DNA from: Sphingomonas panacis
GTDB taxonomy: Bacteria > Pseudomonadota > Alphaproteobacteria > Sphingomonadales > Sphingomonadaceae
Assembly (NCBI RefSeq): GCF_001717955.1
Contig: NZ_CP014168.1
Span: 4,681,501-4,745,500, forward strand
DNA length: 64,000 nt
Direction of reading: 5' to 3'
Of the stretch, positions 1 to 64,000 are shown one piece after another. A program made the position numbers and the translations under genes. Each line of letters begins with the position of its first letter. Within the stretch, counting starts at the first letter, position 1. The notes below the pieces were generated by a model. That model saw nothing but the letters and a program-made list of their open reading frames with translations, searched no databases and was not told the origin of the DNA.

Positions 1-2
1 AG

Positions 3-908
3 CTCTGCTCGACCGCGTTCACACCGCGCCGGGTGGAGGCGCTGGAGGAACGCGTGGTGTCGGTCGCCAACCGGCTGATCGACGCCGCGCTCGCCAAGGG
101 CGAAATGGACGTGATGGCGGATTTCGCCGAACCGTTCCCCTCGATCGTGTTCGCGCATCTGATGGGTGTGCCCGAGGAGGATCATGCGCAGCTCAAGAAA
201 TGGTCGGCCGATTACGCGCAGATGCTCGGCAATTTCTCGCACAACCCGGACGGGATCGCGCAGGTGCTGAAAAGTACCGCCGACATGATCGCCTATTTCC
301 AGCATGCCATCCACAGCGGCTCGCTCAAGGACGGTCTCGTCAAATCGCTGGTCGAGGCCGAGATCGACGGCCAGAAACTGACCGAGGAAGAGGTGATCGC
401 CAATGCCATCGTCACGATGGTGGGCGGACAGGAAACCACCACCAATCTGATCGGCTGCGGGCTGCTGACGCTGTTGCGCCAGCCCGATAAGCTCGCCGAG
501 CTGCGCGACCGGCCCGAGATCATGGAGAGCGCGATCGAGGAACTGCTGCGCTACGAAAGCCCGTCGCAGCACACCTCGCGCATCGCCACCGAGGATACGC
601 TGATGGGCGGCAAGCTCATCAAGAAGGGTACGCCGGTGATGGCGGTGATGGCCGCCGCCAACCGCGACCCCGAACGCTTCGCCGATCCCGACGCGCTCGA
701 TTTCGAGCGCGCGGACAATCGCCACATGGCGTTCGGCTGGGCGGCGCATTTCTGTTTCGGCGCGCCACTCGCCCGGATGGAGGGGCGAATCGCGTTCCGC
801 CTGCTGCTCGACCGGCTCAAGGCCCTCTCCTTGCCTGAGCAAAAGCTCGAATGGCGCGAGAATCTCGGCCTGCGCGGCCTCAAGGCTTTACGGGTGACCT
901 TCGCATGA
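3..908 (+). CDS. Cytochrome P450, 5' end cut by window edge
   Basis: Heme-thiolate monooxygenase, soluble bacterial class. The reading frame is open from the left edge (FTPRRVEALEERV is P450-like), so the N-terminal part lies outside the window. Visible signatures are the I-helix oxygen-activation motif GGQETT (about nt 424), the K-helix ExxR as EELLR (about nt 538) and the heme loop FGWAAHFCFGAPLAR with the Cys ligand at nt 753-755. The loop normally reads FGxGxHxC; the second Gly is Ala here. The stop overlaps the NRPS start as ATGA, so the two are translationally coupled. I infer that the P450 oxidises the amino acid or peptide handled by that NRPS, perhaps on the carrier protein. Family assignment is firm; the substrate is unknown. 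Confidence 0.93.
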   Translation, partial: LCSTAFTPRRVEALEERVVSVANRLIDAALAKGEMDVMADFAEPFPSIVFAHLMGVPEEDHAQLKKWSADYAQMLGNFSHNPDGIAQVLKSTADMIAYFQHAIHSGSLKDGLVKSLVEAEIDGQKLTEEEVIANAIVTMVGGQETTTNLIGCGLLTLLRQPDKLAELRDRPEIMESAIEELLRYESPSQHTSRIATEDTLMGGKLIKKGTPVMAVMAAANRDPERFADPDALDFERADNRHMAFGWAAHFCFGAPLARMEGRIAFRLLLDRLKALSLPEQKLEWRENLGLRGLKALRVTFA

Positions 909-3900
909 ACATGCCTGCCAAGATCGACGCTACTCAGGCGCGTCGCGACCTGCTCGCCAGGATGCTCGCCGGCAATGCCGCGACCGCGGCATCCGTCCCC
1001 GAGCCGATCCGCCCGCGCGACCCGGCGCGTACCATCCCGCTCACCGCCGAGCAGAACCAGCTCTGGCTGCACGCGCAGATGGCGCCGGAGATGCCGCTCT
1101 ACAACGAGTCGATCACGATCCACCGGCTCGGCCGCTACGATCATGCCGCGATGGAGCGCGCGCTGACCGAGATCGTGCGCCGCCACGCGATCTGGCGCTC
1201 GGCGATAGTCGAGGTCGATGGCGATTATGTCATGCAGGTCGCGCCCTCGACGCCGATCTCGCTGGCGATCATCGACATCAGCCATGTCCCGCAAGCCGAT
1301 CGCGAAGCCGAGGCGGTTCGGCTCGCCACCGAAGATGCGCGCGCGCCGATCGCGCCGGACGTGGCGCCGCTGTTCCGCGCCCGCGTCGTCAAGCTGGGCG
1401 ATCAGGAGCATCGGCTGTACCTGACGCTTCACCATGTCATTTTCGACGGCGTCTCGATCTACAAGACGTTGGTGCCCGAACTGGCGGCACTGGTCGATGC
1501 GTATGAGGCGGGCAAGCCCTCGCCGCTGCCCGAGCCGGCGCTGCAATATGCCGATTACGCCGTATGGCAGGCCGACCGCGAGCAGGGCGACGAATATCGC
1601 CGCCAGCTCGATTTCTGGCGCGGCCAGCTCGCCGCGCCGATCCCGCGCCTCGAAGTGGTCGGCGACCGCCCGCGCGCCGCGCTGCCGACGCATGCCGGTT
1701 CGATGGAGGTGTTCGAGCTCGACACGCCGCTGGTCGAGCGGCTCAAGGCGATCGCGCGCGCCGAGAACGCGACGCTCTATTCGGTGCTGCTCGCCGGCTA
1801 CAAGGCGATGCTGTTCCGCTATACCGGCGACGAGGACATCATCGTCGGCGGCGTCACCGACACGCGGCGGCGGCCCGAACTCCAGCCGCTGATGGGCTAT
1901 TTCCTCAACACGATGGCGATCCGCAGCCGTCCGCTGGGGGGCACGCCGTTCCGCGACTATCTGGCCGAGGTGAAGCGCAGCGTGATCGGCGCGCTCGGCG
2001 CGAGCGACATTCCGTTCGACAAGCTGGTCCGCGCGCTCGACATCAAGCGCGGCACCGGCACGCATCCGCTGTTCAACACGTTGTTCTCGATCGAGCCGCC
2101 GGTCGATCCGTTCCCGGCGGGCTGGGATCTGACGCAGATGGACGTGACCGTCGGCGCGGCGAAATACGATCTGTACCTCGAACTCGACGAGCGGCCCGAG
2201 GGCGGTATGGCCGGCCGCTTCCTCTATTCGAGCGAATTGTTCGACGCGTCCACGATCCGCCGCATGGCCGACCATTGGGTGCGGCTGCTCGAGGGCGTCG
2301 CCGCCGATCCGGGGACACCGCTGGCCAAGCTGCCGATGCTGGCTGCGGACGAGCAGGACCGGCTCGCCGCCGAATGGAACCAGACGACTCGCGAACTACC
2401 CTATGCGAGCGTGGTCGATTGGGTGGCGGCGAAGGCCGCCGCCGAACCGGATAGTGTGGTGATCGAGCAATCCGGCGAGGGCTGGACCTATGCCGAACTT
2501 GCGCATTCCGCCGATGCGATCGCCGCCGAACTGGTGTCGCGCGGCGTCGGGCCGGGCGCTTTGGTCGGGCTGTCGCTCGAACGCACGCCGTATATGATCG
2601 CGGCGATGCTCGGCGTGGTGAAGGCGGGCGCAGCATATCTGCCGCTCGACCCCAGCTTCCCGCAAGCGCGGCTGGCGATGATCGTCGAGAGCGCGGAGCC
2701 GGTGCTGATCCTCGTCGAACCCACCACCGAACACGCGCTGCCGCAGGACGCCGCGCCGCTGGTACGGCTCGACCGGCACTGGCCGCACCGCGCGTTCACG
2801 GCGCCTGCGATCGATCCCGAAGCGCCAGCTTATGTGCTGTACACGTCGGGCTCCACTGGAAAGCCCAAGGGCGTCGAGATCCCGCACGCGGCTTTGGTCA
2901 ACTTCCTCGTCGGCATGGAGGACAGCCTTGGGCTTGCGCCGCGCCAGTCGATCCTCGCGATCACGACGCTGTCGTTCGATATCGCCGAGCTGGAAATCTG
3001 GCTGCCGCTGGTGACGGGCGGCAAGGTCCATCTCGCCACGCGCGAGACCGCGACCGACATGATCGCGCTGGCCGAGGATGTCGCTCGGCTCAAGCCCGAT
3101 ATCCTTCAGGCGACTCCGGCGACGTGGCGCGGCCTGATCGAAGCGGGCTGGGAAGGCTCGCCCGCCCTCATTGCTCTGTGCGGCGGCGAGAAGCTGCCAC
3201 GCGCACTTGCCGATCAGGTGCTGCCGCGGGTGGGCACGCTCTGGAACATGTACGGCCCGACCGAGACGACGATCTGGTCGACCGTCGCCAAGGTCGAGCA
3301 AGGCCCGATCACGATCGGTCGCCCGATCGCCAACACGACGATCCGCATCCTCGACAGCCACTGCAACGATCGCCCGGTCGGCGCGGTCGGCGAATTGTGC
3401 ATCGGCGGGCGCGGCGTCGCGATCGGCTATCGCGGGCGACCCGACCTGACCGAAGCCAAGTTCATCGAGCATGATGGCGAACGGCTGTACAAGACCGGCG
3501 ATCTTGCGCGCTGGCGGCCCGACGGGATGCTCGAATGCCTCGGCCGCACCGATCATGAGGAGAAGATCCGCGGCTTCCGCGTCGCGATCGAGGAAGTCGA
3601 GGGCGCACTCGCGGCGCTGCCCGGCGTTTCGGCGGCGGTGGTGAAGGCGTGGCCCGACCCGAGCGGCGAACGCGCGCTGGTCGGCTATCTGGTCGGCACC
3701 GGCGAGATCGCGGAATGGCGCGAACTGCTCGGCGCCACCCTGCCCGATTACATGATCCCGACGCGGTTCGTGGTGCTCGACGAACTGCCGCAGACGCCCA
3801 ACGGCAAGATCGATCGCAACGCGCTGCCGGAACCGGGCAAAGCCTCGATCACGGACGACGCGCCGCTGGAAACGCCCGAGCAAACGAAGCTCGCCGCGAT

Positions 3901-4891
3901 CTGGAGCGACGTGCTCAAGGCGGAGGTGACGTCACGCAACGCCGATTTCTTCGATCTCGGCGGGCATTCGCTGCTGATCGCGCGGCTGATCCGGCGGATC
4001 GCCAAGGATTATGGCGTCAAGCTGCCGATGGCGGCGCTGTTCCAGGCGCCGCGTCTTGCCGACATGGCCGAGATCATCTCGGGCGGCAAAGGCATCGAGA
4101 ACCCGGCCGTCGCACAGATCCAGCCGAACGGATCGCAACCGCCGATCCTCTGGCTCGACGGCGGCTCGACCTTCCGCCCGCTCGCCGAGCGGCTCGGCCA
4201 CGACCAGCCGTTCTACGGCATCTCGACCGCCGCGATCATCGAGGCGGCGGGTGGCACGCCAAGCAAGGATTTCCGCAAGACCGCCGATCTCATCATCGCC
4301 ACGCTGCGCCAGATCCAGCCGAACGGGCCGTACCGGATCGGCGGCTGGTGTACCTCGGGAATCCTCGCCTACGCCGTCGCGACTCAACTCGAGGCGGCGG
4401 GCGACGAGGTGCGATTGCTGATGCTCGCGCATCCATTCCATCCGGTGCGTGCGCGCCAGATCGGGGCGGCGCGGTTCTTCCTCAGCAAGTTCAAATATCA
4501 CCTCGACAAGACGTTCGCGCAGCCCAAGGGCAAGCGCTGGCACTATTTCGTCGATCGCTTGCGCGGCCTCTCCGACGCGGCGGCGCTGGCGGGTGGGCGC
4601 GAGGCGGTGTTGCAGCCCAAGATCCAGTCGCGGCTCGATTATGCCGCGAGCCACTACACGCCGCCCGCATATGACGGCGACGTGATCCTGTTCCAGCCCG
4701 ACGACCATCCCGGCGTGCTCGATTTCGTCGAGGATTGGCGCGCGCAGGTGCGTGGGCAGTTCGACGCGCACATCATCCCCGGCGGGCACCGCACGATGCT
4801 CGAACCGCCCAATGTCGATATGTTCGCCGATCTGCTGCGCGCGCGGCTGGCGCGGGCGAATGCCGAGGCGGCGTTCCAGCGCAGCGCCTGA
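905..4891 (+). CDS. Single-module nonribosomal peptide synthetase, C-A-T-TE (1328 aa)
   Basis: Activates one amino acid, condenses it with an upstream acyl or peptidyl donor and releases the product. Domains: condensation about residues 30-460 with intact HHVIFDG (H176/H177, D181); adenylation about 485-985 with YTSGSTGKPKG at 646, YGPTETT, TGDLARW and NGKIDR; carrier about 990-1065 with LGGHSLL, phosphopantetheine Ser at 1022; thioesterase about 1075-1328. The thioesterase nucleophile elbow reads GGWCTSG, so C1149 sits where Ser is usual. The residue 27 positions on, normally Asp, is His (LAHPFHP), and the catalytic His is H1295 (GGHRTM). Start chosen at ATG 905 because it overlaps the P450 stop; a longer frame from 851 would run into the P450. 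Product unknown. Confidence 0.95.
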   Translation: MNMPAKIDATQARRDLLARMLAGNAATAASVPEPIRPRDPARTIPLTAEQNQLWLHAQMAPEMPLYNESITIHRLGRYDHAAMERALTEIVRRHAIWRSAIVEVDGDYVMQVAPSTPISLAIIDISHVPQADREAEAVRLATEDARAPIAPDVAPLFRARVVKLGDQEHRLYLTLHHVIFDGVSIYKTLVPELAALVDAYEAGKPSPLPEPALQYADYAVWQADREQGDEYRRQLDFWRGQLAAPIPRLEVVGDRPRAALPTHAGSMEVFELDTPLVERLKAIARAENATLYSVLLAGYKAMLFRYTGDEDIIVGGVTDTRRRPELQPLMGYFLNTMAIRSRPLGGTPFRDYLAEVKRSVIGALGASDIPFDKLVRALDIKRGTGTHPLFNTLFSIEPPVDPFPAGWDLTQMDVTVGAAKYDLYLELDERPEGGMAGRFLYSSELFDASTIRRMADHWVRLLEGVAADPGTPLAKLPMLAADEQDRLAAEWNQTTRELPYASVVDWVAAKAAAEPDSVVIEQSGEGWTYAELAHSADAIAAELVSRGVGPGALVGLSLERTPYMIAAMLGVVKAGAAYLPLDPSFPQARLAMIVESAEPVLILVEPTTEHALPQDAAPLVRLDRHWPHRAFTAPAIDPEAPAYVLYTSGSTGKPKGVEIPHAALVNFLVGMEDSLGLAPRQSILAITTLSFDIAELEIWLPLVTGGKVHLATRETATDMIALAEDVARLKPDILQATPATWRGLIEAGWEGSPALIALCGGEKLPRALADQVLPRVGTLWNMYGPTETTIWSTVAKVEQGPITIGRPIANTTIRILDSHCNDRPVGAVGELCIGGRGVAIGYRGRPDLTEAKFIEHDGERLYKTGDLARWRPDGMLECLGRTDHEEKIRGFRVAIEEVEGALAALPGVSAAVVKAWPDPSGERALVGYLVGTGEIAEWRELLGATLPDYMIPTRFVVLDELPQTPNGKIDRNALPEPGKASITDDAPLETPEQTKLAAIWSDVLKAEVTSRNADFFDLGGHSLLIARLIRRIAKDYGVKLPMAALFQAPRLADMAEIISGGKGIENPAVAQIQPNGSQPPILWLDGGSTFRPLAERLGHDQPFYGISTAAIIEAAGGTPSKDFRKTADLIIATLRQIQPNGPYRIGGWCTSGILAYAVATQLEAAGDEVRLLMLAHPFHPVRARQIGAARFFLSKFKYHLDKTFAQPKGKRWHYFVDRLRGLSDAAALAGGREAVLQPKIQSRLDYAASHYTPPAYDGDVILFQPDDHPGVLDFVEDWRAQVRGQFDAHIIPGGHRTMLEPPNVDMFADLLRARLARANAEAAFQRSA

Positions 4892-4895
4892 TCGG

Positions 4896-5567
4896 GTGGC
4901 GGCGGCCGATCTTCACTTCGGCAGCCTTGATGTCGGCGAGGACGAGGTTGGGCGGCTGGCGGAGGTGCTTGATCCGGCCGAGCGGGCACGCGCGGCACGC
5001 TTCGCCTTCGCGCGCGACCGGCGCCGCTTCATCGTGCGGCGCGCGCGGTTGCGCGAGACGTTGGCAGCGATGACCGGGGTCGCGGCGGAGCGGCTCGTCT
5101 TCCGCGCGAACGCTTATGGCAAGCCGGCGCTGGCGGGCGGGCCGCAGTTCAGCGCCTCGCACTCGCATGAGTTGTGGGTGGTGGCGGTGTCTGATCGCGA
5201 ATTGGGCGTGGATGTGGAATATCGCCAGCCCGGCATCGACTGGCGCGATCTCGCGGCGGGGCTGTTCGGGGCGGACGAATGCGCCGCGCTCGATGCGCTC
5301 ACGAAGGATGACGCGGTGCGCGGCTTCTTCGATTGCTGGGCGCGCAAGGAGGCGTTCGTCAAGGCGATCGGGATGGGGCTGGCGTATCCGCTCGATGCGT
5401 TCGCTGTCTCGGTGACGCCCGAGGCGCGGTTGCTCTCGGGGGCGGACGGGTGGCGCATCGCTGGCTTTGCGTTGGCGGAAGGCTATTCGGGCGCGCTGGT
5501 GATTGCGGAGGACGGCGGGCCGATCGGAATCGCGACAAACCCGTCCCTACACCTACGTTCGCCCTGA
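4896..5567 (+). CDS. Sfp-type 4'-phosphopantetheinyl transferase (223 aa)
   Basis: Transfers 4'-phosphopantetheine from CoA to the conserved Ser of carrier domains, here presumably Ser1022 of the adjacent NRPS. All three family motifs are visible: GKPAL followed by FSASHSH, LGVDVEY with the Mg2+ acidic pair, and WARKEAFVKAIGMGL, matching WxxKEAxxKxxG. Length is typical of the Sfp/EntD group. GTG 4896 is the likely start, four bases after the NRPS stop; an ATG at 4752 in the same frame lies deep inside the NRPS and is unlikely. The last residues (RSP) and the stop codon fall inside a palindromic repeat that begins near 5556, so the C-terminus may have been reset by insertion of that repeat. 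Confidence 0.92.
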   Translation: MAAADLHFGSLDVGEDEVGRLAEVLDPAERARAARFAFARDRRRFIVRRARLRETLAAMTGVAAERLVFRANAYGKPALAGGPQFSASHSHELWVVAVSDRELGVDVEYRQPGIDWRDLAAGLFGADECAALDALTKDDAVRGFFDCWARKEAFVKAIGMGLAYPLDAFAVSVTPEARLLSGADGWRIAGFALAEGYSGALVIAEDGGPIGIATNPSLHLRSP

Positions 5568-5634
5568 GCCCGTCGAAGGGCGTGCCACAAGCCCCGCGCT
5601 CTGCGCACGTGCTTCGACAAGCTCAGCACGAACG
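5556..5634. repeat. Palindromic intergenic repeat, family C
   Basis: Imperfect inverted repeat of about 79 bases with arms CGTTCGCCCTGAGCCCGTCG and, at the far end, GACAAGCTCAGCACGAACG. It starts inside the last codons of the phosphopantetheinyl transferase and ends before msrB, which converges on it. Related copies are near 25347, 25472, 46407, 51463 and 58911. It could act as a bidirectional terminator. Confidence 0.8.
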
Positions 5635-5664
5635 GGTGATGGGGGCTCTCGGTCTGGGAGACCG

Positions 5665-6114
5665 TTACGCCACCTCTTCGACCTGCGGCAGATAGTCGCC
5701 ATAGCCTTGCGCGACCATGTCGTCGCGGTGGACGAAGCGGAGCGAGGCGGAGTTGATGCAGTAGCGCAAGCCGCCGCGATCGCGCGGGCCATCATCGAAG
5801 ACGTGGCCGAGGTGGCTGTCGCCATGCGCCGAGCGGACTTCGGTGCGAACCATGCCGTGCGTCGCGTCGCGCAGTTCGGCGACGTTGGCGGGCTCGATCG
5901 GCTTGGTGAAGCTCGGCCAGCCGCAGCCGGATTCGAACTTGTCCGACGAGGCGAACAGCGGCTCGCCCGAGACGATATCGACGTAGATGCCCGGCTCCTT
6001 GTTGTAGAGCAGAGGCCCGGTGCCGGGGCGTTCGGTGCCCGATTGCTGGGTCACGCGAAACTGCTCGGGAGTCAGCGCCGCGACGGCGGCGTCGGTCTTT
6101 TCATATTTAGCCAT
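5665..6114 (-). CDS. msrB: Peptide-methionine (R)-S-oxide reductase MsrB (149 aa)
   Basis: Reduces methionine-R-sulfoxide in oxidised proteins, using thioredoxin. The catalytic Cys is C119 in [11 protein letters not shown], with SGCGWPSF (C64) as probable resolving Cys and HLGHVF as substrate-site residues. The two CxxC pairs that bind structural zinc in many MsrB proteins are absent: those places read [13 protein letters not shown] and [11 protein letters not shown]. It is therefore the zinc-free form. No signal peptide, so cytoplasmic. It converges with the phosphopantetheinyl transferase across the repeat at 5556-5634 and lies downstream of a DUF2218 gene on the same strand, about 36 bases apart. 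Confidence 0.95.
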
Positions 6115-6150
6115 GATGAATCTCCGTTCGCCGCCGAATATAGGGCGCGG

Positions 6151-6471
6151 TCAGGCCGGCTTCCAGTCGAACGGCAAGGGCGCCTCGCGGAAGGCGAAGC
6201 GGTCGAGATGGCGCGCGACCGCGCCCTTCAACCCGTCGAGCTGCTCGCCCGAGCTCGCGTCGATCCGCACGTCGAGGCCAGCCTCGCGCGCATCGAACGT
6301 CACCAGCGCATCGGCCGGCCAATCGGCACCGCGCGCATCCTTGGGGAAAACGATCGTGCCGTGATCGGGGGTGAATTCGACCGCGAGGTTGTGCTGCCAG
6401 TGCTTGCACACCTGTTGGAGATATTTGCTCGCGCTCTCGGTCGGCACGGTGGCGGTTGCGCTGATGGTCAT
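6151..6471 (-). CDS. DUF2218 family protein (106 aa)
   Basis: Small cytoplasmic protein of the DUF2218 family, function not established. Core features are KYLQQVCKHWQHN near the N-terminus and ending in LPFDWKP, which fits the family's usual length of about 100 residues. The start at 6471 is chosen because AAAGGA lies seven bases upstream; the frame continues further 5' but that stretch does not look coding. It sits between a PadR-type regulator and msrB on the same strand, so the three may be co-transcribed. Family members often sit near iron or siderophore genes, but nothing here shows that link. Confidence 0.8.
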   Translation of the reverse strand: MTISATATVPTESASKYLQQVCKHWQHNLAVEFTPDHGTIVFPKDARGADWPADALVTFDAREAGLDVRIDASSGEQLDGLKGAVARHLDRFAFREAPLPFDWKPA

Positions 6472-6553
6472 ACTCAAGTCCTTTCTCGCCGGGGTTTGTG
6501 GCCCCGGCGTAACGATTGCGAGCCGCTTGCGCAGTATCTGCAAGCGGGTCATC

Positions 6554-7141
6554 TCAGAGGCGCTCGATCTTCTGCGCGGCGTCGTCGAGCAGCGCCGTGA
6601 TCTGGTGAAGCGTTTCGGTGTCGACATCCTCCGCCGTCAGCCGGTTCTGTAGCGCCATGCGCAGGTTGCCCATTGCCCGGCGGATCGGCGCGCCGTCGGT
6701 ACGGGCGCTGTGCTTGCCGACTTCGGCGAGGCGCGCGAACAGCGTTTCGACCAGTTCGGCGTTTTCGACGAGGTGGGCGGTGCCCGCTTCGGTGGCGGTG
6801 AAGAGCTTCTTGGCGCCCTCGCTCTTGCCGGCTTCGATCAGCCCCATGTCGTCGAGCAGGGTGAGCGTGGGATACACCACGCCGGGGCTGGGCGCATAGG
6901 CGCCGCCGGTCAGTTCCTCGATCTGGCGGATCAGATCATAGCCGTGGCGCGGCGTGTCGGCGATCAGCTTCAAGAGCACCAGTTTGAGCTCGCCGCCGTC
7001 GAACATGCGGCGGGCACGCCCGCCGCCCATCCCGCCGCCGCGACCTTCGCCCCAACCGCCGCCGAAACCACCCCGGCCCATGCCGTGATGGTGATGATGG
7101 CCGTGGCCGAAGCCGCCAGCCCGTTTGTTAAAACCAAACAT
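6554..7141 (-). CDS. PadR-family transcriptional regulator with His/Gly-rich N-terminus (195 aa)
   Basis: DNA-binding repressor-type protein. The PadR winged helix spans about residues 45-125: LKLVLLKLIADTPRHGYDL, then SPGVVYPTLTLLDDMGLI as the recognition region. A C-terminal helical part about 130-195 should mediate dimerisation. The first 45 residues are a low-complexity tail with HGHHHHHGMGRGGFGGG and more Gly/Arg; such tails can bind metal or nucleic acid, but that is inference. It lies just upstream of the DUF2218 gene, its likely target. A 12-base perfect palindrome at 7172-7183, about 30 bases before the start codon, is a plausible autoregulatory operator. The effector is unknown. Confidence 0.9.
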   Translation of the reverse strand: MFGFNKRAGGFGHGHHHHHGMGRGGFGGGWGEGRGGGMGGGRARRMFDGGELKLVLLKLIADTPRHGYDLIRQIEELTGGAYAPSPGVVYPTLTLLDDMGLIEAGKSEGAKKLFTATEAGTAHLVENAELVETLFARLAEVGKHSARTDGAPIRRAMGNLRMALQNRLTAEDVDTETLHQITALLDDAAQKIERL

Positions 7142-7171
7142 ATCGTTCCTTTTCTATAACACGATGCCACT

Positions 7172-7183
7172 AAGATATATCTT
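7172..7183. promoter_or_regulatory. 12-bp perfect palindrome, candidate PadR operator
   Basis: AAGATATATCTT lies between the divergent padR-like gene (start 7141) and rarA (start 7242). It is AT-rich in a GC-rich genome and fully symmetric. PadR proteins commonly bind AT-rich inverted repeats in their own promoters, so autoregulation is likely but unproven. Confidence 0.5.
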
Positions 7184-7241
7184 GAGCATTTTTACGCAAG
7201 AGCCGCCGTGCATTTTTTTTCGCGCGCCCTATCTTGGCGCA

Positions 7242-8552
7242 ATGGCCGACCTCTTCGCCGCTTATGATCCCCCCGCCCCGACGGAGGTGCCCGACACCGC
7301 GCCGCTCGCCGACCGGCTGCGCCCGCAGCGGCTGGAGGATGTCGTCGGGCAGGATCACCTCACCGGCCCCGAAGGCGCGATCGGGCGGATGGTCGCGGCC
7401 GGAAGGCTGTCGTCGATGATCTTGTGGGGGCCGCCCGGCACCGGCAAGACGACGATCGCGCGGCTGCTCGCCGATGCGGTGGGCCTACGCTTCGTCGCGA
7501 TCTCGGCGGTGTTCTCGGGCGTGGCCGATCTCAAGAAGGCGTTCGCCGAGGCGCGCGACCATGCCCGGATCGGCAAGCGCACGTTGCTGTTCGTGGACGA
7601 GATCCACCGCTTCAACCGCGCGCAGCAGGACGGCTTCCTGCCCTATGTCGAGGACGGCACCGTCACCCTCGTCGGCGCGACCACCGAGAACCCGTCGTTC
7701 GAACTCAATGCGGCGCTGCTCAGCCGCGCGCAGGTGCTGATCCTGCGCCGGCTCGACGCTGCCGCGCTCGAACTGCTTCTCGCGCGGGGGGAAGCTTTGG
7801 AGGAACGGCCGCTGCCCCTCACGCCCGAGGCGCGCGAGGCGATCGTCGCGAGCGCCGACGGTGACGGGCGCTTCCTGCTCAACCAGGCGGAGACGTTGTT
7901 TTCGGTCGATTTGCCCGAACCGCTCGATGCGGCCGGGCTGTCGGCGTTCCTGCAACGCCGCGTCGCGGTGTACGACAAGGATCGCGAGGGGCATTACAAC
8001 CTCATCTCGGCGCTGCACAAATCCCTGCGCGGCAGCGATCCGCAGGCGGCGCTCTATTATCTCGCGCGGATGCTCACCGCCGGCGAGGAGCCGCTGTACG
8101 TGCTGCGGCGGATCGTGCGGTTCGCGTCGGAGGATATCGGCCTCGCCGATTCCAATGCGCTGGTGGTGTGCCTCGCCGCCAAGGATTCGTATGAATTCCT
8201 CGGCAGCCCAGAGGGCGAACTCGCGATCGCGCAGGCGTGTCTCTATTGCGCGACTGCGCCGAAATCGAACGCGGCCTATACCGCGCAGAAGGCGGCGTGG
8301 CGGGTGGCGAAGGAGACCGGCTCGCTGATGCCGCCGCAGAACATCCTTAACGCGCCGACCAAGCTGATGAAGGACATCGGCTACGGCAAGGATTACGCCT
8401 ACGATCACGACACCGACGCGGGCTATTCGGGATCGAACTATTGGCCCGAGGAAATGGCGCCGCAGACCTTCTACACGCCGACCGACCGCGGCCTCGAAAA
8501 GCGCATCGCCGAGCGGATGGCGTGGTGGGCGGAGTTGAAGGGCAAGCCGTGA
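7242..8552 (+). CDS. rarA: Replication-associated recombination protein A, AAA+ ATPase (436 aa)
   Basis: RarA (MgsA) family ATPase, working at stalled replication forks with SSB and the clamp-loader relatives. Walker A GPPGTGKTT at residues 63-71, Walker B LLFVDEIHRF with D119/E120, sensor 1 GATTENPSF, and the C-terminal tetramerisation region ending in a conserved WPEEM and FYTPTDRGLEKRI. Length matches the family (about 430-450). Start 7242 (MADLFAAYD) is chosen because the in-frame extension to 7125 is AT-rich promoter sequence shared with the divergent PadR-type gene. Its stop overlaps a candidate 38-codon gene. Confidence 0.95.
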   Translation: MADLFAAYDPPAPTEVPDTAPLADRLRPQRLEDVVGQDHLTGPEGAIGRMVAAGRLSSMILWGPPGTGKTTIARLLADAVGLRFVAISAVFSGVADLKKAFAEARDHARIGKRTLLFVDEIHRFNRAQQDGFLPYVEDGTVTLVGATTENPSFELNAALLSRAQVLILRRLDAAALELLLARGEALEERPLPLTPEAREAIVASADGDGRFLLNQAETLFSVDLPEPLDAAGLSAFLQRRVAVYDKDREGHYNLISALHKSLRGSDPQAALYYLARMLTAGEEPLYVLRRIVRFASEDIGLADSNALVVCLAAKDSYEFLGSPEGELAIAQACLYCATAPKSNAAYTAQKAAWRVAKETGSLMPPQNILNAPTKLMKDIGYGKDYAYDHDTDAGYSGSNYWPEEMAPQTFYTPTDRGLEKRIAERMAWWAELKGKP

Positions 8553-8665
8553 GCGTGGGCCGTTACGGCAGCGCCGATCCCGAGCGTGTCGCGACCGTGA
8601 TCCGCCGCGCGTGGTGGGACAAAGCGAACAAGGCGCACCGTAAGGATTTTGGGGCGCGGCCTTGA
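8549..8665 (+). CDS. Possible 38-aa small protein overlapping the rarA stop
   Basis: GTG at 8549 overlaps the rarA TGA (GTGA) and opens a frame ending at 8665. The product is basic, with VATVIRRAWWDKANKAHRKD. The paired Trp and charged helix look more protein-like than random, and translational coupling to rarA would be natural. No family is recognised. It may equally be noncoding sequence; an alternative start is GTG 8555. Confidence 0.35.
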   Translation: MSVGRYGSADPERVATVIRRAWWDKANKAHRKDFGARP

Positions 8666-8732
8666 GTCCCATTCGTCATGCCAGCACGCGCGATCTTCGC
8701 GGAAGCCACCCCCCAGCGCATTTTATCATGTT

Positions 8733-8816
8733 TTCCCGCGAAAGCGGGAATCCAGGGCCAAGCAAAACAACGATTACAGCTCTTGAGACTCTGGACACCC
8801 GCCTGCGCGGGAGAAC
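8733..8816. repeat. Palindromic intergenic repeat, family B
   Basis: Outer arm TTCCCGCGAAAGCGGGAATC, itself a small hairpin, pairs loosely with a far arm containing CCCGCCTGCGCGGGAGAA; inner CCAG/CTGG matches continue the symmetry. A second copy with the same arms lies at 53341-53417. Noncoding; located between rarA and the gene starting at 8868. Confidence 0.75.
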
Positions 8817-8867
8817 AAGAAAAGGGCGTTCGCACCGGCTTCGTGTGCGCTTGGGTGACGTAAGAGT

Positions 8868-9722
8868 GTGAGCCATTTCACCACATTCGCCGCGATCGAC
8901 TGGTCGGGCGCAAAGGGTGCGCGGCATCCTGGTATCGCGCTCGCGGTGTGCGAGCGTGGCGATGCCGCGCCGGTGCTGGTCGATCCACCGGGCGGCGCAT
9001 GGTCGCGCACGGAAATCCTCGCATGGTTGAAGGCGCATGCCGATGCGCCGATGCTGGTCGGCTTCGACTTCAGCTTCGCACCGCCGTTTCTCGAACGCGG
9101 CGCCTATCTGCCCGGCGAGGACACCCCTGTCACCGCGCGCGCGTTCTGGGGCTATGTCGATACGCACAGCCCCGACGCGGATCTCGGCGCGGCCTCGTTC
9201 CTCGAAACCCGGCGCGGCACGCATTTCTATCTCGGCGCGGCGGACGGGCCGAAGGCTGACTTCCTGCACCATCGCCGCTGCGAGATGGCGTATAAGGCGC
9301 AAGGCGGCGGCAAGCTCTCGACCCTGTACGACGCGATCGGCGCATCGCAGGTCGCCAAGGCGAGCTTCGCGGGGATGCGGCTGCTCCACCATCTCGGCCC
9401 CGCCGTTCCGGTGTGGCCGTTCGATCGGGTGCCCGCCTCCGGCGCGCTGGTCGTCGAGATCTACACGACGATCGCGGCGCGCGCGGCGGGGATGCGTAAA
9501 GGGCTGAGCAAGCTGCGTGATGGCGCCGCGCTCGATACCGCGCTGGCCGCCACCGGGTCACGCCCGCACGCGGCACTCGCGCGCTATACCGATCATGCCA
9601 CCGATGCGATCCTCGCGTCGGCGTGGCTCCGCGCGAACGCCGCGCGTGCGGACCTGTGGAAACCGCCTGCGCTCACCCCCGTGATCGCGCGCACCGAGGG
9701 GTGGACGTTCGGGGTCGGCTGA
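8868..9722 (+). CDS. Conserved hypothetical protein, possible RNase H-fold (DUF429-like) (284 aa)
   Basis: Function unknown. The N-terminus FAAIDWSGAKG followed by VGFDFSFAPP and the C-terminal YTDHATDAILASAWLR have the spaced acidic residues of RNase H-like predicted nucleases such as DUF429, but I cannot confirm the family. There is no signal peptide or membrane segment. Start GTG 8868 gives MSHFTTFAAID; no strong ribosome site is seen. It stands alone between repeat family B and a convergent terminator shared with ndk. Confidence 0.75.
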   Translation: MSHFTTFAAIDWSGAKGARHPGIALAVCERGDAAPVLVDPPGGAWSRTEILAWLKAHADAPMLVGFDFSFAPPFLERGAYLPGEDTPVTARAFWGYVDTHSPDADLGAASFLETRRGTHFYLGAADGPKADFLHHRRCEMAYKAQGGGKLSTLYDAIGASQVAKASFAGMRLLHHLGPAVPVWPFDRVPASGALVVEIYTTIAARAAGMRKGLSKLRDGAALDTALAATGSRPHAALARYTDHATDAILASAWLRANAARADLWKPPALTPVIARTEGWTFGVG

Positions 9723-9795
9723 ACCCGTGCCCGCGTCGGAATGCGCGCAGATGCGCCGCGATACCGCGCGGTGGAGCTTTGCGGTGGGCATCGCC

Positions 9796-9840
9796 GGGGT
9801 GACGAAACGAGGCGACGCGTGCCGCCCGTTTCGTCACCCC
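9796..9840. terminator. Convergent hairpin between the 8868 gene and ndk
   Basis: Perfect 14-base stem GGGGTGACGAAACG (9796-9809) with its complement at 9827-9840 and a 17-base loop. It lies between two convergent genes, so bidirectional termination is likely; no long T-run is visible. Confidence 0.6.
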
Positions 9841-9850
9841 AGGTGGTCGA

Positions 9851-10273
9851 TCAGCCGACGATTTCTTCCGGCTTGAAGAAGAACGCGATCTCGGTTGCGG
9901 CGTTCTCGTCGCTGTCCGAACCGTGGACCGAGTTCGCCTCGATCGATTCGGCGAGTTCCTTGCGGATCGTGCCGGCATCGGCATTCGCGGGGTTGGTCGC
10001 GCCCATGATGTCGCGGTTGCGCTGCACGGCGTTCTCGCCTTCGAGCACCTGCACGACGACGGGACCGGAAATCATGAACGTCACCAGATCGTTGAAGAAC
10101 GGGCGCTCGCGGTGGACGCCGTAGAATTCCTCGGCCTGCTCGCGGCTCATGTGGATGCGCTTCGAGGCGACGACGCGCAGGCCGGCTTCCTCCAGCATCT
10201 TGGTGACGGCGCCAGTCAGGTTGCGGCGGGTGGCGTCGGGCTTGATGATCGAGAAAGTGCGGTTCGCGGCCAT
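9851..10273 (-). CDS. ndk: Nucleoside diphosphate kinase (140 aa)
   Basis: Transfers the gamma-phosphate of ATP to nucleoside diphosphates through a phosphohistidine. The active-site motif NSVHGSDS places the His at residue 117, as in characterised Ndk proteins; FSIIKPDA at the N-terminus and the 140-residue length are also typical. The start at 10273 (MAANRTFSI) is set by homology; the frame stays open upstream without coding character. Cytoplasmic. Downstream of holC and pepA on the same strand, about 80 bases from holC. Confidence 0.98.
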
Positions 10274-10352
10274 GACCGTGAAGCTCCTGTGTTTGAATAG
10301 CGGGAAGTCGCGGCTCCCTAGTCGGGCGGGGAAACCAACGCAAGGCCGTGTA

Positions 10353-10793
10353 TTACGCGGCCTGTTCCCACCGGCCCGAGTCGTTCTGCTTCCAATAGCG
10401 CCGCTCGACAGCGCCTTGATCGCCGAGCTCACGCCAGGCGGCGCGCGCCTCGACGATGCGGTCTTCATCGAAGAAATGGAACGCGCGATCGAAGCCGAGC
10501 GCGGCGTCGCGCCATACGCCGTCCACGATCGCGACATTGCGCGCGGCGTTGGCGGGTTCGGGCGCGGGGGCGATCAGCACCGGCTGCGCGGCATCATCGC
10601 CCGCGCCCGCCTGCGCGTGCGGCAGGAAGCTCTCGGGCGTGTAGGTCCACAACAGCCGGTCGAGCGCGGCGCGCTGCGCCTCGCTCTCGCTGACGATCAG
10701 CAGCCGGCCGCCGCTCGCCAGCACCTTCTCCGCGATCTGCGGCAGCGCACGTTCGAGCGGGGTGACGGTGAGATGGTAGAAATCGACCTTCAC
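10353..10793 (-). CDS. holC: DNA polymerase III chi subunit (146 aa)
   Basis: Clamp-loader accessory subunit that links the polymerase III holoenzyme to SSB. The family pattern is clear: MKVDFYHLT at the start, [20 protein letters not shown], the SFLPHAQAG loop, and the C-terminal [11 protein letters not shown] with the aromatic YWKQ. Length agrees with HolC. It follows pepA on the same strand, the pepA-holC order being common in proteobacteria, but here repeat family A (10815-10900) is inserted between the two. Confidence 0.92.
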
Positions 10794-10814
10794 ATCGGCT
10801 CCGTCGGCTGCTTG

Positions 10815-10900
10815 GTCGCCCCGGCGAAGGCCGGGGCCGCTGGGCGATTTGGCAAACCGGCTGCCCCAAACGCAGCGGCCCCGGCCTTCGCCGGGGCGAC
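10815..10900. repeat. Palindromic intergenic repeat, family A
   Basis: About 86 bases with near-perfect arms GTCGCCCCGGCGAAGGCCGG and CCGGCCTTCGCCGGGGCGAC, flanking a core with TTTGG and CCCCAAA. Copies are at 18101-18186 and 34543-34615. It lies within the pepA-holC interval and could attenuate or protect the transcript. Confidence 0.85.
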
Positions 10901-10904
10901 GAGA

Positions 10905-12377
10905 TCACGCTTCAAAGTTATCCGCAACGAACCGGTCGAGCAACCGCACGCCGTATCCTGTCGCGCCCTTGTCGAAGGTCGCGCCGGCCTTGTCCGCCCA
11001 CACCATGCCGGCGATGTCGAGATGCGACCAGCGCACGCCGGCGTCGATATAGCGCTGGATGAACTGCGCGGCGGTGATCGAACCCGCGCCGCGCGGGCCG
11101 ACGTTCTTCATGTCGGCGATCGGCGAGTCGATCAGCTTGTTGTAGCCGTCCGACAGCGGGAAGCGCCACAGCAGGTCGCCCGAGGCCTTGCCGGCGGCGA
11201 GCAACTGATCGGCCAGCGCATCATCGTTGGCGAAGCAGCCGGCATGTTCGGTGCCGAGGCTGATGATGATCGCGCCGGTCAGCGTGGCGAGATCGACGAT
11301 CGTCTTGGGCCGGTGCGTGCGCTGCACCCAGGTCAGCACGTCGCACAGCACCAGCCGCCCCTCGGCATCGGTGTTGATGACCTCGATCGTCTGCCCCGAC
11401 ATCGATGTCACCACGTCGCCGGGGCGCTGCGCCGCCGCGTCAGGCATGTTCTCGACGAGTCCGCAGACGCCGATCACATTGGCTTTGGCCTTGCGCAGCG
11501 CGAGCGCCTTCATCGCGCCGACGACGGCACCCGCGCCGCCCATGTCCCACTTCATGTCTTCCATGCCCGCGCCGGGCTTGATCGAGATGCCGCCGGTATC
11601 GAACGTCACGCCCTTGCCGACCAGCGCGAGCGCGGGATCGCCGTCCCCTGCCCCGTTCCACTTGAGCGCGAGCAACTTGGCCTCGCGCACCGAGCCCTGG
11701 CTGACGCCGAGCAGCGCACCCATGCCGAGTTCGGTCATCTCGGCCTCACCCAGCACGGTGACGTCGAGGCCGAGACCTTCCACCGAAGCGAGCACGCGAT
11801 CGACGAAGCTTTCCGGGTAGATGATGTTGGCCGGCTCGGCGACCAATGTGCGGGTCAGGTCCAGCCCCTGAGTCACCGCGTCCTGCCGCGCCCAGGCGGC
11901 GGCGGTGCCTTCGGGCGCGTTGTGCAGCGTGATCGCGGCGAGCGTCGGCTTGGCCTTGTCGCTGAGCTTGGTGCGGTACACGTCGAACCGCCACGCGCGC
12001 TGCACTGCCGCCGCCGCGAACCGCGCGGTCGCGAGGGCAGTCGGTGCCGAGCCGCCGAGATCGACCGAGATCTGAGTCGCGCCCGACGTCAGCAGCCTGG
12101 CGGTCAGCGCGCCGCCGGCGCGTTCGTAATCGGTTTCGCCGCCCGCCCCCACGCCGAGCAGCAGAACGCGTCGCGCCTCGCCGCCCGCAGCCACGAACAG
12201 CTCGACGACACTACCCGCCTCGCCCTCGAACCGGCTGGCGCGTGCCGTCGCCTGCGCAAGCGCGAGCGCAGCCGCATCGAGCGCGGGCGAAGCGAGCCGC
12301 GCGAGCGCATCCTTCTCGACCGTGAGGGCGAGCGGCGTGGCGGCATCGGGCGCGGCGGCGGAAAATTCGATCTTCAT
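10905..12377 (-). CDS. pepA: Leucyl aminopeptidase, M17 family (490 aa)
   Basis: Dinuclear-metal aminopeptidase that removes N-terminal residues from peptides; PepA of some bacteria also binds DNA. The M17 signature NTDAEGRLVL is present, together with VGKGVTFDTGGISIKPG carrying the metal ligands and the conserved DMGGAGAV. The divergent N-terminal domain (residues 1-170) and catalytic C-terminal domain match the family, as does the length. The start MKIEFSAAAPD at 12377 has GAGGG upstream. Divergently arranged with lptD across about 160 bases; upstream of holC. Confidence 0.97.
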   Translation of the reverse strand: MKIEFSAAAPDAATPLALTVEKDALARLASPALDAAALALAQATARASRFEGEAGSVVELFVAAGGEARRVLLLGVGAGGETDYERAGGALTARLLTSGATQISVDLGGSAPTALATARFAAAAVQRAWRFDVYRTKLSDKAKPTLAAITLHNAPEGTAAAWARQDAVTQGLDLTRTLVAEPANIIYPESFVDRVLASVEGLGLDVTVLGEAEMTELGMGALLGVSQGSVREAKLLALKWNGAGDGDPALALVGKGVTFDTGGISIKPGAGMEDMKWDMGGAGAVVGAMKALALRKAKANVIGVCGLVENMPDAAAQRPGDVVTSMSGQTIEVINTDAEGRLVLCDVLTWVQRTHRPKTIVDLATLTGAIIISLGTEHAGCFANDDALADQLLAAGKASGDLLWRFPLSDGYNKLIDSPIADMKNVGPRGAGSITAAQFIQRYIDAGVRWSHLDIAGMVWADKAGATFDKGATGYGVRLLDRFVADNFEA

Positions 12378-12537
12378 GGGGATAGCCCTCGGGTTCGTTC
12401 AAATGCGGTGAGTCGCGCGTATCTAGGCCAGCCGCGCGGTGCTGGCAAAGCAGCGCCGTTGCAGCATCGCCTCGCCAATGCGATAGGGCAGCATTCAGCC
12501 GCCGTCTTTCGCGCGGACACCGGGGTGCAGTGCCGAC

Positions 12538-14775
12538 GTGAAGCGTTCCTTGTTTCTAGCCTCCTGCGTGCTGCCGTTCGCCTGCTCCGTAGGCGTAGCA
12601 CACGCGCAGGATCTCCAGACCCCCGATGTCGCGCTGCCGCCGCCCTCGTCGGCCCCGGCTGCGGGTGACGATCAGGTGCAGTTCAGCGCCGATTCGCTCG
12701 ACTATGAGGTGAATGGCGAGACCGTCACCGCGACCGGCGACGTCCGCATGTACCGGTCCGGCGACCGGCTGCGCGCCGACAAAGTGGTGTGGAACCGCAA
12801 GACCGGCAAGGTGATGGCGAATGGCAGCATCGTCGTCACCAATCCCGGCGGCGATACCGCATATGGCGATTCGATCGAACTGACCGACGCGCTGAAGGAC
12901 GGCATGATCGACAACATGCTGATCGTGCTCGAACATGGCGGCCGCCTCGCCGCCCGCAAGGGCACGCGCGCGCTCGACGAGACGGTGACGATGGAGGACG
13001 CCGCTTACACCCCATGCGCGGTGTCGAGCGCCGCCGGCTGCCCGAAGGAGCCGTCGTGGAAGATCACGGCCGTGCGCGTCACCTACCGGCCCGACAAGCA
13101 GCGCATCTATTACAAGGGCGCGCGGATCAACCTGTTCGGCCTGCCGACGCTGCCGTTGCCGGCCTTCTCCAACCCCGTCGGCGGTGGCAACCAAAGCGGC
13201 TTGCTCGGCCCCGATTTCCGCTACGACCGGGTCAACGGCTTCGAGTTCGCGCAGCCCTATAACGTCGCGCTCGGCCCCAATCGCAGCCTGATCGTCACGC
13301 CGATGCTGTTCACCGCGACGGCGCCGATGCTCAAGACCGATTTCAGCGCGCTGACCGATCGCGGCGCGTACCGGATCGGCGGCTATGTGACGGTCAGCCG
13401 CCGCAGCGACGATCTCCAGTCGGCGACGCCGGTGCCGACCCAGAACGCGTTGCGCGGCTATGTCGATGGCGTCGGGCGCTTCCAGCTCAGCCCGAACTGG
13501 AGCCTCAGCGGCTCGCTGCGCTACGCCAGCGACAAGACCTTCCTGCGGCGTTACGATATCTCGCGCGATGCGCGGCTGCGCTCGACGGTCAGCCTGGAGC
13601 GGATCAGTCAGAACGCCTATTTCGCGATCAACGGCTGGTACGTGCAGACTCTTCGCGTCAACGACAGGCAGGGTTTGCAGCCGATCGCGCTGCCGGAAAT
13701 CGACTGGCGCTACCGGTTCGATGACGGCATCCTTGGCGGCAAGGTGCAGTTGCAGGCGAACAGCCTCGCCATATCGCGCACCGCCGGCCAGGACACGCAG
13801 CGCGCCTTCGCCAGCTTCAAATGGGATCTGCGCCGGCTGACGCCGTGGGGCCAAGAAGTGACGTTCACCGCGTTCGGCCGCGGCGACGTCTATCACGCAA
13901 CCGACGTGGGTTCGACCGGCGTGGCCAGCTATCGCGGCCTCGACGGGTGGCAGACTCGCGCGATCGGCGCGTTGGCGGTGGATGTGAAATGGCCGTTCAT
14001 CGGCACGTTCCTCAGCGGAACGCAGCGCTTCACGCCGCGCGTGCAGATCGTCGCGTCGCCGCACATCGCCAACATCAACATCCCCAACGAGGATGCCCGC
14101 GCGATCGACCTCGAAGATTCGAACCTGTTCGCGCTCAACCGCTTCCCCGGCTACGATCGGTTCGAGGATTCGAGCCGGGTCACCTACGGGGCGGACTGGG
14201 CGGTCGACCTGCCCGGCATCTCGATCAACGCCACGATCGGCCAGAGTTACCGACTCGATAGCCGACCGAGCCTGTTCCTCAACGGCACCGGGCTGACCGA
14301 CCGCTTCTCCGACATCGTCGGCCGCACCGAGATCCGCTTCCACGACTTCGTTTCGCTGACTCACCGCTACCGGCTCGACAAGGACAACCTCACGGTACGC
14401 CGCAACGAGCTCGACGCGACGGTCGGCTCGCGCAGCACCTATCTGCTGCTCGGCTACCTTCGCCTCAATCGCGACATCACCCCGATCCTAGAGGATCTTC
14501 AGGATCGCGAGGAAGCGCGGATCGGCGGGCGCGTGCAGATCAGGCGCTTCTGGTCGGTGTTCGGATCGACCGTGATCGACCTGACCGATCGCCGGGAAGA
14601 TCCGCTCTCGATCGCCGACGGGTTCAGCCCGGTGCGCCACCGGCTCGGCTTCCAATATGAGGACGATTGCCTCCGCCTCGGATTGACGTGGAAACGCGAT
14701 TACCAGAACACCGGCGATGCGCAGCGCGGCAACAGCTACCTGTTGACGCTGGCGTTCAAGAATCTTGGCCGCTAA
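12538..14775 (+). CDS. lptD: LPS-assembly protein LptD (745 aa)
   Basis: Outer-membrane beta-barrel that, with LptE, inserts lipopolysaccharide into the outer leaflet. A signal peptide ends near AHAQD; an OstA/LptA-like periplasmic domain follows (VQFSADSLDYEV, VTATGDVRMY, about residues 50-160), then the barrel with alternating aromatic strands to a C-terminal NSYLLTLAFKNLGR. Cysteines at CAVSSAAGC may form the disulfide needed for maturation. The start is GTG 12538. It heads the lptD-surA-pdxA-rsmA set, an order conserved in proteobacteria and logical because SurA chaperones LptD. Length is shorter than the E. coli protein but normal for sphingomonads. Confidence 0.95.
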   Translation: MKRSLFLASCVLPFACSVGVAHAQDLQTPDVALPPPSSAPAAGDDQVQFSADSLDYEVNGETVTATGDVRMYRSGDRLRADKVVWNRKTGKVMANGSIVVTNPGGDTAYGDSIELTDALKDGMIDNMLIVLEHGGRLAARKGTRALDETVTMEDAAYTPCAVSSAAGCPKEPSWKITAVRVTYRPDKQRIYYKGARINLFGLPTLPLPAFSNPVGGGNQSGLLGPDFRYDRVNGFEFAQPYNVALGPNRSLIVTPMLFTATAPMLKTDFSALTDRGAYRIGGYVTVSRRSDDLQSATPVPTQNALRGYVDGVGRFQLSPNWSLSGSLRYASDKTFLRRYDISRDARLRSTVSLERISQNAYFAINGWYVQTLRVNDRQGLQPIALPEIDWRYRFDDGILGGKVQLQANSLAISRTAGQDTQRAFASFKWDLRRLTPWGQEVTFTAFGRGDVYHATDVGSTGVASYRGLDGWQTRAIGALAVDVKWPFIGTFLSGTQRFTPRVQIVASPHIANINIPNEDARAIDLEDSNLFALNRFPGYDRFEDSSRVTYGADWAVDLPGISINATIGQSYRLDSRPSLFLNGTGLTDRFSDIVGRTEIRFHDFVSLTHRYRLDKDNLTVRRNELDATVGSRSTYLLLGYLRLNRDITPILEDLQDREEARIGGRVQIRRFWSVFGSTVIDLTDRREDPLSIADGFSPVRHRLGFQYEDDCLRLGLTWKRDYQNTGDAQRGNSYLLTLAFKNLGR

Positions 14776-14861
14776 GCGGTGGTTCAGGTGCGTACCGGCA
14801 TTTCGGGGTACGTTCGGGGTTGCGCAGGCAGGCGCGGGATGGGATTTTTGACCACGTGAAG

Positions 14862-16247
14862 ATGATGTCGATCAAGTCAAAGTCGGTCGGGGTTGCCCGG
14901 TTCGGCCGCATCCTGGCCCTTGCCGGCACCGGCCTCGCGGCGGTGTCGATGACGGCATCCTCGATCGCGCAGACGGTGAGCGACGACGGCACGCCGCAGA
15001 CCTCGCTCGACATTCCCAACAACCTCCAGATCTTCGGCAAGATCGATCCGAACGTCCGCAAGGCGACCGCGATCGTCAACGACAGCGTCATCACCGGCAC
15101 CGACGTCGACCAGCGGGTCGGGCTCATCATGGCGGCCAACCAGCTCAACCTGAGCGCCGAGGACAAGGAACGCCTGAAGCTCCAGGTGCTGCGCTCGCTG
15201 ATCGACGAGACTCTCCAGATCCAGGATGCCAAGGCCAACGAGGTCTCGATCACGCAGGACGAGATCACCCAGGCGTTCAACCGCGTCGCTGGAAATTTCG
15301 GCAAATCGCCCACCGATTTCCGCGCCTATCTGCGCCAGTCGGGGTCTTCCGATCGCTCGCTCAAGCGCCAGATCGAGGCCGAACTGGCATGGAGCCGCTA
15401 CCTCCGCCGCAAGGTCGAGCCGCAGGTCAACGTCGGTGATGAAGAGATCAAGATCATCATGGACCGCATGACCAAGTCCAAGGGCAGCGAGGAATATCAC
15501 CTCAAGGAAATCTATCTCTCGGCCGGGCCGGACCGCACGCAGCAGGTGTTCGACCAGGAAAAGCAGATGATCGCCGAAATTCAGAAGGGCACCAAGCCGT
15601 TCGAATATTACGCGCAATATTCCGAGGCGACGACGCGCAGCACCGGTGGCGATCTCGACTGGGTGAGCGCGAGCCAGCTTGGCGCGCTGCCGCAGAGCCT
15701 CGCCGAAGCCGCGCGGCAGATGAGCGTCGGCCAGATCGCCGGGCCGATCGAGGTGCCGGGCGGCTTCTCGATCCTGTACCTCGTCGACAAGCGCAAGGTG
15801 CTCGAGGCCGATCCGCGCGATGCCAAATTGTCGCTCAAGCAGATCAGCGTGAAATTCGCGCCCAATCTGACTCAGGCCGACGCCAACGCTCGCGTCGCTT
15901 TGTTCGCCAAGGAGATCCAGAACATCCACGGCTGCGGCGGCGTGGCCAAGGTCGCCTCGACGATCGGCGCCGACGTGGTCGACAACGATGCGGTCAAGAT
16001 CCGCGACCTGCCGCCGCAGTTGCAGGAGATCCTGCTCAAGCTCCAGGTCGGCGAATCCACCCCGCCGTTCGGCTCGCAGAAGGATGGCGTGCGCGCACTC
16101 GTGATGTGCGGCCGCGACGACCCCAAGGACAGCAGCCTGCCCGGAGTCGACCAGATCCGCAACCAGATGGAGCAGCAGCGCGTCAACCGGCGCGCCCAGC
16201 AGATGCTGCGCGATCTGCGGCGTGACGCCGTGATCGAATATCGCTGA
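14862..16247 (+). CDS. surA: Periplasmic chaperone/peptidyl-prolyl isomerase SurA (461 aa)
   Basis: Escorts outer-membrane proteins, including LptD, across the periplasm. Signal peptide about residues 1-35 (LALAGTGLAAVSMTASSIAQ). The SurA N-terminal chaperone region follows (TAIVNDSVITGTDVDQR; LKLQVLRSLIDETLQIQDA), then two parvulin-like parts, the first with EEYHLKEIYLS and GGDLDWVSASQLGALP, the second with LSLKQISVKFAP. Start taken at ATG 14862; GTG 14856 and ATG 14865 are alternatives. It follows lptD by about 85 bases and precedes pdxA by 16 bases, so co-transcription is likely. Confidence 0.93.
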   Translation: MMSIKSKSVGVARFGRILALAGTGLAAVSMTASSIAQTVSDDGTPQTSLDIPNNLQIFGKIDPNVRKATAIVNDSVITGTDVDQRVGLIMAANQLNLSAEDKERLKLQVLRSLIDETLQIQDAKANEVSITQDEITQAFNRVAGNFGKSPTDFRAYLRQSGSSDRSLKRQIEAELAWSRYLRRKVEPQVNVGDEEIKIIMDRMTKSKGSEEYHLKEIYLSAGPDRTQQVFDQEKQMIAEIQKGTKPFEYYAQYSEATTRSTGGDLDWVSASQLGALPQSLAEAARQMSVGQIAGPIEVPGGFSILYLVDKRKVLEADPRDAKLSLKQISVKFAPNLTQADANARVALFAKEIQNIHGCGGVAKVASTIGADVVDNDAVKIRDLPPQLQEILLKLQVGESTPPFGSQKDGVRALVMCGRDDPKDSSLPGVDQIRNQMEQQRVNRRAQQMLRDLRRDAVIEYR

Positions 16248-16263
16248 TCGAAAGGAGCCGGGG

Positions 16264-17268
16264 ATGATCCAGCCGCTCGCCGTATCGATGGGCGATCCGG
16301 CCGGGATCGGCCCGGAGATCATCGCCAAAGCCTGGGAGCAGCGCGCGGTGCGCGGCCTGCCGCCGTTCTTCGCGGTCGGCGATGCGCGCGCGGTGACAAA
16401 GGTTTGGCAGGGGCCGGTTCGCGTCATCCGCGATCCAGCCGAAGCGGCCGGCGCGTTCGACACGGGACTGCCCGTGCTCGGTGTCGCCGATGGCGGCGAG
16501 ATCACGCCGGGCATCCCCGACGTCGAAGGCGCGCGCTGTGCGCTTCGGGCGCTGGAGATGTCGGTCGGGCTGGTCCGATCGGGCGCGGCGGGCGCGATCG
16601 TCACCGGGCCGGTGTCCAAGGCGCAACTCTATCAGATCGGCTTCAGCCATCCCGGCCAGACCGAGTTCGTCGCCGAACGCTGCGGCATCTCGGGCGAGAA
16701 TGCGGTGATGATGCTCGCCGGGCCGGACCTGCGTGTCGTGCCGATCACCACGCACGTGCCGATGGCGAGCGTGGCGGGGCTGCTGTCGATCGAGCTGATC
16801 GCCGCGAAGGGCCGATCCACCGCACGCGGGCTGGCGCGCAACTTCGGCATCCTCAATCCCCGCCTCGCCTTCGCCGGCTTCAACCCGCATGCCGGCGAGA
16901 GCGGCAAGATCGGCCGCGAGGAGATCGATCTGATCATGCCCGCGATCGAGGTGCTTCGCGCCGAAGGTATCGACGCGAGCGGGCCGTTCGCCGCCGACAC
17001 GATGTTCCATGGCCGCGCGCGCACCGGCTACGACGCGGCCTTGTGCTGCTACCACGATCAGGCGCTGATCCCGATCAAGACGCTGTACTTCGACGACGGC
17101 GTCAACATCACGCTCGGCCTGCCGATCGTGCGGACCTCGCCCGACCACGGCACCGCCTTCGGCATCGCCGGCAAGGACGTCGCCGAGCCGGGCGCGATGA
17201 TCGCGGCGATCGCGATGGCGGGCGATGCGGCGACGCGGCGCGCGGCAGTTACGATTTCCGGCGCGTGA
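16264..17268 (+). CDS. pdxA: 4-hydroxythreonine-4-phosphate dehydrogenase (334 aa)
   Basis: NAD-dependent oxidation step of the DXP-dependent pyridoxal phosphate pathway. Typical motifs: [12 protein letters not shown] at the N-terminus, [20 protein letters not shown] with a metal-binding His, [24 protein letters not shown] and TSPDHGTAF near the end. Length matches PdxA. AAAGGAG lies just upstream of ATG 16264. Its stop overlaps the rsmA start (GTGA), a coupling seen in many proteobacteria. Confidence 0.97.
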
Positions 17269-18098
17269 CGCGGGTCCACGATCTGCCGCCGCTGCGCGAG
17301 GTTATCGCGCGCCACGGGCTCGCCGCGAGCAAGGCGCTGGGGCAGAACTTCCTGCTCGACGCGCAATTGCTGGCGCGGATCGCGCGGGTGCCGGGCGATC
17401 TGACCGACGCCGAAGTGCTGGAGATCGGCCCCGGCCCCGGCGGGCTGACGCGCGCGTTGCTTGGCGCCGGTGCGCGGGTGACCGCGATCGAGCGCGACCA
17501 TCGCTGCATCCCCGCGCTTGCCGAACTCGGCGAGGCGTTTCCGGGGCGGTTGCGCGTGATCGAGGGCGATGCGCTGGAGATCGACGCGCCCGCCTTGTTC
17601 GAAGGCAAGCCGCACATCGCCTCCAACCTGCCGTACAATATCGGCACAGCCTTGCTGGTGCGGTGGCTGAGCGCCGAATGGCAGCCGTGGTGGCAGAGCC
17701 TGACGCTGATGTTTCAGCGCGAGGTCGCCGACCGGATCGTCGCCGGGGCGGGCGACGGTGCTTACGGGCGGCTGGCGATCCTGTCGCAGTGGCGCAGCAG
17801 CGCGAGGCTCGCCATGCCGGTGCATCGCTCGGCCTTCACGCCACCGCCCAAGGTGATGTCGGCGGTGGTGCATATCGTGCCCGGCGACGCGCCTGAGCAG
17901 GTCGATCTCGCGGTGTTGGAACGGCTGACCGCGGCGGCGTTCGGCCAGCGCCGCAAGATGCTGCGCCAGAGCCTCAAGCCCGTGCCCGGCGCACTGGCGG
18001 CGCTGGACGCGATCGGGATCGACCCGGCACGCCGCGCGGAGACGGTGTCGGTCGCGGAGTTCGTTGCGCTGGCCCGGACGGTCGGGGCCGCCCGGTAA
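17265..18098 (+). CDS. rsmA: 16S rRNA dimethyladenosine transferase (277 aa)
   Basis: KsgA/RsmA dimethylates two adjacent adenosines near the 3' end of 16S rRNA during small-subunit assembly. SAM motif [15 protein letters not shown], acidic motif AIERD, and the catalytic [11 protein letters not shown] are visible; N-terminal [11 protein letters not shown] is the family signature. GTG 17265 overlaps the pdxA stop and gives [10 protein letters not shown]; the frame is open upstream only as a pdxA shadow. Transcript end probably falls in repeat family A immediately downstream. Confidence 0.97.
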
Positions 18099-18100
18099 GC

Positions 18101-18186
18101 GTCGCCCCGGCGCAGGCCGGGGCCGTCATGTTTGGGGCAACCGGCCCACCGGATTACACAGCGGCCCCGGCCTGCGCCGGGGCGAC
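18101..18186. repeat. Palindromic intergenic repeat, family A
   Basis: Arms GTCGCCCCGGCGCAGGCCGG and CCGGCCTGCGCCGGGGCGAC are perfect complements over 20 bases, and the core contains TTTGGGGCAACCGG. It fills the gap between convergent rsmA and secA and so may terminate both. Confidence 0.87.
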
Positions 18187-18196
18187 GTTGTGCCCC

Positions 18197-20929
18197 TCAA
18201 ACCGCGCCGTGGCAGTGCTTATACTTCAGCCCCGAGCCGCACGGGCATGGCGCATTACGGCTGACGTTGCCGACCCACTGCGCCGGGTCCTGGCCGATTT
18301 CGTGGCCGTCCGGGCGCGGGATCGACAAGGTCGGGATCGCGCTCGTCACCATGCCGGCACCGTCGAAATCGTAGGTGTCGTCCTCGCCGGTGAACGGGTC
18401 GAAATGCGTGGTGATGAAGTCCGGCAATTGGGGCAATTCCGGCGGGGCCTGGAACTGGAATTCAGCATAAGCGATCGTCCGCGTCACTTCCTCGCGGATC
18501 ATGTCGAGCATGCGCTGGAAGAGCTGGAAAGCCTCCTGCTTATATTCGTTGATCGGCGTCTTCTGCGCATAGGCGCGCAAGTGGACGACCTGACGCAACG
18601 CCTCGACCGTGGCGAGATGCTCCTTCCAGTGATGATCGAGATTCTGGAGCAGGATCGACTTCTCGATCTGCACCCACGTCTCCGGCTCGAGCCCCTCGGC
18701 CTTGGCGGCGACATGCGCGTCTGCGGCGGCGCGGGTGCGCTCCACGACGATCTCGGGGTCGATCGCCTCTTCGGCGAGCCAGTCGTCGATCGGCGGCGTG
18801 ATGTTGAGCTGCGCCTGGAGCTTCTCCTTCATGCCGGCGATATCCCATTGTTCGGGATAGGTGCCGGGCGGGCACGCCTCGCCGACGATCGCGTTGACCG
18901 TCTCCGCGCGCATGTCCTCGACGACATCGCCGACCGTGTCGGCATCCATGATGTCGGCGCGCTGCTCGTAGATCACCTTGCGCTGATCGTTCATCACATC
19001 ATCATATTCGACGACCTGCTTGCGGATATCGTAGTTGCGCGCCTCGACCTTCTTCTGCGCGGTCTCGATCGCCTTCGACAGCCATTTCGAGCCGATCGCC
19101 TCGCCATCGCCGATGTTCGAACGCATCATCCGCGCGAACAGCGTGTCCGGCCCGAAGATGCGGAGCAGATCGTCGTCCAGGCTGAGGTAGAAGCGCGACA
19201 GGCCGGGATCGCCCTGCCGGCCCGAGCGGCCGCGAAGCTGATTGTCGATGCGGCGGCTCTCATGGCGCTCGGTGCCGAGCACGAACAGCCCGCCGGCGTC
19301 GAGCACCGCCTGCTTCTCGGCGGCGATTTCCTGCTTGATGCGCGCGGCGGCCGCGTCGAACTCGGGCGTGCCTTCGACGAGATCGGGATGCTCGTCCATC
19401 ATGCGGAAATCGAGATTGCCGCCAAGCTGAATGTCGGTGCCGCGACCGGCCATGTTGGTTGCGATCGTCACCGCCGACTTGCGGCCGGCCTGCGCGACGA
19501 TATGCGCCTCCATTTCGTGGAAGCGCGCGTTCAGAACCTTGTGCGGCACCTGCTCCTGCTTGAGAAATTCGCTGAGCAGTTCGGACTTCTCGATCGACAC
19601 CGTGCCGACCAGCACCGGCTGGCCAAGCTCGGCATGGACGCGGATCTTCTTGGCGATCGCCTGGAACTTGTCCTGCGTGTCCTTGTAGAACTCGTCTTCC
19701 TCATCGACGCGCTTGACGGGAACGTTGGTGGGGATCGTCACCACGTTCATCTTGTAGATGTCGTAGAATTCCGCCGCCTCGGTCGCCGCCGTACCGGTCA
19801 TGCCCGCGAGCTTGGGGTACATGCGGAAATAGTTCTGGAAGGTGATCGAGGCCATCGTCTGGTTCTCGGGCTCGATATCGACGCCTTCCTTCGCCTCGAC
19901 CGCCTGGTGCAGGCCGTCCGACCAGCGCCGGCCGTCCATCATGCGGCCAGTGAACTCGTCGATGATGACGACCTTGCCGTCCTTGACGATGTAATCGGTG
20001 TCGGCCTTGAACATCATGTTCGCGCGCAGCGACTGGTTGACGTGGTGGACGACCTGCGTGTTCTCGAAATCGTAGAGGTTCGCGCCTTCGAGCAGCCCGG
20101 CATCTTCGAGCATGCGCTCGACCTTCTCGGTGCCGTCTTCGGTCAGGATGATCGTCTTCTGCTTCTCGTCCTTCTCGTAATCCTCGGCGGCGAGCTGCTT
20201 CACGACGAGATCGACGCTGCGATACAGATCGGTCTTGTCGTCGGTCGGGCCGGAGATGATGAGCGGGGTCCGCGCCTCGTCGATCAGCACCGAATCGACC
20301 TCGTCGACGATCGCCATGTTGAACGGCCGCTGCACCATCGAGCCGCGATCGTACTTCATATTGTCGCGCAGGTAATCGAAGCCGAATTCGTTGTTGGTGC
20401 CGTAGGTGATATCCGACGCATAGGCATCGCGGCGCTGCTGATCGCTGAGATTGGGGACGATCACGCCCGTCGTCAGCCCGAGGAAGCTGTAGACCTGCGA
20501 CATCCAGCCGGCATCGCGTGCCGCCAGATAATCGTTGACGGTGATGACGTGGACGCCGGTGCCCGGCAGCGCATTGAGATAGGTCGCGAGCGTCGCGACC
20601 AGCGTCTTGCCCTCGCCCGTGCGCATCTCGGCGATTTCGCCGCGATGGAGGACGATGCCGCCGACCATCTGCACATCGTAATGGCGCTGGCCGAGCGTGC
20701 GCTTGGCCGCCTCGCGGACGGTCGCGAACGCTTCGGGGAGGATGCTGTCGAGGCTCTCGCCATTGCCGAGCCGCTCACGGAAGGCGACGGTCTGCGCGGC
20801 GAGCTGATCGTCCGACATGGCGGAGATCGTCGGTTCGAAGCCGTTGATCTTGTTGACGATCGATCCGAGCGATTTGACGTAGCGTTCGTTCGAGGAACCG
20901 AACAGGGTTTTGGCAAGGCCGCCGAGCAT
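18197..20929 (-). CDS. secA: Preprotein translocase ATPase SecA (910 aa)
   Basis: Motor that drives unfolded preproteins through SecYEG. Walker [13 protein letters not shown]-type box [11 protein letters not shown], the preprotein cross-linking region, helicase motif [24 protein letters not shown], and the C-terminal zinc motif [14 protein letters not shown] that contacts SecB. Start chosen at 20929 ([12 protein letters not shown]), which has AGGA seven bases upstream and matches the family N-terminus; an ATG at 20950 would add seven residues. Converges on rsmA through repeat family A. Confidence 0.98.
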
Positions 20930-21045
20930 GGGGATGTCCTGTATGTTCAAGAGGATCGCGCGCGGACATCGGCCCGGCTGCGGTAGTGTGGGAGAAAAGA
21001 TGGTGGCGCGCCGCCAAGAATGCGAGCGGGCGCCGGGCGGCGCGG

Positions 21046-21309
21046 TTATTCGCGCCGACGCTCACCGCGAACGGGGATCGGCGCGCTCAGCACGAACGGG
21101 CGTGCGGCCGTATAGGCAAGCACCGCGCTGACCGACGGCGGACGCTGCGCCCGAACGATCGCGGCGACCGTACGCGCGGCGACCGGTGCGACGACGCCGG
21201 CGCGGGCCGAGACCTGCTCGATCTGGACTTCGATCCCCGGCGCGCGGGTGCCGGTGATGGCACCGGTCAGCGCCGACAACGCGGCACAGAGGAAAAGCAC
21301 GAACTCCAT
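21046..21309 (-). CDS. Small membrane or secreted hypothetical protein (87 aa)
   Basis: Begins [18 protein letters not shown], a hydrophobic signal or anchor, followed by an Ala/Val/Arg-rich tail ending in ERRRE. No family recognised. It lies between secA and a membrane glycosyltransferase on the same strand, 62 bases after the glycosyltransferase stop, and may be co-transcribed with it. The start is the ATG at 21309; the frame remains open upstream but loses protein character. Moderate confidence that it is expressed. Confidence 0.6.
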
Positions 21310-21371
21310 AGTCGGACTGCGCTGTAATGCGGTTCGTCGCACCCGTCCAGCCGACTGCCACTTATGGATCG

Positions 21372-23288
21372 TCAGGCGGCGCGAAGCGACGCCACCGCGT
21401 CCTGCTCGCCGGGTTCGTCGGCTGTCAAGCTGGCCAGCCGCTTCTCGCTCAGCCACGCCATCACCGGCGCGCACAGGAAGCGGATTCCCGAGGCGGCGGC
21501 GGCCATCGCGACCAGCAGACCGACGTCGTCGTTCTCGCTCTTACGCAGCGTCAGCGCGGCGATGATCAGGACGATGTGAGCGAGGCCGATCAGCGTCTCC
21601 GGCAAGGTCTCCTTGAGCGCGCGCATGCCGGCGGCCTTGCCCTGGAACTTGGGCGTGCGCCGCCAGCCGAGCGGGCGCGGCGAAAGGCCGGCGATGCCGC
21701 CCAGCATCTGAATCCAGGTGAGCGAGCTGCGCGCGATCTCGCCCAGCACCATGTCGCGGATGCTGTGGCAGTCGCTCAATCGATAGCGGAACCATGTGCT
21801 CGCCAGCGTGCCGACCAGCGCCAGCCACGCGGCGACCCAGAACGGCGTCGGCAGGTTGAGCGTGGGCACGTCGCCGAGCGCGATCAGCGTGACGCTGACG
21901 ACCGCGCTGCCGAACCCGAAGACCGTGCCGAACGCACCCAGCAAAGGCTCCACGCCGCGCTGGAGCTCGAGCAGCTTCGACCACCAGTTGATTTTCGGGG
22001 AGCCGCCCCAGCGGATCGGCAGATACAGCCGCCAGTGGCGCACGAGCTGCTGGACCGGCCCGGCGATCCAGCGGAACCGCTGCTTCTTGTAATCCTCGAA
22101 CGTCTCCGGGATCAGGCCGCGCCCGAACGTCTCGCGCAGATAGATGCCGTCATAGCCGAGCGCGCGGATGCGCACCGACACTTCCGAATCTTCGGTGAGG
22201 CACCATTCCGCCCACAGCCCGGCATCGACCAGCGCCTGCTTGCGGATGATGCACATCGTCCCGATCGTGATCGCCGAATTATACTCGCTGAGCCCGGCCA
22301 TCTCGATCTTGTTGTTGGGCATATATTCCCAATAACAGGCGGTAAGATACGCGCTTTCCTCATGCTCGCGGTAATCGTGCGGGGTCTGGACGTAGCCGAT
22401 CTTCGGGCTCTCGAAAAAGGCGGCGAGACGCGACAGGAAATCGGGCGTCGAGAAATAATCGGCGTCGATCACCGCGATCAGCTCGGCGTCGGGCGAGACG
22501 AAGCCGCCCTTCATCAGATAGTTGAGCGCGCCCGCCTTGGCGCCGTCGAGCGGGGCGACGTGGAAGAACTGGAAGCGGTTGTCGCTGCGCCCGGCGTTGA
22601 GCTTGGCGCAATAGTCCTGCACCGGCATCCATAGCGTCGGGTCTTTGGTGTTGTTGTCGATGACGAGGATTTCGTAATCGGGGTAATCGAGCGCGGCGAG
22701 CGCATCGATCGTCGCGATCACCACCTCGGGCGGCTCGGCATAACAGGGCAGATGGATCGATACCTTGGGCGCGCGGCGCGGGTGCAACGGGTCGGCCGGC
22801 TCGACCGGGCGCTGCCATTCGCGATGCGTCATCAACGCCTGGCGCGAGAGCGCGACCGCGAAGGAGACGAGCAGCCACACCGCCGAGAACGCGCTCGCGA
22901 TCGCCGCCAGCACCATCATCCATGTCGGCATATGGCCCTCGGCGAGCAGACGCAGCGTCCATGCGGTGCCGACGATCCAGCCGAGCGGAAGCATCGCGAG
23001 TTGCTGCGCGCCCGCCATCGTCAGCCGTGGCAACCCGAAGCGCAGCGCCAGGGTGACGAGCGTGGCGACGCCGGTGACGAGCACCGATCCGGCAATGACG
23101 CCGGTCGCGACGCTGGCGACCACGCCGCACAACACCATCGACAACGCCAGTTCGGCAGGCTCACGCTGGAGATCGATCTTGACGACGAAGGGACGATGGA
23201 TGGTCATGACCATCAGGATCACCGTACTCACGCTCATCGCGGCAAGAAAGACGAGGCCGGGATCAAGAATCTCGCGTGTGATCGACAT
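21372..23288 (-). CDS. Family 2 membrane glycosyltransferase, cellulose-synthase-like (638 aa)
   Basis: Processive-type inverting glycosyltransferase. The cytoplasmic GT-A domain (about residues 180-420) shows VSIHLPCYAEPPEV, the DxD in AVIDADYF, TEDSEVSVR and the QxxRW acceptor motif as KKQRFRWIAG. Four hydrophobic segments precede it and about four follow, so the enzyme is in the inner membrane. No PilZ domain and no cellulose operon neighbours, so cellulose itself is unlikely; a beta-glucan or glycolipid is more probable. Divergent from argJ across about 200 bases that should hold both promoters. Confidence 0.88.
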   Translation of the reverse strand: MSITREILDPGLVFLAAMSVSTVILMVMTIHRPFVVKIDLQREPAELALSMVLCGVVASVATGVIAGSVLVTGVATLVTLALRFGLPRLTMAGAQQLAMLPLGWIVGTAWTLRLLAEGHMPTWMMVLAAIASAFSAVWLLVSFAVALSRQALMTHREWQRPVEPADPLHPRRAPKVSIHLPCYAEPPEVVIATIDALAALDYPDYEILVIDNNTKDPTLWMPVQDYCAKLNAGRSDNRFQFFHVAPLDGAKAGALNYLMKGGFVSPDAELIAVIDADYFSTPDFLSRLAAFFESPKIGYVQTPHDYREHEESAYLTACYWEYMPNNKIEMAGLSEYNSAITIGTMCIIRKQALVDAGLWAEWCLTEDSEVSVRIRALGYDGIYLRETFGRGLIPETFEDYKKQRFRWIAGPVQQLVRHWRLYLPIRWGGSPKINWWSKLLELQRGVEPLLGAFGTVFGFGSAVVSVTLIALGDVPTLNLPTPFWVAAWLALVGTLASTWFRYRLSDCHSIRDMVLGEIARSSLTWIQMLGGIAGLSPRPLGWRRTPKFQGKAAGMRALKETLPETLIGLAHIVLIIAALTLRKSENDDVGLLVAMAAAASGIRFLCAPVMAWLSEKRLASLTADEPGEQDAVASLRAA

Positions 23289-23487
23289 TGGCAGGCTGTG
23301 CTCCGATTGGCATCAGATGCGGGTCTGCGGTGCAAGCCTCGTCAGAACCCCCGTTCACGTCCGATACGATTAACCCAACGCAGTAGTTCCATTGATACGA
23401 TATGGAAACGGCTTTGGTCGTCTTCGCGGCCCGGTCCATCGCGCGCGGGGTCTTGCCTTGGGCAGCGCGCGATCTAAGGGCGGAGGC

Positions 23488-24717
23488 ATGACCTATGCCC
23501 GCTCGCCGCTCGCGCCCGCCGCCTTCCCAACCCTCCCCGCCATAGCCGGCGTGAGCGCGCACGTCGCACGCGCAGGCTACAAGAGCTGGGATCGCTGCGA
23601 CCTGACTTTCGTCGCGCTCGACCCCGGCACCGTGGTGGCAGGCGTGACGACGCAGAGCCGATGCCCCTCGCCCGAGGTCGAATGGTGCCGCAAGGCGCTG
23701 ACGTTGGGCAGCGCGCGCGCGCTGGTGGTGAACGCTGGCAACGCCAACGCCTTCACCGGCAATCGCGGCCGCGCGGCCGTCGAAGCGATCGCCGCGCGTG
23801 CGGCGGGGCGGCTCGGCTGCCAGCCCTCCGACGTGTTCGTCGCCTCGACCGGGGTGATCGGCGTGCCGCTGCCGATCGACAAGGCCGAAGCCGGGATCGA
23901 CGCGGCCTTGATCGCTCCCGCCTGCACGTGGGAAGAGGCGACCGCGGCGATCAGCACCACCGATACTTTCAGCAAGGGCGCGGTCACGACCGCGATCGTC
24001 GATGGCCGCACCGTGACTTTGGTCGGCATCATCAAGGGATCGGGGATGATCGCGCCCGACATGGCGACGATGCTCGGGTTCATCTTCACCGACGCGGCGG
24101 TCGAGCCGGGGTTCCTCCAGGCGGCGCTCGCCGAGGCAAACCGCACCAGCTTCTCGTGCATCACCGTCGACAGCGACACGTCGACCAGCGACACCGTGCT
24201 GGCGTTCGCGACCGGCAAGGCCGGGAACGCGCCGCTCACCGCGTCGGAGGATGACGGCGCCGACGCGTTCCGCGCGGCGCTGACAGACCTGTGCCTCCAG
24301 CTCGCGCATCTGGTGGTGCGCGATGGCGAGGGCGCGACCAAGTTCATCGAGATCGCCGTAACCGGCGCCGAGAGCGACCGCAGCGCCCACCGAGTCGCCT
24401 TGTCGATCGCCAATTCGCCGCTGGTGAAGACCGCGATCGCCGGTGAGGACGCCAATTGGGGCCGCGTCGTAATGGCGGTCGGCAAGGCCGGCGAGCCGGC
24501 CGAGCGCGACCTGCTCTCGATCCGCTTCGGCGATACACAGGTCGCGACCGCCGGGCTGGCGGCCGAAGGGTATGACGAGGCGCCGGTGGCGGCGCATCTG
24601 AAAGGCAGCGAAATCGAGATCGGCGTCGATCTCGGCCTCGGCGACGGCCGCGCGACGGTGTGGACCTGCGACCTGACGCACGGCTACATCTCGATCAACG
24701 CCGATTACCGGAGCTAG
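23488..24717 (+). CDS. argJ: Bifunctional ornithine acetyltransferase/N-acetylglutamate synthase (409 aa)
   Basis: Recycles the acetyl group in arginine synthesis, moving it from N-acetylornithine to glutamate; many homologs also use acetyl-CoA. Autoprocessing site PDMATMLGF, where the new N-terminal Thr is the nucleophile, is intact; other family features are VVNAGNANAFTG, ASTGVIGVPLP, and the C-terminal SINADYRS. GGAGG stands directly before ATG 23488. Stop and the GST start are separated by only two bases. Confidence 0.97.
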   Translation: MTYARSPLAPAAFPTLPAIAGVSAHVARAGYKSWDRCDLTFVALDPGTVVAGVTTQSRCPSPEVEWCRKALTLGSARALVVNAGNANAFTGNRGRAAVEAIAARAAGRLGCQPSDVFVASTGVIGVPLPIDKAEAGIDAALIAPACTWEEATAAISTTDTFSKGAVTTAIVDGRTVTLVGIIKGSGMIAPDMATMLGFIFTDAAVEPGFLQAALAEANRTSFSCITVDSDTSTSDTVLAFATGKAGNAPLTASEDDGADAFRAALTDLCLQLAHLVVRDGEGATKFIEIAVTGAESDRSAHRVALSIANSPLVKTAIAGEDANWGRVVMAVGKAGEPAERDLLSIRFGDTQVATAGLAAEGYDEAPVAAHLKGSEIEIGVDLGLGDGRATVWTCDLTHGYISINADYRS

Positions 24718-24719
24718 AC

Positions 24720-25328
24720 ATGCTGACGCTGTGGGGCCGGCTCAACTCGCACAACGTCAAGAAGGTGGCGTGGCTCGCCGAGGAGATCGGGCTGCCGTAT
24801 GTGCGCCATGATGTCGGCGGCGCGTTCGGCATGTCGGACGCCTATCTCGCGATCAACCCCAATGCCTTGGTGCCGACGATCGAGGACGGCGATATCGTGC
24901 TGTGGGAGTCGAACGCGATCCTGCGCTATCTCGCCGCGGCATATGCGCCGACGCTATGGCCCGCCGATCCGGCGGTGCGCGCGATCGGGGATCGCTGGAT
25001 GGACTGGCAGTTCGGTTATGCGGATGCGCAGCGCGACGCGTTTCTCCAGCTTGTCCGCCGCGCGCCCGAGGCGCGCGACGCGGCGGTGATCGCGCGGTCT
25101 GCCGAGGCGTGCGCGGCGCAGATGGCGGTGCTGGAGCGGTATCTGGCCGCGACGTCGTGGCTGTCGCGCGCGGCGTTCGGCATCGGCGACATTCCGATGG
25201 GCGTCTATGCCCACACCTGGTTCACGCTCGATATCGCGCGGCCGGAGCTGCCGTATGTGCGGGCTTGGTATGAGCGACTGATCGAGCGGCCAGGGTTTGC
25301 CGGGCAGGTAATGATTCCGCTGACCTGA
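24720..25328 (+). CDS. Glutathione S-transferase family protein (202 aa)
   Basis: Thioredoxin-fold N-terminal domain (about residues 1-80) with LWGRLNSHNVKKVAWLAEE and the cis-Pro and glutathione-contact region ALVPTIEDGDIVLWESNAIL, then an all-helical C-terminal domain. Cytosolic. The Ser/Asn in the first helix suggests a theta- or beta-like GST rather than a Tyr type. It starts two bases after argJ, so it is probably on the argJ transcript; no substrate can be inferred. Confidence 0.93.
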   Translation: MLTLWGRLNSHNVKKVAWLAEEIGLPYVRHDVGGAFGMSDAYLAINPNALVPTIEDGDIVLWESNAILRYLAAAYAPTLWPADPAVRAIGDRWMDWQFGYADAQRDAFLQLVRRAPEARDAAVIARSAEACAAQMAVLERYLAATSWLSRAAFGIGDIPMGVYAHTWFTLDIARPELPYVRAWYERLIERPGFAGQVMIPLT

Positions 25329-25346
25329 GCGGGACACTCAACCAGT

Positions 25347-25414
25347 CCGCTCGTGCCTGTCGAAGCACAGGCCGAGTTTGGAGCACGCTCTTCGACACGC
25401 TCAGGGCGAACGGG
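25347..25414. repeat. Palindromic intergenic repeat, family C
   Basis: Imperfect arms CCGCTCGTGCCTGTCGAAGC and CTTCGACACGCTCAGGGCGA. Together with the next copy at 25472 it fills the 228-base gap between the GST gene and atpF, which converge. Confidence 0.7.
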
Positions 25415-25471
25415 TTGGGTCGGGTTGGGCTTCGCTCCAAAAGACATCACCCTTAACCCGCTCCGAAACCC

Positions 25472-25548
25472 AAACCGTTCGTGCCGAGCGAAGTCGAGGC
25501 ACCTGCGCTCCGGGTTTGTCCCTCGACTTCGCCCGGGACGAACGGTTT
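25472..25548. repeat. Palindromic intergenic repeat, family C
   Basis: Arms AAACCGTTCGTGCCGAGCGA and CTTCGCCCGGGACGAACGGTTT region, giving a long hairpin ending nine bases from the atpF stop. It could terminate the atp transcript. Confidence 0.8.
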
Positions 25549-25556
25549 AGGAGCCG

Positions 25557-26087
25557 TTAGTTCGGCCGGCCAAGCCCAGCGATGGTGGTGTCGACCAGCG
25601 CACGGTCGGCGTCGGCGCCGTGCCGTTCGGCGAGGATCTTGGCTGCCGCGCGAGTCGCCGCATCGGCCGCGATGGCGCGGACTTCGGCGATGGCGGTGCG
25701 TTCGGCGGCGGCGATCTTGTCTTCGGCCATCTGCTGGCGGCGCTTGACGAGATCGGCGGCGTCGATTTCCGCCTTGGCGAGCAGCGTCTTGGCTTCGGCC
25801 TGGGCGTGCGCGACGATCGCGGCGGCATCGCCGGCGCTGGCGGCGTTGCGCGCCTTGGCCTGCGCGAGCGCCGCCTCCGCTTCGGCCCGCAGCTTGGAAG
25901 CCTCTTCGAGTTGCGTCCTGATCGTGGCGATGCGCGCGTCGAGCATGCCGGCGATCATCTTCGGCACCTTGGCGGCGATGATGATGCCGATCACGACGAG
26001 CATCGACAAGGCGACGAACATCGGCGGGGTGATGCCCATGAACGCGAGCTCATGGTGGAGTTCCACGGTGCCGGTGCGTGCAGTCAT
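25557..26087 (-). CDS. atpF: ATP synthase F0 subunit b (about 176 aa)
   Basis: Peripheral-stalk subunit. One membrane helix near the N-terminus (MFVALSMLVVIGIIIAAKV) is followed by a long charged, Ala-rich helix for dimerisation (LEEASKLRAEAEAALAQAKA). ATG 26087 (MTARTGTVE) is preferred because GAAGGG stands upstream; ATG 26108, inside the end of the b' gene, would add seven residues. Last gene of the atp F0 set; its partner b' is the gene just upstream, as usual in alphaproteobacteria. Confidence 0.92.
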   Translation of the reverse strand: MTARTGTVELHHELAFMGITPPMFVALSMLVVIGIIIAAKVPKMIAGMLDARIATIRTQLEEASKLRAEAEAALAQAKARNAASAGDAAAIVAHAQAEAKTLLAKAEIDAADLVKRRQQMAEDKIAAAERTAIAEVRAIAADAATRAAAKILAERHGADADRALVDTTIAGLGRPN

Positions 26088-26100
26088 GGTGGGGTGCCCT

Positions 26101-26595
26101 TCAGCCATGCGCCAGTTCCGCCTTCACCTGCTGTTCGATCCGGGCGCGATCAACCGTGACGCCGGACAGCTTGGCGAGGATCGATTCGACCGCCTCGACC
26201 GTCGCGGTTTCGATTTCGGAAACGGCGGTCCGCTTGGCCGAGGCGACCGCCTGGGTCGCTTCCGCCAGCCGCGCCGCCGCCGCCGCGTCGCCCGCCTTCA
26301 GCGCGGTCTCGGCCTGGGTGGCCGCAACCGCTCTGGCTTCGGCCACCGCTTTGGTCGCCTGTGCGCGGGCGGTATCGAGACCCGCCTGATAGCGTTCCTC
26401 GTCGGCGCGCGCGGTGTCCCGCGCGGCCGCCGCCGCGGCGATGTCACCCGAGATGCGGGCGTCACGATCGTCGATCGTGCGTTCGATCTTGGGGACCATC
26501 GCCTTGCCGATCCCGAAATAGATCAGCGCAAATACGATCGCGAGCCAGAAAAGCTGCGAGGCGTAGATCTCGCTGATTTGGGATAGCTGCGGCAT
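26101..26595 (-). CDS. atpF': ATP synthase F0 subunit b' (164 aa)
   Basis: Second form of the b subunit, forming a b/b' heterodimer as in other alphaproteobacteria. Membrane helix near residues 10-32 (LFWLAIVFALIYFGIGKAM) then an Ala/Glu-rich coiled coil. The start MPQLSQISEIYASQLFW is typical of the b' type. Lies 16 bases after atpE and touches the b gene. Confidence 0.93.
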   Translation of the reverse strand: MPQLSQISEIYASQLFWLAIVFALIYFGIGKAMVPKIERTIDDRDARISGDIAAAAAARDTARADEERYQAGLDTARAQATKAVAEARAVAATQAETALKAGDAAAAARLAEATQAVASAKRTAVSEIETATVEAVESILAKLSGVTVDRARIEQQVKAELAHG

Positions 26596-26611
26596 CTTGG
26601 TCTCTCTTCGC

Positions 26612-26845
26612 TTACTTGCCGACGACGAAGAGGATGAGGATCGCGACGACGAACGCGATCAGGCCGAGCAGCTCCGAAGCCGCGAAGCCGATGAACAGAC
26701 GGCCCTGCTGGCCATCAGCCGCACCCGGATTGCGCAGCGCGCCTTCGAGGAACGAACCGAACACGTTGCCCACGCCGAGCGCGGAAAGACCGATGCCGAT
26801 CGCTGCGAGGCCGGCACCGATGTACATTGCGCCAAGATCAGTCAT
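26612..26845 (-). CDS. atpE: ATP synthase F0 subunit c (77 aa)
   Basis: Proteolipid that forms the c-ring. Two hydrophobic helices joined by the polar loop RNPGA; the first has the Gly/Ala packing series GAGLAAIGIGLSALGVG and the second carries the ion-binding carboxylate in SELLGLIAFVVA. The pattern fits proton coupling; Na+-type polar ligands are not evident. Sits between atpB and the b' gene. Confidence 0.97.
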   Translation of the reverse strand: MTDLGAMYIGAGLAAIGIGLSALGVGNVFGSFLEGALRNPGAADGQQGRLFIGFAASELLGLIAFVVAILILFVVGK

Positions 26846-26886
26846 GTTAAACTCCCTGAGAAATACGATAGGTCAATGATTCAGAC

Positions 26887-27666
26887 TTAGTGCAGATGCA
26901 CCGCGTCGTGAAGGTAAAGCGAGGTCAGCAACGCGAACACATAGGCCTGGATCGCGCAGACCAGCAATTCGAGCGCGCTGACGCCGACGATCATGATGAA
27001 GCTGAGTATCGCGACGACCGGGCCGAGCGCGCCGCCGGCGTTGAGCCCCTGTACGACGAAGCTGCCGAACACTTCGAGCAGGATGTGCCCTGCCGTCATC
27101 GCCACGAACAGTCGCAGGCCGAGGCTGAACGGGCGCACCATGAACGAGACGAACTCGACCGGGATGATGACCGGCATCAGCCACGCAGGCGCGCCGTGCG
27201 GCACGAACAGCGAGAAGAACTTGAGGCCGTGCTTGGCGAAGCCGACGACCAGCACGATCGCGAACGAGAAGAACGCCAGCACCGCCGTCACCGTGATGTG
27301 GCTCGTCACCGCGAAGGTGTGCAGCCCCGGCACGATCGCGAGCGGCAGCACGCCGATCAGGTTCGAGATCAGGATGAAGAAGAACAGCGAGAAAATGTAG
27401 GGCGCGAACTTCTTGCCGCCAGCGCCGATGCTGGTGCCGACCATATTGTCGATGAAGCCGACCATCATCTCCACAAGCGCCTGCCAGCGGCCCGGCACCA
27501 ACTGGCGCTTCAGACCGCCGCTCACCAGCACGGCGAGCAGCACGCCGACGACGACCATGAACAGCGCCGAATTGGTGAAGGAAATGTCGAAAGCGCCAAG
27601 ATGGATCGGTCGCGTCAAAGGCGCGACGTGGAACTGCTCCATCGGGTCGATTCTGCCGGCGCTCAT
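26887..27666 (-). CDS. atpB: ATP synthase F0 subunit a (259 aa)
   Basis: Multi-pass membrane stator that forms the proton half-channels against the c-ring. The essential Arg is in RPFSLGLRLF, and the last helices ELLVCAIQAYVFALLTSLY and SNLIGVLP are typical. ATG 27666 overlaps the atpI stop (ATGA) and has AAGGAG upstream; the frame runs further 5' only as a shadow of atpI. F1 genes are not in the window, as expected for the split alphaproteobacterial arrangement. Confidence 0.97.
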   Translation of the reverse strand: MSAGRIDPMEQFHVAPLTRPIHLGAFDISFTNSALFMVVVGVLLAVLVSGGLKRQLVPGRWQALVEMMVGFIDNMVGTSIGAGGKKFAPYIFSLFFFILISNLIGVLPLAIVPGLHTFAVTSHITVTAVLAFFSFAIVLVVGFAKHGLKFFSLFVPHGAPAWLMPVIIPVEFVSFMVRPFSLGLRLFVAMTAGHILLEVFGSFVVQGLNAGGALGPVVAILSFIMIVGVSALELLVCAIQAYVFALLTSLYLHDAVHLH

Positions 27667-27953
27667 TCGGCGCGCTCCTTCGAAATGCGGTAGATGTTGC
27701 GGAAAGCGACGATGATGCTGAGCGTGATCAGGATCAGCAAAGCCCAGGGACTTGTGCCGAACCAGTGATCGATCGCCCAACCGAGGATACCGCCGCCGAG
27801 CGGCGCGCCGATGAGCTCCATCAGCACGCGCGACCCCTGGGCATACCCCTTCGGCTGCGGCTTGACCGGCTTCGCCACACGCATCTCGTCCGCCGCCTTC
27901 GCTTGCGCGATACGGTGATCTAGATCGTCATTGTGACGAAGGTCGGCCAACAC
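27663..27953 (-). CDS. atpI: F0F1 ATP synthase assembly protein AtpI (96 aa)
   Basis: Small two-helix membrane protein that helps c-ring assembly and perhaps Mg2+ supply. A charged N-terminal part (LDHRIAQAKAADEMRVAKPV) precedes the AtpI signature YAQGSRVLMELIGAPLGGGI and a second helix WALLILITLSIIVAF. GTG 27953 with AGGA seven bases before it is preferred; ATG 28016 would add 21 residues that look unlike the family. First gene of the F0 set. Confidence 0.85.
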   Translation of the reverse strand: MLADLRHNDDLDHRIAQAKAADEMRVAKPVKPQPKGYAQGSRVLMELIGAPLGGGILGWAIDHWFGTSPWALLILITLSIIVAFRNIYRISKERAE

Positions 27954-28030
27954 CCCAGCATCCTGATAAGAAAACGCCGCCGCGCGGTGCGCGACGACGA
28001 AAACATGGGGTATCACCCCCGTTGCCGGTG

Positions 28031-28059
28031 CGTTTAGAAAAGGGGTGCAGCCAAGTCAA
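28031..28059 (-). promoter_or_regulatory. Candidate sigma-70 promoter of the atp F0 operon
   Basis: On the minus strand TTGACT (28054-28059) is followed 17 bases later by TAAACG (28031-28036), about 70 bases before the atpI start. The -35 match and spacing are good and the -10 is weak. The rest of the gap, 28060-28200, shows no gene. Confidence 0.5.
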
Positions 28060-28200
28060 CCGCAACGGCAGCGGCGGCAAAGTCGCGATTTCGGCTATGT
28101 CGCCCGACATTTACCACGGCGGCTTCGCCGGTTTATCTATGGTAGCGCTCGCATCCGCACACGGTTTGTCCGCTCGACGAACGAACCGGGCCGGTAATCC

Positions 28201-28572
28201 TCAAACGCAGCGCGAATCACGCTCGGGCGGTGCGGCGGTGCGAGTCGCCCAGGTGCCGGCGGGCGTCTTGTACTTCTCGCCCGGCACGGTCGCCGCGATC
28301 AGGCGGCAGCCCGAGGTGAAGGCCATCTGCTCGACGGTCGCTCCGGCGGCGGCGGTCTGGGTGTATTTCGCCTTGCGCTGGATGTTGATGTTGTTGACCA
28401 GCGCGCGCAGCTCCGGGGTGGCCGCGCCGACCACGCCGAGATAGCCGTCGGGCTGCTCGCCGACCTGGCCGGCCGAGCGCGCCGCCTGATAGGCGGGGTC
28501 GCGCTGGGCGAAAGCTGGCGTCGCAACGGCGAGTGCGGTGGCGATCAGGACGAGGCTACGAACAGTCTTCAT
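28201..28572 (-). CDS. ydbL: YdbL family periplasmic protein, DUF1318 (123 aa)
   Basis: Periplasmic partner of the YdbH-YnbE lipid-transport bridge. A signal peptide ends at TPAFAQ; the mature part has the family pattern QVGEQPDGYLGVV, NNINIQRKAKYTQ and PGEKYKTPAGTW. ATG 28572 overlaps the ynbE stop (ATGA); the frame is open upstream only within ynbE. In E. coli YdbL acts as a chaperone-like factor for this system; I infer the same here from gene order ydbH-ynbE-ydbL. Confidence 0.9.
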   Translation of the reverse strand: MKTVRSLVLIATALAVATPAFAQRDPAYQAARSAGQVGEQPDGYLGVVGAATPELRALVNNINIQRKAKYTQTAAAGATVEQMAFTSGCRLIAATVPGEKYKTPAGTWATRTAAPPERDSRCV

Positions 28573-28805
28573 CAGAAAATTCCCGGGTTCGACTGGATCA
28601 ACGACTTCGCCTCGCCATCGAGACGATAGACGACCTCCTGAGTCACGCTGATGTTGAGATTGATGACGATCGGCTTGTCGGGCGCGCTGACGCTGACGCA
28701 CCCTGCGGTCAGCATCGGCATCATCGCGCCGGCGATCATCATCCGTCTTTTCATCGTGCGACTCGTCGGTCTCCGCATCGGCTTCGTCAATCCTGTTTCG
28801 GTCAT
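28572..28805 (-). CDS. ynbE: YnbE family outer-membrane lipoprotein (77 aa)
   Basis: Small lipoprotein with lipobox LTAGC near residue 36 and a C-terminal part that forms stacking beta strands (DKPIVINLNISVTQEVVYRL), the hallmark of YnbE. It is thought to extend the YdbH groove to the outer membrane. The start at 28805 overlaps the ydbH stop (ATGA); internal ATGs at 28778 or 28754 would give a more standard signal length. Coupled on both sides to ydbH and ydbL. Confidence 0.9.
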   Translation of the reverse strand: MTETGLTKPMRRPTSRTMKRRMMIAGAMMPMLTAGCVSVSAPDKPIVINLNISVTQEVVYRLDGEAKSLIQSNPGIF

Positions 28806-31800
28806 GGCACTTTCTCGCTTGCGGAAGGCTGAACGGGTGGCGTTTGCGCGGCCTTCTTGCGCTGCTGTTCCATCAGCGCGGGCAGATTGCGTTCGATCAG
28901 CCGCTTGGGATCGTAGAAGGATTGCGCCGAATCGATGAGCTGGCGGAAAGGCGCGCGGATCGTCACGTTGAAGACGAGCGGCAGCTTCTGGAGCCGATCG
29001 AACAGGAAGTTGCGCTTGGCGCCCTTACCCTGCGAGACGCCGGCGAACTTGACCTCGGTGATCATCTCGCCGGCAAGCGGGCCGTTCATCACCACACCAA
29101 GGCTGCGATAGCGCAGCGACTTGAGCGCCTGGAACGCGAAATTACCCCATGTGCCGAGATCCTTCTGGCTGATATCGCCGACATAGGCGATCGTCCCGCC
29201 GTCGCCCTGAACAGTCAGCCGGCCATTCTCGATCCGCCCGCCGCTCTCGTCGAAGATCATCGGCAGCACACCGTCGAAACTGCCGGTCGCGTCGAGGTTC
29301 TTGAAGTCGAACTGCTGAAGGAACTGCGCGGCATCGAGCGAGCTGACCCGGAAGGTCATATGGCGTTCGACGGGCTGCGAGAAATCGAGCAGGGTCGGTT
29401 CGAGCACCAGCGCGCCGCCCGCGAACGGCCAGCGCCCGTCCTCCACCATCACGCGCGCGCCGGCGAGCGTCTGCAGCCGGATCGTGCCATCGTTGACCGG
29501 CACGCCGGGGTTGACCGTCTTGACGGTGATGATCTGCGCGGGCGCGCTTTCGAGCGCGAGCAGATCGGTGAAACGGATCGTGCCGGCGATGCCGGTGACC
29601 GGGCCGAACGCGGCGGCGAGATCGGTGCCGTCGGTGCCGAACACGCCGTCGCTGCTGACGCCGGCCTTGTTCCAGCGAATATGCCCCTCGCCTTTCACCG
29701 TGCCGGCCACATCGGCGATCACGCCGAAGGTGAGCGGGGTCAGCGCGTCGGGCTGGAACGCCTTGCCGAAGGTGATGCCCGGCACGGCGAGATCGGCATG
29801 GCCTGTCGCATCGCCGAGATCGTGGACGATGCTCACGTCGGCGACTTTGACCTGTTTGGTCGGCTCGACCAACGTGCCGGTGGTGGTGATCCTGCCGCCG
29901 GCGAGCGTGAGTGCGACGCCCTGCGCGGCGAGCGGCTTGAAGCGCGGCGTCGCGTTGCTGTCGGCGACCCTTAGCGCGCCGTCGAGCGCGAGTTTGCCGG
30001 CGGCGAAGCGCCAGCGCCCGGCCGCGCCGGAAAGCGCGAGCGGCACGTTGGCGATCTGCCCGCTGCCGCCGGTGAAGCTGCCGCCGAGGGCGCTGCCGGT
30101 CGCGCGGCCTTCGAGACTGGCGAAATCGAGCCGGGTCTGGTGATCGGCCGCGCCCAGCTTCGCCGAGACACCCGCGAGCGTGAAGCCGGTCGCTCCCAGC
30201 CGAACGCTACCGCCGCTCGCCGACACTGAGAGCGGCGCGCCACCCATGCTGCCGCGCAGATTGGCTGCAGACAGGCGTGCGCCGCCGCCGAGTCGTCCGC
30301 CGGCAAGCGTCACCAATCCCGCGCCGGTCGGGCAGAGGGTCAACCTGGCCGGATCGAGCGCGAGGCTTGACACCGCCAGCCGCTCGACCGTGAGCGGGGT
30401 GCAGGACGGGTTGACGATCACACGGTCACCCCCGTTCCAGTAGAGCGACAGCGGCGCGGCCAGCCGCTCGACACGGCCACCCGAGAGCGGCCCCGACAAT
30501 GCGACGCGTGTCTCGACATGCGTGTTGCCGCCCGGCGTCGCGGTGAAGCGCACTGGTGTCAGCGCGAGCGTCGCGCCGCCGGTGGTGTACGGCGCGAGCG
30601 TTGCGGTGCCGGTGACGGCGCCGCCAGGCCGTGCCTGCGCGAGCGTCAGCTGGGTGGCCGGGAAGCCGCCGCCGTCGAGCGTCACGTTGGCATCGATCAG
30701 CGCGCGGCCGCCGGGCCAGCTATACGCGATACCTTTGCCGCCCGACAGCGCCAGCCGCGCGCCCGACGCGCTCTGCGCTGCGAGTCGCGACAGCGTCACC
30801 CGCCCGGTCGCGCCGTCGAGCATGGCAGCGACATCGGCGTCGATATTGGCCGAACGCAGCGCCGTTTCGTCCGCGCTCGCCAGTCCGGTGAGGATCGGCG
30901 CGATCGGGGTGCTGGCGTCGCGGGTGCGATAGGCGGTTAAGCGTCGACGCACTGCGGCATCGGCGGTGATGCCGGTGCCGCGCACGGTGCCCGACACCTG
31001 GCTCCGCGCGCCCGCGACGGCGAAACGGCCCACGAACCCCAGCCCGCGCCCGGTCGCACCTGGCAAGGTCGCCGCGCCGCTGCGCAGGTCGGCAGTGCCG
31101 CTGGTGCCGCGCGCTGTGCCGGTAAAGCCGATCACGCCGCCGATCGCTTCGGCGCGCGCGCCCGGGCCGCGCACCGAGCCCACCGCGAGCCGAACGTCGC
31201 CGTTCCAGGTTTCCAGATGCGCGCCAAGCCTCGCCGAGATGGTCGCCGCCGGGAAGCGGGCGACGACGCCGCCACATTCGCCCTGCGCGGCGCGCACCGG
31301 CCCTGTGATCGTCGGCCGCCCGGCGAGGGTCGTCAGCGTCAGCGCCAGCTCCGCCTGCATCAGCGTGCAACCGCCGCTCCGGAGCTGGTCGCTTACCGCC
31401 GCGACCTTCCCCGAGAAACCGTCATTGAGCGGGCCGCTGCCCGATAGCTTCACGCCGGCCACGCCGTAGGGCGTCTCCAGCCGCATCCGCGCGTCCTGGA
31501 TATCGAGCCGGATCGCCGGCAGCGCGAACGGCGCGCCGCCGCCCGACGCCGGGATCAGCCGATCGAGCGTGCCGAATGACAGCGTGCCGTCCGCCAGCCG
31601 CGCCGCCACGCGGACATGCCCGGCACGCACCCCGGTCACGCGCGCGCCGCCGGTGCCGACGACGGTGTCGAGCTCGATCCAGTCGGCGACGAGATCAGGA
31701 TGCGCGGGATCACCCAACACGACGTTCGTCAGCCGCTGGCGGCTGAAGCCGAGATCGGCGATGCGGTAACGCGCCGGCACATGATGCGCGGCGAGGAAGC

Positions 31801-31987
31801 GGTCAGCATAGCCGCGCGCGATCTGCTTGCGCTGCGTCCACAAAGTCACCAGCGCGACGAGCAGCACGATCGCCAGCACCAGCAGGATTCGCCGCAGCCG
31901 CGCGAAACCGATGCGCGGCGGCGCCGGTTCGGCCAGCGGCTGTTCGGTCGGTTCTTCCGTCACGCCTTCGCCTGCACGCCCGCTCAT
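28802..31987 (-). CDS. ydbH: YdbH family AsmA-like intermembrane lipid-transport protein (1061 aa)
   Basis: Large protein anchored by one N-terminal inner-membrane helix (ILLVLAIVLLVALVTLW, about residues 34-51), with an extended Gly/Ala-rich beta structure through the periplasm. The C-terminal third carries the conserved YdbH region: FNVTIRAPFRQLIDSAQS and SLRYRSLGVVMNGPLAG. In E. coli YdbH, YhdP and TamB jointly carry phospholipid to the outer membrane. AAAGGAG precedes ATG 31987. First gene of a three-gene operon with ynbE and ydbL. Confidence 0.9.
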   Translation of the reverse strand: MSGRAGEGVTEEPTEQPLAEPAPPRIGFARLRRILLVLAIVLLVALVTLWTQRKQIARGYADRFLAAHHVPARYRIADLGFSRQRLTNVVLGDPAHPDLVADWIELDTVVGTGGARVTGVRAGHVRVAARLADGTLSFGTLDRLIPASGGGAPFALPAIRLDIQDARMRLETPYGVAGVKLSGSGPLNDGFSGKVAAVSDQLRSGGCTLMQAELALTLTTLAGRPTITGPVRAAQGECGGVVARFPAATISARLGAHLETWNGDVRLAVGSVRGPGARAEAIGGVIGFTGTARGTSGTADLRSGAATLPGATGRGLGFVGRFAVAGARSQVSGTVRGTGITADAAVRRRLTAYRTRDASTPIAPILTGLASADETALRSANIDADVAAMLDGATGRVTLSRLAAQSASGARLALSGGKGIAYSWPGGRALIDANVTLDGGGFPATQLTLAQARPGGAVTGTATLAPYTTGGATLALTPVRFTATPGGNTHVETRVALSGPLSGGRVERLAAPLSLYWNGGDRVIVNPSCTPLTVERLAVSSLALDPARLTLCPTGAGLVTLAGGRLGGGARLSAANLRGSMGGAPLSVSASGGSVRLGATGFTLAGVSAKLGAADHQTRLDFASLEGRATGSALGGSFTGGSGQIANVPLALSGAAGRWRFAAGKLALDGALRVADSNATPRFKPLAAQGVALTLAGGRITTTGTLVEPTKQVKVADVSIVHDLGDATGHADLAVPGITFGKAFQPDALTPLTFGVIADVAGTVKGEGHIRWNKAGVSSDGVFGTDGTDLAAAFGPVTGIAGTIRFTDLLALESAPAQIITVKTVNPGVPVNDGTIRLQTLAGARVMVEDGRWPFAGGALVLEPTLLDFSQPVERHMTFRVSSLDAAQFLQQFDFKNLDATGSFDGVLPMIFDESGGRIENGRLTVQGDGGTIAYVGDISQKDLGTWGNFAFQALKSLRYRSLGVVMNGPLAGEMITEVKFAGVSQGKGAKRNFLFDRLQKLPLVFNVTIRAPFRQLIDSAQSFYDPKRLIERNLPALMEQQRKKAAQTPPVQPSASEKVP

Positions 31988-32055
31988 GCTTCTCCTTTAG
32001 CCGCATCGTCGTCGATTGCACGCGAACACAACGCAGATTAATCGCAGGAGCAGCG

Positions 32056-32739
32056 ATGACAGTTCCCGACTCCGATCACACGGGCCATCGCGCCCGGCTG
32101 CGCAAGCGGCTCACCGAGCACGGCGGCGAGGGTCTGCTCGACCATGAACTGATCGAATATCTGCTCGCACTCGCGATCCCGCGCCGAGACACCAAGCCGC
32201 TCGCTAAGGCGCTGCTCGCCGAGTTCGGCGGCATCGGCGGGCTGCTCACCGCCGAACCCGAGGCGCTGGCGCGGGTCTCCGGCATGGGGGAGACGTCGGT
32301 CGCGGCGATCAAGATCGCACACGCCGCCGCGATCCGGCTGGTCAAGGCCGAGGTGGCGGCGCGGCCGGTGCTGGCCAACTGGCAGGCGCTGCTCGATTAT
32401 CTGCGCGCCGACATGGCGCATCACACGATCGAGCGGGTGCGCGTGCTCCACCTCAACGCGCGCAACATGCTGATTCGCGACGAGGTGATGAACGAAGGCT
32501 CGGTCGACGAGGCGCCGGTCTATACCCGCGAGGTGATCCGCCGCGCGATCGATCTCGGCTCGGCGGCGATTATTTTGGTCCACAATCATCCGAGCGGAGA
32601 CCCCTCGCCGAGCCGCGCTGACATCGAAATCACCCGCAAGGTCGGCGAGGCCGGGAAACGGCTCGGCATCACGCTACATGACCATATCATCATTGGTAGC
32701 GACGGGCATTCTAGCTTACGCGCGATGGGACTGATCTGA
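32056..32739 (+). CDS. radC: RadC family JAB/MPN-domain protein (227 aa)
   Basis: N-terminal helix-hairpin-helix part (residues about 10-95, with LARVSGMGETSVAAIK) and a C-terminal JAMM metalloprotein domain with HNHPSGDPSPSRAD holding the zinc ligands. Despite the name, a role in DNA repair is not established in E. coli. No mobile-element genes are nearby, so it appears to be the chromosomal copy. Divergent from ydbH across about 70 bases. Confidence 0.95.
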   Translation: MTVPDSDHTGHRARLRKRLTEHGGEGLLDHELIEYLLALAIPRRDTKPLAKALLAEFGGIGGLLTAEPEALARVSGMGETSVAAIKIAHAAAIRLVKAEVAARPVLANWQALLDYLRADMAHHTIERVRVLHLNARNMLIRDEVMNEGSVDEAPVYTREVIRRAIDLGSAAIILVHNHPSGDPSPSRADIEITRKVGEAGKRLGITLHDHIIIGSDGHSSLRAMGLI

Positions 32740-32753
32740 CATCGGGAGCCGGC

Positions 32754-34541
32754 ATGATACGGGTTTCGCTTCTGCTCGCCGCACTTGCCCTGCCCGCCGC
32801 GCCGGCCGCCGCCGCCGACTGCAAGCTCGGGGTGATGGCCGACCTGCCGGTGACGATGCAAAACATGCGCGTGAGCGTGCCGGTGAAGATCAACGACATA
32901 GAGACGCGACTGTGGCTCGACAGCGGTGCGTTCTTCAGCGTCATGCCCAAGGCGAAGGCGATCGAACTTGGGCTGAAGATCGACGCCGCGCCCTTCGGGC
33001 TGAGGCTGATCGGCATCGGCGGTGATTCCTCGCCCGATCTGGTTACGGTCAGGAAGTTCGGGATCGCCGACAGGGCGCTCACCGACGTCCAGTTTCTGGT
33101 CGGTGGCACCGACGCCGGCAACGGGCTGATCGGGCGCAACCTGCTCGCGCTCGCCGATACCGAGTTCGATCTTGCCGGCGGCTCGGTGAAGCTGATCCAG
33201 CCGCACGACTGCAGGAACATGGCGATCGCTTATTGGGCGGCGGGCAAGCCGTTCTTCACCGCCGCGCTGGAGCAGGAAGAGAATCCGCGCGACCGGAAAT
33301 TCCGCGTGACCGTTCGAATCAACGGCGTCGCGATCGACGGCGAATATGACAGCGGCGCGCCGAACACCTTGCTCAGCCGTCGCGCCGCCGAAAAGGCGGG
33401 GATCGCGCTGAACGGGCCGACCGTGACCCCCATTCGCGGCATCGGCGGCTTCGGCCGCCGCTCCATGCCCGGCTGGACAGTCCCGGTCGAGAGCGTCGCG
33501 ATCGGCGACGAGACGATATTGAAGACGCGGCTCGACGTGATCGACGGGCCGATCACGGCCGGCAACGGAAGCCCCGACATGCTGATCGGCGCCGATTACA
33601 TGCTCGCGCACCACATCTATGTCGCGCGCAGCCAGCACCGAATCTATTTCACCTACAGCGGCGGCAAGGCGTTCCGCTCTGCGGGCGCGGCGCCGGTCTC
33701 GGCTGCATCGGTGGGCGCGCCATTGCCTGCCGACATCCACCCCGTCGCGCCGGTGACGAATACCACCGCGCCCAAGACCGCGGACGAATTCGCCCGGCGC
33801 GCCAGCGCGCGCATGGCCCAACACGCGGTCGCGGATGCGATCGCCGATCTGACCCAGGCGATCACGCTCGCGCCCGATACTGCCGATTATTATCGCGACC
33901 GCGCGCTCGCCTACCAGACGTCCGGGCAGCGCGGCCTCGCGCGTACCGATATCGAGCATGTCCTTCAGCTTACCCCGACCGACGGCGCGTTGCTGCGCAT
34001 CCGCGCGATCCTGCGACTGCGCGAAGGCGACCGCGCCGGCGCGCTCGCCGATGCAGAGGCGGCGGCGCGCGCGACACCCGCCACCTCGCTCGACATGGTG
34101 CCGATTGCGAACCTGCTCGCCCGGTTCGACCAGCCGGCACGCGGGATCGCGCTGCTCGGTCCGGTGATCGCCAGCCATCAGGAAGACAGTGCGCTGCCCC
34201 GTCTGCTCAACGCGCGCTGCTGGCTGCGCGCGCAGGCCGGGGTGGACCTCGACGCCGCGCTCGACGATTGCAACCGCGCCCTGAAGCGCGCGGGCAAGCT
34301 GCCGATGTTCCTCGACAGTCGCGGACTGGTGCAGTTGCGCAAGGGCAACCCCGCCGCCGCGATCGCCGATTACGATGCGGCGCTGGAGATGGATCCGAGG
34401 CTGGCGTGGTCACTGTACGGACGAGGCCTGGCGAAGATCGCGCTCGGCCAGAAGGACGCTGGTGAGGCCGACAAGGCGGCGGCGGTCGCGATCTATCCGG
34501 GGATCGTCGAGGAAGCGAAGCGCTTTCACGTCATCCCCTGA
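32754..34541 (+). CDS. Secreted tandem retropepsin-like aspartyl protease with TPR repeats (595 aa)
   Basis: Signal peptide (residues 1-21, ending AAAAD). Two retropepsin-like halves follow: LWLDSGAFFSVM near residue 56 and DGEYDSGAPNTLLS near 199, each with the catalytic-type D-S-G, plus flap-like GIGG segments and hydrophobic GNGLIGRNLL and DMLIGADYML. The two-D layout suggests an intramolecular pepsin-like dimer. From about residue 340 to the end are TPR units (AIADLTQAITLAPDTADYY; RDRALAYQTSGQ). Likely periplasmic. It begins 14 bases after radC. Substrate and function unknown. Confidence 0.85.
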   Translation: MIRVSLLLAALALPAAPAAAADCKLGVMADLPVTMQNMRVSVPVKINDIETRLWLDSGAFFSVMPKAKAIELGLKIDAAPFGLRLIGIGGDSSPDLVTVRKFGIADRALTDVQFLVGGTDAGNGLIGRNLLALADTEFDLAGGSVKLIQPHDCRNMAIAYWAAGKPFFTAALEQEENPRDRKFRVTVRINGVAIDGEYDSGAPNTLLSRRAAEKAGIALNGPTVTPIRGIGGFGRRSMPGWTVPVESVAIGDETILKTRLDVIDGPITAGNGSPDMLIGADYMLAHHIYVARSQHRIYFTYSGGKAFRSAGAAPVSAASVGAPLPADIHPVAPVTNTTAPKTADEFARRASARMAQHAVADAIADLTQAITLAPDTADYYRDRALAYQTSGQRGLARTDIEHVLQLTPTDGALLRIRAILRLREGDRAGALADAEAAARATPATSLDMVPIANLLARFDQPARGIALLGPVIASHQEDSALPRLLNARCWLRAQAGVDLDAALDDCNRALKRAGKLPMFLDSRGLVQLRKGNPAAAIADYDAALEMDPRLAWSLYGRGLAKIALGQKDAGEADKAAAVAIYPGIVEEAKRFHVIP

Positions 34542-34542
34542 C

Positions 34543-34615
34543 GTCGCCCCGGGCCGCAGTGTAACTGGCGACCGCGTGCCCCGCACACAGCGGCCCCGGC
34601 CTCCGCCGGGGCGAC
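34543..34615. repeat. Palindromic intergenic repeat, family A, degenerate copy
   Basis: Right arm CGGCCTCCGCCGGGGCGAC is well kept; the left arm is shortened to GTCGCCCCGGGCCGCAGTG. It abuts the stop of the retropepsin gene and the hairpin at 34617-34650. Confidence 0.75.
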
Positions 34616-34616
34616 G

Positions 34617-34650
34617 AAAGGCCGCCGGACCTTGCGATCCGGCGGCCTTT
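34617..34650. terminator. Bidirectional terminator hairpin
   Basis: Perfect 13-base stem AAAGGCCGCCGGA (34617-34629) and its complement at 34638-34650, with an 8-base loop and A/T-rich ends on both sides. It separates the retropepsin-TPR gene from the convergent EF-hand gene and should act in both directions. Confidence 0.85.
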
Positions 34651-34657
34651 GGGCGTC

Positions 34658-35152
34658 TTATGACTGCCCCTTCGACAGGAAGCCGGTCAGTTCGGTCTTG
34701 GACACGGTTCTGCTCTTGTCCGTGTCGGCGCTGGCGAACGCCTGGCCGACCCAGGTCTTGGTGGCGGCGGCGTCGGGCTTGGTGCTGGGGTCGCTCGCGC
34801 TCTTGAGTGCGATCATCCAGTCGCCGAACTCGGCCTTGCTCAATACGCCGTTCTTGTCCTTGTCGTAGGTGGCGAACTCGGTGTCGACGACCTGAGCGAC
34901 CTGCGTGCCGCCGGCGGCGGGCTGTTGCGCGGTATCGCTGGCGGTCTGCGCCGGAGCCTGCGCGGTATCGGTCGGCGCTGCGGGTGCGGCCTGGGCCGGC
35001 GCGGCTGCGGATGGGTCGCTTGCGGGCGGCGCGCTAGATGGTGCCGGCGCGGCCTGCGTCATCGGCGAGGCTTGCGGAGCCGCTTGCGGGGCTTGCGCGA
35101 ATGCGGGGACAGCAAAGCTCATCGCCGCGCACAGAAGAATTGCCTTTTTCAT
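34658..35152 (-). CDS. Secreted EF-hand protein with Pro/Ala/Gln-rich linker (164 aa)
   Basis: Signal peptide MKKAILLCAAMSFAVPAFAQ, then a low-complexity linker of Ala, Pro and Gln (about residues 20-80), then two EF-hand loops: DKDKNGVLSKAEF and DTDKSRTVSKTEL. The second loop has Arg and Thr at positions where Gly and Ile are usual, so its Ca2+ affinity may be weak. ATG 35152 is chosen for the GGAG six bases before it; ATGs at 35158 and 35164 are possible. Probably a periplasmic calcium-binding protein; no partner seen. Confidence 0.85.
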   Translation of the reverse strand: MKKAILLCAAMSFAVPAFAQAPQAAPQASPMTQAAPAPSSAPPASDPSAAAPAQAAPAAPTDTAQAPAQTASDTAQQPAAGGTQVAQVVDTEFATYDKDKNGVLSKAEFGDWMIALKSASDPSTKPDAAATKTWVGQAFASADTDKSRTVSKTELTGFLSKGQS

Positions 35153-35358
35153 ATACATCTCCATTGTACTTACTGACACTAATCTGCTCATCGCCGCATC
35201 TACACTGCGAGAACATTCGGAGTAACAACCCTTCATCCAACACAATGGTTCACCGTAACGATATTTGAAGGCTCGGCTCATCCCTGCTAACGCGCAGGTC
35301 ATCGCGAGTCCGTGTCGATTCTGCGGTGATGTGAGCTACTCCGCGCAAAGGAATCCCG

Positions 35359-36672
35359 ATGGTCCCCCGTTACTCCCGCCCCGACATGACCGCGATCTGG
35401 ACGCCCGAGGCGCGGTTTCGCATCTGGTTCGAGATCGAGGCGCACGCCACCGAAGCACTCGCCGACCTCGGCATCGTGCCCAAATCGGCGGCCAAGGCGC
35501 TGTGGGACTGGTGGGCAACCAACCCCGCGATCGACGTCGCCGCGATCGACGCGATCGAGGCGGTCACCAAGCATGACGTGATCGCCTTCCTCACCTGGGT
35601 GGCCGAGCAGGTCGGCGACGAAGCGCGCTTCATGCATCAGGGCATGACCTCGTCGGACGTGCTCGACACCTGCCTGTCGGTGCAACTCGTCCGCGCCAGC
35701 GACATCCTGCTCGCCGATCTCGATGCGCTGCTCGCCGCGATCAAGACCCGCGCCTATGAGCACAAGATGACGCCGACGATCGGCCGCAGCCACGGTATCC
35801 ATGCCGAGCCGGTCACGTTCGGGCTGAAGCTGGCCGGGGCCTATGCCGAGTTCGCCCGCTGCAAGGCGCGGCTGGTGGCGGCGCGTGCCGACATCGCGAC
35901 CTGCGCGGTCTCGGGCGCGGTTGGCACCTTCGCCAATATCGATCCCGCCGTGGAGGCACATGTCGCCGCCAAGCTCGGCTTGACGGTCGAGCCGGCCTCG
36001 ACCCAGGTGATCCCGCGCGACCGCCATGCGATGTATTTCGCGACGCTCGGCGTCATCGCCTCCTCGATCGAGCGGCTCGCGATCGAGGTGCGCCACCTCC
36101 AGCGCACCGAAGTTCTGGAAGCCGAGGAATATTTCTCGCCGGGGCAGAAGGGTTCGTCGGCGATGCCGCACAAGCGCAACCCGGTGCTGACCGAGAACCT
36201 CACCGGCCTCGCGCGCATGGTGCGCAGCGCGGTGGTGCCGGCGCTGGAAAACGTCGCCCTATGGCATGAGCGCGACATCAGCCACTCCTCGGTCGAGCGC
36301 TACATCGCGCCCGACGCGACGATCACGCTCGATTTCGCGCTCGCGCGGTTGACCGGCGTGATCGACAAGCTGCTCGTCTATCCGGCGCGGATGCAGAAGA
36401 ACCTCGATAAGATGGGGGGTCTGGTCCACTCGCAGCGCGTGCTGCTCGCGCTGACTCAGGCCGGGGTAAGCCGCGAGGATTCCTATCGCCTCGTCCAGCG
36501 TAACGCGATGAAGGTGTGGGAATCGGACGGCGAACTGTCGCTGCTCGAACTGCTCAAGGCCGATGCGGATGTGACGGCGGCGCTATCGGTCGCGGAGATC
36601 GAGGACAAGTTCGACCTCGGCTATCACCTCAAACATGTCGATACGATCTTCTCGCGCGTGTTCGGAGCGTAA
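35359..36672 (+). CDS. purB: Adenylosuccinate lyase (437 aa)
   Basis: Catalyses two steps of purine synthesis: cleavage of SAICAR and of adenylosuccinate, each releasing fumarate. The superfamily signature GSSAMPHKRNP is at about residue 267, with TSSDVLDT and GRSHGIHAEP (catalytic His) upstream. Length and N-terminus MVPRYSRPDMTAIW match alphaproteobacterial PurB. AAAGGAA lies upstream. The 200-base gap before it holds no other gene. A strong terminator hairpin follows. Confidence 0.98.
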   Translation: MVPRYSRPDMTAIWTPEARFRIWFEIEAHATEALADLGIVPKSAAKALWDWWATNPAIDVAAIDAIEAVTKHDVIAFLTWVAEQVGDEARFMHQGMTSSDVLDTCLSVQLVRASDILLADLDALLAAIKTRAYEHKMTPTIGRSHGIHAEPVTFGLKLAGAYAEFARCKARLVAARADIATCAVSGAVGTFANIDPAVEAHVAAKLGLTVEPASTQVIPRDRHAMYFATLGVIASSIERLAIEVRHLQRTEVLEAEEYFSPGQKGSSAMPHKRNPVLTENLTGLARMVRSAVVPALENVALWHERDISHSSVERYIAPDATITLDFALARLTGVIDKLLVYPARMQKNLDKMGGLVHSQRVLLALTQAGVSREDSYRLVQRNAMKVWESDGELSLLELLKADADVTAALSVAEIEDKFDLGYHLKHVDTIFSRVFGA

Positions 36673-36677
36673 GGGAG

Positions 36678-36704
36678 ACCGGGCGGGGCCGCGCCCCGCC
36701 CGGT
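36678..36704 (+). terminator. purB terminator hairpin
   Basis: Perfect 12-base GC stem ACCGGGCGGGGC (36678-36689) with its complement at 36693-36704 and a three-base loop, six bases after the purB stop. No T-run follows. Confidence 0.6.
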
Positions 36705-36822
36705 GATCGTCATGCCAGCGAAAGCTGCGCATGACCCGCGCTATCCGCGTAGCGCAACGTTTGCGGAAATGGAAAGTTCGCCCCACAAGCGGACCTTCGG
36801 CGACTTTGCCGCCTAACTGATG

Positions 36823-37143
36823 CTATAGCATTGTTAGGGTGGGGGCGGCTTTGGCTGTCACGGACAAACACCCTGCCGCCAAGTAAAAATATGATGTTCC
36901 TGCTGTCTTCGCCACCTCCCAGTACGCCAAGTGACCCGCGAAGTGATGCCGCCCTAATTCTTTCAAGTTAGCGACCGTTTGCACTGATTCCACTTTCCCG
37001 AACATCACTGCGATGGGTATGCGCTCAGGAGCTTGAGCATCAGGATAGGCTGACATTTTCAATGTCACTGTGCAGCCGATGACGTCGATTGAGACTTCTT
37101 CCAAATGCGCATCGTGACCCGACATTTCTTCGTGGTAAAGCAT
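36823..37143 (-). CDS. Orphan hypothetical protein in an AT-richer patch (106 aa)
   Basis: No family recognised. The product is soluble with a balanced composition: VSIDVIGCTVTLKMSAYP, VMFGKVESVQTVANLKELG, HHFAGHLAYWEV, TSYFYLAAGCLSV. The codon use (TTG, TTA, AAA, ACA, ATA) and base composition, about half GC, differ sharply from the neighbours, which suggests horizontal gain. The start is uncertain: ATG 37143, ATG 37125 or an upstream extension to 37278. It lies between purB and a DUF1275 gene and is divergent from the latter. Confidence 0.6.
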   Translation of the reverse strand: MLYHEEMSGHDAHLEEVSIDVIGCTVTLKMSAYPDAQAPERIPIAVMFGKVESVQTVANLKELGRHHFAGHLAYWEVAKTAGTSYFYLAAGCLSVTAKAAPTLTML

Positions 37144-37349
37144 CGAAGCGCCATAACTCAAAAAAGCTAATAGCCGCTTTCCACCAGTTTTCCGCGTTCC
37201 GAGGTGCGACGGTTCCGCCTGAAAGCCGATCAACAACGACCGGGAACGATCGAATTTGGCGAGCGGTGGCACGCACACCGGGGCGCCCTGCGTCGGCAGG
37301 TCGGCGTGCGGACTGGAAGGGAGCTCGGCATCCGCGCTATGGCGAGGGC

Positions 37350-37997
37350 ATGCGCCGTTACGAACAGCCTCACCGCCTGCTGGCGATCGGACTCGCCGCG
37401 CTGGCGGGCTTCGTCGATGCGCTTGGCTTTCTGAAGCTGGGCGGGATGTTCGTGTCTTTCATGAGTGGCAATTCGACCCGGCTCGCGGTCGGCGTCGCGG
37501 GCAATGGGCTTCGCAGTCTGTTCGTGGGTGTCGTGATCGCCGCGTTCGTGATCGGTGTGATGCTGGGCGCCACCGTCGGGCGGGTGGCGGGGCGGTGGCG
37601 CAAGCAGGCGGTGCTGGGGTTCGTGCTCGCGGAACTGGCCGTTGCGGCTACGGTGGCGTCGCTCGGCGGGGGCATGATCGCCGCGCCGCTGCTGATGGCG
37701 AACGCGATGGGGGCGCTCAACGCGGTGTTCCAGCGCGACGGGGAGGTCAGCGTGGGCGTAACCTATATGACCGGAACGCTCGTCAAATTTGGCCAGCATC
37801 TCGCCGCCGCGCTGGCCGGTGGCCCGCGCTTCACCTGGGCGCCGTATCTGTTGCTGTGGCTCGGGCTGGTGGCGGGGGCGGTCGCCGGTGCGGCGGTGTT
37901 CCCCGCGCTGGGCCTGGGCGCGCTGTGGATCGCGGTGGCGGCGACGGCGGTGTTGCTGGCGGCGACGGTGGCGATCGGGCCGGTGCGGGAAGGCTGA
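37350..37997 (+). CDS. YoaK/DUF1275 family membrane protein (215 aa)
   Basis: Inner-membrane protein with six predicted hydrophobic segments. The family signature is the N-terminal AALAGFVDALGFLKLGGMFV followed by SFMSGNSTRLAVG, and later GVTYMTGTLVKFGQHLA. Function of DUF1275 proteins is not established; a transporter-like role is often guessed. ATG 37350 (MRRYEQPHRLLA) is chosen because the upstream in-frame extension overlaps the divergent orphan gene and lacks family similarity. Confidence 0.85.
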   Translation: MRRYEQPHRLLAIGLAALAGFVDALGFLKLGGMFVSFMSGNSTRLAVGVAGNGLRSLFVGVVIAAFVIGVMLGATVGRVAGRWRKQAVLGFVLAELAVAATVASLGGGMIAAPLLMANAMGALNAVFQRDGEVSVGVTYMTGTLVKFGQHLAAALAGGPRFTWAPYLLLWLGLVAGAVAGAAVFPALGLGALWIAVAATAVLLAATVAIGPVREG

Positions 37998-38003
37998 CCG
38001 GAC

Positions 38004-38324
38004 TCACTTCCGGCAGGGATAGGCCTTCTTGAAGGCGCGCAATACGATGATGCTGCCCTGCCGGTCGCGGTCCGCCGGGTTCTTGTCCATATATTTGACC
38101 GTGACCTTGGCGAGTTTCTTGATCGTCGCGTCGGTCGGGATACAGACCTGCCGCACGTTGCGCCGGTTCGCCCATTGCGTGACGGCGATGCCATCGGCCG
38201 CGCCCTCGACATAGCGAAGGCATTGCAGGCGCTCGGCCTCGTCGCCCTTGCACAAGGCGTACAGATCCTGCCCGTCCATAAACGTGGCGCTCTCCGCCGC
38301 CAGAAGCATCATCAGGCCGATCAT
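38004..38324 (-). CDS. Rap1a/Tai family immunity-like protein (106 aa)
   Basis: Small secreted-type protein matching the Rap1a/Tai fold, whose members neutralise type VI secretion amidase effectors. Visible pattern: MDGQDLYALCKGD near the start, CLRYVEGAADG, VCIPTDAT, LAKVTVKYMDKNPADR and VLRAFKKAYPCR at the end, with the four Cys expected for two disulfides. A short hydrophobic leader (MIGLMMLLAAES) precedes. GGAAGGAG lies upstream of ATG 38324. No effector or secretion gene is in the window, so it is an orphan. It converges with the DUF1275 gene. Confidence 0.82.
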   Translation of the reverse strand: MIGLMMLLAAESATFMDGQDLYALCKGDEAERLQCLRYVEGAADGIAVTQWANRRNVRQVCIPTDATIKKLAKVTVKYMDKNPADRDRQGSIIVLRAFKKAYPCRK

Positions 38325-38426
38325 GTCACTCTCCTTCCGCGCGCTGTTTGCATATCGCGGGGTGATCCACAATCGAAGCCGGCCGGGGGCTTTGGCGATC
38401 GCGGCGATCCGGGGTAGAAGGGCGGC

Positions 38427-38819
38427 ATGACTCGTTCGATGCCATCGCGCTCCGGTGCGCTTCCGATTGCGTTTGCCCTTGTCGCGAGCGTTTGCTGCTG
38501 GCCTGCGTTCGCCCAGGCGCCAGCCCCCTCCGCGACCGACCAGCCCGCGCCGCCCTCCAGTGACACGATCCGGCTGAGCGACCGGGAGCGCGATGCGATC
38601 CTCGACAGCAACACCATCGAGAGCGCGGCGGCGGCGCGGGGCGAACTCGGCGAGTCGGGCAGTGGTGGACCCGGCATCCACGGCGAAGTCGGCGCGATGA
38701 TCGGGTCGAACGGCACGCGCGGCGCCTATGGCGTGGCGGCGATCCCGCTCGGCGACAACGCCGGGGCGGTGGTGTCGTTCGAGAGCAGCCAGTTCGGCGG
38801 ATATCGGCGCAGCCGTTGA
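38427..38819 (+). CDS. Secreted Pro/Ser/Gly-rich hypothetical protein (130 aa)
   Basis: Signal peptide ending at WPAFAQ (about residue 30), then a Pro/Ala/Ser stretch, a charged helix (IRLSDRERDAILDSNTIESA) and a Gly-rich C-terminal half (GIHGEVGAMIGSNGTRGAYG, FESSQFGGYRRSR). No family recognised. Divergent from the Tai-like gene; the next gene starts at or within its stop codon, so the pair is probably co-translated. Confidence 0.65.
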   Translation: MTRSMPSRSGALPIAFALVASVCCWPAFAQAPAPSATDQPAPPSSDTIRLSDRERDAILDSNTIESAAAARGELGESGSGGPGIHGEVGAMIGSNGTRGAYGVAAIPLGDNAGAVVSFESSQFGGYRRSR

Positions 38820-39184
38820 GCGTGGCGGCCGAGACACCAACCGCGTGGAACGGCGCGACCGTGCGGACCTGGCTGGAGCGGCGGATCGTCGCGGCGCGAA
38901 GCGATCAGGTGCGCGCAGAGCGCGGCGGATACGAATTTCAGGACGATTGCGACAAGGCAGCGGCGGAGGAGATGGTCTGCGCCGCGCTGAAGGGCAAAGC
39001 TTCGGTCGATGCGCAGAGCGCGTTCACCGAAGAGTTGCGCGCGTTGCTGGCGCGCGATGACTATATCTGGCGCGGCGTGTATAACGACACGCGGTTCGAC
39101 CGGCATGTCCGCAGCTACATCCGCAAGCTCGTCAAGATGACCAAGCTCAACAGCGGGTTCGGGAACACCACGCATTATCAGTGA
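38816..39184 (+). CDS. Hypothetical protein, coupled to the gene before it (122 aa)
   Basis: Starts at TTG 38816 overlapping the previous stop, or at GTG 38822. Soluble and charged: TWLERRIVAARSDQVRAERG, EELRALLARDDYIWRGVYN, VRSYIRKLVKMTKLNSGFG. Two Cys, no signal peptide seen with these starts. No family recognised. Its stop overlaps a possible GTG start of the HAD phosphatase gene, making a tight run from 38427 to 41509. Confidence 0.6.
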   Translation: MSVAAETPTAWNGATVRTWLERRIVAARSDQVRAERGGYEFQDDCDKAAAEEMVCAALKGKASVDAQSAFTEELRALLARDDYIWRGVYNDTRFDRHVRSYIRKLVKMTKLNSGFGNTTHYQ

Positions 39185-39195
39185 GGGCGGATGCC

Positions 39196-39927
39196 ATGAT
39201 GCATCCGTTGACCGATCAGGCCACCTTGCTCCCTGCCCCCCCGCCCCCTAGAGCGTCGGCGATGCTGCAGCGCCTCGCTCATGTCCGCAACTGGATCTTC
39301 GATCTCGACAACACGCTGTATCCGGCGAGTGCGGACCTGTTCCGCCAGGTCGACGCGAAGATGACCGCCTATATCGCCAACCGTTTCGCGGTCGACACGG
39401 CGGAGGCGTACCGGTTGCAGAAGAGCTATTTCCTCGGGCACGGCACCACGCTCGCCGGGTTGATGACCGAGCAAGACGTCGATCCGCACGAGTTCCTCGA
39501 CTTCGTCCACGATGTCGAAATGGACGTACTGGAGGAGAATGCCCCCCTCGCCGCCGCGATCGCGCGGTTGCCGGGGCGCAAGATCGTCTTCACCAACGGC
39601 GACGGGCCCTATGCCGGGCGCGTGCTGGAGCGGCTCGGCCTGTCGGAGAGCTTCGAGGCGATCCACGACATTCATGCGATGGACCTGATCCCCAAACCAC
39701 AGGCGTCCGCTTACGCAGGGCTGTGCGCGGCGTTCGATCTCGATCCGGCGCAATCGCTGTTCGCCGACGACATGGCGCGCAACCTCGCGCCGGCCAAGGC
39801 GATCGGCATGACCACGGTGTGGGTCGATAACGGCTCCGAACAGGGGCATGACGCCGACCGCGCCTTCATCGATTACACCACCCACGACATCACGCACTGG
39901 CTGCACGACATTCTGGAGGATCAATGA
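39196..39927 (+). CDS. HAD-family pyrimidine 5'-nucleotidase (243 aa)
   Basis: Haloacid dehalogenase-like phosphatase of the Sdt1/pyrimidine nucleotidase group. HAD motif [10 protein letters not shown], motif II FTNGDG, motif III Lys in LIPKPQ and motif [11 protein letters not shown] are present; the cap contains [14 protein letters not shown], typical of this subfamily. Starts possible at GTG 39181 (overlapping the previous stop) or ATG 39196; the latter has GAGGGCGG upstream. Its stop overlaps dapD by an ATGA. Confidence 0.88.
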
Positions 39928-40748
39928 GCGACGACCTGCAAACGACCATCGAGGCGGCGTGGGACGCGCGTGATACGATCGGGTTCGATACCGGCGCGCC
40001 GGTGCGCGATGCGGTCGAAAACGCGCTGGCGTTGCTCGATGCGGGCAAGGCGCGCGTCGCCGAACCGTCCGGGGATGGCTGGGTCGTCAACCAGTGGCTC
40101 AAGAAGGCGGTGCTGCTGTCGTTCCGGCTCAACGACAACAGCCTGATCGACGGCGGCGCGGGCGGCGCACCGGCGTTCGACAAGGTGCCCTCCAAGTTCG
40201 CCGGCTGGGGCGAGGCCGAATTCCGGGCGGCCGGTTTCCGTGTGGTGCCTGGCGCGGTCGCGCGCCGGGGAAGCTTCATCGCCAAGGGCGCGATCCTGAT
40301 GCCGAGCTTCGTCAACATCGGCGCGTATGTCGGTGAAGGCACGATGGTCGATACCTGGGCGACGGTGGGGTCCTGCGCGCAGATCGGCAAGAACGTCCAT
40401 CTGTCGGGCGGCGCCGGGATCGGCGGCGTGCTGGAGCCGCTCCAGGCCGACCCGGTCATCATCGGCGACGGCGCGTTCATCGGCGCGCGATCCGAAGTGG
40501 CGGAGGGCGTCCGCGTCGGCGAGGGTGCGGTGCTGTCGATGGGCGTGTACCTCGGTGCATCGACCAAGATCATCGATCGCGCCACCGGCGAAGTGCATAT
40601 CGGATCGGTTCCGCCCTATGCGGTGGTGGTGCCCGGCACGATCGGTGGCGGAGAGGGCAAGCCCGCCTTGTACTGCGCCGTCATCGTCAAGCGCGTTGAC
40701 GCGCAGACGCGTTCCAAGACCAGCATCAACGAACTGCTGCGCGACTGA
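39924..40748 (+). CDS. dapD: Tetrahydrodipicolinate N-succinyltransferase (274 aa)
   Basis: Succinyl-CoA-dependent step of lysine and diaminopimelate synthesis. N-terminal helical domain, then left-handed parallel beta-helix with hexapeptide repeats ([40 protein letters not shown]) and the C-terminal [14 protein letters not shown]. Length matches DapD. The start overlaps the HAD gene and the stop overlaps the next start (TGATG), so the three are probably one transcript. Confidence 0.98.
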
Positions 40749-41509
40749 TGCGCAGCCTTGGCTTTTTCGCGTTGCTGCTGGTCGTCGTCGCTCCGGCGGC
40801 GGCCGATCCGTTGCCACTCGAACCGGCCAAGGTGATCGCCACCTTCCCGCATGACACCGGCGCCTATACCGAGGGCCTGTTCTACCGCGACGGCAGCCTA
40901 TTCGAAAGCACCGGGATGGAAGGCCGCTCGACGATCCGGCAGGTCGATCTCAAGACCGGCACCGTGCGGCGCAAGGTCTCGATCCCGCCGTCCGAGTTCG
41001 GCGAGGGAATCGTCGACTGGGGCGACCAGATCGTCAGCCTGACGTGGAAGGGCGGCCACGGCTATCGCTGGACGCTCGGCGGCTTCAAGCGCGTCGGGAC
41101 TTTCCGCTATCCCGGCGAGGGCTGGGCGCTGACCAAGGACGCGCACCACATCATCATGTCGGACGGAACGCCGGTGCTGCGCTTACTCGATCCCAAGACG
41201 TTGCGCATCGTCAAGCGCGTCACGGTGACGGCGGACGGCAATCCGGTCGAGAACATCAACGAGCTGGAATTTGTCGATGGCGAGATTCTCGCCAACATCT
41301 GGATGACCGATCTGATCGCGCGGATCGACCCCACCTCGGGGCATGTGCTCGGCTGGATCGACGTGAGCGCGCTGACCAAGCAGGCCAATGCGGGCGGCGG
41401 CGACGCGGTCGCCAACGGCATCGCCTGGGACGCGAAGGCGCGGCGGCTGTTCGTGACGGGCAAGGAATGGCCGGTGCTGTTCGAGATCGCACCGCCGCAT
41501 ACGCGATGA
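40748..41509 (+). CDS. Glutaminyl-peptide cyclotransferase, bacterial/plant beta-propeller type (253 aa)
   Basis: Converts N-terminal Gln to pyroglutamate with release of ammonia. Signal peptide [20 protein letters not shown], so exported. Family pattern: FPHDTGAYTEGLFY, ESTGMEGRSTIRQVD, GEGWALTKDAHHIIMSDGT, INELEFVDGEILANIW and NGIAWDAKARRLFVTGKEWP. ATG 40748 overlaps the dapD stop. The link to lysine synthesis is positional only. Confidence 0.92.
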   Translation: MRSLGFFALLLVVVAPAAADPLPLEPAKVIATFPHDTGAYTEGLFYRDGSLFESTGMEGRSTIRQVDLKTGTVRRKVSIPPSEFGEGIVDWGDQIVSLTWKGGHGYRWTLGGFKRVGTFRYPGEGWALTKDAHHIIMSDGTPVLRLLDPKTLRIVKRVTVTADGNPVENINELEFVDGEILANIWMTDLIARIDPTSGHVLGWIDVSALTKQANAGGGDAVANGIAWDAKARRLFVTGKEWPVLFEIAPPHTR

Positions 41510-41685
41510 TTGGTAACGCTACCGTCGCAGCTTGGCGGCGCGAAGTGTTTCCGGCCTGACACGAAGAATAAAACTCTGAGTAAAAGCTTTCCGCCGGCGT
41601 GGCGCAAGAAGACTCCCGCGACGCCTCGACAACGTCACATCCGCTGCCTATCCGCAGAGCACACGTCATCAGGGGAAACCGCCAT

Positions 41686-42651
41686 ATGTCGACCGTCAGC
41701 AATGTTCTGGACCGCGTCCTCGTCCTCGAAATGGTCCGCGTGACCGAAGCGGCGGCGATCGCCTGCTCGACCCTGATCGGTCACGGTGACGAGAAGGCGG
41801 CGGACGCGGCGGCGGTCGACGCGATGCGCACCGCGCTCAACAGCCTCTATATGGACGGCACCGTCGTGATCGGCGAGGGCGAGCGCGACGAGGCACCGAT
41901 GCTCTACATCGGCGAGAAGGTCGGTTCGGCGATCGGCAAGGGGCCGAAGATCGACATCGCGCTCGATCCACTGGAAGGCACCACGATCTGCGCCACCGCC
42001 GGGCCGAACAGCCTCGCCGTGCTGGCGATCGCCGAGGAAGGCGGACTGCTCAACGCGCCCGACGTGTACATGGACAAGATCGCGGTCGGCCCCGGCTATC
42101 CCGACAACATCATCGATCTCGACAAGTCGCCGAGCGAGAACGTCAAGGCGGTCGCCGCCGCCAAGGGCGTCGAGCCCTCGAAGATCATGTGCTGCGTGCT
42201 CAACCGCCCGCGCCACGAGGCGCTGATCGCAGAATTGCGGTCGCTCGGCTGCGGCGTGATGCTGATCGGCGACGGCGACGTGGCGGGCGTGATCGCGACG
42301 ACCAACCCCGATACGACGATCGACATCTACATGGGATCGGGCGGCGCGCCCGAGGGTGTGCTGGCGGCGGCGGCGCTCCGCTGCGTCGGCGGTCAGTTCA
42401 AGGGCCGGCTGCTGTTCCGCAACGATGACGAGCGCGCGCGCGCTGCGAAGTGGGGCGTGACCGATCTCGACAAGCAGTACGACCTCACCGAACTCGCCAA
42501 GGGCGACTGCATCTTCGCCGCGACCGGCGTGACCGACGGCTCGCTGCTCGCGGGCGTGAAGCGCAAGAAGGGCGTGATGACCACCGAGAGCGTGGTGATG
42601 CGCGCGTCCTCGGGCACGGTGCGCTGGGTGAAGGGCGAACACCGGATCTGA
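41686..42651 (+). CDS. glpX: Class II fructose-1,6-bisphosphatase (321 aa)
   Basis: Gluconeogenic phosphatase of the GlpX type, Mn2+-dependent. Motifs GEGERDEAPML, DPLEGTT (metal and phosphate site) and GSGGAPEGVLAAAAL are intact. ATG 41686 (MSTVSNVLDRVLVLEM) has AGGGG upstream and fits the family; the frame runs 5' to 41599 without coding character. About 175 bases of AT-richer sequence before it probably hold its promoter. A strong hairpin follows the stop. Confidence 0.97.
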   Translation: MSTVSNVLDRVLVLEMVRVTEAAAIACSTLIGHGDEKAADAAAVDAMRTALNSLYMDGTVVIGEGERDEAPMLYIGEKVGSAIGKGPKIDIALDPLEGTTICATAGPNSLAVLAIAEEGGLLNAPDVYMDKIAVGPGYPDNIIDLDKSPSENVKAVAAAKGVEPSKIMCCVLNRPRHEALIAELRSLGCGVMLIGDGDVAGVIATTNPDTTIDIYMGSGGAPEGVLAAAALRCVGGQFKGRLLFRNDDERARAAKWGVTDLDKQYDLTELAKGDCIFAATGVTDGSLLAGVKRKKGVMTTESVVMRASSGTVRWVKGEHRI

Positions 42652-42657
42652 TGTGAG

Positions 42658-42680
42658 TCCTCCCCGCTCCGCGGGGAGGA
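42658..42680. terminator. Convergent terminator between glpX and the GNAT gene
   Basis: Perfect 10-base stem TCCTCCCCGC (42658-42667) with its complement at 42671-42680 and a TCC loop, placed directly between the two convergent stops. Confidence 0.7.
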
Positions 42681-43172
42681 TCAGACGGTACGCTGGAGGA
42701 ACAGGACGTCGAGCGAGCGGCCGAATTTCTCGCCGATATCGTGAAGCCGGCCGACTTCGCGGAAGCCGAGTTTTCCGTGCAGCGCGACCGAGGCGGGTTC
42801 GGGGCCGCCGATGACCGCGACCATCTCGCGGAAGCCCGCCGCCGGCGCGGCGGCGATCAGCGCGCCGAGCAGGAGCGTGCCGACGCCGGTCCCGCGCGCG
42901 TCTTCGGCGATATAGATACTGTCCTCACACGATGCGCGATATGCCGCGCGATCCCGGAACTGCGCGGCGTAGGCGTAGCCGAGCACCTTGCCCTCGCGCT
43001 CGGCGACGAGGAAGGGCCAGCCGCGCACGAGGATATCGGCGATCCTGTCGCGCCAGTGCGCTACGCCGGGCGGATCGATATCGAAGGTGCCGGTGCCGTG
43101 CAGGACATGGTGCGCGTAGATCGCGGTGACTGCGTCGGCATCGGCTTGGCTTACGGGGCGGATCGTCGTCAT
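42681..43172 (-). CDS. GNAT N-acetyltransferase, phosphinothricin-acetyltransferase-like (163 aa)
   Basis: Acetyl-CoA-dependent N-acetyltransferase. The acetyl-CoA loop is seen as EDARGTGVGTLLLGAL, with the family features AIYAHHVLHGTGTFD, GYAYAAQFRDRAAYR and VALHGKLGFREVGRL. This pattern is the Pat/Bar and MddA-like group that acetylates phosphinothricin, methionine sulfone or related amino acids; the natural substrate is not defined. ATG 43172 is preferred over GTG 43178. Confidence 0.92.
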   Translation of the reverse strand: MTTIRPVSQADADAVTAIYAHHVLHGTGTFDIDPPGVAHWRDRIADILVRGWPFLVAEREGKVLGYAYAAQFRDRAAYRASCEDSIYIAEDARGTGVGTLLLGALIAAAPAAGFREMVAVIGGPEPASVALHGKLGFREVGRLHDIGEKFGRSLDVLFLQRTV

Positions 43173-43355
43173 GGTCACGCTTTGGCAGAAATGCGGGCGA
43201 GATCAAACCGCCCTGCTCCCGCCTCCATCCGCCGCGCCCCGACGCGCGAACGCCGCATCGGACGGCGCCTGTCCTATAAAGCTATGAAGCGAGCGCAAAA
43301 CCCGTATTTCCGTGCCGCCTACGTGATATAGCGCTCGCGCTAAGGACAGGTCGTC

Positions 43356-45449
43356 ATGATCGACAACAGTATCGAGCCTTTCGAGCCGGCGGCTGGCTGG
43401 TTGCGACTGGCGGCGGCGAGCGAACGGCTCGCGACGACTCGCTCGCTCGATGAGGTCGTGGCGGTGCTGCGCGAAACGGCGCGCGCGATCGTCGGCGCGG
43501 AGGGTATCGCGGTCGTCATCCGCGAAGAAGACACCTGCTACTACATGGCCGAGGATGCGGTCGGGCCACTGTGGATGGGGAAGCGCTTCCCGATCGAAAC
43601 CTGCGTGGCGGGCTGGGCGATGCTCCACCGCCAGACCGTCGTCATCCCCGACATCCACACCGACGACCGCATTCCGCAGGGCGTCTACGGCCCGACGTTC
43701 GTGCGCAGCCTCGTGATGGCGGCGATCGGCCGGCCGGAACCGATCGCGGCGATCGGCGCCTATTGGTCACGGGCGCGCGAGCCCGACCCGGCGGTCGTCG
43801 CGCGGCTCGAGGCGCTCGCCCGATCCGCCGCGATCGCGATCGAGAATGCGCGACTGCTCGACTCGATCCGCGACAGCGAACGCCAGCGCGAGATCGCGCT
43901 CGCCGCCGGGCGGATGGGGGTGTGGTCGATCGATCTGCCGAGCCGCACGCTCAAGACTTCGGCGATGTCCCGGATCACCTTCGGGCGCGATCCCGACGAG
44001 GATTTCTCCTTCGCCGCGTTACGCACGGCGGTCCACCCGGACGACCGCGAACGCGTGTTCGCGACGATTTCGGAAAGCATCGCCAACGCCAATGACTGCG
44101 ATCTCGAACATCGGGTGGTGACGACCGCGGGTGAGACGTGCTGGATCGCGATTCGCGCGCAGCCGACCTATGCGGCGGATGGGACGCCCCTGATGCTCGC
44201 CGGCGTGTCGGTCGATATCACCCCGCGCAAGCGGATGGAGGAGGCGCTGCGCGACGCCGCCGCCACGTTCGAACATCTCGTCGTCGAGCGTACGCGCGAA
44301 CTGGTCCACACGCAGGAGGCGCTGCGCCAGTCGCAGAAGCTGGAGGCGATGGGTCAGCTCACCGGCGGCGTCGCGCATGATTTCAACAATCTGCTGACCC
44401 CGATCATCGGCAGCCTCGACCTGCTGCAACGCCGTGCGGTGGGCGGCGAGCGCGAGCAACGCCTGATCTCGGGCGCGCTCGAATCGGCTGATCGCGCCAA
44501 GACCCTGGTGCAGCGGCTGCTCGCCTTCGCGCGCCGCCAGCCGCTCAATCCCGGTGCGATCGACATCGTCACGCTGCTGATCGAGATGAGCACGCTGATC
44601 GGCACCACGATCGGGCCGCAAATCGCGCTGCACCTCGATATCGCCGACGATTTGCCGCTTGCGCACGCGGACGCCAACCAGGTCGAAATGGCGATTCTCA
44701 ACCTCGCGGTGAACGCGCGCGACGCGATGCCCGATGGCGGCGCGCTGACAATCGCCGCGAAGCTCGACAATGCCGGGGCCGAGCACCGTGCCGGCCTGAA
44801 CGAAGGGCGGTACATCCTGCTGTCGGTCGCGGACACCGGCACCGGCATGGACAAGGAGACTTGCGCGCGCGCGATCGAGCCGTTCTTCTCGACCAAGGGC
44901 GTGGGGCGCGGCACCGGGCTCGGCCTGTCGATGGCGCACGGCCTCGCGCTCCAGCTCGGCGGTGCGCTCGCGGTCACCAGCACGGTCGGCGCGGGCACGC
45001 TGATCGAGCTGTGGTTGCCGGTATCCGACGTTGCGGTGCTTGCGGTCGCCACGCCGGTCGAGGAAACGCCGCTGCAACGGTCGGGCACCGCGCTACTGGT
45101 CGATGACGAGGATCTGGTGCGCGCGGCGACCGCCGACATGCTCGGCGAACTGGGATTCGCGGTGATCGAGGCGCGGTCTGGCGAGGAGGCGCTGATGCTG
45201 TTGGACGCGCATTCCGGCATCGACATTCTCGTCACCGATCACATCATGCCGCAGATGACCGGCGCCGAACTGGCGCACGCCGCAATGTCGCGCCGCCCCG
45301 ATCTGCGCGTGCTGGTCGTGTCTGGCTATTCCGATGCCGGTGGCCTGTCGCCCGAACTACCGCGGCTGGAGAAGCCCTTCCGACAAGCCGATCTCGCGAC
45401 GCATATCGCTGCGGTGATGCACATGCCGCTAACGCCACCGTGCGCGTGA
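43356..45449 (+). CDS. Hybrid sensor histidine kinase, GAF-PAS-HisKA-HATPase-REC (697 aa)
   Basis: Cytosolic two-component sensor: no membrane segment or signal is seen. GAF about residues 15-175 (with FPIETCVAGWAM), PAS about 185-300 (LAAGRMGVWSIDL), a short coiled coil, H-box GGVAHDFNNLLTPI near 345, N-box NLAVNARDAM, G-boxes DTGTGM and GTGLGLSMAHGL, and a C-terminal receiver about 575-690 with phospho-acceptor Asp in DILVTDHIMP and Lys in RLEKPF. The FNNLL H-box is the type found in bacterial hybrid kinases that often work in stress or light response. No separate response regulator is adjacent. Divergent from the GNAT gene. Confidence 0.93.
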   Translation: MIDNSIEPFEPAAGWLRLAAASERLATTRSLDEVVAVLRETARAIVGAEGIAVVIREEDTCYYMAEDAVGPLWMGKRFPIETCVAGWAMLHRQTVVIPDIHTDDRIPQGVYGPTFVRSLVMAAIGRPEPIAAIGAYWSRAREPDPAVVARLEALARSAAIAIENARLLDSIRDSERQREIALAAGRMGVWSIDLPSRTLKTSAMSRITFGRDPDEDFSFAALRTAVHPDDRERVFATISESIANANDCDLEHRVVTTAGETCWIAIRAQPTYAADGTPLMLAGVSVDITPRKRMEEALRDAAATFEHLVVERTRELVHTQEALRQSQKLEAMGQLTGGVAHDFNNLLTPIIGSLDLLQRRAVGGEREQRLISGALESADRAKTLVQRLLAFARRQPLNPGAIDIVTLLIEMSTLIGTTIGPQIALHLDIADDLPLAHADANQVEMAILNLAVNARDAMPDGGALTIAAKLDNAGAEHRAGLNEGRYILLSVADTGTGMDKETCARAIEPFFSTKGVGRGTGLGLSMAHGLALQLGGALAVTSTVGAGTLIELWLPVSDVAVLAVATPVEETPLQRSGTALLVDDEDLVRAATADMLGELGFAVIEARSGEEALMLLDAHSGIDILVTDHIMPQMTGAELAHAAMSRRPDLRVLVVSGYSDAGGLSPELPRLEKPFRQADLATHIAAVMHMPLTPPCA

Positions 45450-45586
45450 TTGGTCAATCCGATCGCGGCGCCTGATCGCGCGATTGGAAAGAACCCCCGA
45501 GACAGAACCGGTTCGGATATGGCAGGAAGCGCCGGTGGCGCGCCAAATCGCAAGGGGTGCGGGCGGCCGCCGCAGCGGAGTGGGGA

Positions 45587-46378
45587 ATGAAGGCCGGAAG
45601 CGAAACACAGGTCGAAGGTTCGGGCGAGGGTCGCGACCGGCTGTACCAGCAGCTCGCGCGCAAATTGTTCGAGGATCTGGCGTCGGGTCGCTATGCGATC
45701 GGCGACCGGCTGCCGGCAGAACGCGACCTCGCAATCGAACATGGCGTCAGCCGCCCGACCGTGCGTGAGGCGATCATCGCGCTCGAGGTGCAGGGCTTCG
45801 TCGAGGTTCGGATCGGCGCGGGCGCCTATGTACGCCGCATTCCCGGCACGGCGGAGACCCCCGGCTTCCATGTCACCGGCTTCGAACTGATGGAGGCGCG
45901 GATCGCGATCGAGGGCGAGGCGGCGGCGCTGGCGGCGGTGCAGATCACCGATACCGAACTCGACCTGCTCGACGAATTGGTCGAGCGGATCGACCAGCTC
46001 AACCGGATGAACGCCAATCCCGACGACGCCGACGAAACCGACCGCGAGTTCCACCAGGTGATCGCGCGGGCAACGCGCAACGCGGCGATGATCAACACCG
46101 TCGAGCAGATGTGGCATCTGCGCGCGAGCTCCCCCGATATCGCGCTGCTGCTCGCCAAGGCGCGCGCCGCCAAGGTGAAGCCGGTCGTCGAGGAGCATCG
46201 CGTGATCGCCGAGGCGCTCCGCTCGCGCGATCCCGCGCAGGCGCGCGCGGCGATGCGCGCGCATATCGCGGCGGTGCTCGACCATCTGCTGTTCGCGACC
46301 GAAGAGGCGGCTGTCGCCGAGGCGCGGCGCGCGGCGCAGACCACGCGCGAGCGGTTCAGCCGGTTGAGCGGGCTCTAA
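45587..46378 (+). CDS. FadR-subfamily GntR transcriptional regulator (263 aa)
   Basis: N-terminal winged helix (about residues 15-85: YQQLARKLFEDLASGRYAIG, LPAERDLAIEHGVSRPTVRE) and a C-terminal all-helical FCD ligand domain about 100-240, with the metal-binding Asp and His residues expected in TDREFHQVIARATRN and VVEEHRVIAEALRS. FadR-type regulators usually respond to organic acids or sugar acids. ATG 45587 with GGGGA before it is chosen; GTG/ATG further 5' at 45557 is less likely. No obvious target operon is adjacent. Confidence 0.92.
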   Translation: MKAGSETQVEGSGEGRDRLYQQLARKLFEDLASGRYAIGDRLPAERDLAIEHGVSRPTVREAIIALEVQGFVEVRIGAGAYVRRIPGTAETPGFHVTGFELMEARIAIEGEAAALAAVQITDTELDLLDELVERIDQLNRMNANPDDADETDREFHQVIARATRNAAMINTVEQMWHLRASSPDIALLLAKARAAKVKPVVEEHRVIAEALRSRDPAQARAAMRAHIAAVLDHLLFATEEAAVAEARRAAQTTRERFSRLSGL

Positions 46379-46406
46379 AGCCCCAACTCGCGATTCGACT
46401 TCCATC

Positions 46407-46461
46407 GGTTCGCACTGAGCGAAGCGAAAGCATTTGCTTCGACTTCGCTCAGCATGAACGG
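46407..46461. repeat. Palindromic intergenic repeat, family C, short copy
   Basis: Arms GGTTCGCACTGAGCGAAGCG and CTTCGCTCAGCATGAACGG around a short centre. It lies between the convergent GntR-type gene and gcvPB. Confidence 0.75.
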
Positions 46462-46487
46462 GAGTGGATGGCGAGCGTCGGGTGCGG

Positions 46488-48062
46488 CTATTCCGCCGCT
46501 TGCGCGAGCGCCGCGTCCTTCCACACCAGCACCGGCTTGCGCGCCGCCTGCGTCTCGTCAAGGCGGCTGCGGGGCGCGAAATGGGGTGCGGTCTTGAGGC
46601 TGATGTCGCCCGTCTTCGCGCGTTCGGCCACCGAGCGCAGCGCGGCGACGAACTGGTCGATACCGGCCTTGCTCTCGGTTTCGGTCGGTTCGACCAGCAT
46701 CGCGCCGTGGACGACGAGCGGGAAATAGACCGTCATCGGGTGGAAGCCCTCGTCGATCAGCCCCTTGGCCACGTCGAGCGTCGAGAAGCCTTCGGGGAAG
46801 CCATCGTCCGAGAACAAAGCCTCGTGCATGCACGGCCCCGATGCCGCGAAGGGCGCGGACAGTGTGCCCTCCAGGCTGCGCAGGATGTAATTGGCGTTGA
46901 GCACGGCATCCTCGGCGACTTGCTTCAGGCCATCCGCGCCGTGGCTGAGGATGTAGGTGAGCGCGCGCGTGAACATGCCCATCTGGCCGTGGAACGCGAC
47001 CATCCGGCCGAAACTCTGCGGGTGATCGTCACCAGCGGTCTCTTCCTCGACCAGCGCGAAATGGCCGTCGGCGTGCTTGGCGACGAACGGCAGCGGGCCG
47101 AACGGCGACAATGCTTCGGACAGCACCACCGGCCCCGAGCCGGGGCCGCCGCCGCCGTGCGGGGTCGAGAAGGTCTTGTGCAGGTTGATGTGCATCGCGT
47201 CGATGCCGAGATCGCCGGGGCGAACCTTGCCGACGATCGCGTTGAAGTTGGCGCCGTCGCAATAGACGAAGGCACCGACCGCGTGGACCGCGTCCGAGAT
47301 CGTCTTCATGTCGCGTTCGAACAGGCCGCAGGTGTTGGGGTTGGTGATCATCACCGCAGCAACATCCGGGCCGAGCCGGGCGATCAGCGCGGCGCTGTCG
47401 ACTCGGCCTGCGTCGGTGGCGGGGATGTTCTCGACCGTGTAGCCGGCGAACGCGGCGGTCGCCGGGTTGGTGCCGTGCGCGCTTTCGGGAACGAGGATGA
47501 CCTTGCGGTGCCCCTCGCCCTTCGCTTCCAGCGCGGCCTTGATCGCGAGGATGCCACAAAGCTCGCCGTGCGCGCCCGCCTTGGGGCTCATCGCGACGCC
47601 GTGCATGCCGGTGAGCGTGATGAGCCACACCGCGAGTTCCTGGATGACGCCAAGCGCGCCCTGCACGGTGTCGACCGGCTGGAGCGGGTGAACGTCGGCG
47701 AAGCCGGGCAGCCGTGCGATCTTCTCGTTGAGGCGCGGATTGTGCTTCATCGTACACGAACCGAGCGGGAACAGCCCGAGGTCGATCGCGTAATTCTGCC
47801 GGCTGAGGCGGGTGTAATGCCGCATCGCCTCCGGCTCGGACAGGCCGGGCAGGCCAATCGCGGTGGTGCGTTCGAGAGTGCCGAGGCGCGGCTTGCCGGC
47901 GGGCGGCTCGGCGAGATCGACGCCGGTGGTGAGCGTCGAGCCGACCTCGAAGATCAGCGGCTCTTCGAGCATCAGCGCGCGGTTGCCGGTGACGGTGGCG
48001 GGCGCTGCGTTGGCGGCGGTCTCAGGACGCTCGGGGCGCCAGCCGGCGGGATTGATGCTCAT
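46488..48062 (-). CDS. gcvPB: Glycine dehydrogenase (decarboxylating) subunit 2 (524 aa)
   Basis: PLP-containing half of the two-subunit P protein of the glycine cleavage system. The PLP-binding Lys lies in [17 protein letters not shown], with [16 protein letters not shown] and [12 protein letters not shown] also conserved. The two-gene form is normal for this lineage and is not a broken single gcvP. ATG 48062 overlaps the gcvPA stop (ATGA). Works with GcvPA, GcvH and GcvT encoded just upstream. Confidence 0.97.
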
Positions 48063-49417
48063 GCCAGTTCCTCCGCGAGCGCCTGGGCCAGCGCTTCGAC
48101 ATCGTCTTCGGTGGTGGTTTCGGTGACGGCGACGACGAGGCCGTTCGCCAGCGCCCCCTCGCCCGGATAGAGCCGCCCGAGCGACACGCCGGCAAGAATG
48201 CCGCGATCGGCGAGCGCGCGCACGACGGGCCGCGCTTCCTTGGCTAACTTCAACGTGAACTCATTGAAGAAGCTGGTGTTGACCAGTTCGACGCCGGGCA
48301 CTTCGGCGAGCCGGTCGGCCGCCGAAGCGGCACCGAGATGGTTGAGATCGGCGAGCCGCCGCAGCCCGGCTTCGCCCAGCAACGTCATGTGCGCCGACAT
48401 CGCCAGCGCGCACAGCACCGAGGAGGTGCAGATGTTCGACGTCGCCTTTTCGCGGCGGATGTGCTGCTCGCGGGTGGAGAGCGTCAGCACGAAGCCGCGC
48501 TTGCCCTCGGCATCGACGGTCTCGCCGCATAGGCGGCCGGGCATCTGGCGGACATATTTGTCCTTGCAGCCGAACAGGCCGACATACGGCCCGCCGAACT
48601 GGAGCCCGACGCCGAGCGACTGGCCCTCGCCGACGACGATATCCGCGTCCATCTCGCCGGGCGAGCGGATCGCGCCCAAGGCGACCGGCTCGGTGACGAC
48701 CGCGACGAGCAGCGCCTTGTTGGCGTGGCACGCCTCGGCGAGCGCCGAGAGATCGGCGATACGGCCGAGAATGTCGGGATATTGAACGACCACGCACGAT
48801 GTCTCGCCGTCGATCTTGGCGATCAGCGAGTCGATGCCGAAATCGTCATCGAGCGTCGGCGCCGCGGTATCGAGTGCGTCGCCGGTGTATTTCGCCATCG
48901 TCTTCGCGACCGAGACGTAATGCCGGTGAAGGCCCGGCGAGAGGATCGCCTTGGCGCGCTTGGTGATGCGCCGCGCCATGCCGATCGCTTCCCAGCACGC
49001 GGTCGAGCCGTCGTACATAGAGGCGTTGGCGACATCGGTGCCGAGCAGCCGCGCGACCTGAGTCTGGAACTCGAACATCACCTGCAACGTGCCCTGCGCG
49101 ATCTCGGGCTGGTACGGCGTATAGGCGGTTAGGAATTCGCCGCGCTGGATGATGTGATCGACGCTCGCCGGCACGTGATGCCGGTACGCGCCGCAGCCGA
49201 GGAAGAACGGCACCTGCCCCGCCACCGTGTTGCGCGCGGCGAGCGCGCTCATGTGGCGTTCGACCGCCATTTCGCTGGCGTGCATCGGCAGGCCGGCGAT
49301 CGGCCCCGACAGGCGCGCGGCCTCGGGCACGTCGACGAACAGGTCATCGATCGAGGACGCGCCGACGACGCTGAGCATCGCCTGGCGATCGGGGTCGGTT
49401 AACGGCAGGTAGCGCAT
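48059..49417 (-). CDS. gcvPA: Glycine dehydrogenase (decarboxylating) subunit 1 (452 aa)
   Basis: Partner half of the P protein, fold-type I without the PLP Lys. Family pattern: [62 protein letters not shown] and the C-terminal [18 protein letters not shown]. With GcvPB it decarboxylates glycine and loads the aminomethyl group on GcvH lipoyl-lysine. It is separated from gcvH by about 130 bases containing a long inverted repeat. Confidence 0.97.
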
Positions 49418-49429
49418 TCTGGCAATCTC

Positions 49430-49532
49430 CCCCCTCCCTGCAAGGGAGGGGTCGGGGGTGGGTTGGCCTGCGAGGGACGGTCACGCCAGCCTACTGGCCG
49501 ACCCACCCCAACCCCTCCCTTGCAGGGAGGGG
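49430..49532. repeat. Long inverted repeat, family D, inside the gcv operon
   Basis: Arms of about 32 bases: one starts CCCCTCCCTGCAAGGGAGGG and runs to GGTGGGT, the other starts ACCCACCCCAACCCCTCCCT and ends GGGAGGGG. Each arm is itself a hairpin. It lies between gcvH and gcvPA, which read through it on the minus strand, so it may tune distal expression. Confidence 0.85.
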
Positions 49533-49549
49533 CTTATCTTTCGGCGCGG

Positions 49550-49921
49550 TTACTGCTTCGCGACGAACGCCGCGTAAGCCGTTTCATCCATCAGGCTGGA
49601 CAGTTCGGAAGGGTCGCTCAGCGTCAGCTTGAAGAACCAGCCCTGCCCTTCGGCATCCTCGTTGACGAGCGCCGGATTGTCGGCGAGCGCGGGATTGCCT
49701 TCGGTCACGGTGCCGGACACCGGCGCGTACACGTCGGACGCGGCCTTGACGCTCTCGACCACGGCGGCGTCGCCGCCCTTGGTCAGCGCCTTGCCGGCCT
49801 CGGGCACATCGACGAACACGATGTCGCCGAGTTGTCCTTGCGCGAATTCGGAGATGCCGACCGTGCCGGTATCGCCCTCGACATCGACCCACTCATGATC
49901 TTCGGTGAAATAGCGGCTCAT
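49550..49921 (-). CDS. gcvH: Glycine cleavage system H protein (123 aa)
   Basis: Lipoylated carrier that shuttles the aminomethyl group between P, T and L proteins. The lipoyl Lys is K59 in [17 protein letters not shown]; the N-terminus [13 protein letters not shown] and the hybrid-barrel fold features ([12 protein letters not shown]) are typical. Length matches. It follows gcvT by 15 bases. Confidence 0.98.
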
Positions 49922-49936
49922 GGCACGGGCCTCCTG

Positions 49937-51097
49937 TTAGCGGACGTAGCGGTGGGGAACGAACGGCATCGCGGTGACGGTCGCGTGATGGACCTTGCCG
50001 CGCTGCGAAAGCTGGATTCGGGTGCCGGTTGCGGCGAGCGCGGCGGGCACATAGGCCATCGCGATCGGCGCATTGAGGCTGGGCGCGAACCCGCCCGAGG
50101 TCACGCGGCCGACTTCGCCGCCAGCCGCGTCGAGCACGGCGGCGCCTTCGCGCACCGGCTGGCGACCTTCGACGCGCAAGCCGACGCGCTTGACCGCAGG
50201 GCCGCCCTCGCGCTCGGCGAGGATGCGGGTCGCGCCGGGGAAACTGGCTTCCTCGCGGCGGCGCTTAGACAGCGCGAAGCCAAGATCGGCGACCACCGGC
50301 GTGATCGTCTCGTCGAGATCATGGCCGTAGAGCGGCAAACCCGCCTCCAGCCGCAGCGAATCGCGCGCGCCGAGGCCGATCGGCTTGACCTCGGGCTGAG
50401 CGCACAGCGCGTCGGCGAGCGCCTCGACATATTCGCCGTCGATCGAAATCTCGAAACCGTCCTCGCCGGTATAGCCCGAACGGCCGATCCACAGCGGCTT
50501 GCCGTCCCATTCGAACGGCGCGGCGGTCATGAAAACCAGATCGCGCACGCCCGGCACCAGCCGCGCGAGCGCATCGACCGCCTTCGGCCCTTGGAGCGCG
50601 AGCAGCGCCTGATCTTCCATGTGGTTGATGAGCACGTCCTCGGGCAGTTTATCGAGGAAATAGGCGATATCATCGAACTTGGTCGCGCCGTTGACGACCA
50701 TGTACAGGCCCTGCACGTCGAACGGGTTTTCGTCGGGCAGCCGCGTGACCATCAGATCGTCGAGGATCCCGCCGTCCTCGGCGAGCAGCAGCGAGTAGCG
50801 CTGGCGGCCGGGCTTCAACCCGGCGATGTCGCCCGGCAGGACGCTTTCGAGCGCGCCGTCGAGATCGGCGCCATCCTCGGTGCGGAACAAAAGCTGGCCC
50901 ATGTGGCTGACGTCGAACAGCCCCGCCGAGTCGCGCACCCACAGATGCTCGGGCATCACGCCTTCATACTGGACGGGCATATGATAGCCGGCGAACTCGA
51001 CCATGCGGCCACCGCGCGCGCGGTGCCACGCGTCGAGCGGCAGCGAGAGGATGGCGGGTTCTTCGCCGGTATCGTCGATCAAATCTGCTTCGCTCAT
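49937..51097 (-). CDS. gcvT: Glycine cleavage system T protein, aminomethyltransferase (386 aa)
   Basis: Moves the one-carbon unit from the H protein to tetrahydrofolate and releases ammonia. Family features: MVEFAGYHMPVQY, LFDVSHMGQ, GYTGEDGFEISIDGE and LGARDSLRLEAGLPLYG. Start ATG 51097 (MSEADLIDD) is preferred since GGAG stands six to seven bases upstream; in-frame extension to 51175 would run into the riboswitch. First gene of the operon, about 66 bases downstream of the riboswitch. Confidence 0.97.
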   Translation of the reverse strand: MSEADLIDDTGEEPAILSLPLDAWHRARGGRMVEFAGYHMPVQYEGVMPEHLWVRDSAGLFDVSHMGQLLFRTEDGADLDGALESVLPGDIAGLKPGRQRYSLLLAEDGGILDDLMVTRLPDENPFDVQGLYMVVNGATKFDDIAYFLDKLPEDVLINHMEDQALLALQGPKAVDALARLVPGVRDLVFMTAAPFEWDGKPLWIGRSGYTGEDGFEISIDGEYVEALADALCAQPEVKPIGLGARDSLRLEAGLPLYGHDLDETITPVVADLGFALSKRRREEASFPGATRILAEREGGPAVKRVGLRVEGRQPVREGAAVLDAAGGEVGRVTSGGFAPSLNAPIAMAYVPAALAATGTRIQLSQRGKVHHATVTAMPFVPHRYVR

Positions 51098-51163
51098 ACC
51101 GGTCTCCATGCATAGGTCTGACGGCGAACACGGCGCGCACGCATGCCCGCCACGGTTCACCGC

Positions 51164-51352
51164 CCCCTCTGTCACGGAACCTGAGAGCTTTCACCATCCG
51201 AACGACCGGATGATTTACCCCTTCGGTGGGCCGCGCAAGACGTGCGCAGCCGCTTTCCAGAGCGTCGATTCGGCCGGCACGGTCCACTTTGCCTGAGAGA
51301 TTCCGGGGCGGTTGCTCCTTCGGCGGCGGGTCTCCCCGCACTCTCCCGTGCC
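51164..51352 (-). ncRNA. Tandem glycine riboswitch
   Basis: Two gcvT-type aptamers in a row in the gcvT leader. On the minus strand aptamer I (51352 to 51276) is closed by GGCACGG/CCGTGCC and contains GGGAGAGT, CCGAAGGAGCAA and AATCTCTCAGGCAAA. Aptamer II (about 51270 to 51164) contains CTCTGGAAAGCGG, CACCGAAGGGGTAA, a CATCCG hairpin, AAAGCTCTCAGG and ends in GACAGAGGGG. The short linker and order match known cooperative glycine riboswitches, which turn on glycine cleavage genes when glycine binds. The expression platform is not obvious; it could act on translation, since the gcvT ribosome site lies about 60 bases on. Confidence 0.95.
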
Positions 51353-51462
51353 TGCCCATGCCGGTTGCCCGGCATCGACGGGCTCGGTGTGACGCGGTGC
51401 AGCAACGGTGTCAATCGGAGTCGGTGTAGCGTGTGTGAAATAGCCGCGTGTCAGCGACCCGA

Positions 51463-51538
51463 GCCGTTCGTGTCGAAGGACGTCGAGACACAGCGTAGCG
51501 CGTGAGGCACGTCCCTCGACTTCGCTCGGGACGAGCGG
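51463..51538. repeat. Palindromic intergenic repeat, family C
   Basis: Arms GAGCCGTTCGTGTCGAAGGA and CCTCGACTTCGCTCGGGACG with mismatches. It lies between the riboswitch and the convergent-facing lipoprotein gene end; the remaining 51353-51594 shows no gene. Confidence 0.75.
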
Positions 51539-51594
51539 ATTGGTAAGGGGGGTACAGTCCCCTCGCCTTACCTCGCCCCCTTCGGCCCCTCGCC

Positions 51595-52251
51595 TCAGCG
51601 AGTCGCGTTGTACTTGAGCTGATCGTCGGTGAGCTGGAAGCCGACCAGCGCCTCGAAGGTGGCGCGGGCGACCGCCTGACGGATGTCGGGGCGGGTCAGC
51701 GGGTCGGTGGCGGCATCCTGATCGCCGGCCTTGCGCTTCTCGGTCAGCTTGGCGCGGACGTCCTTGGGCAAGGTCGCCGCCGAGCGATCGACGCTGGCGC
51801 CGCCGGTTCCGCTCGTGCTCGCGCGCAGGCTGCCCGCGTCGAAGTGCAACGTGACATGGCCGATGCGCTTGGCGACGACGGCGGTGCCGCCCTGCATCAC
51901 CGCGACGAAGAACGGCAGCGTCACGTCGCGCGCACCCTCGGCACTGGCACGGCGGGCGCGCACGTCGAATGTGACGTTGGTGGCGATGTTCTCGGTCTGG
52001 TCGTTACAGGTCGAACGGACGTTGGTGAGCGAAGCCACGACATCGATCGCCTTCGCATCACGGCTCTGCGGCGGGTTGAAGAGCGTGATGTCGCCCGTCG
52101 CGGCCGGCACGGCGACCGTCGGACACGCCGATCGGATCGCGGAGATGCCGCCGGTCTCATCGAAATCGCCGACCGTGGAGCACCCGCCGAGCCCTCCGAC
52201 CAGCAGCGTCAGGAGAGCGGGAGCGGCGAATTTGCGGCCTGTCAGGAACAT
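51595..52251 (-). CDS. Hypothetical lipoprotein (218 aa)
   Basis: Signal peptide with lipobox LGGC (LLTLLVGGLGGCSTVGD), so attached to a membrane by its N-terminal Cys. The mature part is a beta-rich domain: DITLFNPPQSRDAKAIDVVA, NIATNVTFDVRARR, GRVTLHF-like KRIGHVTLHFDAG, and a charged C-terminal helix ending in LTDDQLKYNATR. No family recognised beyond a general alphaproteobacterial lipoprotein. Divergent from ispH; start ATG 52251 with AAGG upstream. Confidence 0.8.
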   Translation of the reverse strand: MFLTGRKFAAPALLTLLVGGLGGCSTVGDFDETGGISAIRSACPTVAVPAATGDITLFNPPQSRDAKAIDVVASLTNVRSTCNDQTENIATNVTFDVRARRASAEGARDVTLPFFVAVMQGGTAVVAKRIGHVTLHFDAGSLRASTSGTGGASVDRSAATLPKDVRAKLTEKRKAGDQDAATDPLTRPDIRQAVARATFEALVGFQLTDDQLKYNATR

Positions 52252-52366
52252 ACGCACCTTAGTCACGAAGGAAGGGGCCGCAGCTTGTGATCGCCCGGCC
52301 CCAATGGCATGGCACCATAGGAAGCGGCTTCCGCCCGTGCAAGCAATCGCGTAGAGGGTTCCGGTA

Positions 52367-53323
52367 ATGAGCATCTCCAGCAAACCCCGGCTCGAACTCG
52401 TGATCGCCGCTCCGCGCGGCTTCTGCGCGGGTGTCGATCGTGCCATCCAGATCGTCGAACTCGCGATCGAGAAACACGGCGCACCGGTCTACGTCCGCCA
52501 CGAGATCGTCCACAACAAGCATGTCGTGGACGCGTTGAAGGCGAAGGGCGCGGTATTCGTCGAGGAGCTGGACGAGGTTCCCGATCAGGCGCCGGTGGTG
52601 TTCTCCGCGCATGGCGTGCCCAAATCGGTGCCCGCCGAGGCGACCGTGCGCGGACTGTCGTGGCTCGATGCGACCTGCCCTTTGGTGTCGAAGGTCCATC
52701 GTCAGGCCGAGCGGCATGTCGCCAGCGGCCGCCATATCGTCTTCATCGGCCATGCCGGCCACCCCGAGGTGATCGGCACGCTCGGCCAGGTTCCGCCGGG
52801 CGCGATGTCGCTGCTCGAAACCTGCGCGGACGTGGCGGCGTTCGAGCCGGCCGATCCCGACAATCTCGCCTTCCTCACCCAGACCACGCTTTCGGTCGAT
52901 GACACGGCGGAGATCGTCGCGGCGCTGAAGGCGAAATTTCCGACCATCCAGGGGCCGCGCGGCGAGGACATTTGCTACGCCACGTCGAACCGGCAGGAAG
53001 CGGTGAAGGCGATCGCGCAGGATTGCGACGCGATGCTGGTGATCGGCGCATATAATTCGTCCAATTCGGTGCGGCTGGTCGAGGTGTCACGGCGCCAGGG
53101 TACGCCGGCGCAGTTGATCCCCAGCGCGGAGGAACTCGATTTCTCCTTCCTCGACGGGGTGAAGACGCTCGGCATCAGCGCCGGCGCATCGGCGCCCGAG
53201 GTGCTGGTGCGCGATCTCGTCGCCAAGCTCGCCGAGCGCTACGACATCGTCGAGCGCGAGGTCGAGACGACGCGCGAGACGATCGCCTTCAAGCTGCCGC
53301 GCGGCCTCGAAGCCGCCGCATAA
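52367..53323 (+). CDS. ispH: 4-hydroxy-3-methylbut-2-enyl diphosphate reductase (318 aa)
   Basis: Last step of the MEP isoprenoid pathway, making IPP and DMAPP. The [4Fe-4S] cluster Cys residues are seen in [25 protein letters not shown] and [13 protein letters not shown]; the substrate-site pattern [14 protein letters not shown] and [11 protein letters not shown] are also present. Length matches. Followed by repeat family B and then thrB. Confidence 0.98.
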
Positions 53324-53340
53324 TGGTTTTTTCAATGCCG

Positions 53341-53417
53341 TTCTCCCGCGAAAGCGGGAACCCAGAGCCAAGCAGCGTCGCGTTCGCGGCTCTGGCCCCC
53401 CGCGTGCGCGGGGGAAC
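53341..53417. repeat. Palindromic intergenic repeat, family B
   Basis: Outer arms TTCTCCCGCGAAAGCGGGAA and CCCCGCGTGCGCGGGGGAA with inner AGAGCCA/GGCTCT pairing. Same family as 8733-8816. Lies between ispH and thrB on the same strand. Confidence 0.8.
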
Positions 53418-53445
53418 GGCTTGCTGCAAGCACCGGTAGTTTCCC

Positions 53446-54405
53446 ATGGCCGTCTATACCCAGGTGTCAGCCGAAGCGCTGGCCGCTTTCCTGTCGCGCT
53501 ATGAGTGCGGCGAGCTGATCTCGGCCAAGGGCATTGCCGAGGGGGTGGAGAACACCAACTACCTTGTCGACACCACCGCCGACCGCTTCATCCTGACGCT
53601 TTACGAAAAGCGAGTCGCGGCGGACGACCTCCCGTTCTTCATGGCGTTGCTCGAACATCTCGCCGCCAAGGGTCTGAATGTGCCGCCGGCGATCAAGGAT
53701 CGCAGCGGAGTTGCGATTCAGGCGCTTGAGGGGCGTCCGGCGTGCCTCATCAAATTCCTGTCGGGCGTGTCGGTCTCACATCCTACGCCGACGCAGGCCG
53801 AAGCGGCGGGTCGGGCGATGGCCGAGATGCACGCGGCGGTGCGCGACTTCACGGGCATGCGCGACAATTCGATGGGCGTGGCGAGCTGGCGCCCGCTGTT
53901 CGAGCGGTGCGGGCGCAGCCTCGATCAGATCGCGCCCGGCCTGTACGACGATCTCGGCCATGCGCTCGACGTGGTGACGGCGGGCTGGCCCGATGCGGGG
54001 TTCGACCGGATCGCGATTCATGCCGATCTGTTCCCGGACAATGTGCTGATGCTCGGCGACACGGTGTCGGGACTGATCGACTTCTATTTCGCCAGCACGG
54101 ACCTGCGCCTCTACGATCTCGCGATCATGCACACCGCCTGGAGCTTCGATGCGACCGGCGAGACCTATCACGCCGCGATCGGCGACGCGCTGATTCGCGG
54201 CTATGAAAGCCACTTTCCGCTCCAGCCGTTCGAGCGCGCCGCGTTCGACACGCTGGCGAGCGGCGCGTGCATCCGCTTTGCTTTATCGCGCGCGTGGGAC
54301 TGGCTCAACACGCCGGCCGACGCGCTCGTTACCCGCAAAGACCCGCTCGCCTATCTGCGCCGGCTCGCACATTATAACTCCTCGCTGGTGACACACGTAC
54401 AATGA
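53446..54405 (+). CDS. thrB: Homoserine kinase, APH-fold type (319 aa)
   Basis: Phosphorylates homoserine in threonine synthesis. It belongs to the aminoglycoside-phosphotransferase-like ThrB found in alphaproteobacteria and Pseudomonas, not the GHMP kinase type. Catalytic loop [10 protein letters not shown] (Asp and Asn) and metal Asp in GLIDFYFA; N-terminal [12 protein letters not shown] is the nucleotide-binding part. Stop overlaps the rnhA start by ATGA. thrB-rnhA coupling is common in this group. Confidence 0.95.
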
Positions 54406-54854
54406 GCGAACTCGACAAGGTTGAAATCTTCACCGACGGCGCGTGCAAGGGCAATCCCGGTCCCGGCGGCTGGGGCGTGGTGCTGCGCATGGGCACCTCC
54501 GAAAAGGAGCTTTCCGGCGGCGAAACGCTCACCACCAACAACCGCATGGAAATGACCGCGGCCATCGAGGGGCTGAAGGCGCTGACCCGGCCATGCAACG
54601 TCGTGCTGGCGACCGACAGCCGCTACGTGATGGACGGGCTGACCAAGTGGATCAAAGGCTGGCAGAAGAACGGCTGGAAGACCGCCGACAAGAAGCCGGT
54701 CAAGAATGCCGATCTGTGGCAGGAAATGCTCGCCGTCGCCAAGCCGCACCGGATCGAGTGGCAATGGGTGAAGGGACACGCCGGCCACCCCGAGAACGAA
54801 CGCGCCGACAAACTCGCGAGCGACGCCGCGGTGAGTGCCGGCCGGCGGGGTTAA
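54402..54854 (+). CDS. rnhA: Ribonuclease HI (150 aa)
   Basis: Cleaves RNA in RNA-DNA hybrids. Catalytic carboxylates are Asp in [15 protein letters not shown], Glu in [11 protein letters not shown], Asp in [11 protein letters not shown] and Asp in NERADKLAS; the basic protrusion [16 protein letters not shown] is present. Length as in E. coli. Its start overlaps thrB; about 95 bases separate it from purL. Confidence 0.98.
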
Positions 54855-54949
54855 GCGCCCCTCCCTCCATCTGCGGATATCGCGCGCGTGACGAACGGGA
54901 TTGCGCGATGATGGTGACGAACCCGCCGCGCCTCGCTATGGCGCACGCC

Positions 54950-57181
54950 ATGAGCCAGATCACCCCCGAGATCGTCGCCCAGCACGGGCTGTCCGAAGAC
55001 GAATATGCCCGCGTCCTGAAGGCGCTCGGCCGCGAGCCCAACCTCACCGAACTCGGCATCTTCTCGGTGATGTGGTCGGAGCATTGCAGCTACAAATCGA
55101 GCCGAATCCACCTCAAGAAGCTGCCGACCACCGGCCCGCAGGTGATCTGCGGCCCCGGCGAGAATGCCGGCGTGGTCGATATCGGCGATGGCCAGGCGGC
55201 GATCTTCAAGATGGAGTCGCACAACCACCCGTCGTACATCGAACCCTATCAGGGCGCCGCGACCGGCGTCGGCGGCATTCTGCGGGACGTGTTCACGATG
55301 GGCGCGCGGCCGATCGCGAATCTCAACGCGCTGCGCTTCGGCTCGCCCGATCACCCCAAGACGCGCCACCTGATCGCGGGCGTGGTCCACGGTATCGGCG
55401 GCTACGGCAATTGCGTCGGCGTGCCGACGGTCGGCGGCGAGGTCAATTTCCACAAGGCGTATGACGGCAACATCCTCGTCAACGCGATGACGGTCGGCAT
55501 CGCCGATACCGACAAGATCTTCTATTCGGCGGCGAGCGGCATCGGCAATTCGATCGTCTATGTCGGATCGAAGACCGGGCGCGACGGCATCCACGGCGCG
55601 ACGATGGCCTCGGCCGATTTCGGCGAGGATTCGGATGCCAAGCGCCCGACCGTCCAGGTCGGCGATCCCTTCACCGAGAAATTGCTGATCGAGGCGTGCC
55701 TCGAACTGATGGCTTCGGACGCGATCGTCGCGATTCAGGACATGGGCGCGGCGGGCCTCACCTCTTCCTCGGTCGAGATGGCGAGCAAGGGCGGGGTTGG
55801 CATCGAACTCAACATGAACGCGGTGCCGCAGCGCGAAACCGGCATGACACCCTATGAGATGATGCTGAGCGAAAGCCAGGAGCGCATGCTCATGGTGCTC
55901 AAGCCCGGCCGCGAGGATTTTGCCGAGGCGATCTTCCGCAAGTGGGAACTGGATTTCGCGGTGATCGGCACGGTGACCGATACCGGGCGGATGGTGCTGA
56001 CCTTCAACGACGAGACGGTGTGCGACATTCCGCTCGCGCCGCTCGCCGACGAGGCGCCGCTGTACGACCGCCCTTCGGTGAGCCGCGAGGACTATAAGGC
56101 ATGGGCCGGCGTGAAGCCGCTCGACGACATGCCGACCACCACCGACATTTGCGGCGATCTGCTCAAGCTGATGGCCTCGCCCGACATCGCCTCGCGGCGG
56201 TGGATCTGGGAGCAATACGACACGCAGGTCGGCGGCGACACCGTGCAGCGCCCCGGCGGCGATGCGGCGGTGGTGCGAGTCCACGGCACGCAGAAGGGCA
56301 TCGCGATCAGCACCGACTGCACGCCGCGGTATTGCTATGCCGACCCCTATGAGGGCGGCAAGCAGGCGATCGCGGAATGCTATCGCAACCTCTCGGCGGT
56401 CGGCGCGCTGCCGCTGGCGGTGACGAACTGCCTCAACTTCGCCAATCCGCAGCGCCCCGAGATCATGGCGCAGATCACCGGTTGCCTCGACGGCATGAGC
56501 GATGCCTGCCGCGCGCTCGACTTCCCGATCGTGAGCGGCAACGTCTCGCTCTACAACGAATCGAAGGCGACCGGCGGCGGCTCGGCGATTTTGCCGACGC
56601 CGGCGATCGGCGGGATCGGGCTGCTCAAGGACTGGTCGAAATCGGCGACGATCGGCTTCAAGGGTACAGGCGACGTGATCGTGCTGATCGGCAGCCGCTC
56701 GGGCCATCTCGGCCAGTCGTTGTGGCTGCGCGAGCTTCATGGCCGCGAGGACGGCAGCCCGCCGCCAGTCGATCTCGATGCCGAGCGCGCTGCCGGCACG
56801 TTCGTGCGCGACGCGATCCGCGCCGGCGCGTTGACCGCGGTGCATGACGTCTCCGACGGCGGCGTGGCGGTGACGGTCGCCGAGATGGCGCTGGCTGGCG
56901 GCTATGGCGCGATGCTCAATGCGCCGCTGCCCTGCGGTGTCGCCTGCGCCTTGTTCGGCGAGGATCAGGGGCTGTACGTCGCGACCGTCGCCGACCATCT
57001 GCTGATGGAGACATTGAAGCGCGGTTATGCCGCCGGAGTCGAAATCGAGCGAATCGGACGGACGATCGCCGATCGGATCATCTTCGAACTGCCCGACAAC
57101 GATCATGTCGTGACGCTCGCCGATCTGCGCACCGCGCACGAAGGCTTCTTCCCGGCGCTAATGGGGGATGTGATCGCCTGA
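54950..57181 (+). CDS. purL: Phosphoribosylformylglycinamidine synthase subunit PurL (743 aa)
   Basis: Synthetase subunit of the three-part FGAM synthase (with PurQ and PurS, not in the window), using ammonia delivered by PurQ in purine synthesis. Catalytic region [44 protein letters not shown] and the C-terminal [16 protein letters not shown] match the small PurL form. Start by homology at ATG 54950 ([14 protein letters not shown]); in-frame ATGs at 54908, 54911 and 54938 cannot be excluded and none has a clear ribosome site. Confidence 0.96.
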
Positions 57182-57278
57182 TGTTCGGGCGAATCGCGGC
57201 CCCAACACTCCGGCCGGGCGTTTACCGGGGCGAGGCGCGCGCATATCCTTGCCGCGCGCTAACGATCGAGGTCGCGGC

Positions 57279-57758
57279 ATGACGACACCCTATACCCGAT
57301 CGGGCACGTGGCGCGGGCTGGTGCTGGCGACGGCGGTTTCAGGAACGCTGCTGCTGCTGGCGGGGTTCGCCGGGGCGATCTGGTCTGGCGGGAGTCCGCT
57401 GGCGATGCTGACCAGCACCGCGAGCAGCGTGATCGGCGATGCCGCCTGGCGCGCGCCGGTCATCGGGCCGCTGCTCGGGCTGCTGGTGCATTTCGTGCTG
57501 ATCGGCGTGATCGTCGATCTGTACGTGATCGTGGCGATCCGCATGCCCGCACTGGTTCGGCACTGGCGCATCGCCGGCGTGCTGTTTGGTATCCTCGCGT
57601 GGGTGCTGCGCACCGTGATCGCCTCGCCGCGCGACTGGCCGCCGGCGTTCCTCAACCTGACGCTGCGCGAAGCATTCGTGCAGATGCTGCTGCATATCCT
57701 GCTGCTCGGCCTGCCGACCGCGATGCTGACCCGTCTGGCGAACCGCTGGCGCGCATGA
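57279..57758 (+). CDS. Small inner-membrane hypothetical protein (159 aa)
   Basis: Four hydrophobic segments: VLATAVSGTLLLLAGFAGAI, PLLGLLVHFVLIGVIVDLYV, RIAGVLFGILAWVLRTVI and MLLHILLLGLPTAML, joined by short charged loops. No family recognised. ATG 57279 is used; an in-frame start at 57249 adds ten residues. It lies between purL and bfd with about 95 and 80 bases on either side. Confidence 0.75.
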   Translation: MTTPYTRSGTWRGLVLATAVSGTLLLLAGFAGAIWSGGSPLAMLTSTASSVIGDAAWRAPVIGPLLGLLVHFVLIGVIVDLYVIVAIRMPALVRHWRIAGVLFGILAWVLRTVIASPRDWPPAFLNLTLREAFVQMLLHILLLGLPTAMLTRLANRWRA

Positions 57759-57787
57759 TTCCTATTGCGACCGCGCCGCAATAGACT

Positions 57788-57802
57788 TGCGATGCAGTCG
57801 CA
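57788..57802. promoter_or_regulatory. Inverted repeat upstream of bfd, candidate iron-responsive operator
   Basis: TGCGA-N5-TCGCA about 37 bases before the bfd start; another TTGCG/CGCAA pair lies at about 57764-57780. Bfd genes are often controlled by iron regulators (Fur, Irr, RirA), so an operator role is plausible but the match to a known box is loose. Confidence 0.35.
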
Positions 57803-57838
57803 TTATCGCTACTTGCTCGGTAGCGGAGGATGCGTCGA

Positions 57839-58009
57839 ATGGTCGTGTGTATCTGTAATGCGATTCGGGAAAATGACGTTCGCACGGCGGCGCGTCAGGG
57901 CTGTGCCACGCCGTGTCAGGTTCACCAGGCGCTTGGCCGTCCGCCGAAATGCGGGAAATGCGCCGCCTATACACGCTCCATCATCGACGAGGAGCGCGCG
58001 GTCGCCTAA
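57839..58009 (+). CDS. bfd: Bacterioferritin-associated [2Fe-2S] ferredoxin (56 aa)
   Basis: Small redox protein that reduces ferric iron stored in bacterioferritin. Cluster ligands C4 and C6 in [11 protein letters not shown] and C38 and C41 in [12 protein letters not shown] follow the Bfd spacing exactly; C22 and C26 are two additional Cys. GGAGG stands nine bases before ATG 57839. It ends 29 bases before bfr, its natural partner, so the pair is one operon. Confidence 0.93.
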
Positions 58010-58038
58010 ACAGCGCTCTTTACGATTGGGAGCGACAC

Positions 58039-58524
58039 ATGCGCGGCGACGACAAGGTTATCGAGTACCTGAACGAGGTGCTCAAGAACGAACTCACCGC
58101 GATCAACCAATATTGGCTCCACTACCGCATGCTCGATCATTGGGGCGTCGGTCGCCTCGCCGATTTCGAGCGCCACGAGTCGATCGACGAGATGAAGCAC
58201 GCCGACTGGGTGTCGGAGCGAATCCTGTTCCTGGACGGGCTTCCCAACTTCCAGTTGCTCGGCCGCCTGCGCATTGGCGAGACCGTCGAGGAAGTCCTCA
58301 AAGCCGACCTCGCGCTCGAAATGGATGCTTTGCCGGTGCTGCGTGAGGCGATCGCGCATTGCGAGACGGTCCACGACTTCATCAGCCGCGACCTGTTCAA
58401 GAAGATCCTCGCCAGCGAGGAAGACCATGTCGATACGCTGGAACGCCAGTTCGACATGATCGCGCGCATGGGGCTGGAGAATTACATCCAGTTGCAGAGC
58501 AAGCCAGCCGACGAGCAGGCGTAA
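58039..58524 (+). CDS. bfr: Bacterioferritin (161 aa)
   Basis: Heme-containing iron-storage protein forming a 24-subunit shell. The diiron ferroxidase ligands E18, E51, H54, E94, E127 and H130 and the heme-ligand M52 are all in place. ATG 58039 ([15 protein letters not shown]) has GGGAG upstream; the frame continues 5' only as a shadow of bfd. Follows bfd and is terminated by the hairpin at 58578-58604. Confidence 0.97.
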
Positions 58525-58577
58525 GCGCGAGGGCGTTGTTTACGTGGGAGGGAGGCCGATTGCGCCGGACCTCCTCT

Positions 58578-58604
58578 CCCCGCTCGTGCTGGCGGCGAGC
58601 GGGG
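58578..58604. terminator. Convergent terminator between bfr and DUF1467
   Basis: Nine-base stem CCCCGCTCG (58578-58586) and its complement at 58596-58604, directly before the stop of the minus-strand DUF1467 gene. Confidence 0.6.
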
Positions 58605-58889
58605 CTACGACGTAGCCGAGTCGTTCCACGTGTCGAGCACGTCGATCATCTGCGGCGTGACCCAGTCGTAGTGATAATTGAGCATGAACAGCGCCCACAG
58701 GAGCGATCCGACGATCAGCACGCGCAGCGCCGTGCGGCCCGGACGGAAATCATGCGGAGCGCTTTCGGCCTGACCGGGCACACGCTCGATCCCCGCTTCT
58801 TCAGCGGTGCGGACGCCGAAGGGCAGCACGAAGAACACTGACAGAGAGCAGAACAAAAACCAGATCGCGAGCGCCGACGTCCATCGCAT
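58605..58889 (-). CDS. DUF1467 family membrane protein (94 aa)
   Basis: Small inner-membrane protein with two helices: ALAIWFLFCSLSVFFVLPFG and ALRVLIVGSLLWALFMLNYH. FFVLPFGVRT and HYDWVTPQMID are typical of DUF1467, which is widespread in alphaproteobacteria next to rnj, as here. Function unknown. It lies downstream of rnj, separated by repeat family C. Confidence 0.88.
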   Translation of the reverse strand: MRWTSALAIWFLFCSLSVFFVLPFGVRTAEEAGIERVPGQAESAPHDFRPGRTALRVLIVGSLLWALFMLNYHYDWVTPQMIDVLDTWNDSATS

Positions 58890-58910
58890 AGCCTAGTCCC
58901 TATCTGCTCC

Positions 58911-58985
58911 TGACCGTTCGTATCGAGCGAAGTCGAGGCGCCAACGCTGTGGGCGGTCCCCCGACTCCGCTCGGAACGAACGTCA
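58911..58985. repeat. Palindromic intergenic repeat, family C
   Basis: Arms TGACCGTTCGTATCGAGCGA and TCCGCTCGGAACGAACGTCA with few mismatches. It fills the gap between rnj and the DUF1467 gene. Confidence 0.8.
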
Positions 58986-58994
58986 GGCGGATGA

Positions 58995-60632
58995 TTACGC
59001 CTCGATCAGCAGCACGTCGACGATCGGCTTCTTGCCGGTCCAGCGCGTCGCGACGCGGCGTGCGGCGAGGCGGATCGCCTCGCGCAGCTTCTCGCGATCC
59101 TTGGGCGGCTGTTTGGTCGCGGCGATCACCGCGTCGACGGTTTCCTCGATGAACGGCGCACGATCCTCCTCGACCGGGATGCCGTTGTAGCGCACCTGCG
59201 GCCGGCCGATCAGCCCGCGACCGCCGATCGCCACCGCGACCGACATCTGGCCGTTGACGGCGAGCTTACGCCGCTCATTGATCGTCCCGCCGTCGCCGGG
59301 CAGGATAACGTCACCGTCGAGCACCAGCCGCCCTATTGGCGCGTGGCCGATCTTCTCGGGCGCGCCCGGCGCAAGCCGGACGATCTCGCCGTTGGTCTGC
59401 ACCAACGTCTGCGGCACGCCCTGCGTCAGACCGAACCGCGCCTGCTCCATCAGGTGTCGCATCTCGCCGTGGACCGGCATCAGGATCTTGGGGCGAAGCC
59501 AGCCGTACATCTGCGCCAGTTCGGGCCGACCCGGGTGCCCGGAAACATGGACGTGCGCCTGCCGATCCGTAACCATCACGATGCCCTTGGCGGCGAGCTG
59601 GTTCTGGATGCGGCCGATCGCGACCTCGTTGCCCGGAATCTGCTTCGACGAGAACACGACGGTATCGCCGGCATCGAGCTTGATCGGGTGGCTGCCGAAT
59701 GCGACTCGCGACAGCGCAGCGCGATCCTCGCCCTGCCCGCCGGTGGCGACGATCATCACCTTGTCGCGCGGTAGCCGCATCGCCGCTTCGGGATCGATCG
59801 TCGCCGGCAGATCCCGGAGATAACCGGTCGCCTTGGCGACCTTGATGATGCGGTCGAGCGAGCGGCCGGCAACGCACAAGGCGCGGCCGGTTTCCTTGGC
59901 GACCTGACCGAGCGTGTGCAGCCGTGCCGCATTCGATGCGAAGGTCGTCACCAGCACGCGTCCGCGCGCCTTGTCGATCACCTCGGTAAGGCCGACACGT
60001 ACATCCGCCTCGGACCCCGAGGGTTCGGTGTTGAACACATTGGTCGAATCGCACACCAGCGCGAGCACGCCTTTGTCGCCGATCGCGGCGAGCGCCTCGG
60101 GCGCGGCTGGCTTGCCGATCACCGGCGCGGTATCGAGCTTCCAGTCACCGGTGTGGAACACGCGGCCATAGGGCGTTGCGATCGACAGCGCGTTCATCTC
60201 GGGAATCGAGTGCGACAGCGGTACGAAATCGATTCCGAACGGCCCGAGCTGGAGCGTCTTGGACGGATCGACGACATTGAGCGCGACGCGCTTGACGTTG
60301 CCTTCCTCTTCCAACTTGCCGCGGATCAGCCCCGCCGTGAAGGCGGTCGCGTAGATCGGCACGCCGAGATCTTCGGCGAGATAGGGCAAGGCGCCGATAT
60401 GATCCTCATGCCCGTGCGTGAGCACGATGCCAACGAGATCATCCAGCCGTTCCTCGATGAACTGGAGATCGGGCAGGATCAGCTCGATGCCGGGATAATT
60501 GGGATCGGCAAAGGTGATGCCGCAATCGACCATCAGCCATTTGCCCTGGCATCCGTACAAATTGACGTTCATGCCGATTTCACCAGATCCGCCGAGCGCG
60601 ACGAAAAGCAGTTCGTTCTTTGGGGTAGTCAC
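58995..60632 (-). CDS. rnj: Ribonuclease J (545 aa)
   Basis: Metallo-beta-lactamase/beta-CASP nuclease with 5'-exo- and endonuclease activity, important for rRNA and mRNA processing. Metal site THGHEDHIGALPYL, further ligands in HTGDWKLDTAPV, beta-CASP features (VTTFASNAARL, ATGGQGEDRAAL, VSGHPGRPEL) and the C-terminal domain with GRGLIGRPQVRYNG. Length typical of alphaproteobacterial RNase J. Last large gene of the nuo-birA-coaX-rnj run. Confidence 0.96.
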   Translation of the reverse strand: MTTPKNELLFVALGGSGEIGMNVNLYGCQGKWLMVDCGITFADPNYPGIELILPDLQFIEERLDDLVGIVLTHGHEDHIGALPYLAEDLGVPIYATAFTAGLIRGKLEEEGNVKRVALNVVDPSKTLQLGPFGIDFVPLSHSIPEMNALSIATPYGRVFHTGDWKLDTAPVIGKPAAPEALAAIGDKGVLALVCDSTNVFNTEPSGSEADVRVGLTEVIDKARGRVLVTTFASNAARLHTLGQVAKETGRALCVAGRSLDRIIKVAKATGYLRDLPATIDPEAAMRLPRDKVMIVATGGQGEDRAALSRVAFGSHPIKLDAGDTVVFSSKQIPGNEVAIGRIQNQLAAKGIVMVTDRQAHVHVSGHPGRPELAQMYGWLRPKILMPVHGEMRHLMEQARFGLTQGVPQTLVQTNGEIVRLAPGAPEKIGHAPIGRLVLDGDVILPGDGGTINERRKLAVNGQMSVAVAIGGRGLIGRPQVRYNGIPVEEDRAPFIEETVDAVIAATKQPPKDREKLREAIRLAARRVATRWTGKKPIVDVLLIEA

Positions 60633-60765
60633 TAAGTTTCTGTTCTTTCAAATAACGGCACGTGGCCGGGGCGTTACGGCTTTTGGCCGGGGAATTTCGG
60701 GGTCACCGCCGGGAATCGGCATTCCGTCGCACCGGGCGCTGGGCAGCAGCCTGTGGGCGATGGAG

Positions 60766-60781
60766 TCTGACGAGAGTCAGA
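60766..60781. other. Small hairpin with GAGA tetraloop in the coaX-rnj gap
   Basis: TCTGAC-GAGA-GTCAGA is a perfect six-base stem with a GNRA-type loop, followed at 60787-60798 by the palindrome ATAGCGCGCTAT. The rest of the 186-base gap (60633-60818) shows no gene. Role unknown; RNA processing or a repeat remnant are possible. Confidence 0.35.
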
Positions 60782-60818
60782 ATGACATAGCGCGCTATCG
60801 GCGTGAGGCCGACATGCT

Positions 60819-61601
60819 TCACTGTGTCATATGGGCGCGATCCCACAGCATCGCCAGCCCCTGAATGGTGAGATCGGGCTCGATCGCGTCGAAAACACTG
60901 GTATTCTGTTCGAACAGGGTGGCGAGACCGCCGGTCGCGATCACTTTTACGGGGCGGCCGATCTCGACCTTCATGCGCGCGACCAGCCCTTCGATCATCG
61001 CGATATAGCCCCAATAGATGCCGATGTGCATCTGGCTGACCGTGTCGCGGCCGATCACGCTGGCCGATGCTGGTGCCTCGATCGCGATGCGCGGCAGCTT
61101 GGCGGCGGCGGTGACGAGCGCGTCGAGCGACAGGTTGATGCCCGGAGCGATGATGCCGCCCTTATACGCGCCGTTGTAATCGGCGACGTCGAAGGTGGTG
61201 GCGGTGCCGAAATCGATAAGGATGAGATCGCCGCCGTGGAGCGCATGGCCGGCGATGACGTTGACCGCGCGATCGGCGCCGACCGACTGCGGTTCCTCGA
61301 CATCCAGCGCGATGCCCCATTCGGCCTTGCCCTGCCCCGCGATGAGCGGTTCGAAGTTGAAATATTTGCGCGACAACGTCTGGAGGTTGTGGAGCGCGCG
61401 CGGCACCACCGTCGCGATGATGACGCCGGTCACCGCCTTGCGGTCATAGCCTTCCAGCGCGAGCAACTGGCTGAGCCAAACCGCATATTCATCGGCGGTG
61501 CGGCGCGCATCGGTGGCGATGCGCCAGCGCGCGCGGATCTTGCCTTCATCGAGCAGGGCAAAGACGACGTTGGTGTTGCCGGCGTCGATCGCGAGTTGCA
61601 T
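60819..61601 (-). CDS. coaX: Type III pantothenate kinase (260 aa)
   Basis: First step of coenzyme A synthesis, ASKHA-fold kinase that is not feedback-inhibited by CoA. N-terminal phosphate loop [36 protein letters not shown] and the C-terminal [12 protein letters not shown] are the family motifs. It follows birA by 39 bases; birA-coaX coupling is common. Confidence 0.97.
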
Positions 61602-61640
61602 GTGTATCCCCTCCCGTGCCGTGGCCGCGTCAGAGCGCAG

Positions 61641-62345
61641 TCACAGCAGGACTATATCGGCGGCATGAATGACACGCCGCCCGCCGTCCGCCAAGCGCAA
61701 GACGAGCGCACCGCCGATGTCGAGACCATCGAACAGCCCGTCGATCGCGCTGCCGTCGGGCAGGCGCGCGGTGAGCGGTGTGCCGGGCGGGTGCGCGCGC
61801 TCCAGCCAGCGGGTGCGGACCGGCGCGAGCCCCTGCCCGCGCCACACGCCGAGCCAGCGCGCGAACGCGTCGGCGAGCGTCTCCTGGAAGGTCGCTGGAT
61901 CGACGATCGCACCGTGCGCGGCGAGGCTGGTGGTGGCGCGGTCGAGATCGTGCGGATGCTGTGCGAGGTTGACGCCGATGCCGATCACCACCGCATCGGC
62001 GGCGCGTTCAAGCAGAATGCCGGAGAGCTTGGCGCCGTCCAGCAGCAGGTCGTTGGGCCATTTGAGCGTAGGCACCGCAGCGGCGGCGAGATGCGCGCGT
62101 ACCGCCTCTTCAAGCGCCACCGCCGCGACCAGCGCGAGCGAGGCGGCCTCGGGGTCGGTCGGGCGCAGCCGGACGAGCGTGCTGGTGTAGAGATTGCCGG
62201 GCGGCGACACCCACGTCCGGCCCTGCCGGCCGCGCCCGCCCGTCTGGCGTTCGGCACGCAACCACAATCCTTCGGACGCGCCGCTGCGGGCGAGATCGAG
62301 CATGTCGGCATTGGTCGAGCCGGTCTCGGCGAGGGTGCGGATCAT
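61641..62345 (-). CDS. birA: Biotin-[acetyl-CoA-carboxylase] ligase (234 aa)
   Basis: Attaches biotin to the carboxyl carrier protein. Biotin-binding loop GGRGRQGRTWVSPPG, STNADM near the N-terminus and KWPNDLLLDGAKLSGIL (catalytic Lys) are intact. There is no N-terminal winged helix, so it is a monofunctional ligase without repressor role. ATG 62345 (MIRTLAETGSTN) is preferred to ATG 62369. Lies between nuoN and coaX. Confidence 0.95.
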   Translation of the reverse strand: MIRTLAETGSTNADMLDLARSGASEGLWLRAERQTGGRGRQGRTWVSPPGNLYTSTLVRLRPTDPEAASLALVAAVALEEAVRAHLAAAAVPTLKWPNDLLLDGAKLSGILLERAADAVVIGIGVNLAQHPHDLDRATTSLAAHGAIVDPATFQETLADAFARWLGVWRGQGLAPVRTRWLERAHPPGTPLTARLPDGSAIDGLFDGLDIGGALVLRLADGGRRVIHAADIVLL

Positions 62346-62373
62346 CGTTCCGCACCCCTTATGTTCCAAGCGC

Positions 62374-63816
62374 TCAGAACAGCGACCCGGCCGCCGCCAT
62401 GGTCGCTAGGCCAAGCGGCGCGAGCACCAGCCAGCCGAGCGGCGATACGAACACCGCCGCGACGGTAATCAGCCCGCCCTCGACGATATCGCCACTTTTC
62501 GGGAAGCCATCACCGACCGGCTCGTCGAAGTACATCACCTTGACGACACGAAGATAATAATACGCGCCGATCACCGAGGCGACGAAGCCGACCACCGCGA
62601 GCGGATACAGACCGGCCGCCATCGCCGCGTTGAACACCGCCAGCTTGGCGTTGAAGCCGAGCAGCGGCGGGATGCCGGCGAGGCTGAACATGAAGATCGC
62701 CATCGCCAGCGCCAGACCCGGGCGCGTGCGCGACATGCCCGACAGGCTGGCGAGCGTCTCGACCGGCTGACCATCGGCATCGCGCATCTGGAGCACGACC
62801 AGGAAGCTGCCGAGTGTCATCACGACATAGACGGTCAGATAGAACAGCACCGCCGCGACGCCTTGCTGCGTACCGGCGGCGAGACCGACCAGTACGAAGC
62901 CCACGTTGTTGATCGACGAATAGGCAAGCAGCCGCTTGACGTTGGTTTGCCCGATCGCCGCGACCGCACCGAAGATGATCGAGGCGAGGCTCGCGAAGAT
63001 CACGATCTGGCGCCACTGATCAACCGCCGGCCCCATCGCCTCGACCGCGACGCGAACCGCGAGGCCCATTGCCGCGACCTTTGGGGCCGAAGCGAAGAAC
63101 GCGGTCACCGGTGTTGGCGCGCCTTCGTACACGTCGGGCGTCCACATGTGGAACGGCACCGCGCTGATCTTGAAAGCCAGTCCCGCGAACACGAACACCA
63201 GCCCGAAGGTGAGGCCGAGCGAATGGCCCGCGCCATACGCGGTGGCGATCTGCGGGAACAGCGTCGAGCCGCTGAAGCCGTACACCAGGCTGATGCCGTA
63301 GAGCAGGATGCCGCTCGCCAGCGCGCCGAGCACGAAATACTTGAGGCCCGCCTCGGCCGAGCGCGTATCGCGGCGCATGAAACTCGCGAGCACATAAGCC
63401 GCGAGGCTCTGCAGTTCGAGACCGACATACAGCACCAGCAGATCGCCCGCCGAAACCATCATCCCCATGCCGCACGCCGAAAGCAGCAACAGCACCGGAT
63501 ATTCGGGGCGGAGATCGTCGCCACTGGTCTGGCGGAAGAAGCGCGGCGCGAGCAGGATCGACACCGCGGTCGCGCCGTAGATCAGCACCTTGGAGAAAGC
63601 CGCGAAGCCATCGGCGCGGAACAGGCCGTCGAAGGCGACACCCCCGCTCGATGCCGGCCCGAGCAGCGCGATCGTCGCGCCAGCCAGCACCGCCACCGCG
63701 ACCCAGGAGATCATCCGCGTCGAGGCCTGCCCGCCCCAGGCGGCGAACAGCATCAGCACGATCGATCCGATCGAGAGGATCTCCTCCGGGAGGACCATCA
63801 TCAGCGAGTCGGTCAT
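62374..63816 (-). CDS. nuoN: NADH-quinone oxidoreductase subunit N (480 aa)
   Basis: Antiporter-like membrane subunit of respiratory complex I with about 14 hydrophobic helices. Conserved features: SAGDLLVLYVGLELQSLAAY, SAEAGLKYFVLGALASGILL and FHMWTPDVYEGAPTPVTAF, with the channel Lys and Glu residues. Length matches. ATG 63816 overlaps the nuoM stop (ATGA). Usually the last nuo gene, as here, with birA following by 28 bases. Confidence 0.97.
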   Translation of the reverse strand: MTDSLMMVLPEEILSIGSIVLMLFAAWGGQASTRMISWVAVAVLAGATIALLGPASSGGVAFDGLFRADGFAAFSKVLIYGATAVSILLAPRFFRQTSGDDLRPEYPVLLLLSACGMGMMVSAGDLLVLYVGLELQSLAAYVLASFMRRDTRSAEAGLKYFVLGALASGILLYGISLVYGFSGSTLFPQIATAYGAGHSLGLTFGLVFVFAGLAFKISAVPFHMWTPDVYEGAPTPVTAFFASAPKVAAMGLAVRVAVEAMGPAVDQWRQIVIFASLASIIFGAVAAIGQTNVKRLLAYSSINNVGFVLVGLAAGTQQGVAAVLFYLTVYVVMTLGSFLVVLQMRDADGQPVETLASLSGMSRTRPGLALAMAIFMFSLAGIPPLLGFNAKLAVFNAAMAAGLYPLAVVGFVASVIGAYYYLRVVKVMYFDEPVGDGFPKSGDIVEGGLITVAAVFVSPLGWLVLAPLGLATMAAAGSLF

Positions 63817-64000
63817 GGCCGTGCCTCCCCATGGGCAGCGGGTACGACCGCGTGCCCCGCCGTGGGCAACGAGTCACCAGCCGGCCTGGCGCGGTCGACG
63901 CGCGCGACGAGCGTCGCGACATCGCCGCGCATCGGCGCGAGGAAGCTCTCGGGATACACACCCATCCACAACACCACCGCCGCGACCGGCGCGAGCAGCG
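63813..64000 (-). CDS. nuoM: NADH-quinone oxidoreductase subunit M, 3' end only
   Basis: Only the last 61 codons are inside the window; the gene continues off the right edge. The frame reads VLWMGVYPESFLAPM, which is the typical final helix and tail of NuoM, then a Pro/Ala-rich C-terminus. The stop overlaps the nuoN start. Part of complex I proton pumping. Confidence 0.85.
   Translation of the reverse strand, partial: LLAPVAAVVLWMGVYPESFLAPMRGDVATLVARVDRARPAGDSLPTAGHAVVPAAHGEARP

Follow-up and report, generated by a model that had tools for sequence, protein, structure and literature searches.

A lineage-fixed nonribosomal peptide synthetase thioesterase of sphingomonads with Cys as nucleophile and His in the usual place of the triad Asp

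The terminal thioesterase of a nonribosomal peptide synthetase (NRPS) of Sphingomonas panacis is a genuine variant of an established domain type, fixed in its lineage, with Cys84 in the nucleophile elbow and His111 at position I, the place usually held by the triad Asp (residues are numbered from base 4100, where residue 1 begins). The gene is located in a stretch of 64,000 nucleotides, referred to below as the window. On the basis of the domain, its relatives and its operon we tentatively favor, at slightly less than even confidence, a two-module Leu-Gly synthetase in which Cys84 serves as nucleophile, the acid partner of His230 has moved to residue 202, His111 and Asp20 reshape the pocket, and the product would be released by an amine.

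The synthetase gene (positions 905-4891, forward strand) codes for a C-A-T-TE protein with five Pfam domains above cut-off, namely, in residues of the open reading frame, Condensation (60-505), AMP-binding (527-860), AMP-binding_C (915-986), PP-binding (1013-1075) and Thioesterase (1106-1330). The reading frame as listed spans 851-4891; the ATG at 905 is the likelier start, because its ATGA overlaps the stop of the upstream P450 gene (906-908). The A domain of the terminal module (2429-3808, forward strand) matches both AMP-binding and AMP-binding_C and carries, by motif alignment, the predicted Gly code DILQLGMIWK. A single condensation-domain match was found in the whole 5.3 Mb genome. The thioesterase (TE) domain comprises residues 1-263 (approximately 4100-4888, forward strand) and is recognized as a type I NRPS thioesterase (PF00975) by its position C-terminal to the carrier domain and by its Pfam score above cut-off. 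A sequence-only reading had placed it at 4120-4891; a thioesterase does lie there, but position 4120 misses the frame by one base, such that translation of this segment from its first base runs into a stop, the codon for residue 1091 of the reading frame beginning at 4121. The residue numbers given in that reading, 1075-1328 for the domain and H1295 for the catalytic His, fit the start at ATG 905 and are 18 higher when counted from ATG 851. The notion of a new fold was rejected, as the fold search matches known thioesterases.

Examination of the active site, all on the forward strand, shows Cys84 (4349-4351) in the elbow GGWC (4340-4351) after strand 78-83, His111 (4430-4432) after strand 104-110 and exactly 27 residues beyond Cys84, and His230 (4787-4789), the catalytic His of the GGH motif, in the loop after strand 221-226. 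Each of these three residues occurs in all 24 members of the Cys/His group described below, in keeping with the sequence-only reading, which had named a Cys nucleophile, a His where Asp is usual and a retained catalytic His. The canonical EntF/SrfA-type triad, with Ser and an Asp 27 residues on, is thus replaced here by Cys84 and His111. In the 78 aligned rows outside the group, the catalytic His is present in 74, and position I is occupied by Asp (72), Glu (4), Gly (1) or Asn (1). Thr85, Lys130, His134, Tyr149 and Arg153 are also invariant in the group, and occur in only 1, 4, 3, 1 and 8 of the 78 other rows, respectively.

The distribution of the variant was assessed in several genome samples. 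A species-level scan yielded nine relatives, of which seven are named Sphingomonas or Sphingomonadaceae, one is an "uncultured bacterium" and one is a Chloroflexi MAG; the first eight show 66-97% identity and are all Cys/His, and the Chloroflexi relative is Ser/Asp. Further samples comprised 295 genomes at the genus level, 298 at the family, 396 at the order, 337 at the class and 398 at the phylum level. Loci were fetched for the best matches only, and the counts cover the sequences that were retrieved in this way and proved alignable. Loci L004-L141 yielded 136 thioesterase-like stretches with a length of 190 residues or more, shorter ones being excluded; 102 of these are distinct and make up the rows compared here. 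Their states at the nucleophile and position I are Cys/His (24 rows), Cys/Asp (28), Ser/Asp (44), Ser/Glu (3), and Cys/Glu, Cys/Gly and Cys/Asn (one each). The 24 Cys/His rows all belong to one sphingomonad group, in which other species are represented by independent assemblies and identity to the window's thioesterase falls to as low as 39%. Within the genus sample, a close relative (E < 1e-100) is present in 21 of 295 genomes, and no His at position I was found in the 26 domain rows with a filled nucleophile column that came from the 22 new loci of the phylum sample. A sequencing error can be ruled out, since the identical residues recur in independent assemblies; the possibility, raised in the sequence-only reading, that all close homologs carry Asp at this position is refuted, as all 24 members of the group have His111. 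The joint change of nucleophile and position I is indeed unusual, as had been claimed: it is fixed in the lineage, and among the 102 rows His at position I occurs only together with Cys.

Where the acid partner of His230 may now reside was considered with an AlphaFold2 model, built from a 10-row alignment (mean pLDDT 83.0, pTM 0.83, with block means of 43-73 over residues 121-180). The acids that every one of the 24 members retains are Asp20, Asp/Glu at 48, 159, 180 and 202, Asp208 and Asp/Glu235. Among these, Asp202 (4703-4705, forward strand; 11 members have Asp here and 13 Glu) is the candidate for a relocated acid: the model places residues 201-202 directly after strand 195-200 (beta7), which is position II. 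Asp208 (4721-4723, forward strand), in the helix after beta7, is a second candidate, and is also found in 33 of the 78 other rows. An acid occupies column 202, where the alignment is noisy, in 31 of 68 other ungapped rows; the presence of an acid there argues only weakly for relocation, because 28 of these 31 also keep Asp at position I. The spacing from residue 202 to His230 is 28 residues, and that from acid to His in RifR is likewise 28. The spacings of D1254-H1284 in ObiF1 and D2926-H2956 in SulM are 30 (PMC6668435, PMC11298585), and the triad Asp has been described at position II in ObiF1, SulM, RifR and RedJ (PMC11298585, PMC6668435). The earlier proposal that the triad acid is replaced therefore stands in part: the Asp of position I is gone, but a loss of the acid is doubtful, and the structure prediction, suggested there as a means of finding an acid elsewhere, does place a candidate at position II by its topology. 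An acid relocated to residue 202 is the likeliest reading for the partner of His230.

A competing explanation, unlikely but deserving some weight, is that the acid of His230 has been lost altogether, and that a Cys84-His230 dyad operates with His111 near His230 or the substrate; release would then be slow, and a long-lived acyl-enzyme would be resolved by a strong nucleophile. The fixation of His111 in 24 of 24 members is consistent with such a mechanism, as is the suggestion that a Cys enzyme may depend little on its acid, the D1254A variant of ObiF1 having lost only about eightfold (PMC6668435). Against it, the acid at position II is retained in all 24 members, and in one trial the D2926A variant of SulM failed to react (PMC11298585).

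The second distinctive feature of the group is Asp20 (4157-4159, forward strand), which is located in the oxyanion loop after beta3 and is present in 24 of 24 members. This loop reads W(L/I)DGG in the Cys/His group and often HP.GG or similar in the other rows, 45 of which have His at position 20, 13 Pro and 8 Asp. Among the 102 rows, Asp20 outside the group is thus limited to the eight nearest Cys/Asp relatives. The joint states of positions 20, 84 and 111 are His-Ser-Asp (27 rows), Asp-Cys-His (24), His-Cys-Asp (15), Pro-Ser-Asp (12), Asp-Cys-Asp (8) and rarer combinations. Relative to the commonest pair, His20/Asp111, the Cys/His family therefore reads Asp20/His111, that is, with Asp and His exchanged, as aligned, beside the nucleophile.

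Two trees were used to follow the history of these residues. A quick tree of all 102 rows, with columns 84, 111 and 202 left out, unites the Cys/His rows in one group with a single change to His111 (SH-aLRT 70). A more careful tree, built from 52 selected rows with column 20 left out in addition to these three, groups the 32 Asp20 rows (24 Cys/His and 8 Cys/Asp) with support of 97/92; within this group, the best tree implies that His111 arose by two changes, and a single change suffices in 41% of the bootstrap trees. Because the Asp20 rows group together at this support, Cys and Asp20 most likely preceded His111, which may have had one or two origins. The new element is accordingly that Asp20 was most likely already present in the oxyanion loop when His111 arose. 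In the case of the nearest Cys/Asp relatives, one (L135) is an A-T-TE protein by Pfam, of 841 residues and with its N-terminus cut at the locus edge, and another (G521) has C-A-T-TE. The Cys/Asp relatives at loci L135-L140 have a GGWCRWG elbow together with Asp20, the Pfam domain order being taken from L135.

The pairing of Asp20 with His111 invites the idea of a second dyad, in which the polarity of the usual His20/Asp111 would be reversed and His111 would activate an incoming amine while His230 loads Cys84. Developed further, the domain would be a two-base thioesterase in which His230 and Asp/Glu202 load the chain and the Asp20-His111 pair activates the chain's Leu amine or an outside amine, specialized for aminolysis of a P450-oxidized Leu-Gly. 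We consider both the dyad and its elaboration improbable. All 24 His111 rows do carry Asp20, which is otherwise confined to the eight nearest Cys/Asp relatives, but those eight, with Asp at both positions, show no forced pairing. Moreover, in the usual sheet order the ends of beta3 and beta6 fall on either side of the nucleophile strand, so that positions 20 and 111, at these ends, may be too far apart for contact.

The genomic setting bears on the product. The C-A-T-TE synthetase gene (Gly code) is the third of four genes in an operon, following those of an A-T protein (Leu code) and a P450 and preceding that of an Sfp-type phosphopantetheinyl transferase (PPTase); the operon extends over window positions 1-5567 and positions 17419-20000 of locus L002, with overlapping gene ends. 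The cytochrome P450 gene (PF00067; 1-908, forward strand) starts about 310 bases before the window and is complete in locus L003 (1188-2408). The PPTase gene (PF01648, PF22624; 4896-5567, forward strand) probably starts at a GTG, the reading frame being listed from 4752. The best match of the P450 among solved structures is 3ejb (BioI); the nine NCBIfam matches of the P450 are all below cut-off, and one of them is a cyclodipeptide-synthase-associated P450 family. Of the 17 group loci with wide flanks, 16 show the four genes in succession, the A-T gene being truncated at the locus edge in L034-L040; the remaining locus, L041, begins within the P450 gene. A cluster that is related but differently arranged was observed in the Cys/Asp, Asp20-containing locus L083 (8598-17985). 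It contains a P450 of 44% identity beside a piece of a T domain at the locus edge, where an A-T gene may have been cut off, and, several kilobases past the P450, an A domain without a PP-binding match followed by a C-A-T-TE synthetase; no PPTase match was found in this locus.

By motif alignment, the code of the A-T protein is DAWFLGNVVK in 16 of 17 rows and DAWFLGDVVK in one (L041 and L083 were dropped, the best match there being the synthetase itself), and that of the C-A-T module is DILQLGMIWK in 13 of 18 and DILQLGVIWK in 5. DAWFLGNVVK has been assigned to Leu (PMC12283262, PMC7524897) and DILQLGMIWK to Gly (PMC12283262); DILQLGVIWK is absent from the main text of the latter source. The chain predicted from these codes is Leu-Gly, with the Leu perhaps oxidized. 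Because the terminal A-domain code is of the Gly type, the released chain should end in Gly, which offers no beta nucleophile and makes a beta-lactone unlikely. The suggestion of strained-ring release in the sequence-only reading is thereby weakened, this code being found in all 18 group members read. The titles and abstract openings among the literature matches listed name neither the operon nor a His at position I, and give no product for the operon; passages of a listed Sphingomonas paper (PMC9716278) contain nothing on the operon.

Upstream of the operon, at positions 4790-16738 of L002, there is a region that by eye resembles hopanoid synthesis, with a squalene/phytoene synthase-like pair, a desaturase-like protein and a squalene-hopene cyclase, as well as an HpnH-like radical SAM protein, an IspH-like protein and an RND exporter. 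A functional hopanoid link was not adopted, as the HpnN-like gene adjoins the operon only in the closest species. It lies beside the operon in the genome studied here and in L034-L037, by matched coordinates with contig names not compared. It has matches in 10 of 12 genomes, on a contig other than that of the operon in G155 and G225; there is no match in G268 and G303, none inside L043-L045 or L077-L082, and adjacency could not be called in G279, G302 and G304. Downstream, on the reverse strand (6151-7141), are a PadR-type regulator and a DUF2218 protein, both matched in only two (L034 and L035) of 18 loci.

The reading that we favor would proceed as follows. The free-standing A-T protein would load Leu, which the P450 would probably oxidize there, and the two-module synthetase would join Leu to Gly. 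The chain would then pass from the T domain to Cys84, with His230 as general base and with its partner acid relocated to Asp/Glu202, in position II (after beta7) instead of position I (after beta6), an arrangement that is also seen in ObiF1, SulM and some type II thioesterases. Position I, relieved of acid duty, would have become His111, which together with Asp20 may reshape the acyl pocket. Because the acyl end would be Gly, without a beta nucleophile, release appears most likely to occur by an amine, which may be that of the chain's own Leu, giving a diketopiperazine, or one from outside; plain hydrolysis would be the next candidate. Transfer to an amine and slow hydrolysis were both among the routes suggested in the sequence-only reading. 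It is quite unlikely that the domain lacks activity, or acts just as a proof-reading hydrolase, and that the dipeptide leaves by spontaneous cyclization: non-enzymatic formation of diketopiperazines from dipeptidyl thioesters is established chemistry, but the invariance of Cys84, His230 and several pocket residues down to 39% identity points to function.

Like the thioesterases of EntF and SrfA-C, both among the matches listed, the domain shares the common fold and domain order, and unlike these, which have a Ser-His-Asp triad with Asp at position I, it differs in both the nucleophile and the position-I residue. The GGWC elbow is shared with the AB3403 thioesterase (4ZXH), one of the best sequence and fold matches; AB3403, however, combines Cys with Asp at position I, and His111 sets the present domain apart from that class. 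ObiF1 and SulM are not among the best 50 fold matches listed, which excludes nothing. They are two NRPS thioesterases described with Cys and a relocated acid, and both make strained rings (PMC6668435, PMC11298585): the ObiF1 thioesterase (obafluorin) has Cys1146, His1284, Asp1254 at position II and Gly1173 at position I (PMC6668435), and that of SulM (sulfazecin) has Cys2818, His2956 and Asp2926 at position II (PMC11298585).

The domain studied here resembles ObiF1 in being an NRPS thioesterase with a Cys nucleophile (24 of 24 members), an acid after beta7 and, by prediction, a small acyl product; as judged from model topology the candidate acid, Asp/Glu202, is in place, being conserved in 24 of 24 members and also found in 31 of 68 others. 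Cys and an acid after beta7 are likewise shared with SulM, and the products of both known enzymes are small, which a dipeptide would be too. The combination of Cys with an acid at position II, common to the two strained-ring domains named in print (PMC6668435, PMC11298585), is what would suggest a beta-lactone- or beta-lactam-forming domain of the ObiF/SulM type, which we nevertheless regard as very improbable. Position I, which in ObiF1 has a small residue (Gly1173), is occupied by His111 here; the substrate of ObiF1 has a beta-hydroxyl, whereas a Gly end is predicted here from the codes of 18 of 18 members; and SulM has a Gln-Cys-Asn motif, in place of which Trp-Cys-Thr is found here, and arginines for the sulfamate, a substrate not expected here. 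In ObiF1, C-A-PCP-TE is followed by an MbtH-like domain, and here nothing follows the thioesterase. That ObiF1 and SulM are both strained-ring formers has led to the idea that relocation of the acid serves ring closure. The sphingomonad enzymes may represent a natural family with Cys and a relocated acid in which, nevertheless, the chain ends in Gly and position I is filled; such a family would allow the contributions of triad layout and substrate to be told apart. The operon, of four genes, is small and present in many sphingomonads, so that the question is directly testable.
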